A stretch of 32,461 nt of DNA from an uncultured Pelagibacteraceae bacterium (GTDB lineage: Bacteria; Pseudomonadota; Alphaproteobacteria; Pelagibacterales; Pelagibacteraceae): NCBI GenBank assembly GCA_902561465.1, contig CACEPH010000009.1, positions 1 to 32,461 of the forward strand. Direction: 5' to 3'. Positions 1-32,461 of the stretch are shown here, piece by piece. Position 1 is the first letter of the stretch. Each line of letters opens with the position of its first letter. Made by a program: the position numbers and the translations under genes. The notes below the pieces were generated by a model, which ran no database searches, was not told where the DNA came from, and saw nothing but the letters and a program-made list of their open reading frames with translations.

Positions 1-1399
1 ATTTAGATCTTCTAAATGACCAGTCGTCTTTTTGTTCCATTCCATCTGTAGCAAAGAAATTTGCTCTTTCCCAACCAAATTTTTGTCCGAAGACAGCTCC
101 TAAATTTTTCAATCTTTCATAACACGGTGCTGTTCTTAAAGGTCTTGCTGCTGTTCTTTCTTCATCGGGATAATGAATGACAAATACATTTCGATAAGCT
201 TCTTCGTTTTTTTCTTTTAGATATGATTTTGTTGCATAATCACCATATCTTCTGGGTTCAACGCCCAGCATATCAATTGTTGGTTCGCCGTCCACAATCC
301 ATTCAGCTAATTGCCAACCTGCACCGCCTGCAGCTGTAATTCCAAAACTATGCCCTTCATTAATCCAAAAATTTTTTAAACCCCATGCAGGACCAACAAT
401 TGGGTTTCCATCTGGAGTGTAACAAATTGCACCATTGTAAACTTTTTTAACACCAACTTCTTTAAAGGCTGGTACTCTATGATAAGCGCTTTCAATATGA
501 GGTAAAAGTCTGTCCAAATCTTCTTGAAATAATTCATATTCTGAATCTTTTGATGGTCCATCTACATAACAACAAGGAGCTCCATCTTCATACGGCCCTA
601 ATATTAATCCTCCTGCTTCTTCTCTCATGTACCAGCGACCATCACTGTCTCTAAGTACTCCCATTTCTGGTAAACCTTCTTTTTTTCTTTTTTGTATTTC
701 TGGATGAGGCTCAGTAACTATGTATTGATGTTCAACTGGTATTACTGGAATATCTAAACCAACCATTTTACCTGTTTGTCTTGCAAAATTTCCTGAACAA
801 GAAACAACATGTTCACATTCAATTGTTCCTTTGTCAGTTTCTACAGCCCATCCATTTTTTGTTTGTTTAATTCCTACTACTGTAGTGTTTCTATAAATTT
901 CTGCTCCTTTATTCCGAGCACCTGTTGCTAAAGCTTGTGTTAAATCCGCTGGCTGAATATATCCATCTTCAGGATGTTGAATTGCACCAATTAAACCTTC
1001 GGTATTACATAGTGGCCAAATTTCTTTTACTTGTTCTGGTTTTAAAAACTTTACATTAACTCCAATTGTTTGTGCTACTCCAGCATATTGATGATATTCA
1101 TCCATTCTATCTTTTGTGCTTGCTAGCCTAATATTTGATACGACACTAAAGCCAACATTTTTTCCTGTTTCTTTTTCAAGAGTTTTATAAAGATCAACCG
1201 CATATTTGTGCAATTGACCAACAGAATAACTCATATTGAAGAGTGGTAATAAACCGGCGGCGTGCCAAGTTGATCCGGAAGTTAATTCTTTCCTTTCTAC
1301 CAAAACAACATCAGACCAACCTTTTTTTGCAAGGTGGTAAAGCATGCTTACTCCAACAGCACCACCTCCTACTACGACAACTTTAGCTTTTGATTTCAT
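1..1399 (-). CDS. FAD-dependent oxidoreductase, DMGDH/sarcosine dehydrogenase-like, 3' part cut by window edge
   Basis: The reading frame is open from an ATG at 1397-1399 to the left edge, giving 466 codons without a stop, so the C-terminal end lies outside the window. The N-terminus has a dinucleotide-binding motif (VVVVGGGAVG, residues about 7-16) and the segment TSGSTWHAAG, whose His is the usual covalent FAD attachment site in dimethylglycine and sarcosine dehydrogenases. TPDGNPIVGP is typical of the DAO fold. The family normally continues into a GcvT-like folate domain of 350-400 residues, which should lie to the left. It is a paralogue of the complete 805-residue protein at 16082-18499, sharing the same N-terminal architecture. 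It probably oxidises an N-methyl group and passes the C1 unit to THF. The substrate cannot be read from the sequence. It is divergent from the gene at 1456, with 56 bases between. Confidence 0.85.
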   Translation of the reverse strand, partial: MKSKAKVVVVGGGAVGVSMLYHLAKKGWSDVVLVERKELTSGSTWHAAGLLPLFNMSYSVGQLHKYAVDLYKTLEKETGKNVGFSVVSNIRLASTKDRMDEYHQYAGVAQTIGVNVKFLKPEQVKEIWPLCNTEGLIGAIQHPEDGYIQPADLTQALATGARNKGAEIYRNTTVVGIKQTKNGWAVETDKGTIECEHVVSCSGNFARQTGKMVGLDIPVIPVEHQYIVTEPHPEIQKRKKEGLPEMGVLRDSDGRWYMREEAGGLILGPYEDGAPCCYVDGPSKDSEYELFQEDLDRLLPHIESAYHRVPAFKEVGVKKVYNGAICYTPDGNPIVGPAWGLKNFWINEGHSFGITAAGGAGWQLAEWIVDGEPTIDMLGVEPRRYGDYATKSYLKEKNEEAYRNVFVIHYPDEERTAARPLRTAPCYERLKNLGAVFGQKFGWERANFFATDGMEQKDDWSFRRSK

Positions 1400-1455
1400 A
1401 AATAAATAAGGTAAATTTCTAAATATAACCATATGATAGGTCAAGTTAGATTTAA

Positions 1456-1698
1456 ATGATTAAAAAAATTATACTTTTATTAGCAATTCTGGGTCCTTTT
1501 GGTCTCTATTTTTTATACTCCTGGCTATTAAAACTACAAAATAAAAAAATTCCGATTTTAAAACTCTCATTAGCAAGTGTCATTTTGCTTCTAATAGCCT
1601 TAGGTTTTTTGAGATTTTCAGCAGGATTCGACCCCGACACAAAATACTCACCAGCAAAGTATGAGGATGGAGAGTTAAAACCAGCTGAGAACAAATGA
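1456..1698 (+). CDS. Small membrane protein, DUF6111-like
   Basis: An 80-residue protein with two hydrophobic segments (about residues 3-25 and 35-54) and a polar tail containing YSPAKYEDGELKP. This layout, and especially the closing 'Y-x-P-A-x-x-E-D-G-x-L/I-x-P' pattern, recalls the alphaproteobacterial DUF6111 family as I remember it; no function is known for that family. The gene starts at an ATG 56 bases from the divergent FAD oxidoreductase, and its TGA overlaps the next start in an ATGA, so it is probably translationally coupled to the DUF4864-like gene and the 43-residue protein that follow. It is likely an inner-membrane protein. The family assignment is from memory of a short motif and is only moderately secure; the coding call itself is strong because of the hydrophobicity pattern and coupling. 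Confidence 0.7.
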   Translation: MIKKIILLLAILGPFGLYFLYSWLLKLQNKKIPILKLSLASVILLLIALGFLRFSAGFDPDTKYSPAKYEDGELKPAENK

Positions 1699-2156
1699 AA
1701 TTATTTATTAAATCAATTCTAATCTTTTTTACTATTATCAATATATCGAATGCGGATTTAATCAAACCTCAGCCTACACTTAAACCTCTGGATGTTTTAT
1801 TAATTCAATTAAATTCTTTGAAAAATAATAACATCCCATATTCAGATGCTGGAATAGAACAAACTTGGGAATTTGCACATCCAAATAATAAAATAATCAC
1901 TGGCCCTTTAGAAAGATTCAAACAAATGATTTATAGTGAAAGTTATGAAGTATTAATAAGTCATAAAAATAGTGAAATAATAATTTTAAAAGAAACAGAA
2001 AATCTTTCTATATACAAGGTTATTATTTTGTCAAAAGATAAAAAAAAATATTATTATATTTGGCAAGTAGAAAAAGTTTTACTTGATGGAAATTTAAAAA
2101 ATTGCTGGATGACAACCAGAGTCTCAAGTCCAGAATTTTTAGGTGAAGTAATATGA
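1695..2156 (+). CDS. DUF4864-like exported protein
   Basis: A 153-residue protein with an N-terminal signal-like segment (MKLFIKSILIFFTIINISNA, residues 1-20), suggesting export to the periplasm. The mature part contains EQTWEFAHPNNKIITGP followed by LERFKQMI and ends with a Trp-containing strand (CWMTTRVSSP). The order 'FAHP-x-N-K-x-x-T-G-P-x-x-R-F-x-x-M' resembles the DUF4864 family, small NTF2-like proteins of unknown function found in proteobacteria, cyanobacteria and plastids. The first ATG overlaps the upstream stop (ATGA), and its own stop overlaps the ATG of the 43-residue gene, so three genes form one coupled unit. No catalytic residues can be named. The fold assignment is inference from motif memory. 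Confidence 0.65.
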   Translation: MKLFIKSILIFFTIINISNADLIKPQPTLKPLDVLLIQLNSLKNNNIPYSDAGIEQTWEFAHPNNKIITGPLERFKQMIYSESYEVLISHKNSEIIILKETENLSIYKVIILSKDKKKYYYIWQVEKVLLDGNLKNCWMTTRVSSPEFLGEVI

Positions 2157-2284
2157 AAGATGAATTAGATAATATTTGTGAAGAATGTAAAAAAGAGGAT
2201 GAAAGTGTTTCTCAAAATTTAATAAAACATGGTTATAAAATTTGTGATTCTTGTTATACTTCAAAAACTATTTTTCCGGTTTAA
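2153..2284 (+). CDS. 43-residue zinc-ribbon-like protein with two CxxC motifs
   Basis: A short ORF starts at the ATG overlapping the stop of the upstream gene (ATGA, 2153-2156) and ends with TAA at 2282-2284. The product has CEEC (Cys9, Cys12) and CDSC (Cys31, Cys34), a spacing that fits a minimal treble-clef or zinc-ribbon knuckle, with an acidic and lysine-rich region between. Overlap with the upstream gene and conserved-looking cysteine pairs make it more likely real than random in such AT-rich DNA. Its stop codon shares the tetranucleotide TTAA with the convergent Yip1-like gene. Function unknown; a role in protein or nucleic-acid binding is only a guess from the zinc-ribbon pattern. Confidence 0.6.
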   Translation: MKDELDNICEECKKEDESVSQNLIKHGYKICDSCYTSKTIFPV

Positions 2285-2808
2285 AAACCTCCCGAAGGTA
2301 TAAGTCCTAATTTGAATGCTACATACGCTTGGAATAAGGCTACAATAACTACTACCCCAACTGCTCGCCATGTACTTTGATAATCTAAAGCTTGCCTAAC
2401 TGCAATTACCATTGCAATCAGTGACCATATTCCCGATCCATAAAAAGTTAAAACTAATAAATCTTGATTAAATCCAAATATTCGAATTAAACCAGGAGAA
2501 TAAGAAAAACCAATAGTTCTCAATAATTCTCCTAGATTAGATTGTGTATTTTCGTCCGGAAAAAGTTTTGCCCCAACAAAATAAATTAATAAAGAAGTAA
2601 CAAACCAACCTGCTAAGGCTGATAAAATAGGAGTTAAAACTTTAAAAGATCCATAAGTAAAAAAAGTTCCGACTCCGAGAGCCAATATTGAAAGCACAAC
2701 GACCATTGCCGCTTGTGCTGTCGCTGATTTATCTGCTTCTACTTCTTCGTAAAGGTTAATATCTAATTTACAAGCTCTTATGATCCTGTTTACAAAAACT
2801 GAATTCAT
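2281..2808 (-). CDS. Yip1-family integral membrane protein
   Basis: A 175-residue protein with about five hydrophobic segments (roughly residues 32-52, 55-80, 95-110, 117-138 and 147-168) preceded by a polar N-terminus (NRIIRACKLDINLYEEVEAD). The pattern of a short cytosolic N-terminus then tightly packed helices, with AGWFVTSLLIYFVG and an SYSPGLI-type turn, fits the Yip1 domain family as found in alphaproteobacteria. Bacterial members are uncharacterised. The gene is convergent with the zinc-ribbon gene (overlapping stops) and divergent from the MarC-family gene, with 48 bases between. Nothing ties it to the osmolyte genes around it. Confidence 0.75.
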   Translation of the reverse strand: MNSVFVNRIIRACKLDINLYEEVEADKSATAQAAMVVVLSILALGVGTFFTYGSFKVLTPILSALAGWFVTSLLIYFVGAKLFPDENTQSNLGELLRTIGFSYSPGLIRIFGFNQDLLVLTFYGSGIWSLIAMVIAVRQALDYQSTWRAVGVVVIVALFQAYVAFKLGLIPSGGF

Positions 2809-2856
2809 TTTTTCTCTATATCATATTATTGCCACGAAGATATACGAAATAAAAGC

Positions 2857-3483
2857 ATGCTGAAAACATTTATAAACTCTTTCGTATTATTTTTTATAAC
2901 TATAGACACTATTGGAAATTTACCATTCTTTTTAAGTCTGACTGAGGATGCAAAATTCAAAAAAAGAACCCAAATAGCAATAAAAAGCACAATAATAGCT
3001 TTTTTTATATTAATTGCTTTTGCTTATATCGGAAGATATTTGCTAGAAGCGCTAGGAGTAACCTTAGACTCTTTAAAAATTGCAGGAGGAATTATCCTCA
3101 TGTTTATAGCAATCGATATTCTTTTTGAAAAAAGAAAAATAAGAAGAGAAAAAAAGGTGGAGGAAGCACTGGACGAGAAGAGCTATGATGAAATTGTAGT
3201 TTTTCCAATTGCTATACCTTTTATTGCTGGTCCAGCTACATTAGCTACAATAATTCTTTTAGTAGGAAACTATGCTAATTTTCCTGAATCTCATGTAGTA
3301 GTTATAATTGCTTTGATAGCGGCTTTAATTGTCAGCCTAATATTAATGATAGGCGGAAGCTATATTGTAAAGTTTTTACCTAAACAATTCTTACATACCA
3401 CTGCTAGAGTAATGGCATTTATACTTGCTGCGCTTGCAACACAATTTATTATAGATGGTATTAAAGCTAGCTTTAATATTTAA
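2857..3483 (+). CDS. MarC family (UPF0056) membrane protein
   Basis: A 208-residue polytopic membrane protein with six hydrophobic segments in two groups of three, separated by a charged loop (about residues 88-108, rich in K, R and E). Diagnostic MarC-type motifs are visible: FITIDTIGNLPFF near the N-terminus, LKIAGGIILMFIAIDILF, and FPIAIPFIAGPATLATII after the loop. The length matches the family. MarC was named after a multiple antibiotic resistance locus, but later work does not support an antibiotic-resistance role and the transported substrate is unknown. Its TAA (3481-3483) lies directly against the stop of the convergent GcvT-like gene, with no base between. Confidence 0.9.
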   Translation: MLKTFINSFVLFFITIDTIGNLPFFLSLTEDAKFKKRTQIAIKSTIIAFFILIAFAYIGRYLLEALGVTLDSLKIAGGIILMFIAIDILFEKRKIRREKKVEEALDEKSYDEIVVFPIAIPFIAGPATLATIILLVGNYANFPESHVVVIIALIAALIVSLILMIGGSYIVKFLPKQFLHTTARVMAFILAALATQFIIDGIKASFNI

Positions 3484-4896
3484 TTATTTATTCAAAGTAG
3501 CTAAAACCTCTGCTTCACGCGTATTTGCATTAAATGACTGCGTAAATGGTATTGGAACAACAACTGCATCAACTGGTTTACTAGAGTATTTTTTTGGTAA
3601 GTGAACTTTATATTTTTTACCAAAATTTCCAACTGGAAACCCTTTAGGACTTAAATGTCCTTCATATGGGACATATCCCATTGCAATATTTTTTCCCTTT
3701 TCAGGATGATACCAAGGTGAAGTAATATAACCTATTGGTTTTCCGCCTTTTGAGTCAGAAATTAGCCAAAAATCTGGGGCATATTCTTCTATTGGTTTTC
3801 CGCCTAGTTCCATACCTACGAGTTGAAGTTTGTAAGGTTTTTTTCCTTCTTTAATTTCCTCTTTCATTTTTTCTAAAGCTTCTTTTCCCACATAGTCTGT
3901 TTTTTTATTCCACTCACCTTTGCCAGACAAAGAAACTTGATAACCCAAATTACATTGAAAAGGATTGTGTTCATTATCCATATCTTGACCCCAAGACAAA
4001 ATTCCTGCTTGGATTCTTCTATGGTGCGCAGGAGCAATAACCATTAGCTTATGTTTTTTTCCAGCTTTTAGAACAGCATTCCACATGTCCTCTGCGTATA
4101 AAGTGGCATCACGAAGATAAATTTCATATCCAGCTTCACCAGAAAATCCTGATTGAGAGATCACACAACTTCTACCTCCTACTTTAGCTTCCGCTAAACC
4201 ATAAAAAGGCATGTTATCTAGATCAACTTGATCTCCAATTAAATCATTCAGTAGTGCTTTTGATTTAGGACCTTGTATTTGTACTGGACATGCATCTATT
4301 TCGTCTATTTCTACATTGAATTTTTTATCAGCATTAACACCTTGTAAGTACATTCCAATATCAGAATCGGACAAACTAAACCAAAACTCATCGTCAGCTA
4401 CTCTTAATAAAACTGGATCGTTTAATACACCACCTTTATTATTACAAAGAATAACGTAACGTCCTCTCATCGTCGAAATTTTAGTTGCGTCACGTGTTAT
4501 CACATAATCTGTAAATTTTTCAGCATCTGGTCCTTTCACACGAATTTGTCTCTCCACGGCTACGTTCCACATAGTTACATGATTTTTAATTGCCGCATAT
4601 TCAACCATAGCTCCACCTTTTTCAGGTCTTACATAACCTCTTGGGTGATAAACACGATTATAAACTGTAGCTCGCCAGCATCCGGCTTTCATTGATAGAT
4701 GCCAGTAGGGTGATTTTCTTACTCTTGTTGAAATTAATAACTCCACTTTTGTTGGTCCGCTTTGTCTTAAATTGTAAGGTACATGTCTGTCTGATTGGTC
4801 TACTGATGTTTCGTGTCTAACTTTATCGTAATTAACCTTTTCAGGTTTAAATGAAACTGATTTTATTTTTTTAGTTTTTTTCTTTTTTTTAGGCAT
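3484..4896 (-). CDS. DmdA-like / GcvT-fold folate-dependent methyltransferase (putative demethylase)
   Basis: A 470-residue protein of the GcvT fold. After a lysine-rich leader (MPKKKKKTKKIKS) and a non-family N-terminal stretch of about 50 residues, the folate-binding domain begins near STRVRKSPYWHLSMKAG. Motifs include MWNVAVERQIRVKGPDAEKF, NDPVLLRVADDEFWFSLSDSD, PVQIQGPKSKALL and SGFSGEAGYEIYL. The order and wording resemble the DMSP demethylase DmdA (usually about 370 residues) more than the glycine-cleavage T protein, but it is about 100 residues longer and the mid-region (APAHHRRIQAGILSWGQDMD) differs from DmdA as I remember it. Expected chemistry is methyl transfer from an onium or O/N-methyl compound to THF. 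The start is set by GGAGAAC six bases upstream, inside the end of the MetF-like gene, with which it overlaps by 8 bases. Substrate unknown. Confidence 0.8.
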   Translation of the reverse strand: MPKKKKKTKKIKSVSFKPEKVNYDKVRHETSVDQSDRHVPYNLRQSGPTKVELLISTRVRKSPYWHLSMKAGCWRATVYNRVYHPRGYVRPEKGGAMVEYAAIKNHVTMWNVAVERQIRVKGPDAEKFTDYVITRDATKISTMRGRYVILCNNKGGVLNDPVLLRVADDEFWFSLSDSDIGMYLQGVNADKKFNVEIDEIDACPVQIQGPKSKALLNDLIGDQVDLDNMPFYGLAEAKVGGRSCVISQSGFSGEAGYEIYLRDATLYAEDMWNAVLKAGKKHKLMVIAPAHHRRIQAGILSWGQDMDNEHNPFQCNLGYQVSLSGKGEWNKKTDYVGKEALEKMKEEIKEGKKPYKLQLVGMELGGKPIEEYAPDFWLISDSKGGKPIGYITSPWYHPEKGKNIAMGYVPYEGHLSPKGFPVGNFGKKYKVHLPKKYSSKPVDAVVVPIPFTQSFNANTREAEVLATLNK

Positions 4897-5617
4897 AATT
4901 GTTCTCCATTAACCATTTGTTTGTTTCCTTAAGACCTCCAAAAGTATAAATATGAAAATTATCAGTTTTTCCTTCAAGCTTTTCAATTATATCATTTGGA
5001 TCTCTAGGTTTAAATAAATCTACAGCTTTAGTTACATTAGATTTAAGAAAATTAATTGAATTTTTTGCCCCAACAATATTTGCAAACTTTAATAGACTGC
5101 TTATTTTTAAAGGCCCAGTAATTCCTACATGAACTGGTAATGTTTGTTTAGAAATAAATTTAGCTATTGGATTAACATCTAGTAACCATTGTGTAACTAT
5201 ATAGTCTGCGTAAGGTTTCTTGTCGATCATAGCTTTTTCTAAATCTGAATCGGATATATCAGGGGACCCGTCAGGATGTCCAGCAATTCCTATCTTCCAA
5301 CCCTTGAATAATCCTGTCTCTAATAACTGCAATGAACAGTGAAAATCTCCAACGGGTTGTGCGCTACCCCCTATTACTAGAGCCTGTTTTACTCCCCCAT
5401 CCTTACATCTGGTTATGTAATCTTTTAGCTCGGCCTGATTTTTAATAGAACGAGCAGGAAAATGAGGAACTGGATTAAAACCAGATTTAACCAGTTCAGA
5501 AGCCTTGTTTGCCACTTCTCTATAATCATTACCAGGTAACATAGTAATATAAACATCCTTAACTTTAGGTAATTCTGAAAGATCAGTCTTCATGGTAATT
5601 TCTATAGAGAAATTCAT
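4889..5617 (-). CDS. MetF-like methylenetetrahydrofolate reductase family protein
   Basis: The product is 242 residues from the ATG at 5615-5617; a TTG at 5623 in frame is a poorer start. The protein opens with FSIEIT, the first strand of the MTHFR barrel, and carries VYITMLPG, GFNPVPHFPARSI, ALVIGGSAQPVGDF, IGIAGHPDGSPDI and ADYIVTQWLLD, the ordered strand motifs of a short MetF-like barrel that binds FAD and folate. It is slightly shorter than ordinary MetF (about 290 residues). It overlaps the start of the DmdA-like gene by 8 bases, so the two are co-translated. The natural reading is that the partner loads a methyl group on THF and this enzyme, running in the oxidative direction, turns methyl-THF into methylene-THF. 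The direction is inference from the pairing. Confidence 0.8.
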   Translation of the reverse strand: MNFSIEITMKTDLSELPKVKDVYITMLPGNDYREVANKASELVKSGFNPVPHFPARSIKNQAELKDYITRCKDGGVKQALVIGGSAQPVGDFHCSLQLLETGLFKGWKIGIAGHPDGSPDISDSDLEKAMIDKKPYADYIVTQWLLDVNPIAKFISKQTLPVHVGITGPLKISSLLKFANIVGAKNSINFLKSNVTKAVDLFKPRDPNDIIEKLEGKTDNFHIYTFGGLKETNKWLMENNYA

Positions 5618-5710
5618 AATCAACGGGATATACCAGCGGACCCCGGGGACTGTCCAGCAATTTCATTTGAAATCTATTGCCAATTTATATGGAAATGCTA
5701 GGATTTTTCT
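5618..5710. promoter_or_regulatory. Divergent intergenic region with GC-rich palindromes (candidate structured leader or operator)
   Basis: The gap between the MetF-like gene and the Rieske operon contains a block unlike the surrounding AT-rich DNA. At 5638-5655 the sequence GGACCCCGGGGACTGTCC has complementary ends (GGAC/GTCC) and a CCCCGGGG core; it is flanked by two copies of CCAGC (5633-5637 and 5654-5658). Directly after it, 5657-5680 can form a second hairpin (GCAA/TTGC outer, ATTTC/GAAAT inner, loop ATTT). Both could fold in the leader of the Rieske operon transcript, or the block could be a protein-binding site controlling both divergent units. I could not match it to a riboswitch consensus from memory. 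Confidence 0.45.
5700..5703 (+). promoter_or_regulatory. Ribosome binding site of the Rieske operon
   Basis: AGGA lies 7 bases before the ATG at 5711. It supports that start for the first gene of the operon, and it sits after the two potential hairpins of the intergenic region. Confidence 0.6.
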
Positions 5711-6907
5711 ATGAGTAATAAGCTCAATGGAAAAAGGAACATTTACGATATTATAAAAAAAGAAAAATTAGATATAGTTAATAAACCTATAGCCAAAGCT
5801 CATGGGCTGCCCAACGAGTGTTATAATAGTACTGAATATACTAAAATTGAAAGAAAAAAACTCTTTGAAGATAAGTGGGTCGTTATTGGTGTTGCTAGTT
5901 CAATACCCAAACCTGGAGATGCAAAACCTTTTGATTTATTAGGAATTCCCTTAATTTTATTAAGAAATAAAAAAAATCAAGTTAAAGTTTATCATAATGT
6001 TTGCAGCCATAGAGGATATAAAATTTTACAAAAAAAAAGTTCTATAAAAAATGTAATAAGATGTCCCTACCATTCTTGGTCTTATAACCTGGACGGTAAA
6101 CTTGTTGCTACTCCTCACCTAGGAGGAATGGATAAACACGAATCAAAGGATTTTGATAAATCATTAAGTGGTCTAAAAGAAGTTCGTTCATATGTTTGGC
6201 TAGACATGATTATTGTGAATATTTCTAACAATGAAGTATCGTTTGAAAAATATATTAAACCGTTAAAGGATCGATGGTCTAAGTTTTGGACAGAAAAAGA
6301 TCAAAAACTAATTAAACACTCAAATGACTTAGGCTATTTTAAATTAAAAGCAAAGTGCAATTGGAAGTTCGCGATTGAAAATTATTGTGAAAGTTATCAT
6401 TTGCCATGGGTTCATCCAAGTTTAAATAGTTATTCCAAAATTAGTGATCATTATCATATACAAGGCTTACCAAATAGATTTGCTGGTCAGGGAACTGTGG
6501 TTTACAATCCTAGATTAAAAGGGAAAAGTAAATTTCCTTGTTTTCCTAATTGGCCAAAAAATAAAATAAATATAGCCGAATACGTTGCTCTTTTTCCTAA
6601 TGTAATGATGGGTATTCATAAAGATCACTATTACGCATATTGGTTAGAACCAGTAAATCATGAACTTACTATAGAACATATGGAAATTTATTATGTGGGT
6701 AATGAAGCTGCAAATTCAAAAAAATTTAAAAACTTAAGAAAACAAAATTTAAAACTTTGGCATGATGTTCAATTAGAGGATGTTCATATTATAGAAGGCA
6801 TGCAGCAAGGAAGAAATTCACCATCTTATAATGGTGGAAACTTCTCGCCAGTTATGGATAATCCTACTCATCATTTCCATAAATGGGTAGCTACAAATTT
6901 AGTATAA
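5711..6907 (+). CDS. Rieske non-heme iron oxygenase, alpha subunit (GbcA/CntA-type)
   Basis: A 398-residue Rieske oxygenase large subunit. The [2Fe-2S] ligands are Cys98 and His100 (CSHRGYK) and Cys118 and His121 (CPYHSW). The mononuclear iron site is in NYCESYHLPWVH: His230 and His235, with a likely third ligand Asp in the C-terminal helix (LWHDVQLED). The residue three before the first His, which bridges the Rieske and iron centres, is Glu227 where aromatic-ring dioxygenases have Asp. Glu at this place is a mark of enzymes acting on quaternary amines, such as carnitine oxygenase CntA and glycine betaine monooxygenase GbcA. It should hydroxylate a carbon next to an onium centre, releasing an aldehyde or demethylating. 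No classical ferredoxin-reductase partner gene is nearby; the FrhB-like gene at 10681 may supply electrons. First gene of a seven-gene operon, one base from the next. Confidence 0.9.
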   Translation: MSNKLNGKRNIYDIIKKEKLDIVNKPIAKAHGLPNECYNSTEYTKIERKKLFEDKWVVIGVASSIPKPGDAKPFDLLGIPLILLRNKKNQVKVYHNVCSHRGYKILQKKSSIKNVIRCPYHSWSYNLDGKLVATPHLGGMDKHESKDFDKSLSGLKEVRSYVWLDMIIVNISNNEVSFEKYIKPLKDRWSKFWTEKDQKLIKHSNDLGYFKLKAKCNWKFAIENYCESYHLPWVHPSLNSYSKISDHYHIQGLPNRFAGQGTVVYNPRLKGKSKFPCFPNWPKNKINIAEYVALFPNVMMGIHKDHYYAYWLEPVNHELTIEHMEIYYVGNEAANSKKFKNLRKQNLKLWHDVQLEDVHIIEGMQQGRNSPSYNGGNFSPVMDNPTHHFHKWVATNLV

Positions 6908-6908
6908 A

Positions 6909-8144
6909 ATGAGATTTAGTAGAAAAATTTCTCCAGATACAAGACCAAAACAAAATTTTGTAACCAAAAAAAGATTAAGAGAAGATGAAATAAATTTTCA
7001 TAAACTTAGATCTTACAGGCTAGATAGAGTTAAAAAAGAATTAGAAAAAAATAATCTTGAAGCATGCTTATTATTTGATCCAGTAAACGTTAGGTACACT
7101 TTAGACACTACAAATATGAGCGTTTATCATATGCATAATCTCACTAGATATTGTTTTGTTCCAGTTAATGGACCTGTCATACTATATGAGTATTTTAATT
7201 GCGAAAATTTATCTAACCATTTGAATTTAATAGATGAAATAAGGCCAGCAATAACTTGGGATTATTTTAGCAATGGCGATCAAGCAAGTTCACAATTAAA
7301 GAAATGGATTAACGAAATTAAGGATTTATCAAATTCTTATTTTAAAAGTAAAAAAATTGCAATTGATGTTATTAATGGTCCAGCAGTAATAGCTTTAAAT
7401 AAAGAAAATATTCAAGTAGTAGATGCCAAATTAATTCTTGAACAAGCAAGAGTTATTAAATCTCCTGAAGAATTAAAATGTATGAGAGCGGCTATCGACG
7501 TTGCAGAAATTGGTGTAAATAAAATGAGAGAAGAATTAAAGGCAGGAATGACAGAAGATGAGCTTTGGTCAATCTTACATAAAACTAATATAGAGCATGG
7601 TGGTGAATGGATTGAATGTAGAATTTTATCTTCAGGCGAAAGAACAAATCCCTGGATGCAAGAAAGTAGTAATAAAGTCATTCAACATGGAGAGATAGTA
7701 TCTTTTGATACTGATATGGTTGGTCCTTACGGATATTGCGCAGATATATCCAGAGCTTTTGTTGTAGGCCATCAGTTTAATGATGAGCAAAAAAAAATAT
7801 ATTTAATGGGGGTCGAACATATAAATTATAATTCTAGATTAATTAAACCTGGAGTCTCATTTAAAGAATTCACTGAAAAATCATGGAAACTACCAGAGGA
7901 ATATTATAGCAATAGATATCCCTGTATGGTTCATGGAATAGGCCTTTGCGATGAGTGGCCGCTAATAAAATACCCAACGGATGGAGGTCAAAGAGAAGGT
8001 CGTTTTGAAAAAAATATGACTATTACAGTTGAATCTTATATTGGAAAAGTTGGAGGTAAAGAAGGAGTAAAATTAGAACAACAATATTTAGTTGGTGAAA
8101 ATGGACTTGAGTTAATGTCCCACCATCCTTTAGAAAATTTGTAG
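6909..8144 (+). CDS. M24-fold protein, DddP-like (DMSP lyase family or related onium lyase)
   Basis: A 411-residue protein of the M24 (creatinase/aminopeptidase P) fold with an N-terminal creatinase domain and C-terminal pita-bread domain. Metal-ligand candidates are Asp267, Asp269 (FDTDMVGPYGYCADIS), Asp279, His342 (VHGIGLCDEWP), Glu375 (TVESYIG) and Glu390 (KLEQQYLV). The extra Asp in FDTD and the spacings (D+2, D+12; H to D of 6; E to E of 15) equal those I recall for the DMSP lyase DddP (Asp295, 297, 307; His371 with catalytic base Asp377; Glu406, 421), so Asp348 would be the base. DddP splits DMSP into DMS and acrylate without peptidase activity. In this operon the true substrate may be another onium compound formed by its neighbours. 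It starts one base after the Rieske gene. Confidence 0.75.
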   Translation: MRFSRKISPDTRPKQNFVTKKRLREDEINFHKLRSYRLDRVKKELEKNNLEACLLFDPVNVRYTLDTTNMSVYHMHNLTRYCFVPVNGPVILYEYFNCENLSNHLNLIDEIRPAITWDYFSNGDQASSQLKKWINEIKDLSNSYFKSKKIAIDVINGPAVIALNKENIQVVDAKLILEQARVIKSPEELKCMRAAIDVAEIGVNKMREELKAGMTEDELWSILHKTNIEHGGEWIECRILSSGERTNPWMQESSNKVIQHGEIVSFDTDMVGPYGYCADISRAFVVGHQFNDEQKKIYLMGVEHINYNSRLIKPGVSFKEFTEKSWKLPEEYYSNRYPCMVHGIGLCDEWPLIKYPTDGGQREGRFEKNMTITVESYIGKVGGKEGVKLEQQYLVGENGLELMSHHPLENL

Positions 8145-8151
8145 TTTAAAA

Positions 8152-9003
8152 ATGAATAATAGATTAGAAAACATAATCAATCTTAAAAAATATCCAATCC
8201 AGGATTTAGATTCTCCATTAATAAAAGAATTAATAAAAAAATGTAAAAGTGATTTAGACAAATTTAGTTGTGCTACTGTTCCTAATTTTATTTTACCCAA
8301 ATCTTTAAAAATAATGAATGCAGAGTTAGAAAAACAACTTGATGAAGTTTATATGTCAAAGCAAAGTATAAACGCATATTTATATTCAAAAGACGATCCT
8401 TCATTACCTAAAGACCATCCAAAAAGAATATTTATGGATCGTTACAATGGATATTTAAACTCTGATGTTTTTCCAAAAGATTCTGAGATGAAATTCCTTT
8501 ATGAACAAGATGAACTTTTAAATTTTGTGTCAGCTTGTCTTGGAATATCACCAATTTATCGATGGGCCGACCCTTTAGCTTGTCATGCTTATAATGTTAT
8601 GAAACCAGACGGTATTCTTCCTTGGCATTTTGATAGCTGCGAATTTACTTTAAGTTTCATGATACAAAAACCTGAGAAAGGTGGAATATTTGAGTATTGC
8701 CCCAACATACGTGAACCTGGAAATGAAAAATTAGAAGAAGTTAAAAAAGTGCTTGATGGAGATCGTAAAAGAGTTCGTCAATTAAAATTAGAACCAGGTG
8801 ATCTTCAAATATTTAAAGGACGTTTTACTCTTCACCGTGTAACAAAAATAGAAGGAAATCGTTCTAGATATCTTTGTATACCAGCTTATGTTCTTGATCC
8901 TTGGAGAGTAAACACTCCTGAACATTCAAAAGCTATATATGGAAAAGTATTGCCAATTCATATTGAAAGAAATAAACCTAGATCGGATGGTTTAGCAGAC
9001 TGA
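8152..9003 (+). CDS. Fe(II)/2-oxoglutarate-dependent oxygenase (PhyH/ArpA-like)
   Basis: A 283-residue protein with the facial triad of the Fe(II)/2-oxoglutarate oxygenases: His159 and Asp161 in LPWHFDSCEF, and His228 in FKGRFTLHRV, with Arg238 (GNRSRY) ten residues later as the likely 2-oxoglutarate carboxylate anchor. The segment KLEPGDLQIFKGRFTLHRVT resembles the loosely defined PhyH/ArpA-like group seen in marine alphaproteobacteria. It should hydroxylate an unactivated carbon, releasing CO2 and succinate. In context it could install the hydroxyl that the carnitine-dehydrogenase-like enzyme two genes downstream then oxidises, by analogy with gamma-butyrobetaine hydroxylase followed by carnitine dehydrogenase. 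That order is inference. Its TGA shares one base with the next ATG (TGATG). Confidence 0.82.
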   Translation: MNNRLENIINLKKYPIQDLDSPLIKELIKKCKSDLDKFSCATVPNFILPKSLKIMNAELEKQLDEVYMSKQSINAYLYSKDDPSLPKDHPKRIFMDRYNGYLNSDVFPKDSEMKFLYEQDELLNFVSACLGISPIYRWADPLACHAYNVMKPDGILPWHFDSCEFTLSFMIQKPEKGGIFEYCPNIREPGNEKLEEVKKVLDGDRKRVRQLKLEPGDLQIFKGRFTLHRVTKIEGNRSRYLCIPAYVLDPWRVNTPEHSKAIYGKVLPIHIERNKPRSDGLAD

Positions 9004-9734
9004 TGAAAAAAAATATTAATGAAGCTGAATGGAAAGTCAGAGTCGATCTTGCGGCTATGTTTAGACTAACTCACATGATGGGTTGGGATGATACTGTTTG
9101 GAATCATATAACTGCAAGAACACCTGGAACAGATCATACTTTTTTTATGCATCAATTTGGACTTGTTTACGAAGAAGTAAAAGCCTCCAACTTAATTAAA
9201 GTAGATGAAAATGGTAAAATTCTTGAAGGACCTTCTGATGTTAATACAGCAGGATTTATAATTCATAGCGCTGTACATTTAAATCATCCAAAAAATAAAT
9301 TTGTTTTTCATGCTCATCCTCCAAAAGCTATAGCAGCTACAGCATTAAAAGATGGAATTCCATATTTAGTTCAGGACTCAGCAATGCTCTATGGAAAAGT
9401 TGGTTATCATGATTGGGAAGGTTTATCGATTGATAAAGATGAAAGATTCAGAATTGCTGAAAATCTTGGAGAAAATAAAGTCTTAATTATGAAAAATCAT
9501 GGTTTGCTAACTGTCGGCGAAACTGCAGGTGAATCTTTTATGAATATGTATTATGCGGTAAGAATGTGCGAAGTCGCTACACAAGCTCAAGGCTCTGGTC
9601 TAAAATTAGAAATTTCAACTAAAGAATTATGGAAAAAATCACAAAAGCAATATGATGCTTTTTCACCAGGACCAAATGAATGGCCAGCTTTACTTAGAAG
9701 ATGTGACGCTGTCGATCCTTCTTACAAAGAATAA
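9003..9734 (+). CDS. Class II aldolase/adducin family protein
   Basis: A 243-residue protein of the class II (zinc) aldolase/adducin fold. The metal-binding histidines are visible as His103 and His105 (FHAHPPKAIA) and His166 (KNHGLLTVGET). Other family segments are WNHITARTPG near the N-terminus and the C-terminal helix SFMNMYYAVRMCEVATQAQ. The length is typical. Members cleave or decarboxylate beta-hydroxy or keto compounds or act as epimerases, and substrates cannot be inferred from the motif alone. Here it is coupled to the upstream 2-oxoglutarate oxygenase (1-base overlap) and lies 2 bases before the carnitine-dehydrogenase-like gene, so a retro-aldol C-C cleavage of a hydroxylated intermediate is a reasonable but unproven role. 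Confidence 0.85.
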   Translation: MKKNINEAEWKVRVDLAAMFRLTHMMGWDDTVWNHITARTPGTDHTFFMHQFGLVYEEVKASNLIKVDENGKILEGPSDVNTAGFIIHSAVHLNHPKNKFVFHAHPPKAIAATALKDGIPYLVQDSAMLYGKVGYHDWEGLSIDKDERFRIAENLGENKVLIMKNHGLLTVGETAGESFMNMYYAVRMCEVATQAQGSGLKLEISTKELWKKSQKQYDAFSPGPNEWPALLRRCDAVDPSYKE

Positions 9735-9736
9735 TT

Positions 9737-10684
9737 ATGTCAAATATTATAAATAAAGTTGCCATCATAGGCACTGGAGTTATTGGAGCTGGTTGGATTA
9801 TTAGATGTTTAGCTCACAATAAAAAAGTTGTTGCGTTTGACAAAGACCTAAAATTAAAAAAAAAATTAGTTTCTGAGATAAAACGTACTTGGCCTTATGT
9901 AAAAAAATTATTTAATAAAAAGAAACTTAATTTGAAAAATTTTAAATATGTTACTTCAATAGAAAATGCTCTTGAAGAATCTGACTTTATTCAGGAATGT
10001 GCAACAGAAAATTATAGAATAAAAACAAAGTTAATGAGTATTATTAGTAAATATGCAAAGCCTAATGCTATTATTTCATCTAGCTCGTCTGGTCTACTTC
10101 CAACAAGAATATATTCCAAATGTAAAAATCCAGCGCGAACAATGATTGGGCATCCTTTTAATCCTGTTTATATGTGCCCTGGAGTTGAGATCGTCCCTGG
10201 AAAAAAAACGAAAAAGAAATTTTTAAATAAAGCTAATAAATTTTACAAATCAATATCAATGAATCCAATCATGGTAAAAAAAGAATTGCCTGGTTATTTA
10301 GCGGACAGACTTCAAGAAGCTTTGTGGAGAGAAGCTTTGCATATAGTCAATGAAGGTTATGCATCAACTAAAGATTTGGATAGATCAATTGAAGATGGTC
10401 CAGGTTTAAGGTGGTCATTAATGGGAATATTTTTAACTTATCATTTAGCTGGTGGCAAAGCAGGGATGAAACATATGCTAGAACAATTTGGTCCTGCATT
10501 AAAATTACCTTGGACTAAATTGAAAGCTCCAAAACTTTCTAAAAAATTATCATCAAGAGTTATCACAGGTACTAGACAACAGGCGAAGGGAAAGTCTGTT
10601 GCTATGATTTCTAATATAAGAGATGAATATTTGGTTAATCTTCAAAAACTTAGAAAAAAATACGAAAATAAAATTAGAAAATGA
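9737..10684 (+). CDS. L-carnitine dehydrogenase-like 3-hydroxyacyl-CoA dehydrogenase family protein
   Basis: A 315-residue NAD-dependent dehydrogenase. The Rossmann motif is IGTGVIGAG (Gly12, Gly14, Gly17), with Asp34 (AFD) closing strand 2, which indicates NAD rather than NADP. The catalytic dyad is probably His138 (GHPFNP) with Glu150. Unlike fatty-acid enzymes it continues into LADRLQEALWREALHIVNEG and GLRWSLMGIFLTYHLAGG, both highly characteristic of L-carnitine 3-dehydrogenase as I remember it, and the length agrees. Expected reaction is oxidation of a free 3-hydroxy acid carrying a cationic tail to a 3-oxo acid. The usual carnitine partners (beta-keto acid cleavage enzyme of the DUF849 type, betainyl-CoA thioesterase) are missing here, so the substrate may be a carnitine analogue. 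It overlaps the next gene by 4 bases (ATGA). Confidence 0.82.
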   Translation: MSNIINKVAIIGTGVIGAGWIIRCLAHNKKVVAFDKDLKLKKKLVSEIKRTWPYVKKLFNKKKLNLKNFKYVTSIENALEESDFIQECATENYRIKTKLMSIISKYAKPNAIISSSSSGLLPTRIYSKCKNPARTMIGHPFNPVYMCPGVEIVPGKKTKKKFLNKANKFYKSISMNPIMVKKELPGYLADRLQEALWREALHIVNEGYASTKDLDRSIEDGPGLRWSLMGIFLTYHLAGGKAGMKHMLEQFGPALKLPWTKLKAPKLSKKLSSRVITGTRQQAKGKSVAMISNIRDEYLVNLQKLRKKYENKIRK

Positions 10685-11901
10685 TCTCCATAAATAAATT
10701 AAACGATATTGTAGATAATGGACTTTGTATTGGCTGCGGGCTTTGTCAAAGTATTGCTGGTAAAGAAAATATAGAAGTATCAATGACTGCTAAGGGCAGA
10801 CTTGAGCCAAAAGAAATAGGTAAAATTAGTCCAGAAGTTTTTAATAAAATATTAAATGTTTGTCCTGGAACAATAGTTGAGGGACTCCCTAAAGAAGAGG
10901 TAGCTTCTAATTCTGAAAATAATCTTGTTTGGGGGTATTATTTATCTCTTTTCTATTCATGGTCTACCGATAAAAAAATAAGATTTGAAAGCTCGACAGG
11001 CGGTTTGCTAAATGGATTATCTCTTTATTTGCTAGAATCAAAAAAAGTAAAATTCATTATGCATACGGATGCTAATCCAAAAAAACCAATGCGTAGTGTT
11101 TCTAAATTTAGTTATAATAAGGAAGAGCTTTTAGGAAATGAAAGTCGCTCAAGATATGGCCCCGCCTCACCCTTGGACAGATTTCATGAAGCTCTTGATT
11201 TAAAACAACCTTTTGCTTTTGTTGGCAAACCTTGTGATATCAGTGCAGTTAGACAACTTGCTAAAATAGATTCTAGAGTAAATAAATTTTGTAAATATTT
11301 ATTAACTTTAGTATGCGGAGGCTTTGCAGAATTTACCAAATCACAAGATTTTATTGAAAGTTTTAAAGTGAAAGAAGATGAATTATCTATTTTTAGATAT
11401 AGAGGTTATGGAAATCCTGGAAGGATGTATATTAAAACAAAAGATGGTCGTGAACATGATAGAGAATATAATTCTTTTTGGGGTGAAGAATCCACATGGA
11501 GAGTTCCTTTCAGATGTAAAATATGTCCGGACGCAATCGGTGAAAGTGCAGATGTAGCAGCTCTAGATACATGGAGAGGCGGTTCTCCTAAAAGTGAAGA
11601 TGAAGGTTTTAATGCAGCTATTGTCAGAACTAAAAAAGGACTAGATTTGATAAATAGTGCAGCTAAAGCTGGATTTATTCACATTGGAGACAAATTAAAA
11701 ATAGAAGATATTGATGACTTCCAACCTCATCAGGTTAATAAAAAAAAAGCGGTTTATGCCAGACATCTTGGGATGACAAAAAATGATGTGCCTGCTATCA
11801 ATACAAAAGGATTAAGAATTAAAGAATTATATAAATTAAATAGTGATGATTTTAATAAAAAAGAAGAATTGGGTGTGAGCAAAAGATTAAAAAAAATTTA
11901 A
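10681..11901 (+). CDS. Coenzyme F420 hydrogenase/dehydrogenase beta-subunit (FrhB) family flavin/Fe-S protein
   Basis: A 406-residue protein with a [4Fe-4S] cluster motif at the N-terminus, Cys16-Ile-Gly-Cys19-Gly-Leu-Cys22, completed by Cys61-Pro. Family segments follow: ESSTGGLLNGL, FVGKPCDISAVRQL (Cys184), VCGGF (Cys211), and FRCKICPDAIGESADVA (Cys278, Cys281), which suggests a second cluster next to a flavin site. These are hallmarks of the FrhB superfamily, which also contains ferredoxin-dependent reductases that use FAD and not F420, such as plant 7-hydroxymethyl-chlorophyll a reductase. No F420 biosynthesis gene is seen in this window, so FAD is the likely cofactor. In this operon it might be the electron donor for the Rieske oxygenase or a reductase of a pathway intermediate; both are inference. 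Confidence 0.85.
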   Translation: MISINKLNDIVDNGLCIGCGLCQSIAGKENIEVSMTAKGRLEPKEIGKISPEVFNKILNVCPGTIVEGLPKEEVASNSENNLVWGYYLSLFYSWSTDKKIRFESSTGGLLNGLSLYLLESKKVKFIMHTDANPKKPMRSVSKFSYNKEELLGNESRSRYGPASPLDRFHEALDLKQPFAFVGKPCDISAVRQLAKIDSRVNKFCKYLLTLVCGGFAEFTKSQDFIESFKVKEDELSIFRYRGYGNPGRMYIKTKDGREHDREYNSFWGEESTWRVPFRCKICPDAIGESADVAALDTWRGGSPKSEDEGFNAAIVRTKKGLDLINSAAKAGFIHIGDKLKIEDIDDFQPHQVNKKKAVYARHLGMTKNDVPAINTKGLRIKELYKLNSDDFNKKEELGVSKRLKKI

Positions 11902-11906
11902 TTAAT

Positions 11907-12545
11907 ATGAAAAAAGAAAACTTGCCAAATAAAATTCCTGTTTTTCCTTTATCCAACGCAATATTTTTTCCAAGAACAGTATTGCCACTGAATATTTTTG
12001 AAGATCGTTACTTACAACTTGTTAACGATTGTATGAAAGGAAAAAGAATGTTTGGTATGGTACAACCAAGAAATAGTAAGGGAATGTCACCAGAAGTTTA
12101 TAGTATAGGTTGCCTAGGAAAAATAATAAGCTTTAACGAAACAACAGATAAAAGATTTATAATTACACTCTTAGGATTAACACGATTTAAAATAAAAAAA
12201 GAGCTCGAGGAAAAAAAATTATATAGAAGTTTTGAAGTTGATTATTCTGAGTTTTTAACTGACTTAGAAACAAAAAAAGATGAATCTTTTATTGGTGAAA
12301 AAAAAGACTTATTGAATAAAATACAAATCTTTTTTGAAAAAATTAATTATCCAGTAAACTATAATGAATTATCTAAGCTTGATCTGGATGAATTGATTAA
12401 TAATGTGAGTATGATCTCTCCTTTCTCCATTGAAGAAAAACAAAAATTAATAGAAACAAAAAAAATAGATAATAAAATTAAGATATTTAACGAAATAATT
12501 AATTTTAATCTTTTAGATTATGAAGAAAACAAAACAGTTCAATAA
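11907..12545 (+). CDS. LON peptidase N-terminal (substrate-binding) domain protein
   Basis: A 212-residue protein containing only the Lon N-terminal domain: it starts with IPVFPLSNAIFFPRTVLPLNIFEDRYLQLV, shown here by its PLS-x6-P-x4-PL-x-IFE core (residues about 11-33), and lacks the AAA and protease domains of Lon. Free-standing Lon N-domain proteins are common in alphaproteobacteria, usually as housekeeping genes of unknown role; some relatives bind substrates as ubiquitin-ligase adaptors (cereblon) in eukaryotes. It starts 5 bases after the FrhB-like gene and is the last gene of the + strand operon, so it is probably a passenger in transcription and not a pathway enzyme. Its stop is 9 bases from that of the convergent aldehyde dehydrogenase. 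Confidence 0.85.
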   Translation: MKKENLPNKIPVFPLSNAIFFPRTVLPLNIFEDRYLQLVNDCMKGKRMFGMVQPRNSKGMSPEVYSIGCLGKIISFNETTDKRFIITLLGLTRFKIKKELEEKKLYRSFEVDYSEFLTDLETKKDESFIGEKKDLLNKIQIFFEKINYPVNYNELSKLDLDELINNVSMISPFSIEEKQKLIETKKIDNKIKIFNEIINFNLLDYEENKTVQ

Positions 12546-12554
12546 TAAATTTGA

Positions 12555-13988
12555 TTAGTTCCAACCGCCAACTGTTTTGACTTCTAAAAATTCTATTAAA
12601 CCTTCCGTTCCAGCTTCTCGTCCAATGCCAGAATGCTTGTATCCGCCGAAGGGAGAAGCGACAGCTATACCAACTCCATTAACATCTACCATTCCAGATC
12701 TAAGTTTTCTTGCAACTCTTTTAACTTTTTCTTTATCTTGGGTTTGAATATAATTTGTCAAACCATATGGAGTGTCATTTGCTATTGTGACAGCTTCTTC
12801 TTCATTTTCAAAAGGAATTATAGATAACACTGGGCCAAAGATTTCAGTTCTTGCTATCTCCATTTGATTATTAACATCAGCAAAAACAGTTGGTTTTACA
12901 TAATAACCTTTTTCTAAACCTTTAGGTTTACCAGTTCCCCCGGCAACTAATTTTGCTCCTTCATCTATTCCTTTTTGAATTAGAGTTTGAATTTTTTTAA
13001 ATTGCACTTCAGAAACTACTGGTCCAATATGATCACCGTCCTTTTGTGGAGAATCTACCTTAGTATTATTTGCTAAATCTTTAACTTTTTCTACAGTTTC
13101 GTTGTAAATTGACTTTTCAACAAGCATTCTTGTGGGAGCATTACAAGATTGTCCTGAATTTCTAAAACATCTTAGAACACCTCTCGCTATCGCATCGGAA
13201 TCTGCGTCTTTAAAAATTATATTTGCACCTTTTCCACCTAATTCTAAACTTATTCTTTTAAAATCTTTTGCAGCATTTTGAGAAATTAATGCACCAGCTC
13301 TTGTTGATCCAGTAAAAGAAATCATATCAATATCAGGATGGCTGGTTAAAGCATCTCCAGTAATAGCTCCATCTCCATTTACTAAATTAAAAACTCCTGA
13401 AGGAAACTTAGCCTCATCAATCATTTCTGCAAGCAACATTGATGACAAAGGTGCTATCTCGGATGGTTTTAAAACTACTGTGCATGCTGATGCTAGTGCA
13501 GGAATTACTTTTAGATTAACTTGATTTATTGGCCAATTCCAAGGTGTAATTAAAGCACAGACACCCTTTGGTTCATACAATAATTTTTGATTATTTTTTT
13601 CTTCTCCTAGATCTTTTTCAAATTTAAAATTTTTTAATATATTTTTAAAAGATTTAATGTGGCTAGCTCCTGTTGCAGCCTGCATTTCCGTCGAAAATTT
13701 CATGGGAGCTCCCATCTCAAGGGTAATGAGTTTTGCCATTTCTGCCCATCGTTTTTTATAAATAACATATAATTTTTCTAATAATTCTAATCTTTCTTCT
13801 TTTTTTGAAAAAGCCCAAGTTTCAAAAGCTTTTTTAGCAGCACTAACCGCTTTATCTATATCCTTTTTTCCACCAAGTGATATTTCTGCACACGGCTCTT
13901 CATTTGAAGGATCAATTACTCTGTAATTTCTTGGCTCTACTGGAGAAACCCATTTTCCATTAATGTAAAAATTTTTTTTATCTAGCAT
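12555..13988 (-). CDS. NAD(P)-dependent aldehyde dehydrogenase
   Basis: A 477-residue member of the aldehyde dehydrogenase superfamily with all main catalytic features: Asn151 in ITPWNWP, Glu249 in LELGGKGANI, and the nucleophile Cys282 in RNSGQSCNAPTRM. FTGSTRAG marks the NAD-binding loop and PFGGYKHSGIGREAG the C-terminal oligomerisation strand. It follows the betaine-type permease gene by only 5 bases on the minus strand, after the binding-protein gene, so it is probably co-transcribed with uptake. An aldehyde from an imported methylated amine or alcohol is a sensible substrate, for example betaine aldehyde or a product of the nearby Rieske pathway, but residues that would set specificity cannot be judged from memory. 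Confidence 0.92.
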   Translation of the reverse strand: MLDKKNFYINGKWVSPVEPRNYRVIDPSNEEPCAEISLGGKKDIDKAVSAAKKAFETWAFSKKEERLELLEKLYVIYKKRWAEMAKLITLEMGAPMKFSTEMQAATGASHIKSFKNILKNFKFEKDLGEEKNNQKLLYEPKGVCALITPWNWPINQVNLKVIPALASACTVVLKPSEIAPLSSMLLAEMIDEAKFPSGVFNLVNGDGAITGDALTSHPDIDMISFTGSTRAGALISQNAAKDFKRISLELGGKGANIIFKDADSDAIARGVLRCFRNSGQSCNAPTRMLVEKSIYNETVEKVKDLANNTKVDSPQKDGDHIGPVVSEVQFKKIQTLIQKGIDEGAKLVAGGTGKPKGLEKGYYVKPTVFADVNNQMEIARTEIFGPVLSIIPFENEEEAVTIANDTPYGLTNYIQTQDKEKVKRVARKLRSGMVDVNGVGIAVASPFGGYKHSGIGREAGTEGLIEFLEVKTVGGWN

Positions 13989-13993
13989 TTTTC

Positions 13994-14878
13994 TTACTTT
14001 TTATATCCCCTATGTTTTTGTATTCTACGACCGTACTCTTGTGCAATTCTATCAAAAATAATTGCTAAAGCTACTATTGCTAAGCCGTTTAAAAGCCCTA
14101 AAGCAAGATATTGATTTAAAACGGCTCGCAAAATTGGCACACCTAAGCCTTTTACACCGATCATTGAAGCTATTACAACCATTGCTAAAGCCATCATAAT
14201 TGTTTGGTTTACTCCGGCAAAAACGGTTGGAAGCGCTAGTGGAATTTGTACTGTTTTTAATTTTTGAAATGTTGTAGCTCCATAAGCTGTGCTAGCTTCT
14301 AAAGTTTCCTTATCAACCTCTCGAATTCCAAGATTTGTTAATCTTATTATTGGTGGAACTGCATATATACAAATAGCTATCAATCCAGGAACTTTTCCAA
14401 TGCCAAGTAGCATAAGTATTGGAATTAAATATACGAAACTTGGAATTGTTTGCATCATATCTAGAACAGGTAGTATTGTTCTTTCTACTCTATCTGAGCG
14501 AGACATCCATACTCCTACAGGTATTCCTGCAGTCATACATATAATTACACATACAGTTATAATTGCTACCGTAGCCATGGTATCTATCCACATGCCAAAA
14601 TAACCAATAAAGAAGAAAGCTAGTGCAGCTCCAAGTACAAGCTTCCAATTTTTTGAACCTAACCAAGCTAACCCACAAATAACTGCTATTACTATTGGCC
14701 AAGGAGAATTAATTAATAGTTTTTCTAACCAAACCAAAAAATATAATAATGGATCAAAAAATGCTTCTATAGCATCACCGTATGTTCTAGAAAAATCTCT
14801 AAAAGCAAAATCAATTCCCTTTCTCATTTCCATGAGAGCTGTACGATCCATTACGGGAAATTTTGTTAAAAATTCCAT
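13994..14878 (-). CDS. proW: ABC transporter permease, glycine betaine/proline (ProW) type
   Basis: A 294-residue inner-membrane permease. The N-terminal part is amphipathic, followed by about six to seven transmembrane helices from residue 55. The EAA-type coupling loop that contacts the ATPase is visible as EASTAYGATTFQKLKTVQIPLALP (core EAS...G...L), preceded by MQTIPSFVYLIPILMLLGIG, a hallmark of the OpuA/ProW group. It lies downstream of the binding protein gene, separated by a strong terminator hairpin, and 5 bases before the aldehyde dehydrogenase. No ATPase gene is adjacent. A GAGG stands 4 bases before the ATG, directly after the terminator T-run. It is paralogous to the permease at 31432-32454. 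Confidence 0.9.
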   Translation of the reverse strand: MEFLTKFPVMDRTALMEMRKGIDFAFRDFSRTYGDAIEAFFDPLLYFLVWLEKLLINSPWPIVIAVICGLAWLGSKNWKLVLGAALAFFFIGYFGMWIDTMATVAIITVCVIICMTAGIPVGVWMSRSDRVERTILPVLDMMQTIPSFVYLIPILMLLGIGKVPGLIAICIYAVPPIIRLTNLGIREVDKETLEASTAYGATTFQKLKTVQIPLALPTVFAGVNQTIMMALAMVVIASMIGVKGLGVPILRAVLNQYLALGLLNGLAIVALAIIFDRIAQEYGRRIQKHRGYKK

Positions 14879-14886
14879 TTTGCCTC

Positions 14887-14924
14887 AAAAAATTAACGAG
14901 CCTATTTTATAATAGGCTCGTTAA
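14887..14924 (-). terminator. Rho-independent terminator/attenuator between binding-protein and permease genes
   Basis: A perfect 14-bp inverted repeat, with arms 14893-14906 and 14911-14924 and a 4-base loop, is followed on the minus strand by six T residues (14887-14892). The stem contains the GC-richer core CGAGCC/GGCTCG. It lies just after the stop of the binding-protein gene and ends immediately before the ribosome binding site of the permease. It probably terminates most transcripts so that the periplasmic binding protein is made in excess over the membrane components, a common arrangement for ABC uptake systems. Confidence 0.88.
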
Positions 14925-14936
14925 ATAAATTATATT

Positions 14937-15959
14937 TTAAAGACCAGCTTTTATTTTTTTCTTAGCACTACCTGATACCCATTTACCCCATATCTTTTCA
15001 TGCTTTTTCAAAAACTCAATTGCTGCATCTGAACCTTTTGCTTGGTTATCAGCCATGTACACAAGCATTCCATTCATTACTTCACCTGGGAAAGTACGTT
15101 TCTCAACATATTTCAAAGCGTCTTTTCCTCCAGTTTTAGCAAAATTAGCTGTAACGATAGAATTAACTTCTGATTTTGTCCATGCAGTAGGTTTAGGATC
15201 TGCACAATCTTGTTCAGCAAGAGTTATACAGTTATCCCAATTATCTCTACCTGCAAAAGGTACTCCGAAATCAACTGGTATCAGACTATATTTTCCAACT
15301 ATAGAAGTTGGGTTCCAATAGTATCCAAGCCAAGGATTTCCTGAATCGGCTGCTTTAGCAATTGAACCGTCTAAGCCAGCAGCAGAACCTGGGTCAACTA
15401 ATACCCAACCTTTTTTTTCCATTTCAAAAGCTCTGAAAAGGTTTGCGTTAGCTAACTGACATCCCCAACCAGCTGGACAACCAACAAAAGCTCCTTTTGA
15501 AGGATCTTCTTTGTATGGAAACCACTCTGGGTGTTCTAGAATTTCCATTGCTGTCATACCTTTTATTTTTGGATGTTTTTTAACAGTTCCTGGAGTAATC
15601 CACCAACCTTCACCGAGACCAGTGATAGGTGCTTTGTTAGCTATAATCAATCTTTTTTCTGAAACAGCTTTTTTCAAAGGTGTGTAAACAGCATTAGCCC
15701 ATTGTTCTGGATTCATATCTGGTGAACCTTTGTCATTCATAGATGTAAAAGTTGGCATTGTAGCGCCAGGCACTAATTCAACTTCACAACCGTAGCCTTT
15801 TTCTAAAATGATCTTATCAACATTGGCCATCAATTCAGCTGATGCCCAGTTTTGTTCAGCAATAACAAGTTTCCCACAAGCTGCATTTGCATTAACGTTA
15901 AATGCAAAAAAACCTAAAGCAACTAATGAAGAAATTATTAGCTTTTTAAAAGTTTTCAT
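14937..15959 (-). CDS. Periplasmic substrate-binding protein, glycine betaine/choline/TMAO (OpuAC) type
   Basis: A 340-residue exported protein with a classical signal peptide: MKTFKK, a hydrophobic core, and a cleavage site after NANA at about residue 26. The mature part is a type-F binding protein of the OpuAC family, rich in tryptophans that form the cation-pi box for quaternary amines: Trp38 (EQNWASAEL), Trp119/120 (GEGWWITPG), Trp165 (CPAGWGC) and Trp210/215 (WLGYYWNP). Cys28/Cys58 and Cys161/Cys167 could form disulfides. Ligand choice (glycine betaine, TMAO, proline betaine, DMSP) cannot be decided by eye. The gene is first in its unit, has a strong AGGGAG site 5 bases before the ATG, and is followed by a terminator hairpin, all consistent with the very high expression typical of SAR11 binding proteins. 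Confidence 0.92.
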   Translation of the reverse strand: MKTFKKLIISSLVALGFFAFNVNANAACGKLVIAEQNWASAELMANVDKIILEKGYGCEVELVPGATMPTFTSMNDKGSPDMNPEQWANAVYTPLKKAVSEKRLIIANKAPITGLGEGWWITPGTVKKHPKIKGMTAMEILEHPEWFPYKEDPSKGAFVGCPAGWGCQLANANLFRAFEMEKKGWVLVDPGSAAGLDGSIAKAADSGNPWLGYYWNPTSIVGKYSLIPVDFGVPFAGRDNWDNCITLAEQDCADPKPTAWTKSEVNSIVTANFAKTGGKDALKYVEKRTFPGEVMNGMLVYMADNQAKGSDAAIEFLKKHEKIWGKWVSGSAKKKIKAGL

Positions 15960-16081
15960 TTTTTCTCCCTTTTAATTTTTAATGAATGTATTCAAACATA
16001 ATTAGGAAATAAATGTAACCGTTAAAACAACTTACAATTGAAAAAAAATGTTAATTTGTTCATTTAAATTAAAAAAAAATT
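15960..16081 (-). promoter_or_regulatory. Upstream region of the binding-protein gene, with strong ribosome binding site
   Basis: These 122 bases form one of the longer gaps in the window. Reading on the minus strand, AGGGAG (15965-15970) precedes the ATG by 5 bases and is the strongest Shine-Dalgarno-like site seen here. The rest is AT-rich with oligo-A/T runs near 16070-16081 and 16046-16055. A promoter for the binding-protein gene must lie here unless it reads through from the upstream dmgdh unit, but I could not pick -35 and -10 boxes with confidence. No hairpin longer than a few base pairs was seen. Confidence 0.5.
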
Positions 16082-18499
16082 TTATATTCTCATTTTTTCA
16101 CCATTAGCGTCATATAAAGGTCTGTCTGTTACATGAGCTAAATAGTATTTTCCATTTATTTCTACATCTAACGTTGTTTCGTGTTTAGATAGTTCTTCGG
16201 GAACATAACCAAGAGCCATACTTTTGTTAACATGATGAGCAAAACCTCCTGATGTAATGTAACCTACACATTTATTATCTTTTAAAATCGCTTCGTCATT
16301 TGTAACATCAATATCTTTTGTATCTATTGTCATAGTAACAAGTTTCTTTTTAACTCCCTGTTTTTTTTCAATTAAACTTGCTTCCTTTCCAATAAAATCT
16401 TTATTCCAATTAATAAAGGCATCTAATCCTGACTCAGCTGCTGTAAAATCAGGTCTAAAATCTAGAGTCCATGCTCCCCAATTTTTTTCTAATCTTAGTG
16501 CCATCAAAGCTCTTGTTCCGTAAAGTTTTAAAGAAAGATCCTTTCCATGTATTTCAATTTCTTCAAAAAGTTTTAACTGAAATTGTGGAGCTACATAAAT
16601 TTCATAACCCAACTCACCTGAAAAAGATATACGATTTAATATTGCTGGTACTCCTCCAACAAAGGTCTCTCTGGTATCTCTAAATTTAAACATTTTATCA
16701 GAAACATCATCTCTGCAAATTTTGGACAATAATTTTCTTGAATTTGGTCCTGAGATAGCGATGCCGTGAAAATCATCTGATCTGTTCATATAATTTACAT
16801 CGTTTTTTGGTAAAAATCTTTCAAACCATCTTCGATGCATTTCTTGTGCCGCTCCAGATCCAAAAACCATAAATTTTTCTTCATTTAAACAAGCTACAGT
16901 TAAATCACCATAAAGCTTACCTTTAGGTGTTAGCATTGGTGTAAGAATAATTCTGCCAGGCTTAGGTATTCTTCCTGCTAAAATATAGTCAAGAAATTTT
17001 CTTGCACCTTTCCCTGTAAATTCATGTTTTGCGAAATTAGCTATTTCGGTCGCACCAACGGAAGTTCTTACAGCTTTTACCTCATCAGCTACATAATTAT
17101 GGCATCTAGATCGTTTAAAGGTAGGTTCTTCATGTGCATCTTTTGAATTTTTTGCAAACCAGAGTGCAGTTTCTAGTCCAAATGAATCTCCCATTACAGC
17201 TCCTTTTTCTATAAGACGATCATATAATGATGTTGTTTTTTGCTTTCTTCCTTTTGGTAAAGTTTCGTTAGGGAAAGTCATAATAAATCTTCTCTCATAA
17301 TTTTCTGAAGATTTTATAGTTCCATAATCTGGTGATGCATAATTTCCAAAACGTGCCACATCCATCGCCCAAATATCTATTGAAGGTTCACCATCAATTA
17401 TCCATTCCGCTATACATTTACCCACGCCTCCGCCTTGACAAAAACCAGCCATTACTCCCACTGCTACCCAGTAATTTTTTTTACCAGGAACTGGACCAAT
17501 TAGTGGACTTCCGTCTGGTCCAAAAGTAAATGGACCATTAATAATATTTTTTATTCCAGCTCTTTCTAATGCTGGCATTCTCTTAAATCCTATTGCTAAT
17601 CTGTCCTGAATATTTTCTAGCTTAGGTTCTAAAAGCTCATGTCCAAAAGTCATGGGGGTTCCTTTTATTTTCCATGGAGTAGATTTTTGTTCATAAGTTC
17701 CGAGTAACATTCCTTTTCCTTCTTGTCTGAAATAAATATTTCCTTCAAAATCAGTACCTATTGGCAATCTTTTTTCTTTTCCCATAGCTTCAATTTCAGG
17801 TATTGCCTCAGTAATTAAATAATGATGTTCCATTGGTTGTACGGGTAAATTGATTCCAGCAAGTTTACCTACTTCTCTTGCCCAAAGACCACCTGCATTA
17901 ATAACTATTTCTGCGTTTATATTTCCTTTGTCTGTGATTACGTTCCATGTCCCATCATTTTTTTGCTTAGTGTCTGTCACAGCGGTATTGGTATAATACT
18001 TACCTCCGAAAATTTTTGCTGCTTTTGCAAAGGCATAAGTTACGCCCGATGGATCTACTTCTCCATCAATAGGGTCCCATAAAGCTAAAAGATATTTTTT
18101 GGGATCAATTAGTGGATGTTTTTTTTTAACTTCCTCTAGAGAAATAAATTCTTGTTCTAGACCCATATATCTTGCTTTTGATCTTTCTCTTCTTAAATAA
18201 TCAGCCCAAACTTCATTTGATGCTAAATAAAATCCACCACTTGGTTTAAAACCAGTTAAGTGACCTGATTCTTTTTCAATTTCTTTATAAAGACCAATTG
18301 TGTAGGCCATCATTCTTGAAATATTTGGATCTGACGAAATTACATGAACATTGCCTGCTGCATGCCAAGATGAACCGGAAGTTAATTCTTTTCTTTCAAG
18401 CAATATGCAGTCTTTTAAACCAAACTTAGATAAATGATAAAGTATTGAGCAGCCAACTACTCCTCCACCTATTACGACTACCTTGGCGTGTTTTTCCAT
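16082..18499 (-). CDS. Dimethylglycine dehydrogenase-like FAD/folate enzyme
   Basis: An 805-residue two-domain protein. Residues 1 to about 400 are a DAO-type FAD domain: VVVIGGGVVGCS (Gly11-Gly16), then TSGSSWHAAG with His46, the usual covalent FAD site, and FGPDGSPLIGP. The second half is a GcvT-like folate domain: LTPMLTPKGKLYGDLTVA, IAISGPNSRKLLSK, RISFSGELGYEIYV, YGTRALMALRLEKNWGAWT. This order and length match dimethylglycine dehydrogenase and sarcosine dehydrogenase. Expected reaction: oxidative removal of one methyl group with formation of methylene-THF. It stands 9 bases downstream of the betaine-homocysteine methyltransferase gene, whose product is dimethylglycine, which makes dimethylglycine the most likely substrate. 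A paralogue is cut by the left edge of the window. Confidence 0.88.
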   Translation of the reverse strand: MEKHAKVVVIGGGVVGCSILYHLSKFGLKDCILLERKELTSGSSWHAAGNVHVISSDPNISRMMAYTIGLYKEIEKESGHLTGFKPSGGFYLASNEVWADYLRRERSKARYMGLEQEFISLEEVKKKHPLIDPKKYLLALWDPIDGEVDPSGVTYAFAKAAKIFGGKYYTNTAVTDTKQKNDGTWNVITDKGNINAEIVINAGGLWAREVGKLAGINLPVQPMEHHYLITEAIPEIEAMGKEKRLPIGTDFEGNIYFRQEGKGMLLGTYEQKSTPWKIKGTPMTFGHELLEPKLENIQDRLAIGFKRMPALERAGIKNIINGPFTFGPDGSPLIGPVPGKKNYWVAVGVMAGFCQGGGVGKCIAEWIIDGEPSIDIWAMDVARFGNYASPDYGTIKSSENYERRFIMTFPNETLPKGRKQKTTSLYDRLIEKGAVMGDSFGLETALWFAKNSKDAHEEPTFKRSRCHNYVADEVKAVRTSVGATEIANFAKHEFTGKGARKFLDYILAGRIPKPGRIILTPMLTPKGKLYGDLTVACLNEEKFMVFGSGAAQEMHRRWFERFLPKNDVNYMNRSDDFHGIAISGPNSRKLLSKICRDDVSDKMFKFRDTRETFVGGVPAILNRISFSGELGYEIYVAPQFQLKLFEEIEIHGKDLSLKLYGTRALMALRLEKNWGAWTLDFRPDFTAAESGLDAFINWNKDFIGKEASLIEKKQGVKKKLVTMTIDTKDIDVTNDEAILKDNKCVGYITSGGFAHHVNKSMALGYVPEELSKHETTLDVEINGKYYLAHVTDRPLYDANGEKMRI

Positions 18500-18508
18500 T
18501 AATATAAT

Positions 18509-19561
18509 TTATAACGTTTTTGCTGCGTCAGTATTATTTTTTTTTAAAGTTTTATCTGTACCATGGGCATAATGTTTAGACATGTCTGGATAGTATTTAT
18601 ATGAAATAGGTTTTCTACCTAGAGCTACTGCCATTTCACGCACATGATGAGGTTCTGCTCCACAACAAATTCCAATAAAATTTATTTTTTTTTCAGCACA
18701 TTCTTTTGCAAATTCAGCCATCTCATATCTATTACAATACAAATTATCTAATGCCACAGGAAAAGCATTTCCTCCAGGAATACAATCACATCCTTCATCT
18801 ACTTGATTTAAAAATCCTGGATTTTTTTCCGTTGTTCTGTAAGGAACTGGTAAAGCAGCCACATGACACGAAACACTTTTTCTGATTTCGGGCAAAAGCT
18901 TCATTGTCATTTTTGGTCCTCTAAAACAATTTAATCCAACAACATCAGCTCCATTATCTTCTAAAATTTTGCATGCCTCACCGGGTGAAACACCTTCTCT
19001 TGTTTTACCATCTCTTCTAAATGCATAATTGCAAACTGCAATTAATCCAGCATCTTTTATTACTTTAAGTGCTATTTTTAATTCTTCAACCCAAGTGATT
19101 GTTTCGGCGATTATAAAATCGACACCAGATTCTTTTGCCCAGCCAACCTGTTCTTCAAACATTTTTTGACATTCAATATTGCTTTTTTTGTCATTAGGAT
19201 CATAAACATTTGTATTAGCAACATTGCCAGCAACCATTAAATCAAGATCCATGAATTCATTTCTTGCGTCTTTTGCAATTTTTAAAGCATTTTTTTGAAG
19301 TGATTCAAGAAGGTTTTCTTTTCCAATTATTCTCAATTTTTCTCTATGTCCATAATAAGTAAATGCTTGAACAACATCGCTCCCTGATCTTATAAATTCT
19401 CTATGTAATTGAGAAACTACTTCCGGATTTTCTAAAACTACTTCAGGAACAAAAGCTCCAGCTTGCAAATACCCTCTTCTCTCCATTGCAAAAAGATAAC
19501 CTTCCGCACAAAGAACAGGGCCCTTGTTTAATCTGCTTACTAAATCTTTGCTCATAATCAT
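18509..19561 (-). CDS. bhmt: Betaine-homocysteine methyltransferase-like enzyme
   Basis: A 350-residue zinc-dependent methyltransferase of the homocysteine S-methyltransferase/BHMT family. The zinc ligands are Cys212 (GLNCFRGP) and the pair Cys299-Cys300 (IGICCGAEPHHVREMA), and the N-terminal CAEGYLFAMERRGYLQAG and VVQAFTYYGHREKL match the barrel of BHMT. The placing of the cysteines is almost the same as in animal BHMT. It should move a methyl group from glycine betaine, or possibly from DMSP or another onium donor, to homocysteine, giving methionine and dimethylglycine. It is the first gene of a two-gene unit with the dmgdh-like gene, which would take the dimethylglycine. An alternative start lies two codons inside (19553-19555). 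No SAM-riboswitch-like structure is evident in the 67 bases upstream. Confidence 0.9.
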   Translation of the reverse strand: MIMSKDLVSRLNKGPVLCAEGYLFAMERRGYLQAGAFVPEVVLENPEVVSQLHREFIRSGSDVVQAFTYYGHREKLRIIGKENLLESLQKNALKIAKDARNEFMDLDLMVAGNVANTNVYDPNDKKSNIECQKMFEEQVGWAKESGVDFIIAETITWVEELKIALKVIKDAGLIAVCNYAFRRDGKTREGVSPGEACKILEDNGADVVGLNCFRGPKMTMKLLPEIRKSVSCHVAALPVPYRTTEKNPGFLNQVDEGCDCIPGGNAFPVALDNLYCNRYEMAEFAKECAEKKINFIGICCGAEPHHVREMAVALGRKPISYKYYPDMSKHYAHGTDKTLKKNNTDAAKTL

Positions 19562-19628
19562 TTCAAGCTAATCACATTTTATTTGAATTGAAAAGAATTT
19601 TGTTTAAAAATAAATATCGATTTTAACT

Positions 19629-20255
19629 ATGAAGAAAGACGTAGACGAAAAACTAGATATTTATAAACTCACAACGCCTGAGGAAATTCTTAAATATTAT
19701 CAAGGCTGGACCAAAAAAGACAAATACAACCAAGACATGGTTCATTTAAATTATGTTGCTCCAAAAGAAACAGTATTAATTCTAAAAAAATATGCCTTAG
19801 ATAGTAATTGTAAAATATTAGATGCAGGATGTGGAACTGGACTTGTTGGTATTGAACTAAAAAAATTTGGTTATTCAAATATTGATGGAGTTGATTTTTC
19901 CCAAGATATGTTAGATCTCATACCAAAAAATATATATAAAAAAATAGAAAAAATTGATTTAAACAAACCACTTAAATTTAATAACAATATGTATGATGTC
20001 GTAACTTGTGTCGGCACATTCACTTATGGACACGTGAAATCCCATGCTTTGGATGAACTAATTAGAATAACCAAAAATAAAGGTCTTATTTGTTTTACAA
20101 TTAATGAAGGTATTTATGAAAAATATGGCTTCGATAAAAAAATTAAGGAGTTAACGAATAACAAATCCTGGAACGTAAAAGAATTTTTTAAGTCAAATTA
20201 TATTGTAAATAAAGAAGTAAACGCATGGCTATGCTTAGCAGAAATAGTTAAATAG
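19629..20255 (+). CDS. Class I SAM-dependent methyltransferase
   Basis: A 208-residue methyltransferase with the SAM-binding glycine loop ILDAGCGTGLVGIEL (about residues 60-74), an acidic end of strand 2 in IDGVDFSQDMLDL, motif II-like YDVVTCVGTFTYGH, and the later LIRITKNKGLICFTINE. The N-terminal YYQGWTKKDKYNQDMVHLNY resembles the Williams-Beuren-region (METTL27-like) group of small methyltransferases, whose acceptors are unknown. The gene sits alone on the + strand between the divergent bhmt unit and the convergent sarcosine oxidase operon. Its setting among N-methyl metabolism genes suggests an amine or small-acid acceptor, but nothing in the sequence proves that. Confidence 0.85.
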   Translation: MKKDVDEKLDIYKLTTPEEILKYYQGWTKKDKYNQDMVHLNYVAPKETVLILKKYALDSNCKILDAGCGTGLVGIELKKFGYSNIDGVDFSQDMLDLIPKNIYKKIEKIDLNKPLKFNNNMYDVVTCVGTFTYGHVKSHALDELIRITKNKGLICFTINEGIYEKYGFDKKIKELTNNKSWNVKEFFKSNYIVNKEVNAWLCLAEIVK

Positions 20256-20267
20256 ATTAAAAAAATT

Positions 20268-20855
20268 TTAAACTCCCACATATCCAAATTCAAGAGCAGC
20301 ATCACTAATATGATGATAAAAAGATTCACCAAAACTTCTTAGAGTTAAAAGGTTATATGTATCAGGATTGTTGTCAATGAAATCTACCAAAATAGTAATT
20401 CCATGAAAAATTGTACCTGCGCAATTATTTTTTTGAAGTTTGTCTAAATTAATTGGACAACCTTTCTTTAATATTTCTCGTGCATGAATACCTTTGATTT
20501 GTATTACAGCCCTTGAATGAGAAATATCAGTAATAGCAAAGTTTTTATCATCACATGTCTCTTTAATTAAATTAATAATATTTTCTTTAGATGAAATAAC
20601 TATCCAAGTTCTTGGGGCATTCCATAAAATTCTTGTTTGTTTATTATTAGATACTCTTGAATTTTCTAATGGAAATTCTAAATCTTCAATTTTAATATTA
20701 TTTATTTGGGCTTTTGATTTTTTATATTGAACAATTTGAAAGATAGATAAATCTTTTACCTCAGAAATCTGAAGCAAATCTTTTTCATTTTTCTTATGGT
20801 GATCTCCAAAAATACCTTTTTTATGTATGGATTCTAAAGGCGTTATAGCTGTCAT
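20268..20855 (-). CDS. soxG: Sarcosine oxidase gamma subunit
   Basis: A 195-residue protein of the SoxG family, a small GcvT-related fold lacking its own flavin. Segments such as RILWNAPRTWIVISS, FAITDISHSRAVIQIKG and LTLRSFGESFYHHISDAALEFGY are typical of the gamma subunit. It is the last gene of the soxBDAG operon and its start overlaps the end of soxA by 4 bases, consistent with stoichiometric assembly of the heterotetramer. The gamma subunit is structural and helps enclose the alpha-subunit folate site. The assignment rests on motif resemblance plus the unmistakable operon context. Confidence 0.9.
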   Translation of the reverse strand: MTAITPLESIHKKGIFGDHHKKNEKDLLQISEVKDLSIFQIVQYKKSKAQINNIKIEDLEFPLENSRVSNNKQTRILWNAPRTWIVISSKENIINLIKETCDDKNFAITDISHSRAVIQIKGIHAREILKKGCPINLDKLQKNNCAGTIFHGITILVDFIDNNPDTYNLLTLRSFGESFYHHISDAALEFGYVGV

Positions 20856-23851
20856 GATCTCACTCTTTCTCCTTTGGGATCAACATAATGCGAAGATACT
20901 ATCTCAACCGGTATACTTTTATTCTTTAACGGTGAAAGAGCATAAAGTTTTTCACCTATTCTTTTTTTTCCCTCTTTAAGTATTGCTAAAGAAAATGGAT
21001 TATTATATTCAACGCTCCAACAAGATGCTGATATGTGTCCAAGTTTCGGATTTGGCAAAGATGATTTGTTATCTTTAACTAAATGTGAACCTTCCGGAAT
21101 CATCGTTTTTCTATCTAAAGGAATAACACCAACAATTTTTTCTCTATCAGGATCTAAAAATGCTTCCCTATTTAATGATCTTTTCCCTATAAAATCTTTC
21201 TTTTTACTTAACATTCCTTCTAAAGAAAGATCTGAAGAAATTACTCTCCCGTCGATTTCCGATCCAGCTACATGTCCCATTTCAATTCTTAGGGTAGAAA
21301 GCGCTTCTGTTCCATAAGGTTCAATATTCATTTCTTTTCCTAACTCCATAATTTTTTCCCACATAAAAATTCCATAACCAGATTCAACGTTTATTTCATA
21401 TGCAAGTTCACCAGAAAAAGAAATTCTAAAAATTCTTGCTGGAACTCCGAATAAATCTTCTTCTTTGAAACCCATAAAAGGTAGAGCTTCGTTTGAAACA
21501 TCCAAGCTTGGAAAAAGTTTACCCATTAAATCTCTTGAATTAGGACCTGCTATAGCAGCTCCAGCCCATTGTTCTGTTGTAGAAAGTACATTTACATCCA
21601 ATTCGGGCCAGACAACTTGTAAATAATATTCTAAATGAGCTAAAATATTAACTGCCTGAGCTGTAGTAGTTGTCATATGAAAGTGATTTTCTGAAATTCT
21701 AGTAGTAGTCCCATCATCAAAAACAATTCCATCTTCTCTCAACATTACTCCGTATCTTGATTTACCAACTGGCAATTTCATCCAAGCATTTGTGTAAACT
21801 CTATTTAAAAATTCCGCTGAATCTGCGCCTTTAATATCTATTTTTCCAAGAGAAGTAACATCACATACGCCTACATTATTTCTAACATTTGTAGCTTCTC
21901 GTATAGCAGCATCGCTCAAAGTTTCATTACTTTGTTTATAATAACGAGGTCTTAGCCATAAACCTGCATCAACAAAAACGGCATTATTTTTTTCATGCCA
22001 TGAATGCATTGGAGATTTTCTTGTTGGACGATAATTTTTTCCAACTTCTCTTCCTACTATAGCTCCTATTGTTACTGGGTTATATGGTGGTCTAAACGTT
22101 GTATGGCCTACCTCTGGTACTATTTTTTTTTCTACATTTGATACTAATTGCAAACCATTTAAGTTACTAGTTTTTCCCTGATCAGTGGCCATGCCAAGAG
22201 TTGTATACCTTTTTACATGTTCAATAGATCGAAAACCTTCCCTGACTGCTAACTCTATATCAGATACAGCAACGTCATTTTGAAAATCAACAAATCTTTT
22301 ATAATGTTTACCTTTTGGAAGTGGCATACACCAAAACTTATCGTGTTCTTCGGAACTTCTTTCGTTAGATGTAGGAGGTGAGCTTTTTGTATCTTTCCCA
22401 GTAATTTTTTTTGATATTTCATATCCTTTGCTAAATCCATCTTCTAAAGATTTTTTTAAAGTAAAAGCTCCACTTGCTGATCCAATGGTAGTTTCGTTTT
22501 GACGTGATTGGTTTGGTATAAAAGCATCTATTTTGTCATTAAACTTTAATTTATTTCCTGATTGTGACGAAAGATGAACAGTTGGTGTCCAATTTCCGGA
22601 TACACATATACAATCGCAAGAAACATTTTCTAAGTTTTCATAACTGGATTTACTATTATTTAGTTTTCCGATGGTCGCTAAATTTACTCTTAAGTGCCCT
22701 TTTGAATTAGCAACTCCATGTGAAAATTTGATTTTAATATTTAAATTTTTTGCTTCTTTAACAATTGAACTGTCCGAATTTTTTCTTATATCTAAAACTA
22801 GTGGGTCTATACCATTTTTTTTAAATTCTATTGCGCAGTCATAGGCGCTATCATTATTTGTAAAAATAATTGGTTTTTTACCAACTAAAACTCCATAAAC
22901 TTTCATATATTCTTTTGCGGCCGATGCTAACATTATTCCTGGTCTATCATTATTTGCAAAAACTAAAGGACGTTCGATTGAACCAGTTGAAATAACAACT
23001 TCTTTAGCTCTAATATACCAGAGTCTTTGTCTTGGGATAAATTTAGTAGGATTTTCTAAGTGATCTTTGGTTTTTTCGATCATTACCATCATGTTGTGAT
23101 CATAATATCCAAAAACTTGAGATCTGTTTTTTACGATTACATTAGGCATTGATTTTAACTGAGAAATAGATTCATCCGCCCAATCTTTTCCATTTTTATT
23201 TCCAATTGTAACTTCGTCACTAAGCAAACTACCGCCGAATCTTGGTTTCTCTTCTGCTAAAATAACTTTTGCTCCGTTTTTTGCAGCTGCTAAAGCAGTT
23301 GATATTCCTGCGGGTCCTGAACCTGCAACTAAAACATCGCAATATTCAAACTTATGTTCGTATCGATCTGGATCAGGTTTAAGTGGTGCTACACCTAGTC
23401 CAGCAGCTTTTCTGATAATTGGTTCATAAATTCTATACCAAAAATTTTTAGGCCACATAAAAGTTTTATAATAAAATCCTGCTGGAAAAAATTTACTAAA
23501 TAAGTTATTTATTGCCCCAAAATCGAAAGACACAGAAGGCCAACAATTTTGACTCTTAGCGGTCAGTCCTTCAACTAATTCAACCTCAGTTGCAAGAACA
23601 TTAGGTTCATTCTTTGCTTCTTTGTTATACAGTTGAACTTTAGCATTCGGCTCATCTACCCCAGCTCCAATAAACCCTCTTGGCCTGTGATATTTAAAAC
23701 TACGTCCAACTAAATGAATTCCATTGGCAAGTAAAGCTGATGCTAAAGTATCACCTTCATAACCAAAATATTTTTTACCATTAAATTTAAATGAAATTAT
23801 TTTTTTTCTGTTTATATAACCTTTTTTATCCAATCTATATTTTTGCATCAT
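20852..23851 (-). CDS. soxA: Sarcosine oxidase alpha subunit
   Basis: A 999-residue alpha subunit, the usual length. The N-terminal region (ISFKFNGKKYFGYEGDTLAS, then GRSFKYHRPRGFIGAG) is the ferredoxin-like domain without cluster cysteines. An FAD/NAD-binding disulfide-reductase-like domain follows from DVLVAGSGPAGIS (Gly177, Gly179, Gly182). The C-terminal 400 residues form a GcvT-like folate domain (AGAAIAGPNSRDLMGKLF, RISFSGELAYEINV, YGTEALSTLRIEMGH). The complex oxidises sarcosine to glycine with O2, giving H2O2 and passing the methyl carbon to THF as methylene-THF. The alpha subunit carries NAD and the folate site. It lies 8 bases after soxD, and its stop overlaps soxG. Confidence 0.96.
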   Translation of the reverse strand: MMQKYRLDKKGYINRKKIISFKFNGKKYFGYEGDTLASALLANGIHLVGRSFKYHRPRGFIGAGVDEPNAKVQLYNKEAKNEPNVLATEVELVEGLTAKSQNCWPSVSFDFGAINNLFSKFFPAGFYYKTFMWPKNFWYRIYEPIIRKAAGLGVAPLKPDPDRYEHKFEYCDVLVAGSGPAGISTALAAAKNGAKVILAEEKPRFGGSLLSDEVTIGNKNGKDWADESISQLKSMPNVIVKNRSQVFGYYDHNMMVMIEKTKDHLENPTKFIPRQRLWYIRAKEVVISTGSIERPLVFANNDRPGIMLASAAKEYMKVYGVLVGKKPIIFTNNDSAYDCAIEFKKNGIDPLVLDIRKNSDSSIVKEAKNLNIKIKFSHGVANSKGHLRVNLATIGKLNNSKSSYENLENVSCDCICVSGNWTPTVHLSSQSGNKLKFNDKIDAFIPNQSRQNETTIGSASGAFTLKKSLEDGFSKGYEISKKITGKDTKSSPPTSNERSSEEHDKFWCMPLPKGKHYKRFVDFQNDVAVSDIELAVREGFRSIEHVKRYTTLGMATDQGKTSNLNGLQLVSNVEKKIVPEVGHTTFRPPYNPVTIGAIVGREVGKNYRPTRKSPMHSWHEKNNAVFVDAGLWLRPRYYKQSNETLSDAAIREATNVRNNVGVCDVTSLGKIDIKGADSAEFLNRVYTNAWMKLPVGKSRYGVMLREDGIVFDDGTTTRISENHFHMTTTTAQAVNILAHLEYYLQVVWPELDVNVLSTTEQWAGAAIAGPNSRDLMGKLFPSLDVSNEALPFMGFKEEDLFGVPARIFRISFSGELAYEINVESGYGIFMWEKIMELGKEMNIEPYGTEALSTLRIEMGHVAGSEIDGRVISSDLSLEGMLSKKKDFIGKRSLNREAFLDPDREKIVGVIPLDRKTMIPEGSHLVKDNKSSLPNPKLGHISASCWSVEYNNPFSLAILKEGKKRIGEKLYALSPLKNKSIPVEIVSSHYVDPKGERVRS

Positions 23852-23859
23852 TCTTACTA

Positions 23860-24123
23860 TTATTCCTCATTTATTTTGGAAGTTTTATAAATTTCATGCG
23901 TAGTAGTATCCCTTGAAACTTTAAACCATTGTCGGCAACCAGAAACATGGTGCCATAGCTCTAAATGTTTTCCTCTTGGATTTTTTCTAAAATAAACAAA
24001 ATCATCCCATTCTTTATCAGAAATTTCTTTTTCTAGAGCAGGTCTTTTAACACTAGCATCTCCCCCGTACGAAAATTCATTTTGAGATCTTTTTCCACAA
24101 TAAGGGCATTTAATTTCCAGCAT
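23860..24123 (-). CDS. soxD: Sarcosine oxidase delta subunit (zinc)
   Basis: An 87-residue protein with the zinc-binding residues Cys6 and Cys9 (CPYCG), His59 (WHHVSGC) and Cys63 at positions that equal those I recall for the structurally known heterotetrameric sarcosine oxidase delta subunit. The core WDDFVYFRKNPRG is a strong family signature. It is the small structural subunit that clamps alpha and beta together. It is second in soxBDAG, 3 bases after soxB and 8 before soxA. Confidence 0.95.
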   Translation of the reverse strand: MLEIKCPYCGKRSQNEFSYGGDASVKRPALEKEISDKEWDDFVYFRKNPRGKHLELWHHVSGCRQWFKVSRDTTTHEIYKTSKINEE

Positions 24124-24126
24124 TCT

Positions 24127-25383
24127 TTATCCTATCCAAGTTTTTGTTCCTACACCTTTTTCATCAATTAGGTGTCCGCTGCTAAACCTATTCAACTTAA
24201 ATTTCGAATTTAAATCGTGTGGTTGATCTTGAGCAATTGTGTATGCAAAGGTCCATCCTGATACAGGTGTTGCTTTAAATCCTCCATAACACCAACCGCA
24301 ATTTAAATAAAGACCTTCAATATGAGTTTTATCAATAATTGGTGAGCCATCCATAGACATGTCCATAATTCCTCCCCAAGTTCTTAACATTTTTAGTCTA
24401 CTTAAATTTGGAAACATAGCTACTCCTTCTGACAAAACATGTTGAAGTGTTGGAAGATTTCCTCTTTGAGCATAACTATTATAACCATCTAAATCTCCAC
24501 CCATAACCATTTCACCTTTATCAGATTGACTACAATAAAAATGTCCAGCTCCAAAAGTCACAACATGATCAAGAAATGGTTTTACAGGTTCTGATACACA
24601 AGCTTGCAACACATGTGACTCTATAGGTAATTTCATATTTAATTTTTCTGCGAGCAAAGATGTACTTCCTGCAACACATAATCCAACTTTTTTAGTTTGA
24701 ATATTTCCTCTTGAAGTTTGAACACTTTTTATTTTTCCGTTTTGGACTTCGAAGCCAGTTACTTCACAATGTTGTATTATGTCTACTCCCATTGAATCTG
24801 CTTGTCTTGCATACCCCCAAGCAACAGCATCATGTCTTGCTGTACCACCTCTAGGCTGCATTAAGCCTCCAAAAATTGGAAATCTTGCAGAAGATGAGAA
24901 ATCTGCAAATGGAATCATTTTTTTTAACTCATCTCTTCCTAACATCATTGCATCAATTCCATTTAACCTCATAGAATTTCCTCTACGAGAGTATGTATTT
25001 AATTGAGCATCTGAATGAGCAAGATTAATAATTCCTCTAGGTGAATACATAACATTATAATTTAATTCTTGAGATAAATTTTCCCAAAGTTTCATCCCAT
25101 ATTCATAAAAAAGACCATTTGCATCCCACATATAATTTGATCTTAAAATTGTGGTGTTTCTTCCAACGTTGCCTCCGCCAATCCATCCTTTTTCTAAAAT
25201 TGCCACATTGGTAATTTTGTGCTCTTTTGCCAGATAGTATGCTGTTGCGAGACCATGACCTCCTCCACCCACAATTACAACATCATATTCTTTCTTAGGT
25301 TCAGGATCTTTCCATGCCACTTCCCAATTTTCATGGTTAGTGAAAGCATTTTTTATTAAACTGAATATGGAATACTTTTGCAT
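24127..25383 (-). CDS. soxB: Sarcosine oxidase beta subunit
   Basis: A 418-residue flavoprotein. The FAD motif is YDVVIVGGGGHGLATAYYLA (from residue 33). His184 in PRGGTARHDAVAWG is at the place of the histidine that binds FMN covalently in known tetrameric sarcosine oxidases. NCGWCYGGFKATPVSGW near the C-terminus is also typical. This subunit holds the sarcosine oxidation site and the FMN that reacts with O2. It is the first gene of soxBDAG and is divergent from the formate-THF ligase gene, with 97 bases between the start codons. The bases just before its ATG hold no clear ribosome binding site. Confidence 0.95.
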   Translation of the reverse strand: MQKYSIFSLIKNAFTNHENWEVAWKDPEPKKEYDVVIVGGGGHGLATAYYLAKEHKITNVAILEKGWIGGGNVGRNTTILRSNYMWDANGLFYEYGMKLWENLSQELNYNVMYSPRGIINLAHSDAQLNTYSRRGNSMRLNGIDAMMLGRDELKKMIPFADFSSSARFPIFGGLMQPRGGTARHDAVAWGYARQADSMGVDIIQHCEVTGFEVQNGKIKSVQTSRGNIQTKKVGLCVAGSTSLLAEKLNMKLPIESHVLQACVSEPVKPFLDHVVTFGAGHFYCSQSDKGEMVMGGDLDGYNSYAQRGNLPTLQHVLSEGVAMFPNLSRLKMLRTWGGIMDMSMDGSPIIDKTHIEGLYLNCGWCYGGFKATPVSGWTFAYTIAQDQPHDLNSKFKLNRFSSGHLIDEKGVGTKTWIG

Positions 25384-25480
25384 AGGTTCAAGCTTATATG
25401 ACCAATCAAAATTTTTCTATTTGTAAAAGATCCTTTAAATAATGTATACATAGTGCTCTTTTTTATATATAGGAGTGCCG
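25384..25480. promoter_or_regulatory. Shared divergent promoter region of soxBDAG and fhs
   Basis: Ninety-seven bases separate the ATG of soxB from the chosen ATG of fhs. AGGAG at 25471-25475 is a good ribosome binding site for fhs, 5 bases before ATG 25481. A perfect 10-bp palindrome, ATGTATACAT, lies at 25442-25451 near the middle and could be an operator or part of a -10 region. The common control region fits a regulon in which methyl oxidation and THF recycling are induced together. Confidence 0.45.
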
Positions 25481-27166
25481 ATGAGTGGGGTAAAATCTGA
25501 TATAGAAATCGCAAGAGCAGCCAAAATGATGCCTATTGGCAAAGTTTTAGGAAAAATTAACGTTCCTGATGATCCTGTTTCATTTAGTCCATTGGGTCGA
25601 CACATAGCAAAATTAAATTTTGAGTTTATTGATAAATTAAAAGATAAAAAAAGCAATTTGATTTTGGTCACAGCAATAACTCCTACTCCTGCTGGAGAGG
25701 GAAAAACAACAACTTCTGTTGGTTTAAACGATGGTTTAAATAAAATTGGAAAGAAATCAATAGTGTGTTTAAGAGAACCAAGTCTAGGTCCATCTTTTGG
25801 AATGAAAGGTGGTGCAGCTGGCGGAGGTTATGCTCAAGTAGTTCCTATGGAACAAATCAATTTACACTTTACTGGTGACTTTCACGCAATAACTTCAGCT
25901 CATAATTTGCTATCAGCATTAATTGATAACCATATCTATTGGGGAAATAAGTTAAATATAGATCCTGAAAATATTGTATGGAAACGTGTCGTAGACTTAA
26001 ATGATAGAGCTCTAAGATCAATTAAAATTAATCTTGGTAAATTAAAAAATAATATACCTAGAGATGATGGTTTTGATATTACCGTTGCATCAGAGGTAAT
26101 GGCCATTTTTTGTTTGTCAAACAATCTCGAAGATTTAGAAAATAAAATAGGCAATATTACAATTGCTTATACAAAAGATAAAAAACCAATTTATGCAAAA
26201 GATTTAAAAGCACAAGGCCCTATGACAGTATTATTGAAAGAAGCAATCAGACCTAATGTAACTCAAACTTTGGAGAATAATGCCGCAATAATTCATGGTG
26301 GTCCATTTGCTAATATTGCTCATGGTTGCAATTCAATAATAGCAACTAAAACAGCATTAAAATTATCTGAATATGTCGTTACTGAAGCTGGTTTTGGAGC
26401 GGACCTTGGAGCAGAAAAATTTTTAGATATAAAATGTAGAAAAGCAGGAATTCAACCTAATTGTGTTGTGATAGTAGCGACTATAAGAGCTTTAAAAATG
26501 CATGGTGGTGTTGAAAAAGAAGATCTAAAAAAAGAAAACTTAGATGCGCTTAAAAAAGGCCTTCCAAACTTAGAAAAGCATATTAACAATGTAAAAAAAT
26601 TTGGTTTAGAACTAGTTGTAGCAATTAATCATTTTATTACAGACACTGACAAAGAAGTTAAGCTAGTCCAAGAATATTGCGCGAAACTTGGAGCAAAAGT
26701 AAGTCTCTGCACCCACTGGTCAAATGGAGGCAAAGGAACTGAAGATTTAGCAAAAAATGTTGTTGAAGCATGTAAAAAAAATAATAAAGAAAATTTTAAA
26801 TATTTATATAAAGATGAAACCCCAATTTTAAAAAAAGTAGAAACTATCGCAAAAGAAATTTATGGGGCCAGTGGAATTGAGTGCGATGATAAAGTTAAAG
26901 AACAAATAAATATAATCGAAAAATCTGGATTTGGTAAATTTCCAGTTTGTATAGCAAAAACACAATATAGCTTTTCAACCGATCCAAAACTAAAAGGAGC
27001 TCCATCAGGTCATGTCTTGCCTATAAGAGAAATCAGATTATCAAGTGGAGCTGGATTTGTTGTCGTAATTTGCGGATCGATCATGACTATGCCTGGACTT
27101 CCAAGAGTTCCTGCTGCGGATTCTATTAAATTAAATAAAAAAGGCGATATAGAAGGTTTGTTTTAA
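25481..27166 (+). CDS. fhs: Formate-tetrahydrofolate ligase
   Basis: A 561-residue 10-formyl-THF synthetase, full length. The ATP-binding loop is [16 protein letters not shown], followed by [20 protein letters not shown] and [20 protein letters not shown], all signature segments, and [10 protein letters not shown] near the C-terminus. It joins formate and THF using ATP; in a methyl-oxidising cell it can run in reverse to make ATP and formate from formyl-THF. The ATG at 25481 is chosen over an in-frame GTG at 25475 because AGGAG (25471-25475) is then 5 bases upstream; the GTG would overlap it. It is divergent from soxBDAG. Its TAA shares TTAA with the stop of the convergent amidotransferase gene. 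Confidence 0.97.
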
Positions 27167-27954
27167 TTTTTTAGATAGTTAAGCCAGTTTTTTAATTCAA
27201 CCGTTCTCACATTATCACTTAAATCTAATTTAGCTTTTTCTATGGAGTTAACATGCTGATTAATTTCATCTTGGTTTTTAAAAATATTTTTTTCTAACAT
27301 GCCTTTTGATCTGTGTTTGATTAATTTAATCATGTAATCATAAGGTATTTCGGGATGGTATTGAATTCCCCATATTTCAGATTTTCCTACGTAAAAATGG
27401 AGTGCTTGAAATTTATTTATTTTATCACTCGCTAATAAAATTGAATTTTTTGGTGGTATTTCTACTTCATCATAATTAAAAGCGGGTGTAGTAAACTTTT
27501 TAGGTTTATTTGCGTATATTTTATGTTTTTTTCCTGCCTCTGTTAATTCTATGTCGTGCGCAATACCAATATGTGGACCGTTGGGTGATACTCTACATTT
27601 GCCACCGGCTGCCATAACAGTTACTTGTAAACCCCAACAAGCTCCAAATATTTTTTTTTCATGTTTGAAACATGTTTGAGCAAATTCTATATGTTTTTTT
27701 ACTTCTTTGATATCATCGTTCAAACGTAAAGTGCTTCCGGTTAAAACTACACCATCATATTTTTTTAAAGAAGAAATAATTTTTGAAATAGAATTGTCGT
27801 ATATTGGCTCAACAATATCTATTTCAGTATTTGGTTCTATTTTTTGAAGGTGCTTTTTAAAGTTTTGTGACTGAGGTACACAACCAGCATTACCAAAGTT
27901 TACATTTTCTTCTTTTGTGTTGCCTTCAACAATTAATAGTTTTAATTTATTCAT
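27163..27954 (-). CDS. Class I glutamine amidotransferase-like protein (GATase1)
   Basis: A 263-residue protein of the GATase1 fold with a full catalytic triad: Cys106 in [16 protein letters not shown], His200 and Glu202 in [23 protein letters not shown] gives the oxyanion-strand region. No synthetase domain is fused, so it is a free amidotransferase or a gamma-glutamyl hydrolase. The start codon touches that of the next gene head to head (CATATG), so its promoter and any ribosome binding site must lie inside the neighbour's coding sequence. The setting between folate, methylamine and alcohol dehydrogenase genes hints at a gamma-glutamyl-amine or amide substrate, which is inference only. Confidence 0.88.
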
Positions 27955-28653
27955 ATGAAATTTTTGGTTTTACAACATATTAATATTGAACATCCGGGTA
28001 TTTTCCTTAAATTTATGAAGGAAGACAATATTAAAATAGACACGGTAGAGTTAGATGAAAATGAGAAAATACCAAATCTAGACCTATATGATGCAATGAT
28101 TGTTATGGGAGGCCCAATGGATACCTGGCAAGAAGAAACTTATCCTTGGTTAAAACCTGAAAAAGAGGCAATTCATAAATTTGTTTGTGTAAATAAAAAA
28201 CCTTATTTAGGTTTATGTCTAGGAGCTCAACTTCTTAGCGAAGCTGTAGGAGGCAAGGTCCGAAAAATGAAAACACCAGAAATTGGTGTTCTAAAAGTTT
28301 CTGTAACAGATGACAAATCTATATTTAAAGGTCTAAATAAAGATTTAAAAGTTTTACAATGGCATTCTTACGAAGCCCACGATTTACCAGACAATGCAAA
28401 TTTATTAGCAAGTTCTCCTGAATGCAAAGTTCAAGCTTTTTCTTTTGATAAGGCTTTCGGATTACAGTTTCATGTTGAACAAACTAATAAAACTGTTCCC
28501 GAATGGGCATGTGTACCAGAATATAAGTCAGCCTTAGAAAAAACTTTAGGAGAAAATGCTCTTGAAAAATTTAAAAGAGATGTTGAGCAAAATTTGAATT
28601 TATTTAACGATAGCGCTAAAATAATCTACAAAAATTTTAAAAAAATAATTTAA
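27955..28653 (+). CDS. Class I glutamine amidotransferase-like protein (GATase1, GMP synthase-like)
   Basis: A 232-residue GATase1 protein with catalytic Cys88 (LGLCLGAQLLSEAVGG), His173 and Glu175 (LQFHVEQ). MIVMGGPMDTWQEETYPWL and VLQWHSYEAHDLP are typical of the 'GMP synthase-like' stand-alone amidotransferases. The N-terminus MKFLVLQHINIEHPGIF is exactly where such proteins begin, which supports the ATG at 27955 although no ribosome binding site precedes it. It is related to but clearly different from the divergent neighbour at 27163-27954. Likely a hydrolase of gamma-glutamyl compounds or an ammonia-releasing subunit; the partner is unknown. Confidence 0.88.
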   Translation: MKFLVLQHINIEHPGIFLKFMKEDNIKIDTVELDENEKIPNLDLYDAMIVMGGPMDTWQEETYPWLKPEKEAIHKFVCVNKKPYLGLCLGAQLLSEAVGGKVRKMKTPEIGVLKVSVTDDKSIFKGLNKDLKVLQWHSYEAHDLPDNANLLASSPECKVQAFSFDKAFGLQFHVEQTNKTVPEWACVPEYKSALEKTLGENALEKFKRDVEQNLNLFNDSAKIIYKNFKKII

Positions 28654-29849
28654 AATAATTTTCCTTGAACACTGTGCTCATACATCGAGACCATATCATC
28701 TAAAACGAGCTTTTTTGGATTGCCCGGTGTGCACGGATCATCTAAAGCCATGGGAGACATTTTTTCAATATCGTGATCATTTATTTTTGCAGATTCTGAA
28801 ATTGTATGTGGAATTTTAATTTGTTCTTTTAATTCCACAACCCAATCAACGAATGAATTAAATGACGCTTTTTTTAAGTCTAGATATTCACTAAGTTTTG
28901 CTATTTTATTTTCTATAGTTGTTCTATTAAAAGTAAGAACGTACGGCATAAAAATTCCATTGGAAAGGCCGTGATGAACATTAAATAGAGAGTTAACTGG
29001 ATGACTTAATGAATGAATAGCTCCTAAACCTTTTTGAAAAGCTGTAGCACCCATGCTTGATGACGTTATCATGTGCCCTCTTGCTTCTAGATTTTCTCCT
29101 TCGTTAACTGCGATCGTTAACCATTTTTTAATTAATGACATTCCTTCTAAAGCTATGCCATCTGCCATTGGATGATAACCAGGTGCACAATACGCTTCTA
29201 GGTTATGAGCAAACGCATCCATTCCGGTTGCTGCAGTTAAAAATGCAGGCATACCCACCGTAAGTTTAGGATCAAGAATGGTTAATGTTGGTAACATTCT
29301 CGGATGAAAAACAATTTTTTTAACTTTTGTTTCATCATTAATTATTGCTGCTGCCCTTGATGTTTCTGAACCAGTTCCAGCTGTAGTAGGAATCGCTATA
29401 AAAGGTTTTAAATTGTCAGGATTGCTAATTTTATTTTTTGCCATAGATTCAGAAAAATTGTTTTCATTCCAAAAAGATCCTCCATCTGTGAAATCCCAAA
29501 GTGGTTTATTAAGCGCAGCCTGTAATACGATTGATTTACCAACATCTAAACTACTACCTCCTCCAAAAGCAATAACCCCGTCATGATTACCATTTTTAAA
29601 TACTTCGACTCCCTTTTTTACTTGGCTTCCTAATGGATTGCCTTTCAAGTCTGAAAAAATAGTTGTACGTAATTTAGCTCTTTTATTTATTTCAAGAGTA
29701 TCTTCCACCATTTTTGCTTTTGCTAGATCTTTATCTGTAACAAATAAAGGGTTTTTTATACCCAATACTTTACAGGCTTTTGGTAAATCTTTAATTCTTC
29801 CATTACCAAACCAAACTGTATTGGGGTAACCCCAATTAAAATTGGACAT
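28650..29849 (-). CDS. Iron-containing (type III) alcohol dehydrogenase
   Basis: A 399-residue enzyme of the iron-dependent alcohol dehydrogenase family. The NAD(P)-binding loop is FGGGSSLDVGK (about residues 95-105), followed by IPTTAGTGSETS. Metal ligands are Asp211 and His215 (TGMDAFAHNLEAY), His279 (GAIHSLSHP) and His293 (VHHGLSNG), with the family spacing. Substrates in this family include ethanol, 1,2-propanediol, 3-hydroxypropionate-type acids, and methanol or formaldehyde. It is divergent from tmm (78 bases between) and convergent with an amidotransferase gene, sharing TTAA. A role with formaldehyde or an alcohol released in methylamine breakdown, or with hydroxypropionate from DMSP, is plausible but not shown. 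Confidence 0.93.
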   Translation of the reverse strand: MSNFNWGYPNTVWFGNGRIKDLPKACKVLGIKNPLFVTDKDLAKAKMVEDTLEINKRAKLRTTIFSDLKGNPLGSQVKKGVEVFKNGNHDGVIAFGGGSSLDVGKSIVLQAALNKPLWDFTDGGSFWNENNFSESMAKNKISNPDNLKPFIAIPTTAGTGSETSRAAAIINDETKVKKIVFHPRMLPTLTILDPKLTVGMPAFLTAATGMDAFAHNLEAYCAPGYHPMADGIALEGMSLIKKWLTIAVNEGENLEARGHMITSSSMGATAFQKGLGAIHSLSHPVNSLFNVHHGLSNGIFMPYVLTFNRTTIENKIAKLSEYLDLKKASFNSFVDWVVELKEQIKIPHTISESAKINDHDIEKMSPMALDDPCTPGNPKKLVLDDMVSMYEHSVQGKLF

Positions 29850-29927
29850 TATAAAATACTACTTCAATTTTTTCTATTTTGTTAGTAAAATAAATTTACA
29901 AATTTATTTATAGGTGGAGAAAATTTA
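29850..29927. promoter_or_regulatory. Divergent promoter region of the alcohol dehydrogenase and tmm genes
   Basis: This AT-rich stretch of 78 bases must hold promoters for both directions. AGGTGGAG at 29912-29919 is a strong ribosome binding site, 8 bases before the tmm ATG, suggesting high translation. On the other strand no clear Shine-Dalgarno site precedes the alcohol dehydrogenase ATG. I could not assign promoter boxes. Confidence 0.5.
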
Positions 29928-31268
29928 ATGACAAAAGTAGCAATTATTGGAACGGGTCCTTGTGGTCTTTCGATGTTAAGATCTTTTGAGCAAGCTGAAA
30001 AAAAAGGAGAAAAAATACCTCAAATAGTTTGTTTTGAAAAACAAGAAGATTGGGGAGGATTATGGAACTACAATTGGAGAACTGGATCTGATCAATATGG
30101 AGACCCTGTTCCTAACAGCATGTATAGATATCTTTGGTCAAATGGTCCCAAAGAATGTTTAGAATTTGCTGATTATTCTTTTGATGAGCATTTCGGACAT
30201 CCAATTCCATCATTTCCACCGAGAGAAGTTTTATATGATTATATAATCGGTAGAGTAAAAAAAGGAAATCTCAAAAAAAAAGTAAGATTTAACACAACTG
30301 TTATGACTGTAACTCATAATGGAAAAAATTTTGAAGTAACTTCACATGATAAAAAAAATGATAAATTTTCAAAAGATATATTTGATTATTTAGTTGTATC
30401 TACAGGACATTTCTCTGTTCCATTTATCCCAGAATATCCGGGAATGAAATCTTTTCCAGGAAGAATATTGCATTCACATGATTTTAGAGACGCAGAAGAA
30501 TTCAGAGGTAAAAATGTTATTGTTTTAGGAAGTAGTTATTCAGCTGAAGACGTTGCTCTTCAATGTCATAAATATGGAGCAAAAAGTGTGACTATAGGTT
30601 ATAGAAATAACCCAATGGGTTTTAAATGGCCGAATGGAGTAAAAGAAGTCCATTATTTAGACAGACTAGAAGGAAATAAAGCAATCTTTAAAGATGGTCA
30701 CAAACAAGAAGCTGATGCAATAATTTTATGTTCAGGTTATCTTCATCATTTCCCTTTTTTAACTGAAGACCTTAAACTAAAAACTAGAAACAGATTATAT
30801 CCACCAAAATTATATAAAGGTGTAGTTTGGGAAAATAATCATAAATTGTTGTACTTAGGTATGCAGGATCAATTTCATACCTTTAACATGTTTGATTGCC
30901 AAGCTTGGTATGCAAGAGATGTGATAATGGGTAAAATTAAAATTCCAAGTAATTCAGAAATAGAAAAAGATATAAATAAATGGGTTGCTATGGAAGAAAA
31001 ATTAGAAAATCCAGATCAAATGATAGACTTTCAAACTGAATATACTAAAGAACTTCATGAATTGTCTGATTATCCAAAAATTGATTTTGAATTAATTAGA
31101 AAACATTTTAAAGAATGGGAACATCATAAAGTAGAAGATATTATGACTTATAGGAACAAATCTTTTTCATCACCAGTGACTGGATCTGTTGCACCAATTC
31201 ATCATACGCCATGGGCCTCTGCAATGGATGATTCTTCAAAAGCTTTTTTAAATCAATCAAAAAAATAA
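29928..31268 (+). CDS. tmm: Trimethylamine monooxygenase (bacterial FMO)
   Basis: A 446-residue flavin-containing monooxygenase. The FAD motif is IGTGPCGLS (Gly8, Gly10, Gly13), the FMO identifying motif is FPGRILHSHDF (residues 176-186), and the NADPH motif is GSSYSAED (from 201). MYRYLWSNGPKECLEFADYS and GMQDQFHTFNMFDCQAWYAR are very close to the trimethylamine monooxygenases of methylotrophs and marine bacteria as I remember them, including the Asn of SNG near the active site. It oxidises trimethylamine to its N-oxide with NADPH and O2; family members also turn dimethyl sulfide into DMSO. It is convergent with a 52-residue membrane protein and a betaine/TMAO-type permease. The TMAO demethylase gene tdm is not in the window. 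Confidence 0.94.
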   Translation: MTKVAIIGTGPCGLSMLRSFEQAEKKGEKIPQIVCFEKQEDWGGLWNYNWRTGSDQYGDPVPNSMYRYLWSNGPKECLEFADYSFDEHFGHPIPSFPPREVLYDYIIGRVKKGNLKKKVRFNTTVMTVTHNGKNFEVTSHDKKNDKFSKDIFDYLVVSTGHFSVPFIPEYPGMKSFPGRILHSHDFRDAEEFRGKNVIVLGSSYSAEDVALQCHKYGAKSVTIGYRNNPMGFKWPNGVKEVHYLDRLEGNKAIFKDGHKQEADAIILCSGYLHHFPFLTEDLKLKTRNRLYPPKLYKGVVWENNHKLLYLGMQDQFHTFNMFDCQAWYARDVIMGKIKIPSNSEIEKDINKWVAMEEKLENPDQMIDFQTEYTKELHELSDYPKIDFELIRKHFKEWEHHKVEDIMTYRNKSFSSPVTGSVAPIHHTPWASAMDDSSKAFLNQSKK

Positions 31269-31411
31269 GGTATCAAAAAAACTACACAGCCGGCAAAAAA
31301 GAAAAGGCTTCCAAACATAGCCCAAAAATTTCCAAGACTAGACATAATAAAACCAATTGCAGAGATCAAAAATAAAACCCATCCGGCAATATTTATAATT
31401 TTAGTATTCAT
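31253..31411 (-). CDS. Small membrane protein, 52 residues, two transmembrane segments
   Basis: A short ORF starts with ATG at 31409-31411 and ends with TGA at 31253-31255, overlapping the 3' end of tmm by 16 bases on the opposite strand. The product begins MNTKIINIAGWVLFLIS and has two hydrophobic helices (about residues 6-24 and 30-49) joined by a short SSLGNFW turn, with both ends polar. Short two-helix proteins of this kind are frequent in SAR11-like genomes, sometimes with doubtful cytochrome-oxidase-related names; I assign no function. It lies 20 bases downstream of the ProW-type permease on the same strand and is probably co-transcribed. The clean helix-turn-helix hydropathy in the only sizeable gap of this region argues that it is a true gene. 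Confidence 0.6.
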   Translation of the reverse strand: MNTKIINIAGWVLFLISAIGFIMSSLGNFWAMFGSLFFFAGCVVFLIPYFFD

Positions 31412-31431
31412 TTACCAATCAATTTGTAATT

Positions 31432-32454
31432 TTAAGCTAAACCAAGATGTTTTTTTCTTTTATCTACCCAAGTTCTAATTAAATTATCAAATATCAGAGC
31501 TATGAAAGCGACACAAATACCAAGTATCAATCCTTTGCCCCCACCCGCTTTATCAGATAAAGCTTTTAGAATATATTGTCCTAAATCTTCTGTTCCAATA
31601 AACGCCCCAATTATTACCATAAACAAAGCAAATACTATTGTTTGATTTACGCCAAGCATCATGTGTGGAAACGCTATTGGAAATTCTATATTTATTAATC
31701 TTTGTAATTTCGTTACACCGGACATTGAAGCTGCGTCATGCAACGCAGGTGGAACGCTTCTTAATCCCTCAATGGTGTATCTTGTTGCAGGTATAGTTGC
31801 GTAAACAATTACCGCAATTAATACTGATGTATCAGTGATTCCAAAAAGCATCATTACTGGAATTAAATATACGAATGAAGGAAATGTTTGGAAAATATCA
31901 CAAACTGCTAACATAAATTTTGTGGTATATTTATTTTGTTGACATAAAGTTCCAACAGTTAATCCAATTGTGCAAGATGCAATAACCCCAAAAGTTGCCA
32001 TGTATGTTGTGACTAAAGCTCTATCCCACCATGGACTTAGCGCTATAAATAATACTAATCCAGCTGTTACCAAAGCTGAACGAATTCCACCAATTATATA
32101 GCCGGCTCCAACAACTAATACTACAGTAGCAACTGCTGGCATTCTTAGATACAAAGCTCTCATTGGTTGAAGAACCTCTGTTATTAACCAAGTATTAAAT
32201 ATTTTTAAAGTTTGAAAGAATGTATCCCAAATCCAATCAACACCTTTATTCCAGAAATCTGCAAATGATATTCCTTTATTATGTGGAATCTCAGAAAAGT
32301 AATTAAAACTATCTTTAAACAAAAAAGATCCAGCGTAGGCAAATATCACTCCAATCAATACTGCTCCAGCAAAAAATAATGTATTTTTATAACGCTGAAA
32401 AAACGTCAGGTTGCCAAAATAATCTTCTTGTTTGTTTGCCCAAGCCAAAGACAT
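31432..32454 (-). CDS. ABC transporter permease, betaine/TMAO (ProW/OpuAB) type
   Basis: A 340-residue integral membrane permease. A first hydrophobic helix at about residues 26-46 is followed by a soluble segment to about 85, then six to seven helices. FQTFPSFVYLIPVMMLFGI and the EAA-like loop DAASMSGVTKLQRLINIEFPIAFP are closely parallel to the permease at 13994-14878, showing they are paralogues with different N-terminal ends. The ATG at 32452-32454 is only 7 bases from the window edge, so upstream partners, probably ATPase or binding-protein genes, lie outside. Convergence with tmm fits uptake of a methylated amine or TMAO. Whether the two permeases form a heterodimer or belong to separate transporters cannot be told here. 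Confidence 0.9.
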   Translation of the reverse strand: MSLAWANKQEDYFGNLTFFQRYKNTLFFAGAVLIGVIFAYAGSFLFKDSFNYFSEIPHNKGISFADFWNKGVDWIWDTFFQTLKIFNTWLITEVLQPMRALYLRMPAVATVVLVVGAGYIIGGIRSALVTAGLVLFIALSPWWDRALVTTYMATFGVIASCTIGLTVGTLCQQNKYTTKFMLAVCDIFQTFPSFVYLIPVMMLFGITDTSVLIAVIVYATIPATRYTIEGLRSVPPALHDAASMSGVTKLQRLINIEFPIAFPHMMLGVNQTIVFALFMVIIGAFIGTEDLGQYILKALSDKAGGGKGLILGICVAFIALIFDNLIRTWVDKRKKHLGLA

Positions 32455-32461
32455 TTTATCT

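Follow-up and report, generated by a model that had tools for sequence, protein, structure and literature searches.

The stretch of DNA analyzed here, referred to as the window, comprises 32,461 nt from an uncultured Pelagibacteraceae bacterium (GCA_902561465.1, contig CACEPH010000009.1, positions 1 to 32,461, forward strand). It carries six genes, A to F, that an earlier note had described as an operon for the catabolism of an onium compound (Table 1). ORF and profile checks confirmed their positions, their families, their common plus strand, and their tight packing, with intergenic gaps of 1, 7, -1, 2, and -4 bp in order. Intact motifs were found in A (Rieske CxH...CxxH and 2-His-Asp with a Glu bridge), C (HxD...H), D (HxH plus H), and F (CxxCxxC and CxxC). 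A sequence scan revealed no plus-strand terminator-like site within the operon, and promoter-like sites were no more frequent there than in shuffled sequence. Tight packing alone is weak evidence, however, because 13 of the 15 same-strand gaps across the window are ≤9 bp. The run continues 5 bp past F with a seventh ORF on the same strand, which is LON-N-like and was not seen at that place in relatives.

Table 1. Genes of the operon and flanking features in the window
Feature	Coordinates	Strand	Length	Domain or profile
DmdA-like aminomethyltransferase gene, divergent from A	3484-4896	-		
MTHFR-like gene, divergent from A	4889-5623	-		
A: Group V-type Rieske oxygenase alpha subunit	5711..6907	+	398 aa	Rieske + Ring_hydroxyl_A domains
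B: DddP-like M24 metalloenzyme	6909..8144	+	411 aa	Peptidase_M24; best NCBIfam model DddP
C: Fe(II)/2-oxoglutarate oxygenase, HalD/BesD family, hydroxylase type	8152..9003	+	283 aa	Pfam HalD; HxD...H
D: class II aldolase/adducin-type enzyme	9003..9734	+	243 aa	PRK07044
E: L-carnitine 3-dehydrogenase-like 3HCDH	9737..10684	+	315 aa	best model L-carnitine dehydrogenase
F: FrhB-like flavin/Fe-S oxidoreductase	10681..11901	+	406 aa	FrhB_FdhB
LON-N-like ORF	11907-12545	+		
BADH-like aldehyde dehydrogenase, convergent with the operon; position kept in most near relatives	12555..13988	-		
ProW-type permease of betaine importer, candidate uptake system	13994..14878	-		
ProX-type betaine-binding protein, candidate uptake system	14937..15959	-		

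The operon sits in the SAR11 glycine-betaine/C1 region, and the window additionally encodes BHMT, DMGDH, ProX/ProW, sarcosine oxidase, and a BADH-like aldehyde dehydrogenase. The pair of MTHFR-like and DmdA-like genes (3484..5623) is a conserved divergent neighbor of A in many SAR11 genomes, and A is part of the betaine locus even in genomes without B and C. These betaine genes, together with the occurrence of E-like genes within carnitine clusters, bear out the proposal that the operon concerns onium or betaine zwitterions. A is homologous to carnitine and glycine-betaine oxygenases, its closest relatives, and has the Rieske and 2-His-Asp features of Group V, with Rieske CxH/CxxH at 98-121, NYCESYHLPWVH (Glu bridge), and LEDV. 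It scored 125.4 bits against the GbcA model NF058607, below the cut-off of 670. Some Group V quaternary-amine Rieske oxygenases carry a Cys-X-X-Cys pair beside the iron (PMC10952381); A lacks this pair, the positions of CntA Cys206/Cys209 being Ser and Leu.

B reached 358.5 bits against the DddP model NF043017, below the cut-off of 600, whereas control sequences scored 786.7 bits (DddP of SAR11 family f2) and 626.5 bits (Oceanisphaera), and its clade is separate from DddP. It keeps the six DddP metal ligands (D295, D297, D307, H371, E406, and E421) plus Y366 and D377, while Tyr replaces W95 and Met replaces F278. By reference to the DddPs that we checked, the Trp95 position was Tyr, Phe, or His and never Trp, and the Phe278 position was always Met, in 79 SAR11 copies of B. 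Given a retained catalytic set with both W95 and F278 replaced, B is, judging from its sequence, probably a lyase acting on an onium acid other than DMSP. C matched Pfam HalD with 47 bits (cut-off, 26). Despite the Pfam name "Halogenase D," its HxD metal triad indicates a hydroxylase type rather than a halogenase; WHFD is kept throughout the SAR11 copies, with no loss of the carboxylate of the halogenase type (HxG/A). AlphaFold, run with 21 sequences, modeled C only poorly (pLDDT, 45). A role for C as a second gamma-butyrobetaine hydroxylase, suggested by the adjacency of C and E in SAR11, was not needed, as most C-positive genomes have BBOX.

B and C occurred together in 52 of 247 genomes (B in 53 and C in 56, with one B-only and four C-only), counts that are inflated by shared ancestry. 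In about 11 of the genomes with both, the two genes are found on separate contigs or at a distance of ~100 kb or more; these genomes seem to belong mostly to one or two clades. Comparison of loci without the pair (L158-L160) with L035-L043 showed that it enters the betaine locus at two distinct sites. Outside SAR11, 2OG oxygenase and M24 genes are adjacent as one operon in four lineages, including Pseudomonas MPC6 (order 2OG-M24-FrhB) and Caballeronia SBC2 (2OG-M24-ProX-ProW-ProV), the other two being G605 and G274. In Caballeronia SBC2, G605, and G274, Gly takes the place of D377 in the partner M24, so a single elimination mechanism cannot cover all 2OG-M24 pairs. Plasmid pMPC6-328K of the Antarctic Pseudomonas MPC6 carries relatives of A, B, C, D, and F at 47 to 61%, supporting a shared onium-catabolic guild. 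No relatives of C were found in phage records and none of its MPC6 relative in viral contigs, and no M24 adjoined the weak HalD-type matches (≤31%) seen in other genomes. Among the papers searched, none described a pathway with this pair. The oxygenase and DddP-like pair, conserved in very different bacteria, appears to be undescribed.

E is best accounted for from outside the operon. Its best-scoring model is L-carnitine dehydrogenase (NF005471), at 349.7 bits under a cut-off of 414, and it is the only L-carnitine 3-dehydrogenase-like gene found in this genome. Contig C20 of the same genome carries BKACE and the gamma-butyrobetaine hydroxylase BBOX without LcdH, as well as a thioesterase and ProXWV. 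Among 80 genomes, E was present in all 49 that have BKACE and in one without it. E is thus probably the missing carnitine dehydrogenase of this genome and the partner of BKACE on C20. This explanation removes the main support for gonyol, which the earlier note had argued from E and B together; gonyol, DMSP, or another onium acid stays a candidate substrate for B+C.

D and F likewise behave as a unit. D scored 266.6 bits against PRK07044 (cut-off, 207); no catalytic Glu of the SSE type was seen in it, and HxH + H ligands of the zinc type are present. Of the 13 nearest loci, 9 carry D, and these 9 are also the ones that carry F. D occurs only where F does, and the two normally accompany a second 2OG paralogue (2OG'), with stand-alone 2OG'-HIBDH-D-F operons in L044-L046 and L074. 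F420 dependence of F was rejected, since cofD (F420 biosynthesis) was found in none of eight FrhB-positive SAR11 genomes, and F is probably not F420-linked in this genome. FrhB relatives elsewhere in Alphaproteobacteria (36 to 44%) had no B, C, or D within short flanks.

How, then, should the six genes be read together? Synteny, which the earlier note named as a check, is real: close relatives share the full set (L075, L081, L084, and L085, and L076 to its contig end), and it is present but interrupted in G028 and L087. The onium/betaine theme of the note and this recurrence stand, but its single linear six-enzyme pathway is not supported, because the members split by presence and absence into B+C, D+F, E+BKACE, and A. 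They are three or four enzyme sets for betaine-type salts, inherited separately. We consider it reasonably probable that the operon is a mosaic put together inside the SAR11 glycine-betaine locus, with C+B as its distinctive core, and not a six-step pathway. Counting against the mosaic are the kinase and nucleotidyltransferase genes that separate B from C in the majority of Pelagibacter loci and the fact that D and E also adjoin C in several genomes and could act on its product. C likewise adjoins D, E, or F depending on the genome, and the six genes are contiguous in the window and several relatives and retained in G028 and L087, as one would expect of one dedicated pathway that hydroxylates, oxidizes, and splits one beta-hydroxy onium acid (gonyol or carnitine, for example). 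Such a pathway is nevertheless very unlikely: near relatives carry partial sets (A-B-C in L079, A-B-C-E in L077, and A-B-C-D-F in L082), L086 has A-C-D-E-F without B, A is found without B and C, and what E tracks is BKACE, not B or C. At the other extreme, the short gaps throughout the window and the widely varying neighbors at the same locus might mean that variable betaine-island genes of compact SAR11 genomes lie side by side by chance, without joint function. The recurrence of B+C, D+F, and E+BKACE beyond adjacency, and of B+C also beyond SAR11, makes this highly improbable.

Two further readings concern the partner of B. It might be a DMSP (or DMSOP) lyase in a local DMSP/betaine region, with C, D, E, and F unrelated, given its intact DddP metal site with Y366 and D377, the DmdA-like gene close by, and a model-level DddP in SAR11 family f2 that lies inside a BKACE-LcdH-BBOX-DddP-BHMT-DMGDH arrangement. 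We regard this as unlikely in view of the low model score, the separate clade, and the invariant loss of Trp95 and Phe278; moreover, DddP needs no 2OG partner, whereas B and C go together. It is quite unlikely, too, that B works with A while C is a bystander. Rieske-GbcB-like reductase-M24 operons do exist in Paraburkholderia and Rhizobium, as examples from rhizobia and Burkholderiales, one MPC6 plasmid locus has both Rieske and M24, and A adjoins B in the window. However, A is widespread without B (G003, G011, and G024), no reductase gene adjoins it, rhizobial Rieskes are only ~32% like A, and Trp95 is kept in Rieske-partnered M24s but not in SAR11 B or 2OG-partnered M24s.

Within the mosaic, we tentatively propose that C+B, with F where present, may be a so far undescribed module that has spread horizontally and serves to break down an onium osmolyte abundant in the sea. 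In this module, 2OG hydroxylation would ready a betaine or sulfonium acid for a DddP-like dimetal lyase retuned away from DMSP. From gene content, conservation, co-occurrence, and residues, we infer the reactions, their order, and the importer as follows. A ProXWV-type importer would bring in a betaine-type carboxylate (quaternary N or sulfonium), C would hydroxylate it, and B would cleave the hydroxylated onium acid via Asp-assisted elimination or hydrolysis. In the same locus, A may oxidize a quaternary amine, and E, as the L-carnitine 3-dehydrogenase of the genome, would pass its product to BKACE encoded elsewhere. D+F would form a separate cassette, comprising an aldolase/decarboxylase plus a flavo-Fe/S reductase of the ferredoxin or NAD type; its normal place would be after another 2OG hydroxylase and a beta-hydroxyacid dehydrogenase. 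The contexts in MPC6, G026, and R. leguminosarum (MR/MLE, AcnX, and hydroxyproline epimerase) hint at proline betaine or hydroxyproline betaine as substrate. Homarine was also weighed as a candidate.

SAR11 dominates the bacterioplankton of the oceans, and by consuming betaines and sulfonium compounds it affects marine nitrogen, sulfur, and trace-gas cycles. If the proposal holds, the C+B module gives SAR11 a further route releasing amine or sulfide; present in about a fifth of the sampled SAR11 genomes and common to soil and Antarctic bacteria, it would be a new onium-cleaving route. DddP-like matches in SAR11 should accordingly not be counted as DMSP lyases from similarity alone.

Among known systems, DddP (NF043017; PDB 4B28 and 4RZY) shares with B the fold family, the six ligands, Tyr366 and Asp377, ~37% identity, and a link to onium catabolism, but B differs in having a conserved 2OG oxygenase partner. 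In the TmpA/TmpB and PhnY/PhnZ phosphonate routes, Fe/2OG hydroxylation is followed by cleavage of the product by a dimetal enzyme, a two-step logic like that of C+B; their second enzyme is an HD-domain oxygenase, whereas B has the M24 fold and no phosphonate context. BesD, of the HalD/BesD Fe/2OG lysine halogenases, is the only solved relative of C by sequence (E 6e-4), yet these halogenases lose the metal-binding carboxylate that C keeps. CntA, GbcA, and Stc2 have the Rieske and mononuclear Fe motifs and the Glu bridge in common with A, and CntA is its best PDB match; A differs in lacking an adjoining reductase gene and the CntA Cys pair and in falling under the GbcA cut-off. Plasmid operons of Mesorhizobium and Sulfitobacter (class II aldolase, HIBDH, MR/MLE, and a betaine-type importer) encode an aldolase ~59% identical to D in a HIBDH-aldolase order like that of the SAR11 cassette, with GhrA and a mandelate-racemase-family enzyme where SAR11 has 2OG' and FrhB. 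Finally, the carnitine/gamma-butyrobetaine to glycine betaine pathway (BBOX, CdhA-type LcdH, BKACE, and thioesterase), already annotated in an Arctic SAR11 island (PMC12421898), would have E as its LcdH member. In this genome LcdH has probably been relocated to the A-B-C operon, which lies on a contig other than C20 and whose remaining genes are foreign to the pathway; this suggests that SAR11 moves single pathway enzymes into other operons.

The coordinates that the earlier note gave for ORFs A to F, 5711 to 11901 on the plus strand, are exact. Successive ORFs are separated by 1, 7, -1, 2, and -4 bp, and the active-site motifs of the encoded enzymes are undamaged. Such tight packing is little proof of a functional unit, since 13 of 15 same-strand gaps across the window measure 9 bp or less. 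A LON-N-like ORF starts 5 bp past F, with none at that place in relatives. C9, the contig that makes up the window, belongs to a genome that is 63% complete and was placed in the SAR11 Pelagibacteraceae by its nearest named relatives. These (L075 to L086) are single-cell genomes and include SCGC AAA288-G21, which we take to belong to subclade Ic. The operon neighbors MTHFR-like, DmdA-like, ALDH, ProW/ProX, DMGDH, BHMT, methyltransferase, sarcosine oxidase, FTHFS, and Fe-ADH genes, a C1/glycine-betaine region already described in HTCC1062 (PMC3160333).

Features of the window and of compared loci
Feature	Location	Strand	Basis
A, Rieske oxygenase		plus	family assignment
B, M24, DddP-like		plus	family assignment
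C, Fe/2OG oxygenase, HalD family		plus	family assignment
D, class II aldolase/adducin		plus	family assignment
E, 3HCDH, L-carnitine dehydrogenase-like		plus	family assignment
F, FrhB		plus	family assignment
DmdA-like aminomethyltransferase and MTHFR-like protein	window 3484-5623	divergent from A	
FMO-like flavin monooxygenase	window 29928-31268		
APS-kinase-like (136 aa) and NMNAT-like (124 aa) pair	L036 8678-9459; also L035-L043, L158-L162		
Secreted autotransporter/beta-propeller-like ORFs, 707-773 aa	L042 4223-8624; also L053, L057-L059, L087		
DddP of SAR11 family f2	L055 9801-11171; also L056		
Onium-osmolyte island	pMPC6-328K 165-250 kb (L174, L179, L189, L190)		
Acinetobacter baumannii Rieske cluster	L194 7977-13317		

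The DmdA-like and MTHFR-like genes are kept beside A, in divergent orientation, in many SAR11 genomes and are possibly a separate demethylation pair; the former scores 239.6 bits against a cut-off of 410. Close to the right edge, the FMO-like gene possibly encodes the SAR11 trimethylamine monooxygenase.

The earlier note had suggested that the six families might form one pathway. Among the 13 nearest named loci (L075 to L087), A and C are present in all, B in 12, E in 8, and D and F in an identical set of 9. Synteny is complete in L075, L081, L084, and L085, which have the order A-B-C-(C')-D-E-F, C' being a second 2OG paralogue (L081 and L085 contain one small additional gene), but reduced in L079 (A-B-C only), L077 (A-B-C-E), and L082 (A-B-C-D-F). 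The operon is therefore nested, with an A-B-C core and optional D/F and E. L076 follows this order until its contig stops inside F, and genome G028 and L087 follow it as well, but with kinase, nucleotidyltransferase, and beta-propeller genes separating B from C.

In 247 genomes of the order, C (counted by strong copies) occurs in 56, B in 53, and both in 52, counts that are uncorrected for phylogeny. In about 11 of the 52 (e.g., G015, G074, and G144), B and C lie on separate contigs or some 100 kb or more apart. Relative to the B/C-free locus, Rieske-kin136-NT124-ECH (L158 to L160), their insertion points differ, B behind the Rieske gene and C behind NT124, and nonetheless they co-occur. A is found in 61 of 80 genomes tested (likewise uncorrected), several of them without B and C. 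The APS-kinase-like/NMNAT-like pair, absent from the window operon, is conserved in the betaine locus of Pelagibacter, where the Rieske/M24 genes flank it on one side and enoyl-CoA hydratase on the other, and in several genomes the large autotransporter/beta-propeller-like ORFs split its two members.

In the SAR11 searches, D was seen in no genome without F, and in G020, G116, G184, and G190 both belong to a free-standing operon, 2OG'-HIBDH-D-F (2OG' being the second paralogue), in unrelated neighborhoods. On Mesorhizobium and Sulfitobacter plasmids, the closest relatives of D belong to HIBDH-aldolase-GhrA operons, across from which lie genes for an importer of the betaine type and for an MR/MLE enzyme. 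D possibly acts as a retro-aldolase or as a decarboxylase. There is no F420 for F to use, and electrons would come from ferredoxin or NAD(P)H via its own Fe-S clusters.

E and BKACE occur together in 49 of 80 genomes, E alone in 1 and BKACE alone in 0 (phylogeny uncorrected). In the window genome, genes for BKACE, BBOX, thioesterase, ProXWV-type proteins, GDPD, SDR, and a GMC dehydrogenase lie on contig C20, which has no carnitine dehydrogenase. Since E tracks BKACE and C20 lacks a carnitine dehydrogenase, E most plausibly fills that role in the BKACE/BBOX pathway on C20. Earlier annotation of an Arctic SAR11 island covers this pathway (PMC12421898). In family f2, a DddP of 786.7 bits, exceeding the NCBIfam cut-off, lies in the order BKACE-LcdH-BBOX-DddP-BHMT-DMGDH with ProXWV adjoining, which thus places a DMSP lyase in one operon with carnitine and betaine genes.

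Outside SAR11, the pair recurs in one order: plasmid pMPC6-328K of Pseudomonas sp. MPC6 carries 2OG-M24-FrhB (54, 48, and 47% identity, respectively), Caballeronia sp. SBC2 has 2OG-M24-ProX-ProW-ProV, and two more genomes (G605 and G274) share the 2OG-M24 order. Also encoded on this plasmid are relatives of A (46.6%) and of D (61%, the closest that D has on a plasmid), one further copy each of M24 and 2OG, HIBDH, and ProXWV. Five of the six families thus occur together in a distant lineage; E is the sole one not seen, in the part of the plasmid searched for it, in keeping with its separate role. Judged by gene order and product names, the plasmid also has a cluster composed like dddD-dddT-dddB-dddC. 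The large island of this Antarctic Pseudomonas includes dddD-BCCT-dddB-dddC-like genes, choX, several BCCT and ProXWV importers, three MR/MLE enzymes, AcnX/DUF126, and relatives of five of the six window genes. In rhizobia and Burkholderiales, other M24 relatives follow Rieske genes of the GbcA-like type and reductases of the GbcB-like type. In the A. baumannii cluster, a 47% relative of A, different from CntA, is accompanied by ALDH, a fusion reductase of the rubredoxin-NorW type, and another flavoenzyme; a 556-aa membrane protein opposite is read as a BCCT transporter.

In the mechanism that we propose, the substrate would enter through a ProXWV-type importer, be hydroxylated by C, and then, in this putative order, be cleaved by B, with oxidized products leaving via ALDH and dehydrogenases. 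The carnitine and betaine demethylation genes are already known; for the 2OG and DddP-like pair, no paper was found in the literature searched, which covers few subscription journals and preprints.

In DddP, a Trp and a Tyr hold the DMSP sulfur, and Asp and Phe replace two M24 histidines (review, PMC5395565). B resembles DddP in retaining the six metal ligands and Y366/D377 (DddP numbering), but it scores far under the DddP cut-off and forms a clade of its own. Position 95, which we infer to be the onium-binding Trp of DddP, is Trp in every aligned non-SAR11 DddP-group M24 without 2OG pairing, whereas it is Tyr, Phe, Met, or His in 2OG-paired M24s and all 79 SAR11 copies. Position 278 is Met in all SAR11 copies and Phe in DddP. 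D377 is replaced by Gly in the M24s of SBC2, G605, and G274, and the chemistry of B's cousins may differ from that of B. Given that the DddP ligands are kept but W95 and position 278 are changed, B is probably an enzyme with DddP-like action on an onium acid other than DMSP.
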